This document shows, piece by piece, positions 1 through 64,000 of a DNA stretch of 64,000 bases. The translations under genes were made by a program, and so were the position numbers. A model generated the notes under the pieces. The model saw nothing but the letters and a program-made list of their open reading frames with translations, was not told where the DNA came from and searched no databases. Within the stretch, counting starts at the first letter, position 1; each line of letters opens with the position of its first letter. The DNA is from Protonemura montana (lineage: Eukaryota; Arthropoda; Insecta; Plecoptera; Nemouridae): positions 4,378,001 to 4,442,000 of the forward strand of contig OX387608.1 in assembly GCA_947568835.1 (NCBI GenBank), read 5' to 3'.

Positions 1-153
1 ATTTTTTTAAGAGTAAAAGTATTTAAAAAAAATGTAAATATTTGATGACTGTTTAAATATCATTCTGTGTATGATCATCCTGGACAAGAAACAACAGTAT
101 TATTATTATTACCAAACGTTGAATCTAAAATTGAACCCCATATGCATATATTC

Positions 154-453
154 TTAGAGTATTGATTTGAAGTCTTTGGAGAACCAAAAGTACCAAGAGA
201 AGCATAAGGGATAGCCCTTTCCAAAGAATAATACAAAATAAAGAACAAAATAAATTACACTTATGTATGACGGAATCGAAATTGCCCTAGCACTTTGTAG
301 TAATTGACCAGTAATTAATTTGTTACTTGGGAAGGAGATAGAACTTAACAGAAAAATTGATTGAATGTGGTCTTGATATTTTACCCAATAATGCTTCTGA
401 GATGGAATGTCCTTGCTAAGGAATGTGGATCTTTGGACTATTTTGCCATCCAT
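154..453 (-). CDS. possible exon of an unrecognised gene
   Basis: A 99-codon open frame on the minus strand. I do not recognise the product. The N-terminal two thirds (about residues 1-63, from MDGKIVQR to ARAISIPSY) has the mixed composition of a real soluble protein. The remainder is Phe/Tyr/Leu-rich and looks like translated AT-rich intron. If real, the exon would extend upstream of the Met (the frame is open through NVCPHS, with a possible AG acceptor near 475) and end near the IPSY codons, where only a weak GT donor is visible. It may equally be chance. It would be transcribed away from the GC-rich block at 960-1720. Confidence 0.2.
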   Translation of the reverse strand: MDGKIVQRSTFLSKDIPSQKHYWVKYQDHIQSIFLLSSISFPSNKLITGQLLQSARAISIPSYISVIYFVLYFVLFFGKGYPLCFSWYFWFSKDFKSIL

Positions 454-960
454 GGAATGAGGGCAAACATTCCCTAGTAAACTATTTAATCTCTCATCTA
501 TTAACTTTCAAATTAAGTCGTTGAACAAACAAAAGGAAAGAGTACAACAGATTTGCGATGCAAATTGATAGCGCACTTGTTTATTTTGCCGACTATTGAA
601 TTCCGAGCTAATTTGAGTTGTTACAAAATTCTTTAATGTTTGCCTCGTACGTCGTCAAACTTTTGTTGTCGGGAATTTTAGTTCCCTAGAATCTAGAATC
701 TGTTCTAGTTCTAGAATCTGTGGTTTCATTTACTACGGGAAGAATTTCTTGGTTTTTCGTTGAAAGGGCCCCAAGGAACAGACGGATAAAAAACATACAC
801 AGACAACATTAGCTAACTCGGAGACCCATTTATTCATCCATCTTTAACATCGCACAAGCAACCGTTTTAAAAACCACGCGATTTTTATTTACAAAAAAGT
901 TGATTTAAATTAAGTTACTATCGATAAACTCGCGATGATCGTTGTCATGTTCTAACGCTA
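454..960. other. no gene seen
   Basis: AT-rich sequence without a recognisable coding exon, RNA gene or long repeat. A short duplicated motif (CTAGAATCTG-like) lies near 687-720. Confidence 0.5.
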
Positions 961-1720
961 CGACTTGCACCTCGTAAAGCGAATGTATTCGAGCCATCAC
1001 GGCTCGAAGAAAACATTCCTAGTTTAAAACTCGAGCCAAGCCGGTCTCGGCCGAAGTCGATTCACCAGTTGCGCACGACGTCCGTCGCATTTATATTTAT
1101 TTGCATACATAAAAAAAAAGTTCACAACGCTGGAAAAAAAACAACTGATGATTTACGAGGAAAAAATGAGATGAGTGTCGAATTGCACGTGCGTCGACCG
1201 CCGTTCGTTTTTTTCGGACGACGGTTCCTTTTTTTTAAAAATCTCGTTTCCACGTTCGTTGGAAATGGAAGCTCGTTCCCTCTTCTCTTCCCTGAAGTGC
1301 GCCCCTGTCCCGTCCGAAGGTCCCAAAACCAATTCGAAACCACCGCAAACGTCCACGCGAATCCAACAAACGTCGTCTAAGAGCGTTGCTACGAGCGTCA
1401 AGTTCCGATCGGGTGGAAACTGGCTCCGATGTTTCGATGTTCGATGGCTCCGAACGTTTGCGTGGACGAGGGAGCCTTGATTGGCTACGATCAATCGTCG
1501 CGGCCCGCCGTCCTCTTGGCCGTGCGCGGTCGCGGAGATGTCTTATTGTCCTTCTTGGCGGCGACCTTGGCGGCGACCTTGGCGGCGCGTGGCGATGTTT
1601 TCACGGCCCGTGGACTGTTCTTCGGAGACCGCTCTGTGGAAATCGGGAGAGGGTTAGAGTTGGTGGCGGTGACCACACGCATGGAATCATATTGTTGTAT
1701 TTTATAAGATATCAAAATTC
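960..1720. promoter_or_regulatory. GC/CpG-rich block, possible promoter or 5' exon region
   Basis: Base composition changes sharply to CpG-rich sequence here, compared with AT-rich flanks. It includes short GGCGGCGACCTTGGC direct repeats near 1556-1590. Several overlapping open frames on both strands result from the loss of AT-rich stops. One, on the minus strand at 1491-1715, is Lys/Ala/Pro-rich but has no convincing family match. Such a block beside AT-rich DNA often marks a promoter/first exon in animals. Which gene it would serve cannot be read. Confidence 0.35.
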
Positions 1721-1764
1721 CCCTGAAATCTCAACACTTTGTTGGTTCTTTCATATCGCCAAAA

Positions 1765-1835
1765 ATGCCACAGATATTTTATTATTAGGAACACTAATAA
1801 AGAGAGAATGCTCTCAAAAATTGATCCCTAAACGG
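1765..1835 (-). mobile_element. tRNA-derived SINE, 3' fragment
   Basis: TTTTATTATTAGGAACACT followed by a CTCAAAAATTGATCCCTAAACGG-like stretch matches the end of the minus-oriented SINE seen more completely at 28110-28290 and 51380-51570. The tRNA-like head is missing. Confidence 0.6.
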
Positions 1836-1989
1836 CACAATAGTTCACAATGGAAACAATTTCAGCAAATTCGTACTTTACAATGTACTTGCATACCTAG
1901 AGAAAATTTTCGATGAAAAATGAATGAAATTTTTGTAAACCTTCATCGGTTAGCAAACTTGCAGACAGATTTTGCTGAAAAAATTAGCT

Positions 1990-2075
1990 CTAGATTCAGA
2001 GATTTCGAATGTGGCCTGCAAATTTCGTCCAAATCAGTTTAACAGTTTGGTCTGCTGAGTGCAAACAAACACGTA
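1990..2075 (+). mobile_element. degenerate LINE-like 3' tail
   Basis: AATTTCGTCCAAATCAGTTT followed by AACAGTTTGGTC and GTGCAAACAAAC resembles the 'aaatttcatcgaaatcggtccagccgttt' type of 3' end found on many arthropod RTE-like LINEs and their SINEs. Related tails are near 9455-9510, 43755-43800 and 45680-45722. No coding part is attached. Confidence 0.3.
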
Positions 2076-3156
2076 AAAAGCAACAAAAATGCTGTCGTAT
2101 TATTGCCGAGTAGTCAAACTGACGTTTACTTTGTTCATCCAACAATAGTTACGTATAGAAAATTATTCCGTTCGCAGCTACGTAACAGCCGATAGCAAAC
2201 TATTTTCAAACATTCCCGTGACTATCATTGCTCACGTTTTTGGCAAGTTACGAGCTTTTTCTCTCTCTTTACTTCACCCAAGTGTATTATTTGAATGTAA
2301 ATCACAAGATCTCTTTATCTCGCATCTGAAAGAGACAGTCTCGATTCTTGCAAGAGCAGAATTTTGTTATTATTTCTATATTTCGATCATGGATTGTAAA
2401 AATACCGAGCTAAACTACCCATCAGTATCTGTGGTAGTAGATTTGAAATGAACAGTCTAACATTCAGACAATCTTTCGTGGTCTGATTCCTACGATGACC
2501 TGGAACAACTAATCTACTTTCCAAATGAAGCCAACTTTATTTCCCTGCTGACTTTCAAAACTTTTTCAAAACTGTCATACAAATCCAACAATCAAGTTGC
2601 ATGATGATAATCAACTGGCATATAAAAACCTCAACTAAAAAAGTCTGACAAACTCCCATTAAGCAACTAAGGGTAGATTAAGAATCTTTCAGTCTGTTAA
2701 ATTGTTATTTGCTTGGGAACAGCTGATCAAAAGATTTGACGATCATCAAACAATATGGCAGACATCAACGTAGTAATGCCGCTTATTTGTAGTTCACAGT
2801 TGGCACACTAGTCAATTCACAACTCGAAAGCTGTGAACCCGATTCACAACCCAGTTGCACCTGTCGGATGTTCTCTCCTTGAATGGATTACAGAAAATAT
2901 TCCACTTCAAAGTCAATTGCAAAGCATAGGCAATAAAATAAAAAATATTTTACCCAAGTTATTCGGTCAAAACTGCCCGAAAATTTTTTCCATCTACACG
3001 CAAACAAGATACTCTGTTGCTAAAAAACCCTGCGGTTTTATAAGTTTTACAGTCCTACCTCACATTTCACAACTACATCAAACGACAAGACCACCCACAC
3101 TAATATTTTTTAAACTCATGTCTACTCTTTCTAGCTTCGGCGCTAGTTTATAAAAG
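2076..3156. other. no gene seen
   Basis: AT-rich sequence lying downstream of SSR1 on the minus strand. Open frames at 2218-2451 and 2833-3153 have no protein-like features. A minus-strand AATAAA lies near 2527, and any long SSR1 3'UTR would run through here. A piece like the end of the palindromic element of 3170-3416 (AAACTCATGTCTACT) lies near 3112-3126. Confidence 0.4.
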
Positions 3157-3169
3157 AACTATTTAAAAC

Positions 3170-3416
3170 TTTTTAGAAAAACTATTTGAAATGGGTTTTG
3201 AATGCTAAGTAAAGGGCTACTAAATTTCCCGACGTTTCGCAACATATACTAGTTACTTCTTCAGAGGTTTGAGCAGTCCTGACAATTTTCCAATAACAAA
3301 AGAACCACATAAAATTTAGCAGCCCTTTACTTAGCATTCAAAACCCAGTTCAAATAGTTTTTCTAAAAACTTGTGCTAAGGATAAATCAAGTAGACATGA
3401 GTCTAAAAACCATCAT
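3170..3416 (-). mobile_element. palindromic MITE-like element inserted just after SSR1
   Basis: Two inverted arms are visible: AAACTATTTGAAATGGGTTT-TGAATGCTAAGTAAAGGGCT on the left and its near reverse complement ending in CAAATAGTTTTT on the right. The centre carries CCGACGTTTCG. The element is flanked by the exact 13-bp direct repeat AACTATTTAAAAC (3157-3169 and 3417-3429), consistent with a target-site duplication. It lies 17 bp past the SSR1 stop codon, so it is probably part of that gene's 3'UTR. Related copies are at 8404, 21690, 29800, 41170, 44657 and 55604. Confidence 0.75.
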
Positions 3417-3433
3417 AACTATTTAAAACGGTG

Positions 3434-5914
3434 CTATCTCGGCTTGACCTTACCGTTATTCTTGTTCATCGCGTTGATGGTCTCCTTGGGCAGCCAGTCA
3501 AAGTCGACGTCGTTGGGGTTCGACGTGCCGGTCTCGACGGTGGGTTTCTTGCCAACGCGTTTCTTGCCGACCGAGTACAGGAACTGCTGGCCGACCACGA
3601 GCAGCAGAACGGCACACGCCGCCAGGAACACGTACAGGAAGAATGTCTCGCCGTCGAGGCCCTCCTCGAGCTCGATGATTTGAACGGTTTCGTTGTAGAC
3701 GGCCTCTGTGTAGACTTTGCCCTCCTGTGGGAACCGGGCGTGAAACGTTAGAACATTTTTCATTTATGACTCAATGTCTTACGACTACGTACGTAGTATC
3801 CAATCACGTAGGGATTCAACAAACAAACTCAGATCAAAAACGGTTTTCGTTTTTTTAGATATCGGTTCTGGTTTCTGGCGGCCTAGTCAGGAAAACTGTC
3901 AGGGCGGAGATTTTAAATTTCCTCGTATCTTTAAAAGCAGGGTGAAAAATCTGTTTCAAATCTTGGCCTCCATGTTCTGTTCAGAGATTGTTTAAAATAA
4001 CATCACAGGTTTTGATTATAGAAAAAGACAAATCTAGGCTTTGGTTCTGGAATAACATTTTGGTTCCCGATACGGTTCCATTAAAAAATAAAAAGTTTCG
4101 ACGACAAAGTCCAGAGAAAACTGTTTCTGTCAACATATACAGCTCCAATCATTTTGAAATGTCATGGAATAACTTAATAGCATGTATTGAGATTGTGGAA
4201 AGGCTTAAATTTGTATTCCATCAGTGGTATCGGAATCATTACTGAACGGACAGAACCGATATTCTTTGACCGTAGTTACGGTTTTTGGTTTCAATCCCAT
4301 GAAAAATGTAGTTTATTGGGTTTTGATTTGGGTCCCGTGCTACGAAGCATCAAAAGCCAATATGACCTAAAACTGCCACATGCAACCACATGTCTTTCTT
4401 CAATGACATAAATACCTAAAAGATTTGTTTGCAAGACAGATGTTACTTTGCAGAAAAATCACTGCCAGTTAGGTTGGGTTGGAGAGACCATGGAAGATAA
4501 GAGATTAATTAGGCTCGCTTATCTCTTTGACCTTGAGGGAAATATTTGACAGTAAACAAAACTTATGTAATTATTCATTATTTAGCAGCAAGTTGCTCTA
4601 ATTTTCTGGCAATACTTCAGAAACAAAGAAGCCCCGTTGCAAAGCTAACGTGGGTCAACATTAGCAAACGTTTCCTTGCCTGAAAAATCTTTTTCCTCAG
4701 TTCAAATGAAGATTTGACCACCAATTGGTAAAAAAGGACATAAATATTCTTTTGTTCAAATTACAAGACAAAATATCTTGCAAGCTGGTGTGAACCAAAT
4801 TACGGCTGGAGAAAGTTCAAGTCAATATCGCATAAGGTGAATGATCCTTTCAGAATGGACCTCGACTGGTATAAACTTACGGAATTTCTGTAGTTAAGAT
4901 TAATGTTTAATCCAAATGGCCGCCCAGCATATTGTTCTGCAGGAATGAATGAGTAGGCCAGTGTTGCTTCGTGGCTAGATTTCACCAGACGGTTGTAGGC
5001 AATCGTCGAGAAGTTCTGGATGTGGAAGGTGAAGTCCATCGGGTAACGGAATGATGCGTCCAATGTTTCTAGGGTGTAGTCTTGGTTCCCGTTGTTAGCG
5101 AAACCGACGAGGAACTCGACAAGGTGGCCGGCTGGCAGCTCTGAGAGAAGAGATGCCAATTTGTTGTCAGAGAAATATGGATAGTTAGCTACTTTTTATA
5201 CAGGCTAAAACCAGTTGTAATGGAGAAAGGAGATTGCATAATGGTTTGATTATTGGAAGGCTGGTAATGGTATGCTAGAGTTTATAGCGCCAAGCAACAA
5301 ACGAAGATCTTAAGTGATACGTTCAACAAATTCTAATTGGGTTCTTACCAAGATTGCCAACAGATGCCGATGCAAGTGGCTTTGTAAATAGTATAGTTGT
5401 TTCAGCATCTTGCGCTCCACCTACACCTGAGTCGTCTTCTTCTGGACCATCATCTACAACCTGCGTCTCTTCACCTTCTCCTTCAACATCCACATCATTG
5501 TCTTCATCGATTTCATCTTCTTCGGCATAGGCCATAAACCGGCTCCCTGAAAAACGATTAGGGTTAAAGGGATGACAGGGGTTGACATGGTGACATATGT
5601 CTGGCTTAGTTTCATAATTTATGCGGTGCAGATCAACTTCTAGGAAGTAAATAGGGAAACGAGATATTTTCCAATCTTCTCTCAAAAATTCAATTGCACC
5701 TTCATACACTTTAAAGGATATTGACCCGAATTTCTTTAAAGAGGTGAGCATACCTGGTATGCCACGTACAGTGAAGTGCGAATGAGTGTCAATGTCCTAA
5801 TCTATTTTCGTTCACTTTCCAACCCAGATATAAATACATAAGTCACTTACCATTGTCTACCGTCAAAAGGAGGGCAGGCAGAACCAGCAAACCCAGAAGG
5901 AATAAGTTCTTCAT
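3434..5914 (-). CDS. SSR1: translocon-associated protein subunit alpha (SSR-alpha/TRAP-alpha), 4 coding exons
   Basis: SSR-alpha is the ER-membrane TRAP subunit that sits beside the Sec61 translocon and helps nascent secretory chains translocate. Coding exons (minus): 5914-5851, 5546-5349, 5140-4881 and 3724-3434. They join in frame to 813 nt (270 aa plus TAG), and every intron is GT-AG. Exon 1 gives a signal peptide (MKNLFLLGLLVLPALLLTVD). Exon 2 is the strongly acidic luminal segment typical of the family, ending in the ETTILFTKP block. Exon 3 carries the conserved luminal domain (ELPAGHLVEFLVGFANNG, DASFRYPMDF, AYSFIPAEQ, GRPFGLNINLNY). Exon 4 has EEGLDGETFF, one membrane helix (about LYVFLAACAVLLLVVG) and a basic cytosolic tail with DVDFDWLPKETIN. 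Length fits the family (human about 286 aa). The ATG is fixed by the signal peptide. It is divergent from AARSD1. Family recognition is from recalled sequence. Confidence 0.95.
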
Positions 5915-6193
5915 CGTTGAACGTTCGGAGCAGTCAGTCTTGTATTGGTGATGAGTGGCCCGAATAACATGCAAAACGTCTGCAAGCAGAACTGTATGAC
6001 GGGTATGCGGCGTAGAAGGACGTGGAAGTGGACGGATGTGACGCCGTTTGACACCGGCTCAAAGGCGGATGCAGTTGGGACCTCTTTGATCAGCTGTTTT
6101 GCACGGCGGACTTTCAAAAAAAAGTGTGCACGTTATTGCCCTCTGACATATTTGAGTAGGATTTGTGTTTTTCTGTGAAAAACACTTTGAAAC
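5915..6193. promoter_or_regulatory. shared head-to-head promoter region of SSR1 and AARSD1
   Basis: Only 279 bp separate the two start codons, which point away from each other, so the 5'UTRs and core promoters of both genes must lie here unless non-coding exons sit inside the neighbour. The middle is GC-richer (about 5990-6110) and contains a GATCAGCTG motif near 6089. No TATA box is evident for either gene. Confidence 0.7.
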
Positions 6194-9100
6194 ATGGTGG
6201 TTTTTGCTTGCCAGTCTGATAGCTTTATGAAAGAGGTAGTATCTGCGTGCCTAACTAGCTACCTACCTCAATCCTTAGTCCTTACTCCCTACCTACTTGT
6301 TAACATTCACATTCATATTAATGTTATTTTTTAAAGATTAATTTTAACTTGTGACTCTTTTACAGTATGTAACCAAGGTAGTGTCATGCAAAGAATCACA
6401 GTTAAAAAAGGGATTGGATGGAAAGTCTTCATCTCTTGACGGCTTTGAAGTAATATTAGAAGATACCATAATATTTCCGGAAGGTGGAGGCCAGGTACGA
6501 CTCGCCAATAGTTGGTTAAACTGACATTTTGCTAACATGGAAAGTATGCATATATTTTTTCTTTTCTCAGCCCTGTGATCTCGGATTCCTAGATGATGTG
6601 GAAGTACTGCAAGTCAACCGGAGAGGACTTGAAGCCATTCACTTTGTGAAAACTTCTCTGGAGATTGGTAAAACAGTGAAACAAACGATAAATTGGGAAC
6701 GGCGCCTTGACCATATGCAACAGCACTCTGGTAATTTCATTAAAACATACTAGGAAATGTAACCCAAGCAGTGTCTGTGCCCTGTTGGAGGACCATTTTC
6801 TTTATTATTTGTACAAGGAATCCAAATATACCAACAACAAAAAAATCCGAGCAGGATTAGCCATGCGACGGTGTACCACATAATTACCGATTTTTCTTCC
6901 TAGTAACCAATGCAATGTGACAAGTGGCACTTAAGTGCAATGCTTTTCTAGATTTCTAGAATAAGGAGGCTTTCTTTTCCATAAAATTGGTCCGGTTGAG
7001 CAGTCAGTACTGTTAGTAAAGAACTAACATTCACTGAAGCAAAATAAAAATATTATAAAGTGAATTTGCTACTTACATTAATTGAAATATTGACACTATC
7101 AAGAGATGTTACATAAGAAACTACGGAAGCAATGTCTACTCAAATTTAATTCTCCACTTTATCTACCCGTAGGCCAGCATTTGATCACGGCAATAGCGGA
7201 TGCCGAATATGGATTTGCCACAACTGCTTGGTGGCTCGGCGAAGAAGTTACCTACATCGAATTAGGTAATGTTTGCTGGTTTTTCGTTGGTTTTTTCAGA
7301 TAAAAAATCAGCGGATACTATTTCCGTGACAGTTTAGTAATTAGTACTTATACTTCATCGCCTTCATTCTTCTATTCTTAGACACTCCAACAATGACTGT
7401 TGCTCAGATCGAGAAGCTGGAAAAACTAGTCAATGAGAAGATTTTAGCAGCTAACCCAGTAACAGTAAAAGTCTTCGAGGAAGGGGATCCTTATCTGAAG
7501 GAGGTAAGCACTCCAGAGTCTGCAATTCAATTGTGGAAATACTCGTGTAAACTTCTCACATGCCTACTCGTTAGATTGTCATTTTTATGTAAATAAAAAT
7601 GTGCCACTTAGTTTTGAATACCTTTAAGTCATGTGTGACTTTGACTCGTTTGAAAAGAAAGCATAGTGAATGAAAGTGTATAAGAGCTCATTGTTGAAGG
7701 GCCTAGATTCCAAAAGAACCTTGGTTACCAGAATTGTAATAATGTCGAGCAAATTTACGCTAAAACCATATTACATTCGTTCAACTCCCTTCACTCAGAG
7801 AGAAGACATTTGCCAAAACTCTAACAATTGGTTTGTTTAGCAACCATATCTCGAGCCTTACAAATTGAATTCCTTTTTTATTTTTTCATTATTACAAAAT
7901 TTTCCTATCTAGCCTCGAGCTTGGCAATTAAACAGACAAAATACAATTATCTAAGTTTGGTGCCACAGCAATAGTTAAAACTGTCGCTATGTCGTAGGTT
8001 CACACCCGAGGTCTCCCGGACGACCACAAAGGTTCGGTGCGGATCGTCACCATCGAGGGCGTAGAGAGCAACATGTGTTGCGGCACGCACGTCAACAACC
8101 TCAGTCAACTGCAGGTACGAGCACGTAACCTCTTTCAAATTTTCAGTTGGCAGGAAGTGTTCCTTGTACGACACTGACAGTCTAAGACATTTTTCTTCTT
8201 CCCTATGTGAACAAGACGACATGACTGAAACGAAGTCTGCATCTTTCGCAACCAGCTTTTTCAACTATAATATATTGCATTTCTTCCATTTCTTCTTGCT
8301 ATTATTCTCATTTACATAATCCACTTAGGGTGCCAATAGGCTGGTTATTTGTTGTGACTTGTGTTATATAAGGAAAGAGATAGGGAACACTACTTACAGA
8401 ATAATTGACAAAAACTATTAGAACTGAGTTTTGAATGCTAAGTGAAGAACAACTAAATATCCCAACGTTTCGTAACTTGTACCTGTTATTTTATCAAAGG
8501 TCAAAGCAGTCCTGACAGTTTTCCGATAACAAAAGATCCACACAAAATTTAAACAATTACCTTGTTCAGGCATCCTAAATGCATCTACCTAAAGTAATAC
8601 CTAATAAGGTCGATAACTCAAAAACTAACATAATTTGTAGTTTTGAAAATCAACCCCACACAAATTGATGTATTTAACTAACTAACAAATTATGTGTGTG
8701 GACATGAGTAGACATGACTCGAAAAACCATCATGCAGAATACATTATTTATTATTATGTACAAATCCAGTGGTTCTGTGTTTGTTGCCGTAACTGGAGAA
8801 GCTTGAAAAGCCAGATTTTAAACTTCAAGAACCAACGTCTCATGCCTTGTTAAGATTGTTGATGGTGGTTTCGTCGTGTTTTGCAGATGGTAAAGCTCCT
8901 CTACGCTGAGAAGGGCAAGAAGAACAAGACAAACCTGCACTTCCTGGCCGGCAACCGCGTCTTAAAGCAGCTGACCAAGAGCCTGGACCGCGAGAAGAAG
9001 CTCACCGTGTTGTTAAAGTTAGTCTTACCCTTGAAACTAGCTTAGAAGGATGGAGACATACACAAACCTGACTTAAATTATCAGTTAACTGTTACCCACT

Positions 9101-11378
9101 AAGGCTTTGCAAATGCAATTTGAGTGGTAAATAAGTGTTTCCTTCTGTGATATATTTATTTATTTCTCTTTGGAAACCTCCCATGCTTCTTTTGGTACAT
9201 TTGGTTCAACAGAGGCTCGTTGAAACTTGTACTGTAAAAAATGTCCATGGGAGCAAGCTGGAAGCAAGTTCATGAAAACAAAACCATCAAGCTGATGAAT
9301 AAAAAAAAAGTCAAATCTATATTTAGGCCCAGTATTATAATACTTTTTAACTCATAGTTAAGCTCCTAACTCACAGAAACAGCTGACATTCACTGCATGT
9401 GTTTGGTTGATACCATGGCAATTGATTTAATTCTTGAGATAACAAATGTGTCCAGCAAATTTCATTCTAATTGGTCCAACCATTTACCCGATAAAGAGCA
9501 AACAAACTCCGCATTGTTTTCCTGGTAGTCAAGTTATGGCTTCCCTTTGTTTGCTTCACTCATCCAATAATTTGAATTTAATTTGTTTTAGAAACGGGCC
9601 CGCATCTCATGTCGATTTGGTAGACAAACTTCAAAAGTCTCTGAAAGTAACAACTAAGGTATGTACAAGCTAATGGAGATTACAATTCATAGTTTAAAAA
9701 AGTTAAAAGAGCGCCAAGAGGTTAATAAATGAAGTGGGCACGAAGCAAGAGGTGAATGCGGCAAATTGAGGTGGAGATGACTGTTTGCAAAGGTGAAAAG
9801 GGGTACGTCTTATTCATTTCCTTGCTTACATCAAATGTAGAATACAGAATGCTATATTACTGCATAAACAAGGAAAGTGCAGCAATGTTGCACCTCTCTT
9901 CACCTATTGCATCGGACATTTTAATTTTAAACTTCAGTAAGATTTTCACCTTTTTTTCTCTTTCCTGTTCATTTTTTTTGCATACTTTTGTACCTCATAC
10001 ATACCTCTTAAGTACTTTGTAAGGAAACGAAAATGAGGAAGATTCAACACAACAGTAACTAAATTAATTAAACTATGTTCCTAAGACTGCTTCTAGTACG
10101 ACCTGTGGTACGACCGTAGATATCAAACTTTAGTTTAGTAATCTCTGTTTTATGTTATTAGTTATTACTACTTAATTGTATCTGCACTAGTTGAATTGTG
10201 TTGATACTTGATAATCTTAACTAAAAGATTCTGGCAATATTACCATTGTAGAGCTTGCAAACTCTTCTTCGAGAGACAGCCGTGGTGGAAGCCAAGAAAG
10301 TCAAGGAAAGCGGAGAGAAGTTTATCCAACTTCACAAGAAGGAAGCAGACATCGACTTCATCAACGTTTTCATCAGTGAAGTCAATGACGAGGTAATCTA
10401 TACCGTTCATCATACCAATAAAAATGACGTATCGTTGTTGAGTGCTGAAAGAATTAACTGCTGTAACAGGTCATTGATATACATTGCAAATCAACATGAA
10501 TGCTTTGCGGCAACTACCGGTTATTCTCCACAACCTGCACTTTTCATATCATGTTTCTTGGCATTGCATTTGGAAATTTATAATTAACAACCAACAAAAA
10601 GTCCCATTGGTTGTTCAAAAGTTAGGCACAAGTTCTCCATCTCTCGAAGGAAACTGGCACAACTTTATAACTCTGGTATAGCTGGTCTAGCACAGAGACT
10701 ACAGTGCATGAAGAGCGACATTGCATGTTATTTGTAATTCACACGTGTATTGCCAAATAATATTGCCATTATGGCAACTGCTTGCAGTCCATCTTGCTGC
10801 TGCTGACCGTGGGTGAAGAGAAATCACCTGCTAATCAGATGGCACTCTATGGCAAACCTGACCTTGTTGCTGCTCTTGGACCGACGTAAGTTTTTATCAA
10901 CTAGCTCGAGTCCGTTTTTCATTGCTGCAGGCACATCGCAAGTCTTTCCTCTGTACTTGAGTTGTACAAACTGGTCTAGTATGTGAAGTCTCATGCAAAC
11001 TAGGTGGCTAGTATTTAATTTTAGTTGCTTTTAGTAGGCATAGTTGCTCTGTACTTGAGTTGTACCAACTGGTCTAGTATGTGAAGTCTCATGCAAACTA
11101 GGTGGCTAGTATTTAATTTTAGTTGCTTTTAGTAGGCATAGTTGCTAACAGAGAACTTTCGAAGTTGCTTATTTGATTCTGCATTTGCTTACCGACTTAT
11201 TTTAATGCCTCGTACTTAAAAACTGAATCTTTATAGGGTGTGTGAAATCATGCAAGGAAAGGGAGCAGCCAAAGGAGCTCGTTTCTCTGCTCGAGTAGCC
11301 GACGTCAGCGCTAAAAGTCTTCTGAAGGCTAGAGAATTTATTAACGATCAGTTGAAGACAAATCTCTTAACGGCATAA
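6194..11378 (+). CDS. AARSD1: alanyl-tRNA editing protein AARSD1 (AlaX-like), 11 coding exons
   Basis: A free-standing editing-domain protein that hydrolyses Ser (and Gly) mischarged on tRNA-Ala. Coding exons: 6194-6235, 6366-6494, 6571-6730, 7173-7265, 7382-7503, 7998-8114, 8887-9017, 9592-9658, 10252-10392, 10788-10885 and 11237-11378. They sum to 1242 nt, i.e. 413 aa plus TAA, with every junction in phase and GT-AG; the length is close to human AARSD1 (412). The start MVVFACQSDSFMKE matches the family N-terminus. Diagnostic blocks are ILEDTIIFPEGGGQ (about 45-57), WERRLDHMQQHSGQHLITA with the HxxxH zinc ligands, TRGLPDDH, and SNMCCGTHVNNLSQLQ with the Cys/His of the editing/zinc site. The C-terminal region has GKKNKTNLHFLAGNRVL and a GPTVCEIMQGKGAAKGARF motif. 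Introns 6, 7 and 10 hold repeats. The gene looks intact. Confidence 0.95.
8404..8734. mobile_element. diverged copy of the palindromic MITE-like family in AARSD1 intron 6
   Basis: It begins AAAAACTATTAGAACTGAG and TTTTGAATGCTAAGTGAAG, has the CCCAACGTTTCGTAAC core, and ends ACTCGAAAAACCATCAT, matching the ends of the 3170-3416 element. It is expanded in the middle by unrelated AT-rich sequence. The 7-bp repeat CAGAATA flanks both ends (8397-8403 and 8735-8741). Confidence 0.6.
9325..9510 (+). mobile_element. MITE-like fragment plus LINE-like tail in AARSD1 intron 7
   Basis: CCCAGTATTATAATACTTTT followed by TAACTCATAGTTAA matches the reverse complement of the end of a second copy at 57480-57512 (AACTATGAGTTATGAACATT, AATACTGGGT), suggesting terminal inverted repeats. 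Between them both copies share ACTGCATGTG-TTGGTTG-CCATGGCAA. It is followed by AATTTCATTCTAATTGGTCC, a LINE-like 3' tail. Confidence 0.5.
10949..11146 (+). repeat. 98-bp tandem duplication in AARSD1 intron 10
   Basis: Two adjacent, almost identical copies (unit starts at 10951 and 11049, CTGTACTTGAGTTGTAC...). They differ by only about one base (TACAAACTGG versus TACCAACTGG), so the duplication is recent. Confidence 0.9.
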
Positions 11379-11409
11379 TCGCAAATTTGACTACCGACGT
11401 ATGGCTGAC

Positions 11410-11415
11410 ATTAAA
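11410..11415 (+). terminator. candidate AARSD1 poly(A) signal ATTAAA
   Basis: The variant hexamer ATTAAA lies 32 bp after the AARSD1 stop codon. No canonical AATAAA is seen in the next 150 bp. The short convergent spacer before RpS28 fits a compact 3' end. Confidence 0.35.
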
Positions 11416-11799
11416 TTCACTTAACCGCATCTCGTCTACGATTAATTTGAATTGTACTTACTATCTCTTAGTATAACTAATTCCTATGTGAATACGTTAT
11501 TTCCTAAATACAGTAACCAATTTTACTAAATCCTTTCTCCTTTCATTTTTGATACTAAAACTATAGAGAAAAGACTGCTAAAACGTTTGTTTTTTGAAAG
11601 AATCACACTTCTGCACTATATGCCATCAATTGATCATAACTTTTAATGAACCATTGTGCAGCCATTAAAATAACGCCATAAGAACCAAGACTTTCCTATC
11701 GCCAGGACACATTTGGTAAAATTTCTCAATTTTTTTGCAACTTCTCAGCATGCACACTAAAAGTAAAGGAAAAGGGAACTGAAAAGCTAACACCAGTTT

Positions 11800-11929
11800 A
11801 GGAGACACGACGGTTTAATGGTTCGCACTGCAGTACAACAGTCAGACTATCGTTCATCATGTTATTATTGAAGAAGAACCATTGCCGCGATGATATTGCG
11901 GACCAGCGATGTCCCGATGTAACCACCAT
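11800..11929 (-). other. probable 3'UTR terminal exon of RpS28
   Basis: Two bases after the GCTGGATCGG that follows the RpS28 stop there is a good donor (AG|GTGAGA, minus strand, 12037-12032). A pyrimidine-rich acceptor (GTCTCGTTGCAG) ends at 11930. Together they give a 108-bp intron starting only about 12 nt past the stop, too close to trigger nonsense-mediated decay. The downstream exon contains ATTAAA on the minus strand (11819-11814), a candidate poly(A) signal. A short frame in this exon is protein-like (see findings). Confidence 0.5.
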
Positions 11930-12049
11930 CTGCAACGAGACCATCAGTCAGTCAACACATTAACACATTAAAGGAGATGTTATTTGATTGATAGACGTAA
12001 AAACATGTTTATCACATGTAAGTTATGAAATTCTCACCTCCGATCCAGC

Positions 12050-12247
12050 TTATCTTAGCCTCCTAGCTTCTCGCTCAGACTCGAGCAAGGTTAGGATGTC
12101 ACCCTCTCGGACGGGTCCCTTGACATTTCGGATAATTTGTCGGTTCTGCTCCCCAATGAACTCGACTTTGACTTGGGTACACTGTCCCTGGGATCCAGTA
12201 CGGCCCAAAACTTTCATGACACGAGCAAGAACAACTGGTTTGTCCAT
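12050..12247 (-). CDS. RpS28: 40S ribosomal protein S28 (eS28)
   Basis: Complete 65-aa eS28, a small-subunit protein near the mRNA exit channel/E site. The reading [20 protein letters not shown] followed by [30 protein letters not shown] and the C-terminal [12 protein letters not shown] matches the family over its whole length, with the short insect-type N-terminus. The stop is TAA. The coding region is uninterrupted. Upstream, the leader contains TTCCAG just before the ATG (AGTTAAACATG), a possible 5'UTR splice acceptor. The gene is convergent with AARSD1, about 670 bp from its stop. The intact frame and flanking splice signals argue against a processed pseudogene. Confidence 0.95.
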
Positions 12248-12329
12248 GTTTAACTGGAATTTGGTGTGTTTTGCACGTGTAAAATCCGCTCGCTAGCGTA
12301 ACCGGACGTTCAAAATGGAGGATGTTCAC

Positions 12330-14220
12330 GGCAGCTTCGTAATGATTAGCGCTAGTGTCTTACATCCTGTACTGCTGCGCTAGTGGCGTCAGTTTTTGAA
12401 ACGTTCAACCTCGAAGTTAACGTCATTTTTTTTTGTTCCATTTTTGTTGTATTACATCTGCGACTTCGTGTGACCCAAAAGTGTACGAATTGCATATGTG
12501 TAAGCTGTTGCTACTTATATTTGTCTAGACCGGTGTGTACTGCAATATAGGTTACCGTAGCTTAACATGTCTCATAAATTTATCACAATTTCAACCCAAG
12601 CCCAATGTGAACGGTACCCATATCAACAAAATTTCAGTTGAGGTGCGTAAGCTTTACGTAGAGATCACAAATCAAGCAACTTACCTAACATTAATAAATC
12701 AAGAGTTTTATTCTGGCACTCGAGCTCATCCAATCGACCTACCTGTCAAACAAACAGATTTTAAAACAGACACCAGCCAGTCGTTTCCGCTAAAATTTAC
12801 AACATCTGTTGCCATTGTCGCTGTTGTATGCACTGAGCTTAACGAATTGTTTGACTAAAATTCTAAATCATTGTCTTTTGGCAACGAATATCACTTTTGA
12901 AAACCTTTGCCACCGAGCACATTCTCTGCAACGTGCAAACGATTTTAAGTTTTCAACCAACTCGTGACGTGATTTGACGCTAGAACGTAATCGGTCTTTA
13001 GTACCCCATTGTGTTTTATTGGGGGCTGGATTAAAATCAGGTAAACACACGGCAAAGCACCCACGTCATGTGCAAACTACGGCACCGACGGCGCCAACCG
13101 AGCAAATCATTGAGAACAGAAATCCATTCAAAAAATAAAACAGCAATTTAGTAGAACTAAGATTTTTTTTGTGTTTGCCCCAAGCCCAAAAGGTCAACTG
13201 GTCATACGTTCTGTGCGTAACGCAGTCTGGTATTGAGTCATCTAGAGATGAGATCACTCAAAGTACACATGTGGCTCCATTTCGCCCCCCAGTTCTAGCT
13301 TTGAGAAGACCACACTGCTGGTCTAGGTCTAGACTATAGGTTTCAAAACTCATAAACTACAAACCAATGTCTTTTTGATGAGCATGTCATGTCTACCCTG
13401 CTTGGCATTTGGCTCGAGTGGTACCAGTGGATCATCAGCTCGGCTTAGCTGCCGATTACACAGTTCGATAACATTTCTAAAACGACCGTTGTCATTGTTT
13501 GACCGGTAGGCAGGGCAAGACAGGAAAGTAACACGAATACAATCAAACGGACTTTCCGTTGATAAAGTCACCCTTTTAGCATATCAAGCGAAACCGGCTA
13601 GCCGGTCAGCTGTTGGCACAGTGCGTTCGAGAACAGAGTGATTGTCGACACGTGTGGACGAATATTGGATCGATCTCCTCTGCGACACCCCTTCGACCTT
13701 CTGGCGTCGAACCGACTGTTTGGCGATGGCGAAACACCTTTTATGTATATTGTCTTGATAGAATTTATACCTTCCAGCCGGCCCCGAGTGGGCAAGTACA
13801 TGATTAGAGTGAACCGCTGGTTTTAGAAGTGTTTTCGATTCTCGTTTCTATTCAGATTGACGTGCAGAGGAGAGAACACGGGAATATTGTTTTAAAAATT
13901 TTAATTTTTAGCATTTTTGGTTACCATTGACGGAATAAAAATTCCGGCCGGCGTTTCTAAATTTGGTATGCCATTTAAATTGCTTTATAAATAATATTAC
14001 TGTGACGTGAATTGCATTTCAAAAATTTCTTTGGCTCTTTCTAACCTAACCAATCATTGGATCCCACGCATCTACCCGTACTCATATAATCTTTTGATCT
14101 AAAAAAAAACACCATTACACACCCCTACATACCAACCATCTCGTACCGATATTATCCGAACGGGCTCTATACAAAAACATCTACGACGTCGTCCCTCTAT
14201 CGACGTCGCGTACCGACGCT
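12330..14220. other. intergenic stretch, no gene seen
   Basis: Between RpS28 and NHE. It contains the RpS28 promoter at its left edge (no TATA seen). Open frames at 12535-12858, 13350-13571 and 13598-13826 show no family resemblance. No SINE or MITE of the families found elsewhere was recognised. Confidence 0.5.
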
Positions 14221-14356
14221 TGCGTACCCGGCATCGCCGCCTCCCCCCAAACCCCAGCTATCAGCTGTTCGCTTCGGGGACAGCCGCCGCCGTCCACACA
14301 GACACACTGCGTTCAGTTTACACAGGAGCGCGCGTTGCGGACTGCCGCATCGCAAC

Positions 14357-14467
14357 ATGAAACCTTTCGACGGCGTTCAACCTTCGAAACTGCCCGACGA
14401 TCACGTCGACGCCGACACGGGTACCCGTCGTCATCCAAACGACTCTTTGCACGACTTGGACGTCTAG
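14357..14467 (+). other. upstream ORF 1 in putative NHE leader (36 codons)
   Basis: Starts ATGAAACCTTTC and ends GACTTGGACGTCTAG. The peptide is acidic (MKPFDGVQPSKLPDDH...HDLDV). It matters only if transcription starts upstream of it, which cannot be seen. Confidence 0.3.
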
Positions 14468-14598
14468 AGCGACACGCGGGAAACCGGGCCGTGGTCGTCG
14501 TTTCAGTTGCGGCTGCGACGTCGACGGGTTCGGACGTGTAACTTAGCTTGACTTGGTGTGACGGGTGTTTTTGTGACGGGTGCAACGTGCCGTGTGCA

Positions 14599-14661
14599 AT
14601 GAGTGAAACCGAAAGCGAGCGAATCGCGGTCGTCATCGGCCAGCAAACTCGATCTTATTGA
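14599..14661 (+). other. upstream ORF 2 in putative NHE leader (20 codons)
   Basis: ATGAGTGAAACCGAAAGC, ending in TATTGA, encodes MSETESERIAVVIGQQTRSY. It ends 90 bp before the main start, a layout that could reduce main-frame initiation if both are on the same mRNA. Confidence 0.3.
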
Positions 14662-14751
14662 TCGCTAGACGTCGATCTCTAGACCAGAGAGAAATATTTG
14701 GCGTGTGTTAATTGCGGTCAACGCTTTACATTTTAGTTTTTTATTTCTGAT

Positions 14752-15145
14752 ATGGCGTTGTTAAGGGTGTGTTTTTGGGTGGCGTTTGTGGTGCTCGCGT
14801 TGGGAGTTGAGGGACGACCTGATGTGAGGACGACGGCGGTTCACGATCAGCAATCGCTGGGGTTGACGCCGATCAAAGACGAAGGGAGGACGGCGGCATT
14901 GGCGACGTCCACGTCGAACAGGCCCCCGTCTACTGAGGGTGGTTCTTCGGGGGAGACGATTTATATGAAGACGGAGGCGGAGAAGAAGATGGATCTTGAG
15001 GCTCACGATGGACATGGAGTGGAGAATGGACATGGGCCACATGGGGAGATACAGCGGTACAAAGTGATGACCATCGAGTTTGCGCGGGTGGAGACGCCGT
15101 TCATCATCGGATTGTGGATCTTCTTTGCGAGCATTGCGAAAATTG
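14752..15145 (+). CDS. sodium/hydrogen exchanger (NHE, Nhe2/NHE3-like), first coding exon
   Basis: N-terminus of a plasma-membrane or endosomal Na+/H+ antiporter that swaps Na+ for H+ to set pH and salt balance. The exon encodes about 131 residues. First comes a hydrophobic signal peptide (MALLRVCFWVAFVVLALGVEG). Then comes a low-complexity luminal region rich in Thr/Ser/Gly with a His/Gly stretch (GHGVENGHGPHGE). It ends with RYKVMTIEFARVETPFIIGL followed by WIFFASIAKIG, the highly conserved entry to the first core membrane helix of insect NHE proteins. It ends in codon phase 1 at a strong donor, GTAAGT (15146-15151). The expected next residues (family FHMTPKLSKIFPES) were not found in the window, so the gene is partial here. 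Paralogue assignment to Nhe2 is from memory and less certain than the family. Confidence 0.85.
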
Positions 15146-15939
15146 GTAAGTGAATGAAATTAATTTATATACACTAGTCATCTCTGTGATTTCTGGGAAC
15201 ATGAAAGTCTTAAGCAATCGAAATCGTGCTGGTTTGAAGCTTGTCCCACGTGGACTGATCTATAGAGAGACGGTTTCAAATCCCGAGTATTCAAAACAGA
15301 AAATATCACCGGAAAAACAAGGAGGAAAAAAAACTGAAAACCGCAACAGTTTCCTCCTCTATAGCAGATCACATCAATTATGCAGCGTCTCTATTCGTTT
15401 CCGTTTCACGCAAGTCTATACAACGACTGACACAATCCATTTGCTTTGTTCTTTTGATCACTTCCTCGGTTCTTTTCCTTCACGATCGCAGCTTTCTTAT
15501 CATCAACGCGGCGCGGCCAAACAAAGTCCCTTTATTTGCTAGTAGCTGGGATTTTTTCATCGTCAGCCGCGTGGTTTCAGATAAGCAGAGAGCAGTCATT
15601 TCCCTCTTGGAAGTGGAACACCATGCAATGCCACACTCGCATCGGGTTTATTAATAGCCACATTTATTTGGTTAGCATATCCGAGACAGCTCCAAAGTTT
15701 CCCGCCGTTTTCCTGTGGCGCCAAGACGTCTGGTGGGCGTCGTGGCAACTGCAAAGGTGTCCGCGCCATTGCTTGATTTTGGGGTGCAGCTCGTTTTAAT
15801 GGGGTAAGGGTGGATGAATTGCACCCACCTCGGTATTTGCATAGCGACGTGCTCTAGGGTCATTTTGCCAAGACAATCAGCTTTGTGTAGCTCTTCTCGC
15901 TGGTTTCTCATATTATTTTTCCTCAAGTTCTCTTCCGTG

Positions 15940-16090
15940 GCAGGACATATCTTTAAAAATTGTTGGGGGAACCAAGCCCCGATCTCCACCTTTCGCGGCT
16001 GTTACTCTAATTAACTTAGCTAATTGAACGCGACCTTCTTGAGAGGAAATTTTAGATTTCCTGGGTTCGATTTCTCGAACGGTAACACGT
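15940..16090 (-). mobile_element. tRNA-derived SINE, degenerate fragment
   Basis: CCCCGATCTCCACCTTTCGC followed by GGCTGTTACTCTAATTAACTTAGC is the reversed B-box/anticodon-arm region of the SINE seen at 40560-40800. The ends are lost. The sequence to its left (15152-15939) shows nothing recognisable. Confidence 0.5.
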
Positions 16091-18490
16091 TTTTGTGAGG
16101 GAAGCAGTGCAAACGATAAAAAAAAAAGTAAATACCATTCGGTGTTATTTTTAGACCCTCATGCGTGAGCCTGCAAGAATGTGCTATTCGGTGACATGAA
16201 AAGCAACGCAGTTTACTTCGATACGTGAAAACCCTTGGGATCCAAATCCAATGGTATATTTATGATGTCTGGTTAATCCGGCGACAAATCATTGATACCA
16301 ACCTGAGCTGCTGGTTTTATATCGAAGCGCATAAGTTTAGTGTCATAATGTTTTCGATCAAGGTTATGCATACTGATTCTGACGCAAAGGAATCCGATAA
16401 TAAATCGATTATGAATACCAAACAATTAATTTAAATAAACCGTTACAAATTTCGTTGAACAATCGATTGCGCGAAAAGCGTTTGAATTTGAAAACGCTCG
16501 AAATCGCGTCGACCATCTATTTGCCAATAAGCTATGAGAGTAACCCGACCTTGCCAATCTCTTGGTTATGTCGACCACATTGTCCCAATTTCATGCACCG
16601 CACCGGAGCGATCAGGTTTCAGCGCCTGCCAAGCCTCGGGGGGGTTCAGTCAAAAGTGAAACATGTAAACATAACATACTCTAACCACACTTGTTGTAGA
16701 GATTGACATCTTGAAGAATAACTCGTATGCCGCGGTGGAAAGGTTGCTGCGCGGTATCTGGACCTTTGATGAATCAATCGATTCGTTGGATTAGTTATTG
16801 GAAATGAAGTCAGGCGAGAGTTAGCTGTTTAATCGGACTCTGGAATCGGCATTGACACACTGTCTATAGCTGTGTAATTAATCAAGATAATTAGATTCAC
16901 GGCGTGTGAACTAATTTTAATTGAAATCTGGATTGGACGTTTTCATGTCAAAGGAAACTCGGAAAATTGACGAAGTTATGCTATTTATTTAATGCGACAT
17001 CTGGCAGTGATTTGGTTTAAATTACTATTATCTAGCTTATTTCGGATGGAGGGCAAACGATAATTTAAATCAACGCCTAAATTACCTCTTGCTGCATGCA
17101 CTTTCAATCTGAAAACATGTAATTCCTATGATCAATGCGTCATATTTATTTTTATACAAAAAAATCAATTGATTGGCGCCGATTTTATTATGCCAATTTC
17201 ATAATCTTGCTTACGCACTGTCGTTACGCAATGTGCGTAACGCAACAATGTTACCTCATTCATGTCAGCATCCCTTCACTCGGCTAGCTGTTTCCACTCC
17301 ACGACCTGTCCCAACCAGTCCCCAGTTGCAAACAGATACTCGTGGGATGCAGAAATAGACCCAAACAGGGCAAGCATTTTCCCTCAAGTGAAAGGAAAAC
17401 TAGGGAAATTCTCTGCGCTATTATTACATCCTCCATAAATAGTGAATAGCATAAAGTACAGTACATCTTGGCGTTGACCTGAACCGGTTAGGATTTTCGT
17501 CTCCCACGAATATCATTTTATTGGCTATGAAGATATTATGGCATACGGAATTAATGGCCGTTCCGTAATGGGAGTCGCCATAAACAACACTATTATTAAG
17601 TACATTTTTACTGTGGATACATCATGCGGATTCATTTTAAGAAACAGTTGGTTTTGCAACAACTTTACTGCTAGCTACATCGCGTACTTGGAACGTAAAA
17701 TCTAACGACATCTTATCATGAAATTAACTGTAGCTTATTACGTTAGCCGCTGCCTCGTCTGCTACGAGGAAAGAACGCCCCACGTGCAAGGATTACAGCT
17801 TTGTGCAAAAAGGATTACGAGTGGCAGAACTATAAACTCATTATTAACTCGGCTAGACCATGCAGTTACAGGGAATTAAAAAAAATAATTTAGCAATACC
17901 TTTGAATGGTTGCCGAAACGATTTAGAGCACATTTACGAGCGAAAAGATCCTGCACAAAGGTTGCAAAAATAGGCATGCTTCAAAATGAAAAACAATAAA
18001 ACTTTATCATATTGGCGTAGGTCGGTGTCCCACTGCATGTTGGATGTCTATCCTCAATCACATAACAAAATGGTCACAGGTAGGGGCTGGGGCAAGTTTT
18101 TTCTAATCTCTCACAACTTTCCATTGCTAGGACCGAATAATCACCGAGCCCAACATAAAAAGTACCCGCAATGACCAATAGCTACGATGATTAGGTACCC
18201 AATAAGTGGCGTCTTATCCGATTGGTTATCTGCAATTGCTTTCGGTTTCTAAGCTTACATGTGAGTCAATTAATTATTTCATGTTGTCCTAGAATTGGCC
18301 TGCTAATGTTAAGTTGAGGTTATGTTTTGAGTTCATGTTATATTCACTGCTACGGAGATTGTTACTGTCGTAGTTTATTGATTTTGGGGCCTTTTGTAGG
18401 TAAAACTTTCGATCAGAATGAATTGGACTGAAATTGTTAGTCTTTTTTGTTGTCAGTTCTGTTGAAACAAATATATGACCAAACTTATAT
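16091..18490. other. no gene seen
   Basis: Mostly unique AT-rich DNA. Open frames are short and not protein-like. No member of the repeat families was recognised. Confidence 0.5.
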
Positions 18491-19372
18491 GAGGTTCACT
18501 TGTAGATTCAAAGTTTGGTAGCCATGGAGATGATGAGATCGCCTGACAGAGCTTCTCAATTCTGCTATCTTATATTACCACGGGTATATCATGGCCTAGC
18601 ATAGGAGGTTCAATGGTAGATTCAACTTTTGGTAGCCATGGAGATGCTGAGATCGCCTGACAGAGCTTCTCAATTCTGCTATCTTATGTTACCACGGGTA
18701 TATCATGGCCTAGCATAGGAGGTTCAATGGTAGATTCAACGTTTAGTAGCCATGGAGATGCTGAGATCGCCTGACAGAGCTTCTCAATTCTGCTATCTTA
18801 TGTTACCACGGGTATATCATGGCCTAGCATAGGAGGTTCAATGGTAGATTCATCGTTTGGTAGCCATGAAGATGCTGAGATCGCCTGACAGAGCTTCTCA
18901 ATTCTGCTATCTTATGTTACCACGGGTATATCATGGCCTGGCATAGGAGGTTCAATGGTGGATTCAACGTTTGGTAGCCATGGAGATGCTGAGATCGCCT
19001 GACAGAGCTTCTCAATTCTGCTATCTTATGTTACCACGGGTATATCATGACCTAACATAGGAGGTTCAATGGTAGATTCAACGTTTAGTAGCCATGGAGA
19101 TGCTGAGATCGCCTGACAGAGCTTCTCAATTCTGCTATCTTATGTTACCACGGGTATATCATGGCCTAGCATAGGAGGTTCAATGGTAGATTCAACGTTT
19201 AGTAGCCATGGAGATGCTGAGATCGCCTGACAGAGCTTCTCAATTCTGCTATCTTATGTTACCACGGGTATATCATGGCCTAGCATAGGAGGTTCAATGG
19301 TAGATTCAACGTTCGATAGCCATGGAGATGCTGAGATCGCCTGACAGAGCTTCTCAATTCTGCTATCGTACC
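18491..19372 (+). repeat. 114-bp tandem repeat, about 7.7 copies
   Basis: GCCATGG marks recur at 18521, 18635, 18749, 18863 (GCCATGA), 18977, 19091, 19205 and 19319, exactly 114 bp apart. The unit runs GGTAGATTCAACGTTTGG ... GCTTCTCAATTCTGC ... TATATCATGGCCTAGCATAG. Copies differ by only a few substitutions. The last unit breaks off after TTCTGCTATC and runs into a tRNA-like sequence. Confidence 0.95.
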
Positions 19373-19401
19373 CGGGACATACCAATAGGGTTCTCTACCA
19401 A

Positions 19402-19500
19402 GTGTGCCCGGATAGTTCAGTTGGAAGAGCACCCGACCGGCCATCGGGAGGACCGTAGTTTGTTTCCCGGTTCGAATGCACATTCCAGTCTGGCTTCCTT
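19402..19500 (+). mobile_element. tRNA-Lys-like SINE head
   Basis: GCCCGGATAGTTCAGTTGGA followed by AGAGC is a near-perfect tRNA A-box/D-arm of tRNA-Lys type. CCCGA-CCGGCCA-TCGGG forms an anticodon stem and 7-nt loop, and CCGGTTCGAATGC is a B box. Position 33 is C rather than T and the acceptor stem does not close, so this is a tRNA-derived retroposon head or pseudogene, not a functional tRNA. It abuts the 114-bp array. Confidence 0.65.
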
Positions 19501-19540
19501 CTCAATTCTATTTTCAACGTCAATTCTACTTTCATCTTAA

Positions 19541-20804
19541 ATTAAGAACACCCCAAATAAATCCAATCAACTTGTTAACAGTTTCCACATAGCATATAAA
19601 GTACATACCACCACTTCTGTAATTACTTTTTTTTTTAATTTTCAATTGCTATTCGCCTTTCATGATCACGTTCGACCCATATGCTATTATTTTGCTAGTT
19701 CTGTCGTCGAGCAATCTTGAACCAGGTCAAACAATTACTCAAACACCGACGAAGCTCATAACAAGCTGAAAAGCCAAGACGGCTTGTACATTGTCTCTTG
19801 TAGGTAATTCATTACTCCCCTCCGTGGCTTACAAGATTACCGCCAAGAAATCGTTCACCCCCTGCGGGCTTTTTAAAATTAACCTCCATGCACTCAGCAC
19901 AAACTGGCAACGTGATGATGATAATAATTCGCGTCAGCTGTTTCTATAATGACTGCGATTAAAATGATCAACTTGCGAATGCTCCGTGCATTATTTGCTA
20001 TTAATAAAACTGCACTCGATGTTTGCACCTCACCGTAACTGCAGTCGATCGTAGATGAAAAGCATATGCAGCTTTCTCGGTTCATTACGTTTACTATTTA
20101 GAAACATTTCCATGCTCATTGTGCAAGTACACTGCATATTTATAGCAATTTAAACGAGAAAACCGATAAATTTCACTGTTTACATTCAAATAAATATAAT
20201 ACCATTTTTGCAAATCATTATTTAATTTTTCATCAATTCAATTTATCATCAATACCACCATAAAAGATGTTAAACCAGTTAAAAAAAGTACCAAATGACA
20301 TCCGATTTTATTTCTATATATACACACTTTAGAAAATGGGACAGGAATTTTCAAGGTAACTGTGACACTGAACAAATTGAAATCGCATGTCAGTTAAGTT
20401 AGGTGCATAGAAAAAAAAAAAACGACAAGAAAATATTGCAATTGCATTTTATGAATTCTAGATTACGGCATTGCAGCTGCGACCGGGTGTCAGTCACACG
20501 CACACGTTGTGCTTTGCATTGCGTGAATCAAACGCACGCAAATAGTTCTACACACGCGTGCATTTGCTGACAATGACACGCGGATTATTGAATATCTGTT
20601 CGTGGCTTCCTATGAGTCTATTTATAAGTTTATCACTTGTTTGAAAAAAGTTGAAGTATGTTTGCACTTAATTTCGAGTAGTGGATACTTATCACAGGAA
20701 TATTGATGTGGCTTTGCCACTGGACAACTGATTATCAGGACAACTGATTATTTAATTTCCATTTTTTTCCTTTAATATCGCAATTCTTGATTTCATCTGA
20801 TTAA
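19541..20804. other. no gene seen
   Basis: AT-rich unique sequence. Only a short duplication (GGACAACTGATTAT, near 20721-20752) stands out. Confidence 0.5.
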
Positions 20805-20965
20805 TGAGGTTTAACGACGCATTTTTTTTGACAATGGGCCATGCGGCACTGGTCTAATGGCGTCAGTAAGTGAGTGGATGATGATGAATCTAACCTAGAC
20901 TAGAAGGCAGTAGGACAAACCCGGTGCCGGTACTCCTGTCGAAGACCAAGAGGACCACCGGCTTT
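20805..20965 (-). mobile_element. 5S-rRNA-derived SINE, 3' part only
   Basis: TTTAACGACGCA, GGTCTAATGGCGTCAGT, CCCGGTGCCGGTACTCCTGT and GACCACCGGC are the reversed 3' half of the SINE of 25285-25690. The 5S-like head is absent (5'-truncated). Confidence 0.8.
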
Positions 20966-21293
20966 TTGCAACTAAGTGACTAGTTTAGTTAAAATGGCCG
21001 ACCTTGGACCTTGACTTTTGTACATTTACATTCCCTCTGGCGGTGCTTAGAAAATATTAAATCAGGAAAAACTTGGAAAAAAAATCTATGATGCAAGCAC
21101 ATTCTATTGTTGGAAAATTCTTATAAATCGAAGATAGCATTGATCGTAAAACGCGCGAAAATGCGCTTTTTAAGTCAAAACTTGAGAGAATTTTCCGCAT
21201 TTCCCTTTCCTTTAAAACTTGTAACTTTTCCTCTGCTTCGACCAGTAGTCGCAGAGGTAGACCGAATATCTTGCGTGGGCCAGCCTCTCATCA

Positions 21294-21313
21294 CCCCCCC
21301 CCCCCCCCCCCCC
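21294..21313. repeat. C20 homopolymer
   Basis: Twenty consecutive C in a C-rich neighbourhood. A second C-rich run lies at 24018-24043 and a G23 run at 49787-49809. Lengths of such runs are unreliable in assemblies. Confidence 0.9.
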
Positions 21314-21439
21314 TTACCGCCCCTCAACCACTCCTCGTTGACGCAGGAACACCCCCACGCATTTACCCGTTTCCCATCGTTAACGCCTGGGGCGACACTA
21401 ATGTTTTAAAGTACTTTCTATGTACAGTACTTGCTCGCC

Positions 21440-21535
21440 ATTCACCGGGTTTTACCTCCTCCCTTTTAAGCTAGATTAGGTTCATCATCCACATCGTCAC
21501 CGACTTATTTCACGAACGCCACCGGACCCTGATTA
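21440..21535 (+). mobile_element. 5S-SINE 3' fragment
   Basis: CACCGGGTTTTACCTCCTCC, CTAGATTAGGTTCATCATCC and ACGAACGCCACCGGACC correspond to the SINE tail with many substitutions; an old copy. Confidence 0.6.
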
Positions 21536-21689
21536 AAATTGGCGTTTTTTCCATACACATAATTAGTTAGTTAAAAAACGCCAATGTGTTCGGGATTTAT
21601 TTCAGAAAATACATCATACATTAGTTTTTAAGTTATTGACCCTGATTATTTGATTTAGATGCATTTAGGAAGCTTGAACTTGGTAATTG

Positions 21690-21838
21690 TTATAATTTTA
21701 TGTGGTTCTTTTGTTATTGGAAAATTGTCAGGACTGCTCTAACCCTTGAAGAAGTAACTAGTACATGTTACGAAACGTCGGGAAATTTTAGTTGTCCTTT
21801 ACTTAGCTTTCAAAACCCAGTTCAAATAGTTTTTGTTA
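21690..21838 (+). mobile_element. palindromic MITE-like family, partial copy
   Basis: GTGGTTCTTTTGTTATTGGA, GAAGAAGTAACTAGTACATG, ACGAAACGTCGGGAAA and CAAAACCCAGTTCAAATAGT match the second half of the 3170-3416 element (reverse orientation). The other arm is missing. Confidence 0.75.
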
Positions 21839-21901
21839 TGCCACAGGACCTGTTTTCAAAACAGTGCGTCGTTAAACACACAAAGAATCAAAGCTTGTAG
21901 G

Positions 21902-22093
21902 ATGTCTTCAGCAGGTCGTGGATTAAGTATGTCAATGTTATCGATATTTGCAGTTTATACCGGTTTTGTGAGTCAACTGCGTGTGTGGAATTATTATTCT
22001 CGGCGAAAAAATCTAGAAAGATTTCTGGAATTTGAAAAATCGAAGAAGTTTGAGGTCTTTGCCAACGAACATGTTAATGAAAGCTGCTGCTAG
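21902..22093 (+). CDS. possible 63-aa microprotein with one membrane segment
   Basis: The ATG at 21902 opens a frame of 63 codons ending in TAG. Residues about 8-27 (LSMSMLSIFAVYTGFVSQLR) could form a membrane helix. The tail is charged (YYSRRKNLERFLEFEKSKKF) and ends with EHVNESCC. The order (short N-terminus, helix, basic stretch, amphipathic tail) resembles single-pass mitochondrial or ER small proteins, but I recognise no family. It sits between a MITE fragment and the 10-bp minisatellite, has no introns and no obvious promoter. It could be a retrocopy, an exon, or chance. Confidence 0.25.
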   Translation: MSSAGRGLSMSMLSIFAVYTGFVSQLRVWNYYSRRKNLERFLEFEKSKKFEVFANEHVNESCC

Positions 22094-22130
22094 GAAGATT
22101 TTTTTATGGCTTTACAAAACCTGAACCAGC

Positions 22131-23190
22131 ATCGAAAGCATCTTCGGATAGCTTCGGGTAGCTTCGGGTAGCTTCGGGAAGCTTCGGATAGCTTCGGGTA
22201 GCTTCGGGTAGCTTCGGGTAGCTTCGGGTAGCTTCGGGTAGCTTCGGGTAGCTTCGGGTAGCTTCGGGTAGCTTCGGGAAGCTTCGGGAAGCTTCGGGAA
22301 GCTTCGGGAAGCTTCGGGCAGCTTCGGGAAGCTTCGGGCAGCTTCGGGCAGCTTCGGGAAGCTTCGGGCAGCTTCGGGAAGCTTCGGGCAGCTTCGGGTA
22401 GCTTCGGGAAGCTTCGGGAAGCTTCGGGCAGCTTCGGGCAGCTTCGGGAAGCTTCGGGCAGCTTCGGGAAGCTTCGGGCAGCTTCGGGTAGCTTCGGGAA
22501 GCTTCGGGCAGCTTCGGGTAGCTTCGGGAAGCTTCGGACATCTTCGGATAGCTTCGGGCAGCTTCGGGTAGCTTCGGGCAGCTTCGGGAAGCTTCGGGCA
22601 GCTTCGGGTAGCTTCGGGAAGCTTCGGGAAGCTTCGGGCAGCTTCGGGTAGCTTCGGGAAGCTTCGGGAAGCTTCGGGCAGCTTCGGGAAGCTTCGGGCA
22701 GCTTCGGGTAGCTTCGGGAAGCTTCGGGCAGCTTCGGGAAGCTTCGGGCAGCTTCGGGGAGCTTCGGGGAGCTTCGGGTAGCTTCGGGTAGCTTCGGGCA
22801 GCTTCGGATAGCTTCGGGTAGCTTCGGATAGCTTCGGGCAGCTTCGGGAAGCTTCGGGCAGCTTCGGGTAGCTTCGGGAAGCTTCGGGGAGCTTCGGGGA
22901 GCTTCGGGTAGCTTCGGGTAGCTTCGGGCAGCTTCGGGCAGCTTCGGATAGCTTCGGGTAGCTTCGGATAGCTTCGGGCAGCTTCGGGAAGCTTCGGGCA
23001 GCTTCGGGTAGCTTCGGGAAGCTTCGGGCAGCTTCGGGGAGCTTCGGGGAGCTTCGGGTAGCTTCGGGTAGCTTCGGGCAGCTTCGGATAGCTTCGGGTA
23101 GCTTCGGGCAGCTTCGGATAGCTTCGGGTAGCTTCGGGCAGCTTCGGGCAGCTTCGGATAGCTTCGGGCAGCTTCGGACAGCTACGAGTA
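22131..23190. repeat. 10-bp minisatellite (GCTTCGGGNA)n, about 105 copies
   Basis: The unit is GCTTCGGG followed by TA, AA, CA or GA (also CGGATA). Phase is kept for over 1 kb with essentially no indels. In the right half the variant order repeats with a higher-order period of about 13-15 units. The minus strand is open in all three frames and reads (SRSYPKLPEA)n, because 10 is not a multiple of 3 and the unit lacks stops. This explains the 366- and 145-codon ORFs here. Confidence 0.95.
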
Positions 23191-24185
23191 GATATTCACC
23201 ATATAGGACCACCGATTTTACTCACACATTTTGGGCAAGATTTTAATTTCGTGAGAACTGAAATGTCTGCAGAAATATCTGTTTAAGCAAACACACCTCT
23301 TGAAGATGAAATCACATAATCCCGAACAAAGCAGAGTTAAAGTTAAACCCGGGGGTTTAAATATGATCAGCCAATCACAGACTGTGTTTCCAGATTTTCA
23401 GAGGTTGTAACCATGGTGATAATAATTTAACCTCCAAATTTATTGGGGTTATGCATAACCCCTGCTTTATGGATTCAGCTTCCGAGGGAAATATCGAAAG
23501 CCAAAGAATCGAAGATTCAAATAAAACACATTTCCTTCAGTAACTCAATGCAAAGCTCTCAACAAAATAGACAATAACAATTGACAAACCTAAATCGGCT
23601 GCGTACCTATCTGTGTGCCGTGTAATATGATTTTCAGATATTCCCGTTTCGACAGCATCTTGTTTCTGTTCATAAAAAAATGACGTTCTTCATCTCAGCA
23701 TTGTATCCGGTCTCCTTTCAAAGCGACTGGCGCGAGTTCACTTCGTTGTTTTCCTCCGTGAATGCCGTAAAGTTTCTTGGAAACGTTGCTCGAGTTCTCA
23801 AGTCGTCGTGAAAGATGTGCAGTGAAGAGAGAGAGAGACGATTGACAAGAAAACATCAATATTCTGAAATGAAATGAAAAGAATTTTGCTGATAAAAGGT
23901 TTAAAAAAAATGAGTACCCGTTCATTGGTTAGGTTTTCCAGCGCTAATGAGCCGGCAATATGTGGTAACGGTAACGTAACTAAGTATTCCTGAGCCTGGG
24001 GGGAAGATTTTTCGTTTCCCCCCCCTCTCCCCCCCCCCCCCCCACAGAGAAAGAGGCCTGAAAAAATTACCAGTTCTGTTTCTGTATTGCATACATTTGT
24101 ATAAGTTCACTTGCGAGTGCTGAAAAATATACTTTAAAAATCTCTGGTCACTAGAAATAAACAATTCTTTGTGATTTGGTAATTA
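23191..24185. other. no gene seen; C-rich tract
   Basis: AT-rich sequence with a C-rich run (24018-24043). GAGCCGGCAATATGTGGTAACGG near 23949 resembles the distal end of family T (compare 56340), so a fragment may extend here. Confidence 0.4.
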
Positions 24186-24189
24186 ATCG

Positions 24190-24480
24190 TTATCGCTGAC
24201 AGCAAGCTTGCGGCCATATTAAATGATTACGATTAAATAATTATGTAATTAAATAATGTAATGTAAATTAAATTATGTAATTAAATAATGATTACAATTA
24301 AATAATTACGACACAAAATATCGATTCATGTTTATCAATCGTTGAGGTTAGCATTAATAAAGATTATTTGTGTGTAAACCAGACTCAAATGCGAGTAATC
24401 TGCGAGAAATAACGAGATGAAATTTTTTAACACTCAAAACGACGGTGACTTCATCTAGTGGCAACTACCAGTGTCGGTAA
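24190..24480 (+). mobile_element. family-T element (short inverted-repeat class), copy 1
   Basis: TTTATCAATCGTTGAGGTTA followed by GCATTAATAAAGATT, CAAATGCGAGTAATCTGCGA and AACACTCAAAACGACGGTGA is shared with copies at 35935 and 52690 (reverse), 50690 and 56325 (same), and with the core of the foldback at 61486-61620. The left part here is an AT palindrome of ATTAAATAATTA motifs. Confidence 0.7.
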
Positions 24481-25284
24481 TTTTTTGCGGATAAAGTTTA
24501 ACGAGCACTGAGATTCTGGCTTAACCTACGAGCACAATGGTGTAACTAATATTTTGATGCATCTGGTGAAAATGTACAAGCTTCAACATTTTATTTTTTT
24601 TTTTTTCCACAAGCTTAGCGAGAAAATGTTCCCGGAATTAACTCGTCGGTTTCATTTTGAGGATCGCTAAGTGACAGAGCGTGAAAAGTATCCAGCATGG
24701 AGTGTGAACTGTCAGCCCTTCAACAATCGAAACAAAACAAACACCATGTCAAATAATTCACCACAAAAACTCGGAAGCGACTGCGGAAAACTCTACGGAA
24801 AACCTCGCTAATTTCCACTAATTGCCTCGAGTGGTTTTCCCCATCGATTCGCAAAGCTTGAGCCGAGCGATCAATCACAGTGCATCAATTATGGAAATGC
24901 AGTTGGATATCTGTTGAGGCAACTGTCCGGTCCGTGGTTTTTAATTAGATACGCTGTTTGCGCAGCTAATGGACAGGCGACGGCTGGTGAAGTTGTTGAA
25001 GACAAAATCAACACTTGATGACAATGATCGAACCACGGTACGGTCTATTGTAATTGTTTTGCAATTGTTGCAATTGTTGCAATTGTTTTGAATTATGTTA
25101 TGATGTGTCTTACGGTGTTGCTCTGTGTGGAGGTGGTATGCGGGCCGTTTTTTTACCGGTTTTTGGCAAAATATCGACATAGCACAAGTGGGGGCTTTCA
25201 GATCAGAGCAGGTTTCCTGCTAATTTCTGTATAATTTCTTGTTCAAAATTATTCAGAGTTCTTTAATCTCTTGCATTTAAGTCC
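24481..25284. other. no gene seen
   Basis: Unique sequence. A short CAATTGTTG triplication lies near 25060-25092. Confidence 0.5.
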
Positions 25285-25690
25285 CCACCGAATGGTTTGG
25301 CGTGTTGGAAACATCGGTCCTCGTGAGATCACCGAAGTAAAGCAACACTGCGCTGAGTCAGGTATTGGATGGGTGACCACCATACACATGACCAGTTCTG
25401 TTCGGGAGAGAGGTTAAAGGGATGAAAGTTAGTACAGCAACTTTATTCGCCTCACTTATCAACCTCCCGACAGCATGGATTTGTGGAGGAATCCTGTTGT
25501 TCGCGTTGTACCGTCCTTCGGAAGGGACGTTAAGCCGGTGGTTCCCTTGGTGCTCTTCGACAGGAGTAGGCTACGTACCGGCACCGGGTTTTCCCACCGG
25601 CTAGGTAAAGTCCATCATCATCGTCACCACCCATTCATTCACTGACGCCATTAGACCAGTGCCACAGGGCCTGTTGGCCTGTTGCACAAT
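25285..25690 (+). mobile_element. 5S-rRNA-derived SINE, near full length
   Basis: The head CATCGGTCCTCGTGAGATCA + CCGAAG-TAAGCAACACTGCGC and TATTGGATGGGTGACCAC is clearly 5S rRNA-like, including the internal Pol III box A region (about 25333-25350) and box C region (about 25365-25380). The middle GTCCTTCGGAAGGGACGTTA followed by AGCCGGTGG resembles a central domain shared by many invertebrate SINEs (possibly the Inv domain; from memory). The tail is GACGCCATTAGACCAGTGCC. A 60-codon frame starting MKVSTATLFASLINL lies inside at 25422-25604. Confidence 0.9.
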
Positions 25691-25984
25691 TCTGCGAACA
25701 CCATGAACGTAGAGTCGCTCAAATATTTTCCTCTCACTCTACCAAACTCAATTCATTCCAACAATTTCATTAAAACTGTTTCCTTATTGACACAACTGTT
25801 TTTCTAGCACACACCTTTATATACATTGTTAACATGTGAAATACAATTCTTCCAAACTTACTCGCCACTAACCGTCAAGTGCCTGCACCTGTGACCGCCC
25901 TGCCTCGTCTGTCAAATCATGCCATACGGAATTAACAGACAAATAACAGCATTGTTATATCAACCTCGCCGTCAGGTGAAACCA

Positions 25985-26620
25985 AAGTGCACAGGTGACA
26001 GATTGATTAGTGGGGCTCAACGACGCACTGTTTTGACAACAATGAGTGGATGATGAAGAGGCTGATGATTAACCTAACCCAATCTAGAAAGGAGGAGGGG
26101 AAACCCGGTTCTGGTATGTAGCCGACTTCTGTCGAAGACCAAGGGGACCACCGGTATAACGTACCTTCCGAAGGACGGTACAACGCGAACAGCAGGATTC
26201 CTCCACAAATCTATGCTGTCGAGAGGTTGATAAGCAAGTCGAGTGAAGTTGCTGTACTAACTTTCATCCCTTCAACCTCTCTCCCGAATAGAACTGGACA
26301 TGTGTATGATGATCACCCATCCAATACTTGACTCAGCGCAGTGTTGCTTAACTTTCATCCCTCCAACCTCTCTCCTGAATAGAACTGGACATGTGTATGA
26401 TGATCACCCATCCAATACTTGACTCAGCGCAGTTTTGCTTAACTTTCATCCCTCCAACCTCTCTCCCGAATAGAACTGGACATGTGTATGATGATCACCC
26501 ATCCAATACTTGACTCAGCGCAGTGTTGCTTAACTTTCATCCCTCCAACCTCTCTCCCGAACAGAACTGGTCATGTGTATAATGGTCACCATCCAATGCT
26601 AGTGCACTGCAAGCGTAGTA
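25985..26620 (-). mobile_element. 5S-SINE with four tandem 91-bp head modules
   Basis: The 3' half (26000-26260) is followed on the plus strand by four repeats of a unit starting CTTTCATCCC at 26261, 26352, 26443 and 26534, spaced exactly 91 bp. Each holds CTCTCTCCCGAA-AGAACTGG, GATCACCCATCCAATACTTG (5S box C, reversed) and CAGCGCAGTGTTGCTTAA (box A, reversed). So the Pol III promoter-bearing head is amplified in tandem. Confidence 0.9.
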
Positions 26621-27261
26621 GTACACAGGTCAGGTAGTTCAGTTTCTAATTACCCTGTTTGACCACCTGGGCTCGTGCAGGTATGTGCCCACTATGATGA
26701 CTCATATTGCCAGAAAAGCTATGTGTGTTGCTAGAGTGGAACTCTCATGGGGTTGGTCTGTTCGGACTCGATAACCTCCATAACCCAAGTAAATGACATT
26801 ATGACAGTGACAGAATGTCAAACAAACATGATACCCTGACAGGCGTATGGAATTCAATGCGGCGCTGTGGAGAGGCACACAGAGTTTTAATCTTTTAATT
26901 GAACTTTGCTATTAGTTGAATTTTGCATAAAACCTATTGGTGCATAAAGAAAAATTGGAACAAGCAGAAAAAAATGGTCGCAGCTTAATTTTGAGTACAT
27001 GTATGCGATTTTGTTTTTTGAATCATCCGCTAAACTTAAAATTTAAAAACAAAAAAAAATCAATTATTCTGATGGTGACCTCAAATGTGTACAGCCCAAA
27101 AATGAAATGAAAATACATGAAATTTCAAAGGGATATAAAATTACAACTAAAGGTGCAATTGAATTAATGGTTAAACAGACCTTGTGTTTGCATTTTTTTT
27201 TAGATAAATCAGCTTTGGTCGTACATTCGAAATATGACCATCTAAACTTAGCGTATCCTAT
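26621..27261. other. no gene seen
   Basis: Unique AT-rich sequence with no recognised repeat. Confidence 0.5.
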
Positions 27262-27670
27262 CATACCCATATCCATATTAGAACTTACCCCAGCATATCC
27301 ATATCCATATTAGAACTTATCCCAGCATACCCATATTCATATTAGAACTTACCCCAGCATACCCATATCCATGTTAGAACTTATCCCAGCATACCCATAT
27401 CCATATTAGAACTTACCCCAGCATATCCATATCCATATTAGAACTTACCCCAGCATATCCATATCCATGTTTGAACTTATCCCAGCATACCCATATCCAT
27501 ATTAGAACTTACCCCAGCATATCCATATCCATGTTAGAACTTATCCCAGCATACCCATATCCATATTAGAACTTATCCCAGCATACCCATATCCATGTTA
27601 AAACTTACCCCAGCATATCCATATCCATGTTAGAACTTATCCCAGCATACCCATATCCATGTTAGAGCTT
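27262..27670. repeat. 32-bp minisatellite, about 12.8 copies
   Basis: The unit is CAGCATACCCATATCCAT, then GTTAGAACTTATCC. Variants alternate (CATATCC/CATACCC; ATATTAG/ATGTTAG; TTACCCC/TTATCCC), giving a partial two-unit pattern. Confidence 0.95.
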
Positions 27671-28109
27671 AAAATATTAAAGTTTAATCAACCTCTCATC
27701 CACCGTAATCCACATAACAAAATCTGGCGCCCTTTCGGATATCGCGCTCTAGCACAAAATACCAAAAGACATTTTTTTTCAATTTGTCCGTAAGCTTCTT
27801 TGAACAGGATATCGAGTAGACTTGATCGCGCACGCACATTCACCGGCTTCTTACCTGGAATACCGTGCAATGCTCTCTTCGTTGCTTATCGTCTTGCCTA
27901 GCCAGGCGTCAGCTGTATTATATTTTATAATGGACGGTGTCTTCAAGCGCTAGACGGGGGGAAATTTGATGCCCGCTATGAGATTAAGTATCCGCTTTGT
28001 TACATGCTAGAATGTAGGTGGAGGCAAATTGCGATTGCTTAGAAGAAGATGATGGGGAGAAAACGAGGAGGAAGTTTGGTGGAATTTGATTTAAATGTCA
28101 AACGGGGTG

Positions 28110-28290
28110 TTTTATTATTAGGAACACTGTTACAATCTCAAAAATTGGTGCCTGGACGGGGACTGGAATTCCGATCTCCACCCATCGCGGGTGTTGCTCG
28201 ATATTTGGAAACATAATTTTTGAGAAATTTAAGTACTTTTGATGAGAATGACGGATCTCCAGGGAGTAGAACCAAGAGGTTTACAATAAA
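28110..28290 (-). mobile_element. tRNA-derived SINE, near full length but degenerate
   Basis: TTTTATTATTAGGAACACTG at the 3' end, then CCGATCTCCACCCATCGCGG, GTGTTGCTC (reversed B box to D arm), then GATGAGAATGACGGATCTCC + AGGGAGTAGAACCAAGAGG, which matches the far 5' part of the 40560 copy in reverse. Confidence 0.75.
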
Positions 28291-28811
28291 GATGACAAAA
28301 TCATCGATTGCGTCCCATTTAATCAGATACCTGACGCCGCGTCGGTCTGTCAGCTCAGCGCGGCAATGAATTCAATTCGTTTAATCAGGATCAAACAGGA
28401 TTTGTGTGTGAATTTATTACTATTTGTCGTTAGCAGTACGTTGTCCTATTTTGCAGGATCGCATTAATGTTTCAGACTTTGTAATTTGAAAAATTGACAC
28501 AAATCCATGAGTGTATTTGACTTGGAAAATCCAATTATTTTTTTAATGGTAGTGCTATGATTCAATAGAGTGATAAAACTCGAATACGCTCTTAATTTCG
28601 TATTGCAAAAAGGGAATTGGAAATGTTAATTCCATTTTATATTCGAGGAAAATCGGTGACTCGTTGATGAAAGCTGGAAATGAGTGTTCAATATTTTAGC
28701 GACGTTGAAATTATAAGTATCGACCATCGTTGTTCTAATTCGACTGGTGAAACTGCCACGCCCATTCTCTTCAGACAAGATGGAAACTTTTAGAATGGGA
28801 AACTATCGATT

Positions 28812-28975
28812 AAGTTAAGTAACACTTGTGATGGGTCCACTATTGGATGGGTGACCACTGTAGGTCTGTCCCTAAGTTGAACTCTTTGATATTGAATGTC
28901 ATTCTTTGCTTAGGTCGGATTCATCATCACCCTAATCATCACTCATTTATTTATCAGAACCGAACAGCAAGCAGT
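28812..28975 (+). mobile_element. 5S-SINE, internally deleted old copy
   Basis: AGTTAAGTAACACTTGTGAT, CTATTGGATGGGTGACCACT is the 5S-like head. It then jumps to TCGGATTCATCATCACCCTA + ATCATCACTCATTTA, the tail. Confidence 0.7.
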
Positions 28976-29375
28976 GTTATGTGTTCCTAATTTTAATTGT
29001 ATCTTTATAGACTCGAGATTGAATACTAGAGAAAAATGAGATTCGACGATACGTGTAGAGATTGACACTCGATAAAAAGTATTTATTTCATAAAATATTT
29101 TATTTCCTCAGACATATTTTGAAAGGTGATAGGTTGAAAAATTGGATGAGCGAATCAGACGAAACAACGAACTTTTAATTTTATTTCTCGTAGAGAAACG
29201 AACATCTTACATGATTTTCTTCTTTATTACAATCCTGTCAGAAATATGCGACATCACCTAATTTTTATCTTGTTTACAACTCAAGAAACTTAATAAAACA
29301 ATAGGAATAAAACAAAACGTACTTCAATCGTAACTAGATATAAATCAGAACAATCACCAAACGACCGTCAAAACA

Positions 29376-29732
29376 ATGCGTCGTCAAACAATAAACCAGA
29401 CTCTGTCAAACTTTCCACGCAGCATCATGCCAAAGTGCCGCCCGTTAGCCGGCTGCAATCTCCTCTGTACATGCATTGCACCAGATTGTTCTCTTTACCC
29501 CGGCGCCGGTGCAAGTACGACGTCGCCGCGCTTTACACCACGGCAATATGGGTCAAAGTTCGCGTGCAGCGCACGTCGATTAGCAGAGCGTCCATTGTTC
29601 GCGGGAGCGCACATTGTTGTTATTCGCAGATTTTACTTTTCTAATGCCAAGTCTGTCTCGGCTGCCGAGTTTATAGGAGCTTGGAGAGGATTTACACCGG
29701 GGTTTGGGGGCACGAGACTCGCGACTACATGA
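29376..29732 (+). other. GC-richer block with a 118-codon frame, not recognised
   Basis: A local rise in GC between about 29420 and 29725 leaves a 118-codon frame (MRRQTINQTLSNFPRS...). Cys/Arg-rich composition and the absence of any recognisable motif suggest a non-coding GC-rich segment. A conserved regulatory element is possible. Confidence 0.2.
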
Positions 29733-29799
29733 TCTAACCTATAGTTAGCAAGAAAACTGTTTGAAACTTTGTTTTTGAATTAAAAGTAAAATTATACTC

Positions 29800-29860
29800 G
29801 ATTTGGCCGATGTTTTGTAACTTATTCCTGTTATTTTATCAAGGATGAAAGCAGACTTTT
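29800..29860 (-). mobile_element. palindromic MITE-like family, short fragment
   Basis: CCGATGTTTTGTAACTTATT followed by CCTGTTATTTTATCAAGGAT resembles the core of the 8404 copy (CCCAACGTTTCGTAACTTGT, CTGTTATTTTATCAAAGG). Confidence 0.5.
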
Positions 29861-29901
29861 CACCGAGAAAAAAAAAGGTACTTTGAAATGCCGCGGCCAA
29901 G

Positions 29902-30820
29902 TTCAATGCACGCGGGTGTACGCAGTCCACCCAGTGATGGAGTGGTCAATGCACGCGGGTGTACGCAGTCCACCCAGTGATGTAGTGGTCAATGCACGCG
30001 GGTGTACGCAGTCCACCCATTGATGTAGTGGTCAATGCACGCGGGTGTACGCAGTCCACCCATTGATGTAGTGGTCAATGCACGCGGATGTACGCAGTCC
30101 ACGCAGTGATGTAGTGGTCAATGCACGCGGGTGTACGCAGTCCACCCAGTGATGTAGTGGTCAATGCATGCGGGTGTACGCAGTCCACCCAGTGATGTAG
30201 TGGTCAATGCATGCGGGTGTACGCAGTCCACCCAGTGATGTAGTGGTCAATGCACGCGGATGTACGCAGTCCACCTAGTGATGTAGTGGTCAATGCACGC
30301 GGGTGTACGCAGTCCACCCAGTGATGTAGTGGTCAATGCACGCGGGTGTACGCAGTCCACCCAGTGATGTAGTGGTCAATGCACGAGAGTGTACGCAGTC
30401 CACCCAGTGATGTAGTGGTCAATGCACGCGGGTGAATGCAGTCCACCCAGTGATGTAGTGGTCAATGCACGCGGGTGAATGCAGTCCACCCAGTGATGTA
30501 GTGGTCAATGCACGAGAGTGTACGCAGTCCACCCAGTGATGTAGTGGTCAATGCACGCGGGTGAATGCAGTCCACCCAGTGATGTAGTGGTCAATGCACG
30601 CGGGTGTACGCAGTCCACCCAGTGATGTAGTGGTCAATGCACGCGGGTGTACGCAGTCCACCCAGTGATATAGTGGTCAATGCTCGCGGGTGTGCGCAGT
30701 CCACCCAGTGATGTAGTGGTCAATGCACGAGAGTGTAAGCAGTCCACCCAGTGATGTAGTGGTCAATGCACGCGGGTGAATGCAGTCCACCCAGTGATGT
30801 AGTGGTCAATGCATGTGGTG
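29902..30820. repeat. 43-bp minisatellite, about 21 copies
   Basis: The unit starts GTGGTCAATGCACGCGGGTG, then TACGCAGTCCACCCAGTGATGTA. Variant units (CACGAGAGTG, GTGAATGCAG) recur in blocks, suggesting segmental expansion. Confidence 0.95.
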
Positions 30821-32244
30821 AATATCAAATAAGAAAATAAACGTTTAAATTATTTTCGATACCTATGTGAGTGGACATCAGGACAGCGTTGATTTAAAAA
30901 AAAAATGGTTGGCTACGGAGTCTTCTCTTGAAACTGTAAATAATTTAATTTTCACTAAAATATTGATGGAATGGCGAAGTGGTTCCGACGGTGGTAGATG
31001 GTTTTGCTCTGTTTTGATCGAGTTTAAATTCTAAAAAGGCACTATTTATTGGCAGTTTATTGGTTACGGTTATGACACAAATCATACATTAACCCTGTAT
31101 TTGACAGCTGCTTTTATAATTTTGTTCTTATTTCCCCCCCCGCTTATCTTGAAGTCAAGGTGACTTAGCCGATGTTAATGTTGCCAAGAAATCTCATAGT
31201 GGCCGTGCATCCCAACTATCGATGAGCCAGTGACAGCAAATTCATGACCCCATTGTTCTAGATCACCTAGTCTAGCCGCGCTCTATAAAATAAAATAAAA
31301 CAAAGTCAGTTTCCGATTCATAATGGATTGGATATTCAAATGTTAGGCACAAAGAATCGGCTGCCATAATCGAAATGAATATATACATTTTTATTTGAGC
31401 ATAAACAAAGGATGCATAGTGACAAAAGCTTCACTCGCACTGGCTTTTCCTTGTATAGTTGTGTGGAATTCTGTCAGCTGGAAATAACTAGTATTCTTCT
31501 GTATTGCGCTTTGTTACCTGTCCCGTCAGGCAGTGTAAAATAAAAACAAATTTTTTTTTTATAAAATGTATAATCGTTTGGTTGGACGTTGCATCGTTGT
31601 GACACGTCTCTAAAAAAGTTGAGATGAAATCACTGCATTATTAATATGCTGCACCATTGCAGCGTTGGTCATTCGTATTTTATGATCGGAACTGTGTAGA
31701 TTAGTTGGAAAATTGAGTTTTAAAACTCATTCAGTTTAATTTATCTTCCAGCTAAATAGTTGTGATGTTATTTTGTTTAATAATACCGTGTTTTGCTTCT
31801 AAAATGCCTGTAATTTTAGTTTTGTTCTTCTGGTTTTTCCATGACAAAGCTTTTAATGTTTCCGACAGAGGAGCCACCGGTCGTTCTGGGTTGACAATTT
31901 AAAAAAACCATCATCTCCGTTGATGTTCGCCATTTGCATTTTGGTTTAAAGCTTTTGTCGTGCCAAGATGTTCCGTTTTTCGAGTTATTTCCAGATTTTT
32001 CTATCAATCTTGGGAATTATTTGGCAGATATAATAAGAATTTGAAGTCCCGCCACTGAAATTACACTGCAATTCTGTTCATGACTTGATAGCACTGCTGG
32101 AAGACTGGTCCGTGTATCTTCTGTTCCGGGCTAGCAAACATTAATGTTCCAATATTAAGACAGAAGTTCAGAGTTAAGTTATGAACATTGTGCCACTATT
32201 ACAGAATTGCAGGCAGAGATTATAGAAAATAATAAAGTAATCAT
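30821..32244. other. no gene seen
   Basis: AT-rich unique DNA. The minus-strand frame at 31816-32007 has no recognisable motif. Confidence 0.5.
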
Positions 32245-32590
32245 ACACATGACCATCATACACATGACCAGTTCTGTTCGGGAGAGAGGTCGGAGGGATG
32301 AAAGTTAGCACAGCAACTTCACTCGCCTTGCTTATCAACCTCTCGACAGCATAATTTGTGCATAGATTTGCGTTGTACCGTCCTTCGGAAGGGACGTTAA
32401 GCCGGTGATCCCCTTGGTGCTCTTCAACAGGAGTAGGCTAAGTTCAGCCTCCGGGTTTGCCCTCCCCTTTTCTAGGCTAAATTAGGTTCATCATCATCCT
32501 CATCTTCATCCACTCATTAACCGACGCCATTAGACCAGTGCCACACGACCCGTTGTCAAAAAAGTGCGTCGTTAAACACAACTAATCAAT
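32245..32590 (+). mobile_element. 5S-SINE, 5'-truncated copy
   Basis: Starts within CATACACATGACCAGTTCTG, then the central GTCCTTCGGAAGGGACGTTA, and ends AAAGTGCGTCGTTAAACACA. The 5S-like head is missing. Confidence 0.85.
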
Positions 32591-33124
32591 AATAAAGTAG
32601 CAAAGCTTGTTGGTAAGCTCCATCTCAAACATCTTCTCAAAGCAGAAACAAAAAATAAATCAAATCTTTCTTATTCTGAGAGAAACCATGTTATTGACTT
32701 CAGTGAGAGCAAAAACCTGACAGATTATTCCAGAACACCGTGCCACATAAAGTTTACTACCATACAGAAGGCTGAGGGCGTTTACCGTGCTAAAGCCTTT
32801 ACCTTGATTATAACGACGTCCAGTTAATGACGCCGTTGAACATGGATACTGCATTAATTCCTTAGAGTAGCCATTAGCAGCAAAGTCCTGGACTGGTGTT
32901 GTCTCCGTTACACATAAATATATATATACGTACATCACGCCAGACCAATCAATTCGCTTGATTAGATTTCACAGCCCTATCAAATCACACACGACTAGGA
33001 AAGTAAATTGCATCATGAGAGACAGGTGTAAAGCCCCCAGGCGTACCAATAGCTGACAGGGTAAATACTGAGTTAGCTCTAAATGTTGGTTTTAGTGGAG
33101 TTTCAGGGCTGAATAGCCTTGATT

Positions 33125-33597
33125 GATTGATTATTGTGTTTAACGACGCACTATTTTCACAACAGTTCATGTCGCACTGGTCTAATGGCGTCGGTGAATG
33201 AGTGGGTGATGATGGACATAACCTAGCCTAGAAGGGAGGAGGGGAAACACAGTGCCGGCACGTAACATACTCCTGTCGAAGAGCACCAAGGGGACCACCG
33301 GCTTAACGTCCCTTCTGAAGGACGGTAAAACGTGAACAACAGGACTCCTCCACAAATCCATGCTGTCGAGAGGTTGATAAGCAAAGCGAATGAAGTTGTT
33401 GCACTAACTTTCATCCCACCAACCTCTCTCCCGAACAGAACTGGTCATGTGTATGATGGTCACCCATCCAATACCTGACCCAGCGCAGTGTTGCTTAACT
33501 TTCATCCCTCCAACCTCTCTCCCGAACAGAACTGGTCATGTGTATGATGGTCACCCATCCAATACCTGACCCAGCACAGTGTTGCTTAAATTTCATT
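33125..33597 (-). mobile_element. 5S-SINE with two head modules
   Basis: A complete reversed body (TTTAACGACGCACTATTTTC ... CAGGACTCCTCCACAAATCC) is followed by two 91-bp modules, CTTTCATCCC at 33408 and 33499. A 63-codon frame starting MKVSATTSFALLINL lies on the SINE sense strand (33414-33223). Confidence 0.9.
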
Positions 33598-33834
33598 CCC
33601 TAATTAAGCCATGGTAAATCACACAAAAAATAAAGCAAATGACATAAATAATAATCTTAAAAATGGCCAGATCTTCACTCTTAAACTATACAACTATGAT
33701 ATTAGGGTTTTTTCTCTCACTTGTAATAGATCGTTTGGCAGTGCTATGATTGATTATATACATATATCGCGCAGATGCGTTGTAAGGGTACTGTCTCCCG
33801 AATTCGCTCCAGTAATTGATTGATTGACTGATTG

Positions 33835-33965
33835 ATTGATTGAGTTATGTTTAACGACGCACTATTTCGACAACGGGCCTTGAAACACTGGTCTTTTAGC
33901 GTCTGTAAATGAGTGGTAGGTGTTGAGGGGTATTACGAACCTAACCTAGCTTGGAAGGAATGCAC
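33835..33965 (-). mobile_element. 5S-SINE 3' fragment
   Basis: GTTTAACGACGCACTATTTC, GACAACGGGCCTTG, then CTAACCTAGCTTGGAAGGA, after an (ATTG)n microsatellite (33816-33842). Truncated after the tail. Confidence 0.75.
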
Positions 33966-34099
33966 TCTTGCTATACTCTCTTTTCGTAAAGCCTATTTTT
34001 TTTTTGAAAGTAACGATAAAATGAGCCCCTATAGCAGTGTTGAGTATTTGAAAGTTTTGGCAGAACTGTCGCTAGCTCAAGCTGCCAACCACTCTTGAG

Positions 34100-35700
34100 T
34101 TTCAATTCAATCTCCTAGTTTGATTTTCTAAGCCAAGATCTTGCAGCTATCTTTGTTTACCGCAACTGGGTGGAGTTTTGATTGAATTTTCTGCACATGT
34201 GCAGATGCATTTTCATGTGCAGCTTCACGTTCGATGTATCAAACACGTAATACTTGGATTAAAACTAGAAACTTAACTCATTACTCAATCAATTAGAAGT
34301 TAGTACAATGTGGCGAAGTTGTGCGGTAATTGTTAGCAAAAACATTGCTTTTTTGAAGAATGGATGAACGATGGATTTTTTTTTTTCGTAAACCCGTGGA
34401 GTCCCAACGATTAAATTTTGCAGCGATCAATATACACCTCTAAGCAACGTTTCATAAAAATTTGGATTGTTTTTAAAGATATAGATCTTTTTTATATTCG
34501 TTTAAAAAAACAAAGATGTAAAAAGTGTATCCAACAATCTGTCGGGGTTTTTTCAAAATGTTGTTACTGTTTTCGACTAAGTTTTGAATGCTTTTTCTAA
34601 CGCTGAAAACCGCAAGTCAATAACTTGAATAGTTTTTTAGATATCGGCTATAATACGGAACTGTGCAAGCGCTGGCCGCTAAAACAGCCCATCTTTGGAA
34701 GGTCATAACTCCCACACTAGTTGGTCAAAAATTTTCAAAAAAAAAATTTGTGCATTTGGTGACTTGGATAACAAACGCTGAAATTTTGAAAACAATCCGA
34801 GTTGTGACGGTATTTTTTTTAAGTGTGCCGGTTTGATGTGGAATGACACATATGTAACTTTTTAAAGATCGGTTTAAACATTTTTTTTATCAAACACATT
34901 GCTATCTTTAACCATTTATATATCTTTTTTAAAATGTAAACATAATCGAGCGGTAGATCATTAATTTCGCGCTGCTATTTCTTACATTTTAAAACCTAAG
35001 AAACGACTTTTGCATCAAGAAAAATCCCAAGAGAAAGCAATTAAAAGATGTCAGTTCTCACGGCGAGCAAACATACTTGAGAAATTTCATCACTCGTTAC
35101 AGAATTAGAGTGTACCTACCTCCAGGAGTCCCCAAGCAGCACCCCTTGACTAACTAAGCTTCGAGTGCTCTCAAACTCGCCCTCGTCCCACCCCACGGAC
35201 AAGACCACGTCAAGTCCCTTGCGACAGACTATCACCCTTGCATCTCACCCAACTATACACTCATTAACAGGGCTTCTTTTGAGTGATTGGCCACCGCTCA
35301 CCTAACTCTGTTATGTCCAACAAACCACCGAGCGGTAATCAAATCATAAACATAACCTCAAACCACGCACTTTGCCAATTTGGCTGGCACTCCGCTGGTG
35401 GTACTTTAATTCAATTGTTAATTAATAAACAATAAAGTTATAAATATCAGAATGTGGTGTTTAACGTAATGGGAACAGAAATGTGGTATTTTACCTGTCA
35501 GACCTGTGAAAGAAGATTCCATTTCAATGCACTCTAAATTAATTTGTTTTTACTTAGTCTATCTTGGTCAAAATGGCATTAGAAGGCTGTGGAATGATAT
35601 ACTTCCTCTTGCAGAATAGTCAGTATCTTTCTTTTGGTAGGTATCCATTTTCATCGCATTTCCTTGGGTTTTTAATAATGGAAGTAGGAATTTAATATTC
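34100..35700. other. no gene seen
   Basis: AT-rich unique DNA with T-runs; no exon or known repeat was recognised. Confidence 0.5.
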
Positions 35701-35709
35701 TGATCTGAT

Positions 35710-35855
35710 TTGTGGTGTTTAACGACGCGCTGTTTTGAAACGCGCTGTGGCATTGGTCTAATGGCGTCGGTGAATGAGAGGATGGTGATGAGTATGATGA
35801 TTAACCTAACCTAGTCTAGAAGGGAGGAGGGGAAACCCGGTGCTGTGACCTGATG
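35710..35855 (-). mobile_element. 5S-SINE 3' fragment
   Basis: GTTTAACGACGCGCTGTTTT, TGGCATTGGTCTAATGGCGT, CTAGTCTAGAAGGGAGGAGG, GGAAACCCGGTGCTG; truncated there. Confidence 0.85.
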
Positions 35856-35934
35856 TGAACTGAACTATCCAACATAAATGAATTTTTATCAATCTGGACA
35901 ATATTATTATTATTTTAGGTTAAGTACTAGAGAC

Positions 35935-36205
35935 CTTCTAGGTGGAGTCACCGTCGTTTCGAGTGTTAAGAAATTTAATTTCGTTATTTCTCGCAGATTA
36001 CTCGCATTTAAGACTGGTTTACGCTCAATTAATCTTTATTAATGCTAACCTCAACAATTGATAAACATGTATCAATATTTTGAGCTATAATTTTGTAAAT
36101 ATAGAGGTTTATTAAATAAAAAAGAACGGCAGCAAGCGCCATCGTGTGACATCTACCATCACCATGTGTTACCAGCCTCGTTTGCTCAGCAGATCGGTTA
36201 AGTTG
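35935..36205 (-). mobile_element. family-T element, copy 2
   Basis: GGAGTCACCGTCGTTTCGAG, CTCGCAGATTACTCGCATTT, TTAATGCTAACCTCAACAAT and, at the other end, AGCGCCATCGTGTGACATCT, GTTACCAGCCTCGTTTGCTC. This is the same layout as 52690-52965. Confidence 0.8.
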
Positions 36206-36544
36206 AGCAATGGAACTCTTCACTGTTTTATTTTTCCTCGAAGCCACTTCCATGAAACATGATCAGTTTTCAGCAAACACTCGCGACCATTCCATGCGTG
36301 ACGTCAGCGACTTAAGCTCCCATTCCATGAGACTCATTAAAAGTTCGGCCCATCGTAATATTGCCCGAATCCCCAACAAACTGCGAATAGCTACGATCAT
36401 CGATCCTGTCGCCACGGGCCGCTCTATCGAGTGAGATATTCAAATACTTCCTGACGTCCCCCAAGGCTGGCGTCGGCGTCGGTCTCGTGGCGTCGGCCAC
36501 ACAACAGCAATGCGTCGTTTTATCTGCTAGTCGATGGTGTGTCT

Positions 36545-36625
36545 AATTGGCCCACACCGACGCCGACGATTAAAAGATGCCGAACCGACGCCGAAACGAC
36601 GCCGAAATGACGTCAAAACAACGCT
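36545..36625. repeat. degenerate GACGCCGA-rich simple repeat
   Basis: Interspersed CGACGCCGA motifs; a cleaner (GACGCC)n tract is at 60216-60270. Confidence 0.6.
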
Positions 36626-37514
36626 GTGAACGGTTAATTATTGCAGACCCGTGCGATTATTGGGATTCGTAAATAAAACCAGGATGGCTTCTACCAAAAT
36701 AAGTTATTACATAACCACCTCGAACATAACCATTTTAATTACCATTTTAATTCACGGAATCACTAACCGATAAGGTGCAAAATGCTCTAATGCGACAGCC
36801 TATTTGAGACAAAAATAGTCCATAGCTTTAATAAAATAGCTAAGACTTTACAAAGATATTGCATTTAACGGGATTTCTATTGAACGTTCCGGTCAAGATG
36901 ATCTAATTTTGTTTTATATTTATCTTTGCTATTTATTTGCTAAATTCTCAAAACTCTAAGTCCAAATCTCCTCTAAAGCACGTTCTTTGGCGACTAGAAG
37001 CCCGGGAACATATCCGTCCCCTCAGGATATCGCCGCCCATAGAACTGTCCTTCTAGTGGGATTTCAGCAAATCAATCCATTAAACAGCGCAATTTTCTTT
37101 GATGCCACCGTATCGGCCAACTTTTCATGTGTCGTTTTCAAATAACTTTTCTCGTGCGTTCTGAATGCCAGATCCTGAATGTCACAGAATTAAGGTTGTG
37201 CTCCAATTGCGTTGTAACTTGTAACTGAATTGGTTGGAAACGAATGGTTCCATTAGTTTAGTTTTGGTCGGTCATCGATTGCATTACGTTTCCAGCTAGC
37301 ACTTACCAGATCTAGTTTGTGTAGGAAAACCCCTTGAAACCTTAGCCGAACATAGATGGTACATTCCAAAATCGATTGATCAACGAATTTAAGTAAATAT
37401 GTTTTTTTTTATACAAACGTATACCGAACATCGCCACTCATTTGTCCAAATCGCGAGACGTTTGGAAAAGTAATGAAGCAAATAGCAATCACATAGTATC
37501 TAAGTGCCTAATAT

Positions 37515-37584
37515 CTAACCTAACCTAACCTAACCTAACCTAACCTAACCTAACCTAACCTAACCTAACCTAACATAACCTAAC
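37515..37584. repeat. interstitial telomere-type repeat (CCTAA)14, i.e. TTAGG on the minus strand
   Basis: Fourteen pentamers of CCTAA (one altered: TAACATAACC) run without indels. TTAGG is the ancestral arthropod telomere repeat. The tract is immediately followed by a GC-rich block, and ACCTAACC motifs recur near 38015-38060. Confidence 0.95.
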
Positions 37585-37619
37585 GGGTTCCTAAATGCAC
37601 CAAAGTCTAAAAAAGAGAT

Positions 37620-37870
37620 CATCTATTTTCTGAAGCGGTCAAAATTGGGGTCGCACGAGCCCCGCGATTCGAAGGCGAATTGCGCCGCGCGTTCCCAAGG
37701 CTCCATGGAGGCCCCGAAATATCGATTTGTCCCAGTTGCAACCCCAACCTACCCCGTGCACCCTCCCGTTGGGCTCTCGAGGCGTCCGGCTCAAGGACAA
37801 AGTAGTGCATGCGTGCGACTGATATCAAAGTCCAATGCAAACCCGTCGGGACCCTTTGCGTTGTTATAAC
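37620..37870. other. GC-rich block beside the TTAGG tract
   Basis: About 250 bp of markedly GC-rich sequence with open frames on both strands (37645-37869 plus, 37619-37840 minus). Neither is recognisable as protein. It could be a fragment of a GC-rich subtelomeric or retroelement sequence, or a regulatory element. Confidence 0.3.
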
Positions 37871-39490
37871 TTGAGAGACATGATTGAATTGAGCTGTTAC
37901 CCATGAGTTTCATAATGTAGAAGAGCTAGATCGTGCCGTACCAATCGAGAAAAACAAATAACAAGTCCAGTAGTAGGACCAATCGTAAGATAAAAAAACC
38001 TACCAAGTTTCCACCTAACATAAGCATCTCCACCTAACCAACTCTTCTTCACCTAACCAACTCTTCTTCCCCAAACCAACACTTCAAACAACTTCATTAC
38101 CATTGTCCACACCTAAACGCTCTTCACGGAACGACAATTCGAAGACAATTCGAAGAACTGTATGCCTCGGCATTTGACTTTCAGTTCAATCCGTCGAAAC
38201 AACATTTTATTTAAATCTAAATTCAATTCAAGCTTGATACATGCGCCGAGGTTTCGCCAAATGATCATTCCCCGAACTGGAATAATTTTAATTTAATCAA
38301 GATTTATAGCTAAGTTTTAAATCAATTACGAATGGCGCACAATTTCTAGGAAAACAAAATCGGTATACAGGTTACATGCACCATTGCATTCAAAATGCAC
38401 TTAAAACCTCCCTTTCCCGCTCTGTACTGTCCATATCAAGGACAAAGTAGCTATCACAGACATGCACCATTGCACTCAAAATGCAAGTGCATAAAAGCAG
38501 TGGCGCCTGCATGTATATGAATTGCACTCACCAGGTTTATTACCTTCTCTGGCGTCGGCCTGCGACAGTTAAACTTTATTACACATTTCTTGGCATATTT
38601 ACTGTTATACAAGCCTTCGTTGCGTTTACAGTGCGTGCCAGTGAATGGTCCACATCCGGACTTTTTTTTGTTTTCAACGACGGTGAAGTTTTATAGGCCG
38701 TTTAAGTATGCGTGCCAATGCGTGCAAGATGCGTGCCACCGTTTATTTTTGTGTCTTATGGGTTAAAAGTTATGCTGTTTTATTTTTTCTCCTGCACATT
38801 TAGTAAACAGAAAGACTTTGCATTGAAGCAGAGATTTTGTCTGTGGTTTTGACGATAATTACTTGAAAATAGGTTTCATTACACGAGACTTTGCCGCAGT
38901 GGATTTGTGGAATAGTTTGATTTATAGCTGTTTCTCGTTTGAACTGGCTCGGTATTTTCTCTGTTGCATTGCCACGGTTTTAAACACCAGATCAGTGGTT
39001 TTTTGTCTGCGTTTCTGTGCCAGCGAAGCTTACAAACTCAAAGCGACAGAATTAATACATGCAGTTTTATTAAAATTTTTCCTTTGTCTTTGCTTCTATA
39101 CGTCTGACTAGAATTTTCTCATTCATTTTGAGGAAAACTGTAATTTCTTGTCTCCCAAGACACAATTTTGCTAACCAAATATCAATGACAAACAAGCATT
39201 TAGGCAAACGAGCGTTCGGCCATCAATTTTTGTGTCTGTAGTTCACAATGGTTCAGATCGCCAAGTATTTTAAATATTGACAGATTATTTATTATGTTTT
39301 CGATCCAGGGCAAAGCGGTTTGAAATCAGCAAAGGATAACTACATAATTAAACGAATGACCAAGAGAGGGACAGAGAGGTATGATGTTAATATTTCATAT
39401 GTGAATCGTGTTTTGACTAAACGCGATAAGCGGAGTGTGTTATGGGTTCAGATTGTCATAACTTTGCTTGGCAGAACCGCTTTGATGTGG
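37871..39490. other. no gene seen; short local duplications
   Basis: Contains repeated CATGCACCATTGCA motifs (near 38371 and 38461) and GCGTGCCA motifs (38633-38740). No exon recognised. Confidence 0.45.
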
Positions 39491-39494
39491 CATG

Positions 39495-39578
39495 GGATGG
39501 GCTGTAACCATGGTATGGCTACAACCCGAGCGTGGGATGGCTGTAACCATGGTCAGGCTACAACCCGAGCGTGGGATC
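39495..39578. repeat. 39-bp tandem duplication
   Basis: CTGTAACCATGGT followed by AGGCTACAACCCGAGCGTGG occurs twice, 39 bp apart (39502 and 39541). Confidence 0.8.
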
Positions 39579-40559
39579 TAGATATTGGCATGCCACTTGG
39601 TTCGCCGTATTGTCTGGTTCAGACTTCATTGATAGAGCGCCCGATATTGGTTTGTCGCTGGTGACTTCTAGATTATGATTCTAGTTCCCACAGAATGCAG
39701 CTCAGACAATTTATAATTTAGTAGGCGCTAATGCAATTTCGGTCGGAATTTGATTTGCAAGTCCCCGCGTTAAAATTCCAGGGAAAAATCATAAAATTTG
39801 CATATACAAAACATGGTAATTCTGCAAAGGGCAGAAGTTGGCATTTTGTAAATATTTTGTATCTTACAGAAATAGAATCGAAATTTAGACGATTTTTCTT
39901 TGAATAACACCACATTCATGTGATATTTTTTCAAAAGTTTACAGATTATTAACAATTTTCATTGCTGGGGCTAACTTTTGAGAAAAAGAGTCAAATTTTG
40001 ATCCCTCAAACACTACATCCATTGTCTTTCAACGATATTGACAGGATACTGACCTGCAAACCCCTCTCTCCACCTCGGGATAAAGATCAGTTCCCCGTTC
40101 CCCGTTCAAAATGGGGAACGTGGGCATTAGCGAGATTGGATTTCGTTGGCTCCCGTACCAAGAGTGAACGTAATGAGGATTTAAGATCCAATGGGCAACT
40201 CAGGGATAGGACGGACTAATTTGATTACCTCCAGCTAACATTTTCATGTTATCACCTGCTGACAAACAAAGTATCTATTTGCCAAAAACCATTGAAGAAT
40301 GTTGCCAAGAAAACATCGAGAACAACAGTCGGGGGTCATCATGATGTTCAACTACTTATCTTCACCCACACAATTCAGGACACATTTGTTTGACCATCAG
40401 GATTTTTGATTTTTAGAGGTTATTAGTGTTCCTAATAATAAAATACCCCGCGCATTGCAAGCATTTGCAATTGAAATCAGATTTCACAAAATTAAACGCA
40501 TCCAACGTCAAATTGGAGTTATTCGAGTTTGACAGGTTGTGACGTGATATAGCGTCACT

Positions 40560-40800
40560 AGAATCAGAGTGACTGTGAGTATTCACAGCCTCTTGGTTCT
40601 ACTCCTTGGAGATCCGTCATTCTCATCAAATACACTAAAATCGTCTCAAAAAGCCAGTGTCCAAGTAGCTCAATGGGTCAGAGCAACACCCACGACAGGT
40701 GGAGATCGGGATTCGATTCCCCATTTGGGCATCAATTTTCGAGACGGTTAGAGTGTTTCTAATAATAAAATACCCCGCGCATTGCAAGCGTTTGCAATTT
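40560..40800 (+). mobile_element. tRNA-derived SINE, best copy
   Basis: The tRNA-like part is 40660-40732. GTCCAAG and TTTGGGC pair over all seven acceptor positions (with G-T pairs), GCTC/GAGC forms the D arm, and TAGCTCAATGG is a box A. ACACC-CACGACA-GGTGG is the anticodon arm and GATTCGATTCC the box B. A 5' part (CCTCTTGGTTCTACTCCTTG) precedes it. The 3' part ends CTAATAATAAAATACCCCGC + GCATTGCAAGCGTTTGCAATTTAAA. A second fragment of that 3' end (TGTTCCTAATAATAAAATAC) lies at 40428-40490. Confidence 0.85.
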
Positions 40801-41169
40801 AAATGAGATTTCGCACATGTCTCATAATCTCGTCCATCACCACCAGCTCCTGAATATGATTCAACAACATGGCGCAATTATAAACAAAGTGAAGATATTG
40901 GAAGACATTGAAGTGCAGTCTGTAGGAACAGATAAATGCGCCGAGAATATGAACGGCTTTATATGCAATTTCTGTTGATTTTAAGCTGCGATTTGCTCCA
41001 AGAAGCAGCGAGAAAACGCAGATTGAGACTTAGAAGGTGTTTTTTTTATAATTTCACTTAACTTTGTTTTGAATTTATAACTTGTCTGGTTGTAAAAAAT
41101 ATATATAATGGTACCAAAACGTCTTAACAAGGTTTTCATGTTTTCCAAAGTACAAACAAAGCAAAAACA

Positions 41170-41374
41170 AAAACTATTTGAAATAGGTTTTGAATGCTAA
41201 GTGAAGAACAACTTAATTTCCCGACGTTTCGTAACATATACTAGTTACTTCTTCAAGGGTTAGAAATTTAGTTGTCCTTTACTTAGCATTCAAAACCCAG
41301 TTCAAATAGTTTTTGTTAAAACTAGTGCTAAGGATAAATCAAGTAGACATGAGTCTAAAAACCATCATAAACAA
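41170..41374 (-). mobile_element. palindromic MITE-like family, copy with flanking direct repeats
   Basis: AAAACTATTTGAAATAGG ... CCGACGTTTCGTAACATATA ... CAAATAGTTTTTGTTAAAAC ... GAGTCTAAAAACCATCAT. The flanks AAACAAAGCAAAA (left) and AAACAAATCAAAA (right) form a 13-bp direct repeat with one mismatch. Confidence 0.8.
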
Positions 41375-41984
41375 ATCAAAAGCTTATAACAAAATAACAG
41401 AATTTGTCCGCGATCTAGGCATCTTAGCCGACCTCTTCACGACAATGTCTTAACTTGCAAAAAACAAAAAACGCACGTTCTCTTCTAAACCCCATTTATT
41501 CTCATCAACTCAAGAAACTAATTTTCCACCGTCATTTGTCAAGTTTCTAGTTTTCCCAGCGCCAGGCTGAAAGTTTCCTCGTCACCCGCTCTCAGGACAT
41601 CGAAGAGTTTGAAATAGATCGAGCACAAAGCCACGCTCTGGGCAGCCTCGTAAATCAACCGACCGTTCATTTCGCTTAACGATTGTTTAAGGTTTGTCTG
41701 TAACGGAGGCACGGACCGGCTCGACTTTTATTTGCTATTCGGTTTGTATCAGGAAGGCTGTGGGCACGCCCGACTCACGGCTGCGTGTCAGACCAACTGT
41801 TTCGAAACGTAACACACACATTTTTTGCCAAACATTGCCAAACATTGCAAACAATTTCAAAAAATTTCAAAAATTGACAAAAAATTGTCAAAAATTGCCA
41901 AAAATGTCTAAAAATTGTGTGCCAAACGAAGTCTTTATCCTATAACTTTCTCAACACGAGGATTAAAAGTGATTGATTGATTGA

Positions 41985-42650
41985 TTTCTGGTGTAAAACG
42001 CCGCAGTGCTTCTGTAGAAACCGTCCTATCGTATTGGTGAATGAGTGGTTGATGATGTAGAAGATATCAAACCTTCTAATCTAATCTAGAAGGGAGGAGG
42101 GGAAACCCGGTGCCGGTACGTAGCTTACTCCTGTCGAAGAGCACCAAGGGGACCACCGGCTTAACGGCCCTTCCGAAGGACGGTACAACGCGAACAACAG
42201 GATTCCTCCACAAATCCATGCTGTCGAGAGGTTGATAAGCAAGGCGAGTGAAGTTGCTGTACTAACTTTCATCCCTCCAAGCTCTCTCCCGAACAGAACT
42301 GGTCATGTGTATGATGGTCACCCAATCAATACCTGACTCAGCGCATTGTTGCTTAACTTCGGTGATCTCACGAGGACCGGTGTTTCTAACACGCCAAACC
42401 GTCTGGTGGTCACCCATCCAATACCTGACCCAGCGCAGTGTTGCTTAACTTTCATCCCTCCAACCTATTTCCCGAACAGAACTGGTTATGTGTATGATGG
42501 TCACCCATCCAATACCTGACCCAGCGCAGTGTTGCTTAACTTTCATCCCTCCAACCTCTCTCCCGAACAGAACTTGTCATGTGTATAATGGTCACCCATC
42601 CAATACCTGACCCAGCGCAGTGTTGCTTAACCTCGGTGACTTTACGGTTG
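41985..42650 (-). mobile_element. 5S-SINE with dimeric head and three 91-bp modules
   Basis: After the reversed body (42010-42260) come one module (CTTTCATCCC at 42266), a full reversed 5S-like head (TTCGGTGATCTCACGAGGAC, ACACGCCAAACCGTCTGG), and then two more modules ending near 42640. Three CAGCGCA-TGTTGCTTAAC units are present. A 63-codon frame starting MKVSTATSLALLINL is on the SINE sense strand (42272-42081). Confidence 0.9.
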
Positions 42651-42940
42651 TTCTCAAAACGCAGTACAGTTTAGTCCACAAAGACGCACGTGCCGAACGG
42701 GACCCAGGACAGCCGCGCGTGTTGAAATATGGGTGGGGGAAGGGTGCGATATTTTGTTACGCACGCGTTGACTGACTTACGGCACCACTAGGAGTCGTCA
42801 ATTTCCTTTGCGTAATTTCGTCTCGCGGCTGTCAAGAGCCGAACCCGGGACTCCAGATGTCAGGCTTGGCTGGAAATAGACTCGGCGTTGTATGCGGCAG
42901 AAAACTACCCGCTACATGGCGTTGTTAGTATTTTCCCTCA

Positions 42941-43050
42941 AGAGTTGGGAAGAGTTGGGAAGAGTTGGGAAGAGTTGGGAAGAGTTGGGAAGAGTTGGGA
43001 AGAGTTGGGAAGAGTTGGGAGGAGTTGGGAAGAGTTGGGAGAGTTGAGAA
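42941..43050. repeat. 10-bp minisatellite (AGAGTTGGGA)n, about 11 copies
   Basis: Nearly perfect units with a GGAGTTGGGA variant and a shortened last unit. The plus frame through it reads GRVGKSWEEL repeats. Confidence 0.95.
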
Positions 43051-43754
43051 GGTGTAAAGTCACATTTAAGTTCAACTGCATAAATGTGCAGGATCCTCCA
43101 TATCTTTTAGGGCTCGACGATGAGTTTTTACCTCGGTTTCTTATATGGGTGCTTATATGTTATACTCGTTTTTTTTTTGTTGCCCCATGATATTTATTTA
43201 TGTTTATTCTTAGCATTATCGGATTAAAATGAAATCCAAATCGCTGACTGCTGAGAGAAGTGTGTTTGCCTCGAGGTTTTAAGTTGCTCAATAAAGCCCA
43301 GTCTTTACCCTCGAACGCTACGAGCAAATATAACGAAACTTTTGGAAAACATACTTCACTTTTCACCATTAAAGAGCGATTTGGATATGAAAAAAAATCG
43401 TGGTTGAAGCATAGAAATACAAGGCTTTGCTTTGAGTACCTACTCACCTTGGTAGAAGTCGCCCTCTATGTAACTAAAAAAAAAATTGGAATCTTCCGTA
43501 GTTTTGAAATATTTTTTAGCGAAAAGGTGGGTCAGGGGGATTGTTTAGATGTGCAGTTGTTTAGATTAAGGACCCGTTTATAACAACAGACTCTGAAAGT
43601 GTGTGATTTTATTATTAAGAACATTTTAACTCATTTTAATAAGATTTCATCTAAAGTGTGTGATATTTTGAGGAAATTTGGATTTCGATTGATTGGCAAA
43701 CTGTTAGTTGGAATTTACTGAAAAACGCAGGGAGTCGAAGTTGTAAATACGGAA

Positions 43755-43800
43755 AAGTGTTGTGAAAACTTCATCGAAATCGGAGCAGCCGTTTGGTTGG
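43755..43800 (+). mobile_element. LINE/SINE-like 3' tail
   Basis: AACTTCATCGAAATCGGAGC followed by AGCCGTTTGG is a well-known kind of arthropod LINE 3' end. An A-rich stretch (GTAGAAAAAAAAACACCCAC) follows. No ORF is attached. Confidence 0.45.
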
Positions 43801-43899
43801 GAGAGTAGAAAAAAAAACACCCACAAAAAAAGCACAGATACTCTTTTTGGGCAAGTGAAATTAAACCATTTGTCACAATTTGTTAATAAGGATTAGAGT

Positions 43900-44640
43900 G
43901 ATTTACTTTTTCATAGACATTTGCTACTGAAAATTTAACTCTTTTATCGTAAATCAGGGCTTAAACTGACAATAAGCCATTGGAGCGAAAAGCTTCCAGA
44001 AGTTTAATAAAATCCAGCTCAGAATCACGTCTGAAATTTACAAGATCGTAACGTATGTTAGCTTGGTAACGAGTTGTTAGACCGCTTGTTAGCCTGCGCG
44101 ACCGGAAGCTATATCAATGCCGGATGTAAGCACATCTGCATCAACCTAGATTCAAGAGGAGGGGGGCGGGAGGGGGTCTGGGGCACCCTATTGACCCAGT
44201 AAAACATTGTTTAAGTCCTGACTTCTTTCTTTCAGAGCCAATCCTGAGATGAAAACTAAAAGAATGCTTTATATTCACATTAGGTTTGATTTAATGACTT
44301 TTAACAGAAATCCTGCTCAGTGGTCGGAAAATGGCGTAGAAACATTTAAAAATTTGGCTCTATTTCTACTAGGTTAAGTAGCGCACTCGAGAGTGGTTCT
44401 GTACCCTCAAGATTTCGAGGACCCCACTTGGCTTAGGATTGGGACCTTGCCATTTTGGCCACTCATTTGTAGTTATCAAGTTCTTTATTTGAAACGCAAT
44501 CTATGCAAGACATTTTTATTAGAAGACTATGATAATTTAATATTTGTTCACTAAATGCAACTAGCTTAAAACATAAATGTCTCGTTGAAAACGCCGATTT
44601 TGGCTATCAAATGGAATACAATTATTACATTTGATGAAGA
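43900..44640. other. no gene seen
   Basis: Unique sequence; a G-rich run near 44158-44180 is the only notable feature. Confidence 0.5.
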
Positions 44641-44656
44641 GAAACAGATTGACACC

Positions 44657-44902
44657 GTTATGATTGTTTTTAGACTCATGTCTACTTGATTTATCCTTAG
44701 CACTAGTTTTAACAAAAACTATTTGAACTGGGTTTTGAATGCTAAGTAAAGGGCTACTAAATTTCCTGACGTTTCGTAACATGTACTAATTGTCAGGACT
44801 CCTCTGACCCTTGAAGAAGTAACTGGTACATGTTCCGAAACTTCGGGAAATTAAGTAGTCCTTTACTTAGCATTCAAAACCCACTTCAAATAGTTTTTCT
44901 TA
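44657..44902 (+). mobile_element. palindromic MITE-like family, full copy
   Basis: GATTGTTTTTAGACTCATGT, AAACTATTTGAACTGGGTTT, CTGACGTTTCGTAACATG and CAAAACCCACTTCAAATAGT give the inverted arms. The exact 11-bp repeat AGATTGACACC flanks it (44646-44656 and 44903-44913). Confidence 0.85.
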
Positions 44903-45747
44903 AGATTGACACCTATAACGAAAAATACAGACACAATTGCAGTTTGCACAGATATTGATCCAACAATTTTCTGAGACTGTCGAACCTTCAACCTCCCCCA
45001 TCTATCCATATGGTCTTAGCCACATAATAAATGACTTTTCAGCTTTGCATGCAACTGCAATAAAAGTGCATGAAACATACGGCAACCGCAAGCAATTCCG
45101 TTTCAGCCAGTGCGACCATTAGCAGCCGCAATTACCCTGCATTAAGTTCTAGCCACAAAACCACCTGCAATGCAAAGAGTGCACTTAATATCAGAAGTAA
45201 CGCTGCATAAAACTTGTTTTAATTTCAAACTTACACCTGAATTCGCTCCGGCGCTCTTCGTTATACCAAACTTTTGTAATTACATTCGTAAGAAGGTTGT
45301 ATCGTCTCCATCTTCTTTTCCTGGTTGATCCCGAGAAAAAAAAAAAAAATTTAAATTTAATTGGAGTTAGTAAAAACAGTTCCAGCAGCTAAAAAATATC
45401 TCGTTTAGTGCACATTTTCCGGAAAATCCATTCGAAAAAAAATTAAATATAAAACTGGATACAAATTATAAGGGTGGCTTTTCAAAATGGTTGTCTCGAG
45501 GTTTTTTTATGTGTAGTTTGGTAGTGTTAACAGATTGAAGAAATTTGGGATCCACAACTGCAACGAAAACTCTGATAACGCCTTTCACAGGCTCATTAAC
45601 AACGCGTGTAACTATAAGAAAAAATAATACGTTTGATTTTAAAAGGCGTTAATCTGTTACCAATAGTGTGAGGAGTCGCCTAGTTTTTGTTTCGTCGCGA
45701 TCGGACAAGTGGTTTGGCCGATTAGTTGAATCCAGTAAACCTAGATA

Positions 45748-47300
45748 TAGACCTGAGTAAGCTCCCACTCCAATAGACCTGAGTAAGCAGCCACTTCAAT
45801 ATACCTGAGTAAGCTCCCACTCCAATAGACCTGAGTAAGCTCCCACTCCAATAGACCTGAGTAAGCTCCCACTCCAATAGACCTGAGTAAGCTCCCACTC
45901 CAATAGACCTGAGTAAGCAGCCACTCCAATAGACCTGAGTAAGCTCCCACTCCAATAGACCTGAGTAAGCTCCCACTCCAATATACCTGAGTCAGCAGCC
46001 ACTCCAATAGACCTGAGTAAGCTCCCACTCCAATAGACCTGAGTAAGCTCCCACTCCAATAGACCTGAGTAAGCAGCCACTTCAATATACCTGAGTAAGC
46101 TCCCACTCCAATAGACCTGAGTAAGCTCCCACTCCAATAGACCTGAGTAAGCTCCCACTCCAATAGACCTGAGTAAGCTCCCACTCCAATAGACCTGAGT
46201 AAGCAGCCACTCCAATAGACCTGAGTAAGCTCCCACTCCAATAGACCTGAGTAAGCTCCCACTCCAATATACCTGAGTCAGCAGCCACTCCAATAGACCT
46301 GAGTAAGCTCCCACTCCAATAGACCTGAGTAAGCTCCCACTCCAATAGACCTGAGTAAGCTCCCACTCCAATAGACCTGAGTAAGCTCCCACTTCAATAG
46401 ATCTGAGTAAGCTCCCACTCCAATAGATCTGAGTAAGCTCCCACTCCAATAGACCTGAGTAAGCTCCTACTCCAATAGACCTGAGTAAGCTCCCACTCCA
46501 ATAGACCCGAGTAAGCTCCCAATCCAATAGACCTGAGTAAGCACCCACTCCAATAGACCTGAGTAAGCTCCCACTCCAATAGACCTGAGTAAGCTCCCAC
46601 TCCAATAGACCTGAGTAAGCTCCCACTCCAATAGACCTGAGTAAGCTCCCAATCCAATAGACCTGAGTAAGCACCCACTCCAATAGACCTGAGTAAGCTC
46701 CCACTCCAATAGACCTGAGTAAGCTCCCACTCCAATAGACCTGAGTAAGCTCCCACTCCAATAGACCTGAGTAAGCTCCCACTCCAATAGACCTGAGTAA
46801 GCAGCCACTCCAATAGACCTGAGTAAGCTCCCACTCCAATAGACCTGAGTAAGCTCCCACTCCAATAGACCTGAGTAAGCTCCCACTCCAATAGACCTGA
46901 GTAAGCACCCACTCCAATAGACATGAGTAAGCTCGCACTCCAATATACCTGAGTAAGCTCCCACTCCAATAGACCTGAGTAAGCTCCCACTCTAATAGAC
47001 CTGAGTAAGCTCCCACTCCAATAGACCTGAGTAAGCTCCCACTCCAATAGACCTGAGTAAGCTCCCACTCCAATAGACCTGAGTAAGCTACCACTCCAAT
47101 AGACCTGAGTAAGCTACCACTCCAATAGACCTGAGTAAGCTCCCACTCCAATAGACCTGAGTAAGCTCCCACTCCAATAGACCTGAGTAAGCTCCCACTC
47201 CAATAGACCCGAGTAAGCTCCCACTCCAATAGACCTGAGTAAGCTCCCACTCCAATAGACCCGAGTAAGCACCCACTCCAATAGACCTGAGTAAGCTCCC
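45748..47300. repeat. 26-bp minisatellite, about 60 copies
   Basis: The unit is GAGTAAGCTCCCACTCCAAT followed by AGACCT. Main variants are GCAGCCACT, GCACCCACT and CCAATATACC. The spacing stays 26 bp throughout. Because 26 is not a multiple of 3 and the minus strand lacks stops, all three minus frames encode the same cyclic 26-residue peptide (pieces GAYSGLLEWELTQVYWSGS, LLRSIGV), giving ORFs up to 503 codons. Confidence 0.95.
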
Positions 47301-47469
47301 GATACAACAGTCTTAATATGTAAACTCACTCACTTTACTGCTGACAGAAAATATGATTAACATTCTTAAACAGGGCTTACTCCTGCTGCCATCTACCAAA
47401 AAAATTCGTGACAAAATTTGAACACGGCACGGGATCCTAACGTGCTACGAAGTTTTGTTACCTAAGAAT

Positions 47470-47690
47470 ATCAACGCCAGCTTTAGCTTAGCCTCGGGGC
47501 CAGCTTATATACCGTCTACCAAAGTTACTCTCGAGAAAGCTCATTTCCAAAGCAAGACATCGAGGGCTGCTTCCCTTTGCTTTGGGACGCCTCGAAGCAG
47601 ATTCTGACTGGCTTGCTGTAGGATTTGTACACTTAGCAGGGGCTGTTTTGGTAATGCTGCAAATGGATTGGATCAAGAAAATGCTCTAGC
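47470..47690 (-). promoter_or_regulatory. TATA-containing GC-richer segment, possible solo-LTR remnant
   Basis: On the minus strand GGTATATAAGCTGGCCCCGA is a well-formed TATA context followed by a GC-rich stretch. It lies after a CpG-containing region (GAGGCGTCCC, CAGCCCTCGATG). This resembles the promoter part of an LTR, but no paired LTR, PBS or coding region was seen. Confidence 0.2.
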
Positions 47691-48024
47691 AGATGCGTGG
47701 GTCTCTAGAACTAATGCAGTGTCTGTAGCTGTATCTTTTTCAGTACTATTTTTTTGGTATCATCTGGAGTGGATAGATAATTCTAGCAAGGAGTAATGAC
47801 AACTACAAAATAGATTGGTGCGAATTTGATCTGTCAAATGACAATGCTACATTACCGTAACATAGCTTTGTTGAAATGTTTATGTCCATGGACAAAAGAT
47901 TAAGAAATAAAGTATCAGGAGTTTTTCTGGTACTTTAGAAAATTGTATAGACCCATTTTGCTATTTTAATTAATCAACCCCTACTTAGCAAATCTAATTT
48001 TAGTTGCAAACGATTGCAATGCGC

Positions 48025-48155
48025 CAAGTATTTCATTATTAGGAACCAAACGGGAACTCGAACTCCGATCTCCACCTATCGCGGTTGTTGCATAATAGAG
48101 GTTTTCAGTCCCCGTTTAGAAATACATTTTTGGGAGAGTAGTAGTATTCCTAATA
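48025..48155 (-). mobile_element. tRNA-derived SINE fragment
   Basis: TGCAATGCGCCAAGTATTTC, TTATTAGGAACCAAACGGGA, CTCCGATCTCCACCTATCGC, GGTTGTTGC: the 3' end and the reversed B box to anticodon arm. A second TTCCTAATAAT lies at the other side. Confidence 0.7.
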
Positions 48156-48159
48156 ATCT

Positions 48160-49460
48160 AACCCTACTTAATTAACGGGACCAGCTTATCACTCTTTTTC
48201 TATGAGCAGTTCATAAGGAGACACATGCTTTGGCACACAACTTATTCCAGCTCTGTTATATGGCTACATAGTAGACCAATTTTGGTAGCCTTACATAAAA
48301 TTCAAAATGGTTCCGAATAATTTTGACCAATGAGCACTTCATTATAAATGATAGCAAAGTACCGCAAGGGTACTGCCGATTCTAATTACTTCACTTCACT
48401 GCAAAGTCTGACAATGAATCTGCAAGATAAAAGCAAAATGTAGGTCGCTAAATAAGACCGCTTCAATTATGCCGAGAAATTGCCTTCCATTTCAAGCCAT
48501 TGGTTGTAGAATATAAAACATTCCCCTTGATAGCTTTCGTGGACATGAAATTTGTTGAAAATAAACGTCGCTAACGATCGTCTCGCAAATCAAACTGCTG
48601 CGATTCGATTCCTCGAAGGGCAAATTCGCTCATTCGAGGTCTTTTTGGTAACAATAAAAACTGTCGTCACGCATGGCTTAGCCACTAAGTTCATTGTTAA
48701 AATCGTCCTGCACGGAGACGAGAAAAACAATTTTGTTAAGTAAAGTTTAAGAATGAGATGCCTATATGTTGGTACTTCTCCGTTTCGCTCACCGAATTCG
48801 CCGGACTTTTTTGATGCGGAGCGAAATCTCAAATTTTACTTGACCCCAGAAATGTGCGTTTAGTTTTTGTTTGTTGGCGTTTTTGTTTGCGCTCCAGTTG
48901 GAAAAACGCCTGCTCAGATTTGAAAAAAAATGTGCAGAGCATATTTTTGTGTTCTTAACAAAAAATTTCCAGTTTCCAGCAAAATCAGTGAAAATAGTTT
49001 TAGACTATTCAAAATTTACGAAAATTTCCAGATTTTTAAATTACCAGATACATTAAAGTTAGGTAGTTGTGAGGTTTTTGAGCCCGCATTTGTTTTATTT
49101 ACCCTTTTTTCACACTTCTCCGATTTAATTTTGTGATTTTTTCCTGTTTTGTTTTGACCTATCCAATGGATCGACTTCATATTTTACCATCCCTTAATAT
49201 CGCTACGCTCATCTAACAACGCACGCAACTTATATTGCGTTCGCGAAGCCCAAGTAAAGCGTTCATTTTGAACATATTTTATTTTAAGAAATTTGACTTG
49301 ATGAGTCCATGAAAGTGAAACTTGTTTGTATTGATCCTCTTCTGTGTATTGTTACTTATTTGTGTTTATTGTTTGATGTCATGCAAACAGGTTCAGGCAA
49401 ATGCATTTGAATTTTGAACACCGTTTTCAATTTCTCCCTAGACACATAATTTAGAGCTCG
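48160..49460. other. no gene seen
   Basis: AT-rich unique DNA; frames at 48552-49136 have no recognisable motif. Confidence 0.5.
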
Positions 49461-49467
49461 ACGGACG

Positions 49468-49528
49468 TCGATTCGTAGGTTAGGTTAGGTTCGATCAGAA
49501 ATTGATCTAACCTAACCTACGAATCGAC
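49468..49528. repeat. hairpin with TTAGG/CCTAA arms
   Basis: Left arm GTCGATTCGTAGGTTAGGTT-AG..ATCA and right arm TGATCTAACCTAACCTACGA-ATCGAC pair over about 26 bp with one 5-nt bulge and a short loop (about GAAAT). Confidence 0.85.
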
Positions 49529-49786
49529 CTCCAGCTTGGTCAGAAAAGGCCAGTTTTTGTTGGGTTCAGGTATGTTAACCTAACTTGGACTACCCGTCCC
49601 TGCCACTCTCATCGAATTGGTCTGCGAGAGAAGCACCCATTTATAAATCTATATAAAAGCTGTGATCTGACTATTCCACAACTTCAGTAGGTCGCCCTGT
49701 GCACTGGCATTTTGCCCAGCTCGAGTATCGAACCGAACACTTTTGCTAGCCGAACAAAACAACGGGAACCAGCGAGGGTCGAACAA

Positions 49787-49809
49787 GGGGGGGGGGGGGG
49801 GGGGGGGGG
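49787..49809. repeat. G23 homopolymer
   Basis: A run of 23 G following CGAACAA. It could form G-quadruplex structure and is a likely assembly/sequencing weak point. Confidence 0.9.
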
Positions 49810-49949
49810 CGTAAAAAGAGAGGCTGGTCACTGTCAGCTGTTTTTGTCCTATCTGCCACGAGGCAGCCTATCCCGTGTCACCCGGGCGAAAATGCGATGT
49901 GACGATCTTGCGCTATGTTTATTTAGTGAAGTCATTTATTTGTGATGTA

Positions 49950-50380
49950 CTGTTTTAACGAGCTCAGTGACACTGATATAACGGCATCGGTGAATGAGTG
50001 GGTTCTGATGAGAATGATGATGAATCTCACCTAGCCTAGACCAGAGGCGAGATGGGGAAATACGTTGCCATACGCTTGAGCACCGAAGAACGGTACAACG
50101 CGAACAACAGAATTTCTTACACAAATCCATGCTGCCGAGAGGTTGATAAGCAAGGCGAGTGAAGTTGCTGTACTAACTTTCATCCCTCCAACCTCTCTCC
50201 CGAACAGAACTTGTCATGTGTATGATGGTCACCCATCCAATACCCTACCCAGCACATTGTTGCGTACATTCGGTGATCTCACGAGTACCTGCGTTCCCAT
50301 CGCGTCAAACCGTTTGGTGGTCACCCATCCAAGACCTGACCCAGCGCAGTGTTGCATAACTTCGGTAATGTTCTCTGTGC
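49950..50380 (-). mobile_element. 5S-SINE with dimeric head
   Basis: Reversed tail (CGGCATCGGTGAATGAGTGG), a deletion in the central domain, then CTTTCATCCCTCCAACCTCT and two reversed 5S-like heads: CATTCGGTGATCTCACGAGT with CGCGTCAAACCGTTTGG, and a second ACCCAGCGCAGTGTTGCATA + ACTTCGGTAATG. Confidence 0.85.
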
Positions 50381-50689
50381 TGTCAAAGGGAGCGGAGCAC
50401 CCTTTTTCAACAACGCTCGAAATTAAGGGGCAGTTCGTTATTTTGATGTCCGTTTGCCGCAAAGGTCGCTCCTAACCACCAAGGGATTGACGCTATAACG
50501 CTCCGTCGGCGGAGTTCATGCCTCGATGAAGCTAAGTACATGAACCCCGCTCAAGATTTATGTACAGTTTTGGGTATTGTCACCACCGAACTAAGTCCGC
50601 ACTCTAAGTCCGACCTTTATTAACTCAGCATTGAATTCAAAGCTTTGTTCTCTGCTTTAAAGGCTTCTCGTCAGGTCTTTTTTAACGGT

Positions 50690-50885
50690 AGACGCCGCCC
50701 AATGGCGCTTGCGGCCGTCCTTAAAAAAAAAACCTCTACAATTAAATAATTACGGCTCAAAATACCACGATACATGTTTATCAATCGTTGAGGTTAGCAT
50801 TATTACAGATTAATTGAGTGCAAACCAGTCTCACATGCGAGTAATCTGCGAAAAATAACGAAATGACGAAACGACGGTTTGCCAT
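50690..50885 (+). mobile_element. family-T element, copy 3
   Basis: CAATGGCGCTTGCGGCCGTC, CCTCTACAATTAAATAATTA, TTTATCAATCGTTGAGGTTA, CATGCGAGTAATCTGCGAAA, GAAACGACGG; same order as 56325-56610. Confidence 0.8.
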
Positions 50886-51379
50886 TTTGCCATTTCGCCG
50901 GCATAGTAAGCATCGATCGGTATTTTTCTCAAAGATATTTTATTATTAGCGCTGGGCCTCTGACTTTACTTGTAAACCCGATTATTTTACCATGTTGGAC
51001 ATGAGTGAGAATTGCACCTATAAACTCGATGGTAGAATCAGTTGTATATATAGTCTCAAGCATTCATTTATGTCCGAACTCAACTAACAGGTATTATTCC
51101 AAACATCTTCCAGAGCAAGATTTTCACTGTCTTCCTTTCGGTAACATATATCTAAACAAGTTGAAATCTAGACTTATTCCACGGTCCAGTGGAAAAGTTG
51201 GATACTTGAAAAACAACGCACGCTCGGAAAAGTTTGTCCAATGTCCCAGTTGTTTTTTTGGCATTTCTTTACATGTTATGTCCTTACAAAATGTTCGGTT
51301 GGTTGGTTGGACTCATCTTAACAGTCACTTAACTTCCAAACCATAAGTAGAATTAGTATTAGGATGAAATCTTATTTAA

Positions 51380-51570
51380 ATTGCAAACGCTTGCAATGCG
51401 CGGGGTATTTTTATTATAAACAACACTATAACCGTCTCAAAAATTGATGCCCAAACGCGAACTCGAACCCCAATCTCCACCTATCGCGGGTGTTGCTCTG
51501 AACCATTGAGCCATTTGGACACTGGCTTTTTGAGACGATTCTAGTGCATTTGATGAGAATGAGATGGGAA
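51380..51570 (-). mobile_element. tRNA-derived SINE
   Basis: TTGCAAACGCTTGCAATGCG (3' end), AACCGTCTCAAAAATTGATG, CCCCAATCTCCACCTATCGC and GAGCCATTTGGACACTGGCT (reversed tRNA-like head). The TAA-type repeat is altered (TTTATTATAAACAAC). Confidence 0.85.
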
Positions 51571-51695
51571 TGACCCAGTGCCTAAGCTCAAGTTAGCAGA
51601 GAATAAATACCATAATTTAGCTCGCACTTAAACTAAGTTTTAAAGACATGAACATAAGCAGTTATTTATGGATCACATGCAAATATTTAACATGC

Positions 51696-52270
51696 TAGGC
51701 CATACCTTGTAATAGGCCATACCTTGTAATAGGCCATACCTTGTAATAGACCATACCATGTAATAGGCCATACCATGTAATAGGCCATACCTTATAATAG
51801 GCCATACCTTGTAATAGGCCATACCTTGTAATAGGCCATACCTTGTAATAGGCCATACCTTGTAATAGGCCATACCTTGTAATAGGCCATACCTTGTAAT
51901 AGGTCATACCTTGTAATAGGCCATACCTTGTAATAGACCATACCATGTAATAGGCCATACCTTGTAATAGGCCATACCTTATAATAGGCCATACCTTGTA
52001 ATAGGCCATACCTTGTAATAGGCCATACCTTGTAATAGGCCATACCTTGTAATAGGCCATACCTTGTAATAGGCCATACCTTGTAATAGGCCATACCTTG
52101 TAATAGGCCATACCATGCAATAGACCATACCATGTAATAGGCCATACCTTGTAATAGGCCATACCTTGTAATAGGCCATACCTTGTAATAGGTCATACCT
52201 TGTAATAGACCATACCTTGTAATAGGCCATACCATGTAATAGGCCATACCATGTAATAGGCCATACCTTT
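51696..52270. repeat. 17-bp minisatellite (TAGGCCATACCTTGTAA)n, about 34 copies
   Basis: Units keep exact 17-bp spacing. Variants are CATACCATG, TAGACCATA, TAGGTCATA and CTTATAA. All three minus frames encode the same 17-residue cycle, MAYYKVWPITRYGLLQG, so several overlapping 66-155-codon ORFs appear. These are products of the repeat. Confidence 0.95.
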
Positions 52271-52689
52271 AATCGATACGTTCCCTCCATTATCAACTCA
52301 GTAATCTTTGGATAAATCATCCCCCAAGATTCCCAGGAGAAAAGGAAATATCCACCTTCAGTTTTCCCATGTTCCTGTAAAGCGGCTGAATTTTCCGGGA
52401 GCTAAATGTGATTTTAGAAAAAGTTTCGTGAAACGTGCGAGGGAAGAGAAATGATGAAAATGATTGAAAGAAAACTCGATTGTGCCTGGCCCTGATTTTC
52501 CGACATGTTCTTCGCTGCAAGGCTTGACGAACAAACATTCGACCGGGAAATCTGTTGTTTTACGTTTCCACTGCTGGATGGATTCCCTAGACCATTGAGT
52601 TTATACGTCAAGTTCGAGGTCCCGAGATGATGTTAAACTGTTTGCAGAAAACAATCGTCAGTTAAATTACTAAAATGAAAAAACTGGTA

Positions 52690-52965
52690 GTTGCTACTAG
52701 ATGGAGCCACCGTCGTTTCGAGTGTTAAGAAATTTCATTTTGTTATTTCTCGTAGATTACTCGCATTTGAGACTGGTTTACGCTGAAATAATCTTGATTG
52801 AAATTGACCTCAACGATTGATGTGCATTCTATTGATATTTGTAGTTAAATAATTATTTAATTGTAGAGGTTTGTTAAAAATGACGGCCGCTAGCGCCATC
52901 GGGTGACACCGACCGTTACCACGTGTTGCCGGCCTCGTTTGCTCAGCAGATCTTGGTTGGGTACG
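52690..52965 (-). mobile_element. family-T element, copy 4
   Basis: ATGGAGCCACCGTCGTTTCG, CTCGTAGATTACTCGCATTT, CCTCAACGATTGATG, TTAATTGTAGAGGTTTG, GACGGCCGCTAGCGCCATCG, CCACGTGTTGCCGGCCTCGT, TTGCTCAGCAGATC. Copy 2 (35935) aligns over the same span. Confidence 0.85.
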
Positions 52966-53139
52966 AGTTAGACTAATTCCTGGAAGCGACGAGCGTGGTT
53001 TGGTCAATATGACACTTTGGCGCCATACTTAGATAGATAATTTTACTGTCTTAAAAAACCATTACACAAGAATGCTGGCGTACAGACATCTTGAGAGCTG
53101 TATCAGTTTCAATAAGTAAAATAAAAATAAATAAAATCG

Positions 53140-53565
53140 TGCCCGTCAGAGCATTTTGTCTTAAAATCTAAAAGTCTAATAATCTTAAAGAAAAAATTTC
53201 AAGAAATCATACACGGAAATCTTTTGACAGCCAACGTCGTTTGTTTTCGAAATTGTCATCGTGGTCACTTTGGAATTCACATACTTTCCACAATGCAGTG
53301 ACCCCGAGTGACATAAGCGGCAAATTTCAAATTCAATAAATGGGGGTACTTTTGGTTGTGGTCCCATTATAGGCCTTACATTTAAACCAAAATGCACACT
53401 TTCTAAAAATATAAAGCGACCGTAGGCAGCGGGTACTGCTAGTTTTGTCTTAAAATCTAAAAGTGTAATAATCTCAAAGAAATTAAAAATAACACAAACA
53501 TAACATTTGCAATGGTGTAGGTAGGTTTCACAATCCACGTAGAAATAACAAATAACCAAATACAA
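53140..53565 (-). mobile_element. probable 3'UTR of the retrotransposon relic, with an internal duplicated motif
   Basis: TTGTCTTAAAATCTAAAAGT occurs near 53157 and again near 53446, so the tail may be partly duplicated. AGCGACCGTAGGCAGCGGGT followed by ACTGCTAG (53415-53442) resembles a tail motif common in arthropod LINEs. It lies downstream (minus strand) of the reverse-transcriptase fragment. Confidence 0.35.
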
Positions 53566-53611
53566 TTATTAGAGGCTGCTAAAAAACTCATTTACACTTT
53601 AACACGCCTTG

Positions 53612-53800
53612 TCAATTAACAACATTTTTAATCGATTTATAAAATCTGATAGAGACGGTGCATTTTTTTATATTTTCCGGAAGCCTATTGAAAATGTCTG
53701 TGCCTAAATTTTCTGGTGAATTTAGGGATTTATGAGGCTTTTTTCTTAGATTTTCTCTATTTCGGATAAGATAGTGGTGTTGCCACACTTTTGATAGCAA
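53612..53800 (-). pseudogene. 3' end of a non-LTR retrotransposon reverse-transcriptase ORF (relic)
   Basis: A 62-codon frame whose second half (TDIFNRLPENIKKCTVSIRF, YKSIKNVV) matches the usual C-terminus of jockey/CR1-like ORF2 proteins (pattern IFNxLPxxIK...FxxxLKxxL). HHYLIRNRENLRKKPHKS fits the preceding 'yNTRnkxxl' region. No polymerase or endonuclease motifs survive upstream, so it is a 5'-truncated dead copy. Confidence 0.6.
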
Positions 53801-53819
53801 CAGTATGGATTGAGAATAC

Positions 53820-54815
53820 GAATTCTCACGTTGGGTTAATCAGTTTTATGAATTAAATAGCTTTAAACTTGATGACGTCGCTTTATCGAACGCATTCGGC
53901 GGACATTTTCTCTAAGTAATTACCTGGTTTATCTAGATTTCCATGAGTTACAAGGGATGGACGTAGACCATAGATTATGGCAAATTTAAAAAAGACAATC
54001 CGAGATTATTTCGAATTATTCCATAGATTCTGGTACGCTTTGACCTCTCAGCATATACACGAAAATTGGTGAAAAGAAATTGATTATAAGTTCTTGTTCA
54101 GGGTTTTTTTTTATGGGTAAAGCTAAATTTTGAAATCAAGGCAACAACTTTATGCCGTTAGATGCAGGTGACTTGAAGCCACTAACTTCAGGAATCTTGT
54201 TAACAACTGTCTCCACTCCCAAGCGAGTCGTTAGCAGCTGAGCCGAGGACTTACAGACCACTATGGAGTCGCTCCTTTCGCTTCACTCCTTTCATGGCGC
54301 TCTTTATTTCCACGATGCGTCTAGTAGCAAATCTGGAAACAAATACTCGTCTTCTTTGTTTATTCTACGTTGTCCTGAAAATCCTGATTCCTCAGGGAAC
54401 GGCGAGGTAAAAATGTAGCAAGGAAGCGAAAGAAAGTTTTCGTAGACTTGAGAGTGGCCGACTCTGAATGTGTCCTATTGGTTGAATCAAGCTTGGTTCG
54501 AACGCTTGAAAGTGCTTATTTGTGGTATGAAATGAAATGGAATGTGTATGTAGTCTAGTTAGGATATTATTTGATTGTTTGATATGGTGCTTTCAGAATA
54601 AGAACACCGAGTAAAATTGCTCTATCAGCAAAATCTGACCGTCAGATATAGCAGACCAGAAGGCTGTGTGTCTGCCATTTTAATGCTGGTTTTAATCCTG
54701 AAAATATTCAAGTTATTTTCTGTTTTTTAAATGCTACAACCAATAAATTGCCAACTAGGATATTTCACCAATCCAGTGGTAAGTTTAAGTAATTTTAAAT
54801 AAGTTTAAATAGTAA
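53820..54815. other. no gene seen
   Basis: AT-rich, unique by eye. Confidence 0.5.
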
Positions 54816-54817
54816 GG

Positions 54818-55120
54818 TTAGGTTTTACCAACATGTTCAACGACAAATTGGATCTCTAGCTCATAGAAACATTTGAATTTCACTGCATGTGATTGGAAGT
54901 CGTCATGGCAACAGTTTCAACAAAATGTTCAACTATAAGTTGGATCTCAAGCTCACAGAAACATCTGAATTTCACTGCATGTGATTGGAAGTCGTCATGG
55001 CAACAGTTTCAAAAAAATGTTCAACTATAAGTTAGATCTCTAGCTCAAAGACACATCTGAATTTCTCTGCATGTGATTGAAAGACGTCATGGGAGGCGAG
55101 TTTTCGGTAAAACCGAACCT
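54818..55120. mobile_element. MITE-like element with internal 92-bp tandem repeats
   Basis: Ends AAGGTTAGGTTTTACC and GGTAAAACCGAACCTT are inverted repeats. Between them a 92-bp unit (ATGTTCAAC at 54833, 54925 and 55017) is repeated 2.8 times and contains CTGCATGTGATTGGAAGTCG-TCATGGCAA. A shorter relative in opposite orientation is at 56618-56822. Confidence 0.8.
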
Positions 55121-55590
55121 TAGCGTTTAAAGTATAATGTAACTGTCTCCTGCTTGCACGGAGAGTAAAACATGGCGCCCATTACAATAGTTAGACACTC
55201 CTATCCCCTGGCAGAGCTCTCGTTGTGGATGCAATAACGCGTTGGTTTACAAAGCGCTCTGGTTGCCGACGCCTGTTTGTAAGAAGAGTAGTTCGACGCG
55301 GATCCAAGGGACGATCCTTGGAGCCCGAGACGGGACTTTGCTGAAGACGGCAAGGTGAACGAGATGGGAAAACGTCGACCAGTTGAAAGAACCTGAGATG
55401 TAGGACCTGAGTGGGATTGGGACGATACGTTTCGAAGCTGTTTTTAGAATCCCTCAGAGATAGAGGAGTCGGCTAATGTTTTATAAACTAGTTACTTCGC
55501 ATTTTGGTCCGTACCCTACACGTTTACCAAGACCTTTGCGCACCCAGCTAGAGCGAATTGATTAGGGTTTTATTAAATTGAGCAAATTTG
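55121..55590. other. GC-moderate unique block, no gene seen
   Basis: Slightly GC-richer than its flanks with no long frame; no repeat family recognised. Confidence 0.4.
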
Positions 55591-55603
55591 AGGAGAAATT
55601 GAG

Positions 55604-55786
55604 TTACAAAAACTATTTGAAATGGGTTTTGAATGCTTCTAACTCCTGAAGAAGTAACAAGTACATGTTACGAAGCGTCGGGAAATTTAGTTGTCCTTTA
55701 CTTAGCATTCAAAACCCATTTCAAATAGTTTTTCTTAAAACTAGTGCTCAGGATAAGTCAAGTAGACATGAGTCTAAAAACCATCA
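55604..55786 (-). mobile_element. palindromic MITE-like family, internally deleted copy
   Basis: TTACAAAAACTATTTGAAAT, GAAGCGTCGGGAAATTTAGT, CATTCAAAACCCATTTCAAA, GAGTCTAAAAACCATCA. It is flanked by the exact 9-bp direct repeat GAAATTGAG (55595-55603 and 55787-55795). Confidence 0.85.
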
Positions 55787-56324
55787 GAAATTGAGCGAAT
55801 TGTAGGATATTTAAGAACTGAAATTTACATAAGCGACCAATTATTTAGAGTACAACCGTATTTTTATTGTATTTATCACAGAAATGCTGGTGGTTTATTC
55901 ATACTTGAATCGTGGTGGGGAAAGATCCTAGTTTTCGTTTGTGATCTACACAATGAGGTAAAGTTTTAAAAAGCAAAAAAAACTGGCTTCAGTTGTCTGA
56001 GTACAATAACCCCTCCGAGGTATAACACGAGCTGCTCTCTTCGTGACAGATACGTTGCTAAAAACTGGTAGAAACGAGACCGACAAGAAATACTTCAGGA
56101 AGAACTGAGTCTGGCAACAAAACGTTGAGCTACAGTTTATTTATTTTCTCATTCGGCTGCCACTTGGATTGTCCCATGGGCTACAGCACGAACGACAGTC
56201 AAAACGTCAAAAGAGCTCTGACAGATTTATAATTTGAATTTTCTATTCTTGTCGTTGGTTCAAAGTATCTGTGATAGCTTTGGGTGTATAAAGTTACTCA
56301 GATTCTCAGCTTTAATGTCACAAT

Positions 56325-56610
56325 TTCTGCTGAGCAAACGAGCCGGCAACACGTGGTAACTGTGATGACCACCCAATAACGCTTGCAGCCGTCCTTTTTT
56401 GCAAACTAAAACTAAAACTCTCTGCAACTAAAAAAATTGTGACTCAAAATATCGATACACGTTTATCAATCGTTGATATTAGCATTAATAAAGATTGAAT
56501 TGAGTATAAACCAGTCTCAAATGCGATTAATCTGTGAGAAATAACAAAATTAAATTTCTTAACACTCGAAACGACGGTGACTCCACCTGGCGGCATCTTC
56601 CATTATTGTA
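56325..56610 (+). mobile_element. family-T element, copy 5
   Basis: CTGCTGAGCAAACGAGCCGG, CAACACGTGGTAACTGTGAT, CAATAACGCTTGCAGCCGTC, TTTATCAATCGTTGATATTA, CAAATGCGATTAATCTGTGA, CGAAACGACGGTGACTCCAC. Confidence 0.85.
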
Positions 56611-56617
56611 TATAAAG

Positions 56618-56822
56618 TTAGGTTCGGTCGGTAAATTTTGAGCATGTAGCTCGACAAAAGCACTGATTTGGGTCCGGTTTTATCAAAAACTCGCCTCCTA
56701 GTTGAGGTGTTAGTTCAAACTATTACCATGACGACTTCCAATCACATGCAGTGAAATTCAGATGTTTCTGTGAGCTAGAGATCTAACTTTTCCAACATTT
56801 TGGTAAAACCCACCCTAACTAT
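56618..56822. mobile_element. MITE-like element related to 54818-55120
   Basis: TTAGGTTCGGTCGGTAAA at one end and GGTAAAACCCACCCTAA at the other. Inside are TATCAAAAACTCGCCTCCTA and CCATGACGACTTCCAATCAC + ATGCAGTG, the reverse of the 92-bp unit, present once. Confidence 0.7.
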
Positions 56823-57399
56823 AAGTGGTTAAATGCACAGATTTTCAATTTTAATTTTATATTGTTGTCTTGAGCAGTATTTGATCAGTCACTGTTTGAA
56901 ATATGTGCTTAGAAAAGTATGACACAGGCAATGAGTTGCAGTGTGCAGGGAAAAGCATGCACTGGTTTTGAAATCGATTTATGTGCCAGAATGCAGTTTG
57001 GATTGCGCTGGTAAGGGTCGGAATTGCAGCGATGCAGCTATGGATTGATGGCCCTTGGGGATGCTGGTCGGGAAATGTGAGGGCTTGTTAGTTTCAGGGC
57101 TTTAGTCGCCCTACGGAAACATTTACAAGACAATTTGTTGTGAGGTAAGAAGTAACAGTTTTATGTTTACAATTAATTTTGCCCGGTCTAGATTTCTTTT
57201 CTTTGCCTTTTGAAAGTTGGTGCCACGTTTCTAAAAACGAAATAATCTCAGAAGACTGCAATTGGGTGTTTCCGCTTTGAAATCTGCATATTTTTACACC
57301 AAAACCTTGATTTAAGATTTTCATGTTTTTTTTTCTTGATCCTAAACCTAAAAAATTTACATTTTTAAGGCTTGTGCCCGAAATTTAAGCCCTTAAATC

Positions 57400-57512
57400 A
57401 CAAAAAACAGCTCACTTTTACTGCATGTGATTGGTTGTTGCCATGGCAACTAATTTAACTCCTATTTTAACTATGAGTTATGAACATTGTAATACTGGGT
57501 AACCTTATATTC
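57400..57512 (-). mobile_element. MITE-like fragment (second copy of the 9325 family)
   Basis: CAGCTCACTTTTACTGCATG, TTGGTTGTTGCCATGGCAAC and AACTATGAGTTATGAACATT followed by GTAATACTGGGT match the 9325 copy, whose end is in inverted orientation. Confidence 0.55.
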
Positions 57513-57514
57513 TA

Positions 57515-58680
57515 AGGACAGAGCATTTTTCGTTCAATGCGGATTTTCCCAAAAACGCATGTCGAATTCGGGACCATGTTTGGGAAATACCTTACACATT
57601 TAAAGGTGCCTATCTCCTTGGCAAACCTTTGCCAGACGGTCGCAATTATTAAATCTTCTAAGGAGCCTCGATACTTCCAAGTAATCTAGGACAGACGGTG
57701 GCAGGAGCGCGAGCCACCAGGACACCGCGCGTTATTAGCGCCCTTAATGGAGCATGTACACGAGACTATATAAAAATTATATGCGAATTATAGGCAAGGA
57801 CTCCACCCTTGTACTAGAGAGCACACTCTTGAAACGGAGTGGCCATCTCGTTAGCTAAAAGACAATGTTTTCATCAAGAATTCACTGATAAATGTAAACC
57901 AACATTTTTTACAAACATAACATCAATATAATTTTAATAACATTGTACAATGGATAACTTAGGGCTCGAAAAACGTTTTTTTTTTGGCAAGCTTATAGCG
58001 GTCGGTGTCGTAGATTGCTTCTCTTTAGCATGAGCTCTCTTCTAACCTTATAGTTGGACGGATCTGGCACACGCCCTTGCGGTCGTTAATCCAATTGACG
58101 AAATGACGATCAATTTGCCAGTAATTTGCCGCGAACAATATGTTAAATTAATTCCACTGCGCACTGACACACCTTTACCTACCTTATTTTACTGTCCGCG
58201 AAACTGTGGGGAGAACAAAATGGCCGAGTTGATTAATTTACAATACACATACCAGTGAAGTTGACAGCGAAATTAATGACATTTAAAAACTATAGAATGG
58301 TTAAATTTGCTGAATTGGTCACGTGGTTGGCTGCACTGGTTATTGCATACAAATGCTGATGCTAGCGCTGAATTGATTGCATTGTGATGGCGCCTATTGT
58401 ACACGGATTCAATCATACCTCGGTCAGAGCTGTGTAAAGATATCGTTAATTCGCTGTGTTGGCAAAACTTATTTCGATGTCAATGATATAACAGATAACG
58501 CTGTTATGCAACAGCATAACGATTGCATATCACAATCGAAGAGGTCAACTTATTGAAGAAAGACGTGGGGTTTTATACTTGCGAATAGCAAATAACCCAT
58601 GAGCACCAGTTAAAAAAAATATATATTTATTTATTTTCAAGTCCCATTTGCTTGCAGTAAAGAATTTAACTAGTTTTTTC
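57515..58680. other. no gene seen
   Basis: Unique AT-rich DNA; no recognised repeat or exon. Confidence 0.45.
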
Positions 58681-58689
58681 CAATTAGCT

Positions 58690-59235
58690 ATGGTCTGATT
58701 ACACCATCGCTGTTTAAATCTTGCTAAATCAGCGTTTAACGGAGGTTTTTTATGCCAAAATTGATTTTCTTCGTTTAGCCGACATGTTGAAAGATTTGAA
58801 AGAAGATTTTTAGATAAACACAAAAAAGATGTGAATTTAAATTTGAATTTGGTAATGATTCAGAAAGGCTTGGTCTTGTCATATAAAAGAAATTTTATTT
58901 AGCAGCCGTCACTATTTTCTCTCTGTCCTAATCACCGTTTAATATTTGAACCTGAAAGGATGGGGTTTAACTTTAAAACTGTCATTTGGAGGTCAAAGTA
59001 AGAAGTCCCACTGATATTTTGTTTGTATTTCCAAGTCACCAAATATTCCGTATTGAAGCAAACACATTATTAAAAACTATTTCTATCTTGTTCTCCGTGT
59101 GTTGTCATAGTTTGTTGGTTTGCAATTATCAAAATATCAGTGTTTTAAAGCAAATTACTGCACCGGTTAAAATCACCCCTAAACGTCGTTTAAGAGCGTT
59201 TTAAACGGCGTTAGTGAAATCAGCCCTGAGAAGAC
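58690..59235. mobile_element. possible degenerate inverted-repeat element
   Basis: GTCTGATTACACCATCGCTG-TTTAAATC at the left resembles, in reverse complement, the right end GCGTTTTAAACGGCGTTAGT-GAAATCAGCC. The match is imperfect. The interior has a non-recognised minus frame (58545-58823). Confidence 0.3.
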
Positions 59236-59774
59236 CAAATTGTTTAGCAGGATCAACTGTACCAGGAGTAGACATCTAGTAGTTCATTTTCAATATCAAC
59301 AAAGCTTAAAACAGCTAGTGGTCCTGCTTTTGCTGTCTAGAAGAATAATCAACACAATTTTAGAACCATTTATAAAATAAATTTTATATAAAATTTGCTG
59401 TCCCCATTTCTTAAATTCACTGAGAAGACGTCATGCGTCGCGGTCGTTTGGACAAATTCCAAACAACTACAATTCCTATTGCAATATGAAAATGTGGGTT
59501 TTGTTGATTCAACTCCAGGCCAAACAGCATCTCGACACTTTGTTCCATGTCACCCTTGCACCTGACACTAAAGTTTTGTCAAAATAAAACAATTTTGCAA
59601 TGCGGATGCATCCGAAGAAAGACTGAACATCCATTAATCCATCAAACGTTGCTAGTTACCGAAGCAGAAGATCATTCCGACCGATATAATAATATCTTTG
59701 TTATTAATAATCTCATTGCGCTCATTCGCTGTGCGAGCGTGTCTGCCAAACAGCTTTGATCTGCAGGCGTTGGA

Positions 59775-60175
59775 ACGAGATGAACCGGACGGTTTGGTCC
59801 TTGTGAGATCACAGAAGTTAAGCAACACTACACTGGGTCAGGTATTGATGGGTGACCATCATACACGTGACCAGTTCTGTTCGGGAGATAGGTTGGAGGG
59901 ATGAAAGTTAGTACAGCAACTTCATTCGCCTTGCTTATCAACCTCTCGACAGCATGAATTTGTAGAGGAATCCTGTTGTTCGCGTTGTACCGTCCTTCGG
60001 AAGGGACGTTAAGCCGGTGGTCCCCTTGGTGCTCTTCGACAGACGACGAGTTCCTCGCACTTCTTGTAAGCTAGGTTAGGTTCATCATCATACTCGTCAT
60101 CAACCACTCATTCATCAGCGCTACTTGACCAGTTCCTCAAAGACCTTTGTCAAAACAGTGCAACGTTTAGATACC
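59775..60175 (+). mobile_element. 5S-SINE, near full length
   Basis: The head GGACGGTTTGGTCCTTGTGA, GATCACAGAAGTTAAGCAAC and GGTATTGATGGGTGACCATC is 5S-like. The central GTCCTTCGGAAGGGACGTTA is present. The tail is CAGTGCAACGTTTAGATACCA. The internal short frame is interrupted by TGA. Confidence 0.9.
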
Positions 60176-60215
60176 ACAAACTAGAAAAAACTTAACCGAC
60201 CACAGAAACACTAAC

Positions 60216-60270
60216 CACGACGCCGACGCCAACGCCGACGCCGGCGCCGACGCCGACGCCGACGCCGAAT
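60216..60270. repeat. (GACGCC)n hexanucleotide repeat
   Basis: About nine GACGCC units with AACGCC and GGCGCC variants. Confidence 0.9.
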
Positions 60271-60920
60271 GCGCGTCGTCGGCCAGAGACCCGACGAGTT
60301 TGCTGGCTAGCAAACTAGAGGACGAAGCAAACTAGCAAACTGATGAGCGGTCTGATCGTTGTTGATGATGTAGATCGTTTCCTAGCATAAGCCGATAAAT
60401 GACCCGGTGCCAGCAGAAAGACAAAATTTATAAATATTCTGCGATTTCGTACAATGCTGGCTTGGTAAGACTTGGTTGAAATACCAAAAAGATTACAGGT
60501 CTCAAATACTTGCTTATTTTCTCTGCCCGGTTCCAAGTTTTTCTAAAAGTATCTTCAATGTTTTTATTTTTATAAAAATAAAAAGGTGCCTGACTTCTCA
60601 AGTAGAAAAGTGCAAGAAACAATCTTCCGAAATAAACAAAAGAAAAGCAATCGAAAAAAAGAGCCCATCATAACAAAGAAACTTGTCTTGCTTTTCCTAA
60701 CCCTTTGCATGTCAGGCAATTTCTTGAGCCTAGAAAAGAAAGAAAACCCCGTCTCAACATAGCTATAAAAATGTAATATACATTCCAGGAACGCCATTAT
60801 ATCGCCCAGACCTACCCAAGGTCAAACAACACTACCACCCCCTTGGCACCCAACCAATAATCACCGTCACCCTTCAGCCAACACGGAAACACGCCGTTTG
60901 TTTTCTACCCTCGCTAGTCG

Positions 60921-61880
60921 GCATGGAACCGTCGAGTGTGCAGGCTATAGGTAGAGGCAGAACGTTAATGTTAAACCGTTGAGTGTGCAGGTTCTAGGTA
61001 GAGGCAGAACGTTAATGTTAAACCGTTGAGTGTGCAGGTTCTAGGTAGAGACAGAACTTTAATGTTAAACCGTTGAGTGTGCAGGTTCTAGGTAGAGGCA
61101 GAACGTTAATGTTAAACCGTTGAGTGTGCAGGTTCTAGGTAGAGACAGAACTTTAATGTTAAACCGTTGAGTGTGCAGGTTCTAGGTAGAGACAGAACGT
61201 TAATGTTAAACCGTTGAGTTTGCAGGTTAAAGGTAGAGACTGAACTTTAATGTTAAACCGTTGAGTGTGCAGGTTCTAGGTAGAGGCACAACGTTAATGT
61301 TAAACCATTGAGTGTGCAGGTTTTAGGTAGAGGCAGAACGTTAATATTAAACTTTCTGCGTGAAAGATGGCCGCCAAATGACTAATTTACCGACAAAAAT
61401 GCAGAGTTCCGGAACACGCCGTTAAGTGGAGCCACTGTCATATGAAATTTTATTTCGATGTTTCTCGTAGGTTACTCACTTTTGAATATCGTGACGTGTA
61501 TATCAATCGTTGAGGTTAACATTGATGGAGATCTTTTGAGCATGAAAAGTCTCAAAAGCGAGTAAGCCTACGAGAAATATCGAAATTAAATTTCATACGA
61601 CAGTGGCTCCACTTAACGTGATGTTCCGGTACTCTGCATTTTTGTCGGTAAGGTAGTCATTTGGCGGCCATCTTTCACGCAGAAAGTTTAACATTAACGT
61701 TCTGCCTCTACCTATAACCTGCACACTCAACGGTTTAACATTAACGTTCTGTCTCTACCTAGAACCTGCACACTCGACGGTTTAATATTAACGTTCTGCA
61801 TCTACCTATAAGCTACACACTCAACAGTTTAACACTAAGGTACTGCCTCTACTCAGAACCTGCACACTCAACGCTAGAAC
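60921..61880. mobile_element. foldback element with 47-bp tandem repeats in its arms
   Basis: The left arm (60921-61485) is about nine 47-bp units (CCGTTGAGTGTGCAGGTTCT + AGGTAGAGGCAGAACGTTAA) followed by about 135 bp of unique arm (CTTTCTGCGTGAAAGATGGC, GCAGAGTTCCGGAAC, GTGGAGCCACTGTCATATGA). The right arm (61552-61880) is the reverse complement with about four 47-bp units. The 66-nt loop (61486-61551) contains TATCAATCGTTGAGGTTAAC, the family-T core. The structure matches the foldback (FB) class: long inverted repeats built from tandem repeats. No ORF is inside. Confidence 0.9.
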
Positions 61881-63244
61881 CTATGAACACAAAACTGTCG
61901 CATGGTGTGATTAGTGAAACCAGTGACATTGATTCATCGAACTGAACTGATGACTAAACTGTTGTGTAGCCGAATAATTAAACAAACATTAGCTCTAATC
62001 GATAAACAAGCACAGAGAAATAAATTACCTACGCTGGTATTGAAATCGATAGCAAGTACTTTGCATAGCGTGTGAAACTCGATATCCACAGCTGCAAGTA
62101 GCTAACTTGACCAGGTTTACTATTTGCAGTGTTTTTTTTGCAGTAATTGATTGGTTTTAAATTAAAAATTGATAGATTGGAATTGGTTGGTATCAATTAC
62201 GGTCAGATTATGCTGCGGTAGGCAGGTTACCTTTAATATTTTTAGCTTTACCTTTCAAATAATTTATTATCCAACCATTTTGACTTCTCTTATATCATAT
62301 ATATGATTAACCTGACAAATAAATGACATTTTATGATTATTATTATAGCTGTATATATAATTAGATGCTACTGAATGGCCGCTCTGTGTGCCGACAAGAA
62401 GTGTACTGACTTTAAAACACCAGAGAGCAATAAAGTGCAGACACAAGGTAAACATAACGTATAAAGCTTGTCTGACTCGGACATTTTGATGAACCGTTCT
62501 AAACAAAATGGACGTTCAGTTCAGGGCAGTCAACAAAGCGATGCTATGCTATGCTAAAAACAAGCGATTGGATGTCAGTTTTTAATTTTGTTTTTCAGTA
62601 ATAGACAGGATATTTATTTCCTTTTTGTCGAGGTGCCGGTCGCAGCTTTAAACATTTCGTTATTTACACAATTATCTTTGTCATTTGAAAGTGTCAATGT
62701 CAGAACATATTTTAAACGTTATTCTATAAGTTAATTTTGATGATTAGTTTGACGATAGATAGTCTAACATTCAGTTGATGTTACCATTATCGTGCGAAGG
62801 TTTCTTGGTGGAGGTACCAGTCCTCGGTTTTGAGTTCGTTTTGTATACAAAATACTTTCCTCCGCTCGAAGCTCAGGTTGAAGATCATCTTGTTCACTTC
62901 ATTGTGCGCTTTTCAAGTACCAAAAAAATCTACGCTACTGAAACTCGAGCTTTTGATGAAGTGCGTTTATAAAATTTATAACCATAGACTGACTCGTCCC
63001 GAAATACACAATAACAAAGTGCAGCGTGGGAGCTAAGGGCACAGGGATAGCGTCTGGCATTTCTGTACACTGATATGACTGGCATGATCTATCATCAAAA
63101 TAAACCAGCACAATTAGGTTTTAAAGATGTTCTGACATCGACGCTTTCAAATGAGAAAGATATTTCTGAAAATAACAAACTTTTTAAGGCGGTGACCGGC
63201 ACCTCCACTGAAAAGATATTAAATATCCTGTCTATAACTGAGAA
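61881..63244. other. no gene seen
   Basis: AT-rich unique DNA. Frames at 62267-62506, 62775-63036 and 63075-63266 are not recognisable. Confidence 0.45.
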
Positions 63245-63690
63245 GACTAAACGGTTGGGCGTGTAGGAAACACTGCTTCTCATGAGATCACCGAAGTTAA
63301 GCAACACTGCGCTAGGTCAGGTATTGGATGGGTGACCATCATACACATTACCAGTTCTGTTCGGGAGAGAGGTTGGAGGGATGAAAGTTAGTACAGCAAC
63401 TTCACTCGCTTGCTTATCAGCCTCTCGACAGCATGGATTTGTGGAGACATCCTGTTGTTTGAGTTGTACCGTCCTTTGGAAGGGACGTTAAGCTGGTGGT
63501 TCCCTTGGTGCTATTCGACAGGATTAGGCTACGTGCCGGCACCGGGTTTCCCCTTTTGCCTTCTAGGCTCGGTTAGATTCATCATGATCCTCATCATAAT
63601 CCACTCATTTACCGACGCCATTAGAGCAGTGCCGCATGGCTAGATGTCAAAACAGTGCGTCGTTAAACACCACTAATAATAATAATAATA
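63245..63690 (+). mobile_element. 5S-SINE, full length with (AAT)n tail
   Basis: The head CTTCTCATGAGATCACCGAA, GTTAAGCAACACTGCGCTAG and TATTGGATGGGTGACCATCA is 5S-like. The body is complete, ending CAGTGCGTCGTTAAACACCA and an (AATAAT)n tail. The internal frame is open (MLISLSTAWICGDILLF...). Confidence 0.9.
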
Positions 63691-63694
63691 ATAA

Positions 63695-63770
63695 TAAATT
63701 ACGCCATTAGACCAGTTTCGCATGGCCAGATGTTAAAACAGTGCGTCGTTGAACACCACAAATAAATGTA
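63695..63770 (+). repeat. extra 5S-SINE 3' end fragment
   Basis: ACGCCATTAGACCAGTTTCG, CAGTGCGTCGTTGAACACCA repeats the final ~70 bp of the preceding SINE directly after its AAT tail. Confidence 0.85.
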
Positions 63771-64000
63771 ACTGAGAAACAAAATTTAATACTAACACCC
63801 ATCGTTTTTTTTTTGCATAACATAAACCTTCACTCCGACATAGAAGTTTTGCGTTGTGATATTTCGAGCCAGTTTCATCTTGGTTCTACTAGAAAATACC
63901 TCCACGTGAATGTTGTCTTTTGAGAAATGTCTCATAAAGCCAAGACGACGCAATTTTACATTATTTCGGCAAGCATTCAGTGAGCTAAACTTGCGATATT

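Follow-up and report, generated by a model that had tools for sequence, protein, structure and literature searches.

A 5S rRNA-headed SINE with tandem 91-bp modules in Protonemura montana and its probable growth into satellite arrays

The stretch of DNA analysed here (64,000 nucleotides, C11:4378001-4442000; called the window) contains SINEs with a 5S rRNA-like promoter head, parts of which appear repeatedly at a spacing of 91 bp. This raises the questions of which part of the element is repeated, whether the repeats were inserted as multimers or multiplied within inserted copies, and whether several promoters in series serve the element. Copies in the window were compared with the host's own 5S gene and with junctions, heads and bodies found throughout the assembly (258 Mb, 34 contigs).

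Anatomy of the element and its copies in the window

Three Rfam 5S matches in the window, each exceeding the gathering score of 38, together with an alignment of the SINE consensus to the host's own 5S gene (119 bp; 68 identities in 78 columns over 5S positions 17-92) bear out the initial annotation, which had derived the SINE head from 5S rRNA. The alignment contains two single-base gaps on each side that cancel out; its first ~50 paired bases are ungapped, so that counting back from box A places base 1 of the SINE at 5S +1. The consensus, built largely from multimers, divides into a head start A (51 bp), a module M (91 bp) and a part B comprising body and tail (291 bp), and the monomer A-M-B therefore measures 433 bp. 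M consists of 41 bp of 5S (positions 52-92) and 50 bp of non-5S body. The repeated unit had been described as the head plus adjoining body; the body segment stands, and of the head it is the 3' part alone (5S 52-92) that is repeated. The SINE ends in CGTCGTTAAACACCACAAAT followed by a short A+T-rich repeat. The three-module consensus holds no TTTT and thus lacks a built-in Pol III terminator. With a 5S-derived head carrying boxes A, IE and C (their limits presumed from vertebrate 5S genes), seen in both the host alignment and the Rfam matches, and with the target-site duplications described below, the family is, as judged from its sequence, one of SINE3-type (5S rRNA-headed) retroposons in an arthropod genome.

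The window contains 14 match groups, four of them with multiple modules or heads (Table 1). The stretch 25285-26620, originally taken for one SINE, holds two separate SINEs on opposite strands, ~335 bp apart. The 91-bp repeats are present there and the period of the four repeats reported is correct; they amount to 3.7 modules, however, and belong to a 5'-truncated element. TRF returned 91-bp arrays at 26258-26597 (3.7 copies), 33397-33601 (2.2 copies) and 42263-42631 (4.0 copies), the second of which agrees with the two modules annotated at 33408 and 33499. Second heads were likewise recovered in the copies at 42266-42640 and 49950-50380, with the correction that M1-41 is followed there by a head start across a 92-bp junction.

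Table 1. SINE copies and fragments in the window (A, head start; M, module; B, body and tail).
Feature	Position	Strand	Parts and evidence
Diverged body fragment	20809..20964	-	B104-282, 77%
Monomeric 5S-headed SINE	25286..25671	+	A 25286-25337, M 25338-25428, B from 25429, tail ends at B255; blastn of parts; Rfam 5S_rRNA 25287-25407, 53.3 bits
Multimeric SINE, 5'-truncated, without head start A, 3.7 modules	26006..26597	-	Body 26006-26260, modules 26261-26351, 26352-26442 and 26443-26533, partial module 26534-26597; TRF, blastn
Headless SINE copy	32238..32586	+	From M42 (just past the 5S part, 15 bp doubled), M42-91, body; 12-bp perfect flanking repeat AATAATAAAGTA
SINE copy, two 91-bp modules and body, without head start	33136..33589	-	
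Diverged body fragment	33848..33958	-	B173-283, 78%
3' fragment of 5S-headed SINE	35708..35843	-	B153-291
SINE copy with internal second head start (92-bp type)	42036..42630	-	M-M-M(1-41)-A-M-B; Rfam 5S 42288-42406, 46.9 bits
SINE copy with two heads, 92-bp junction type	49967..50359	-	M(1-41)-A-M-B
SINE copy, one module and body	59818..60180	+	Head start internally deleted just upstream
Monomeric SINE, 3' tail doubled	63250..63763	+	B229-291 doubled after AAT run; Rfam 5S 63247-63365, 46.4 bits

Two copies depart from this anatomy in other ways. The doubled 3' tail of the SINE at 63247-63763 perhaps reflects slippage during reverse transcription. Transcription from any inner promoter would be predicted to start at M41; the headless copy at 32238 begins at M42 and has its 12-bp repeat, but no complete module follows, so that it gives no evidence of such a start.

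Module junctions and insertion by retroposition

At the 91-bp junction the module end GATGAAAG is joined to TTAAGCAAC, with which the following module begins, to give AAGTTAAGCAAC, as in the host 5S gene. The junction falls inside the shared AAGTTA and restores box A, so that a complete A-IE-C promoter is present in every module; across two joined modules the alignment to 5S extends over positions 49-92, and the three boxes stand in each unit at their native net spacing if the limits assumed from vertebrate 5S genes are applied. Genome-wide, the junction gave 24,315 matches with at most one mismatch and 0 for the reversed control, far above chance, and at 91 bp each these correspond to 0.86% of the genome. 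Body entries (7,814) and head ends (7,207) were fewer, again with reversed controls of 0. The second junction type, at 92 bp, leads from the head to a new head start, with a further A placed directly behind a module cut short at M1-41, and it was found 2,021 times with at most two mismatches (control 0). The modules seen in the window are thus real and genome-wide. Searched for in viral contigs, the exact junction gave 0 matches.

Elements of the form A-nM-B were found with n = 3 (left copy at locus L050), 4 (L006 and L007), 5 (L005 and the right copy at L050), 8 (L003) and 14 (L004), and the array at 62 kb of contig C1 holds 22 units with neither head nor body. As in SINE-derived satellites, tandem units made of a SINE part are accompanied by end units that reach the SINE termini. 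Both junction types occur in the same copy at 42036-42630 of the window and at L006:429-1198; the latter is a mosaic array of 91-bp modules and 92-bp head-to-head joins adjoining a four-module SINE.

Flanking repeats with a score of at least 8 surround 7 of the 19 elements tested, compared to 3.2% of 342 mismatched flank pairs, and in its target-site duplications the element therefore behaves as the SINE it had been taken for. Such duplications flank multimers with 3 (L050), 5 (L005) and 14 (L004) modules, indicating that the arrays lie inside retroposed units. The seven also include a monomer at L031 that sits inside another SINE and has an 11-bp perfect flanking repeat; the eight-module element at L003 has one of 10 bp with one mismatch (score 7). 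The flanking repeat GTGCACT (7 bp) of the element at 26006..26597 also scores 7, which is the 95th percentile of the null, and is suggestive at most. A Pol III transcript starting at the 5S-equivalent +1 would be copied by a LINE, and its copies would be those found inserted with short target-site duplications. On C1, the minus strand of L036 (6688-9780) holds an open frame of 1031 residues in which, by eye, the endonuclease and reverse transcriptase of a non-LTR retrotransposon seem recognizable; the SINE body had no match in this stretch.

Growth of the arrays and competing explanations

The 115 full modules compared, drawn from 18 loci, carry 53 rare variants between them. Of 279 module pairs sharing a rare variant, 146 lay within one element, far more than the mean of 24.6 and the maximum of 52 in 1000 permutations. 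Sharing peaked between neighbouring modules and again at distance four (32 pairs each), and at L008 module similarity was also highest at distance four. Variants are thus locus-specific, as in SINE-derived satellites, with a weak overall contrast in distance: the average distance between modules of one element (3.85) is little lower than between those of different elements (4.37), and in 6 of the 16 elements with at least two modules (both L050 copies, the window copy at 42036, L006:1427, L008 and the 62-kb array on C1) the internal distance is at or above the between-element mean. Taken together, multimers flanked by target-site duplications and the clustering of rare variants within elements indicate that arrays grow inside insertions.

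A possible starting point is built into the monomer, in which two similar stretches lie ~91 bp apart, CCGAAGTTA-AGCAAC in the head and GATGAAAGTTAGTACAGCAAC in the body. Unequal exchange or slippage between them would duplicate the intervening 91 bp, and the 91-bp junction is the product that would be expected from an exchange within AAGTTA. Once two units are present, their 91-bp homology would permit growth of the array, the local sharing of variants that is observed, and higher-order units, while head-to-head joining at 92 bp would provide a second register. The one junction common to the copies suggests that formation of the first dimer was rare and that short multimers were also retroposed. 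Many unrelated minisatellites are present in the window (18487-19367, 22142-23177, 29903-30813, 45747-47300, 51696-52273 and 60927-61352; periods of 114, 10, 43, 26, 17 and 47 bp), and the genome seems generally prone to tandem growth.

The growth proposed here would be concentrated near chromosome ends. Over the first 23.3 Mb of C1, where positions are those among the matches listed (first 100 exact places each for junction, body and head) and the 33 junction clusters were merged by hand, 21 of 33 junction clusters lie in the first 2.5 Mb versus 20 of 86 body clusters (p = 7e-5). On C1, 24 of the first 100 exact heads listed lie no more than 3 kb from an exact body entry; 17 of these pairs hold one module (three with distances corresponding to 0.64, 0.89 and 1.14 modules) and the others 2, 3, 5, 5, 6, 8 and 22.4, the last being a non-integer distance of 2040 bp. 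Monomers account for 2 of the 8 pairs in the first 2.5 Mb and for 15 of the 16 beyond it (p = 0.0013). A sample of 20 evenly spaced 10-kb stretches of C1 yielded 14 match groups; one was a false match resembling a microsatellite, and no group contained two consecutive modules.

Across contigs, with the lengths of C2, C3, C12 and C16 entering as lower bounds, the outer fifths hold 39 of the 40 best multimers (window copy dropped) and 19 of 27 trimers, as against 10 of 31 monomers of full length (trimers versus monomers, Fisher p = 0.008). The arrays thus prefer chromosome ends, as SINE-derived satellites do, and the monomer count is to be read as a lack of end bias, not as avoidance of ends. 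Some of the multimers near the ends seem to have arisen from a single insertion by segmental duplication, so that the 39 of 40 are not independent; seven matches of the trimer search are of about equal total length (679 bp in at least six). All 17 clusters of exact 92-bp-type sites on C1 and C4 map to the outer fifths, and C2 and C3 show gaps of more than 20 Mb free of such sites; on C5 (20.9 Mb) the sites also occur at 13-14.5 Mb and thus not in the outer fifths alone. The L050 SINE and its immediate flanks have a 100% identical copy on another contig (G000:C4:25480778-25481413), evidently a recent duplication.

We consider it probable that a 5S-type SINE retroposes and that its inserted copies become satellites by growth of the 91-bp module, chiefly near chromosome ends. 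Against this, besides the weak contrast in module distance, the duplicated multimers and the C5 sites noted above, stands that 27 further dispersed trimers could equally be retroposed trimers. The same trimers, full-ended and 93-96% identical to the L050 trimer, speak for an adaptive origin, in which several A-IE-C units would improve TFIIIA/TFIIIC binding, raise transcription and make multimeric masters that are retroposed; the complete 5S-type promoter in each module and the target-site duplications around multimers of 3, 5 and 14 modules fit this as well. We nevertheless regard it as unlikely: rare variants cluster within elements, as expected from multiplication after insertion, the exact head-body pairs on C1 are mostly monomers (17 of 24 among the matches listed), and the 27 trimers came from a trimer query of which the best 40 candidates were scored, which biases the sample toward trimers. 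If the arrays grow as satellites, the additional promoters would need no function.

Tandem arrays misassemble readily, yet an origin of these arrays as assembly artefacts is highly improbable, since modules inside arrays differ among themselves, the arrays seen in full are ~2 kb or less and the junctions are dispersed over many contigs. Least credible of all, and rejected, is a larger foldback-like DNA transposon with the arrays as its terminal inverted repeats. Several C1 arrays forming inverted pairs ~3.4 kb apart and a 222-bp flank-plus-head stretch at L050 with an inverted copy identical at 221 of 222 positions might suggest it, but the interiors of L049 and L050, the two pairs compared, have no common match outside the SINE; at L050, moreover, a separate target-site duplication flanks the left SINE, whose body differs from that of the right copy by ~5%. 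The inverted 222-bp copies (positions 31-252 and 4179-4400 of L050, C1:8952101-8956500) adjoin SINEs with 3 and 5 modules and look like the result of an ectopic exchange between two inverted SINEs.

Comparison with known systems and possible meaning

The t-SINEs of colugos have dimeric and trimeric heads, and thus likewise carry several small-RNA heads per element; these are tRNA heads, not 5S. A tandemly repeated 5S-SINE head was not found among the matches listed from the open-licence literature. The view that multimeric heads are unusual has to be narrowed, as tandems of SINE head and body parts are known from squamates, while the 5S head and the full promoter per unit differ. In the part of PMC10702118 drawn on here, the SINE-derived satellites (sSats) of squamates have a tandem unit in which the 3' portion of the head is joined to a stretch of body (67 nt in snakes), locus-specific subvariants and a subtelomeric preference. 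The arrays described here have in common with them the anatomy of the unit, the longer end units reaching the SINE terminus, the locus-specific subvariants, sizes from two units to long arrays and the preference for chromosome ends (PMC10702118, same part). They differ in that the squamate units derive from tRNA-headed Squam SINEs and contain box B only, whereas here a 5S head provides a complete A-IE-C per 91 bp, and also in their two registers (91 and 92 bp), the target-site duplications around several arrays and the arthropod host. What is novel relative to the squamate satellites is the 5S head with a complete promoter in each unit.

Among insect SINEs, HaSE3 (PMC3272025) and PxSE4/PxSE5 (PMC8010984) have, in the sections of these papers used here, the same 5S-like A-IE-C head, body, microsatellite-like tail and target-site duplications; unlike the present family they have a single head and a known partner LINE, and the word "tandem" is absent from the main text of both papers. 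Ajax and Cassandra likewise use a captured 5S stretch as promoter, of which Ajax retains just the A-IE-C region, but they are LTR retrotransposons, and the part of PMC10886601 used here describes no tandem modules in them. Satellites from a promoter-bearing SINE region are likewise represented by Hydromantes Hy/Pol III and Xenopus Satellite 1, which are tRNA-related (PMC9659126, in the portion used).

Conversion of a SINE into a satellite would thus occur in an arthropod with the anatomy and the chromosome-end bias known from reptiles and with another promoter class. This points to a general way in which retroposons may turn into satellites; the seed here would be a direct repeat that the element itself contains. 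As each duplication restores a complete 5S internal promoter, the 24,315 additional promoter units would form a reservoir. The multiple promoters may conceivably have a function, and the initial annotation proposed that they might raise or alter Pol III transcription; what is observed here speaks for recombination within inserted copies. More specifically, thousands of arrays, densest near chromosome ends, could act as a large reservoir of TFIIIA/TFIIIC sites, with possible titration, boundaries of Pol III factors in distal chromosome regions, nested transcripts from successive modules and an advantage of multimers in transposition, a proposal to which we give little credence at present. With 1, 2, 3, 5, 8, 14 or more complete promoter units in its copies, the element also provides a natural experiment in serial type 1 Pol III promoters.

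Other repeats were noted alongside the SINE. Host 5S genes are located at the start of C11 (C11:1-106000; L041-L048) in units of ~9.5 kb with three 5S genes each. The open frames beside one of these genes are, as we presume by eye, histones H2A and H2B, and the units read as linked 5S-histone repeats. Together with the interstitial repeat mentioned below, they fit an arthropod host. In the window, two predicted tRNA-Ser (CGA) on opposite strands (40658-40733 and 51446-51521) are either genes or tRNA-headed repeats, and 37515-37584 is an interstitial (CTAAC)14, which we take to be the TTAGG-type telomere repeat of many arthropods.
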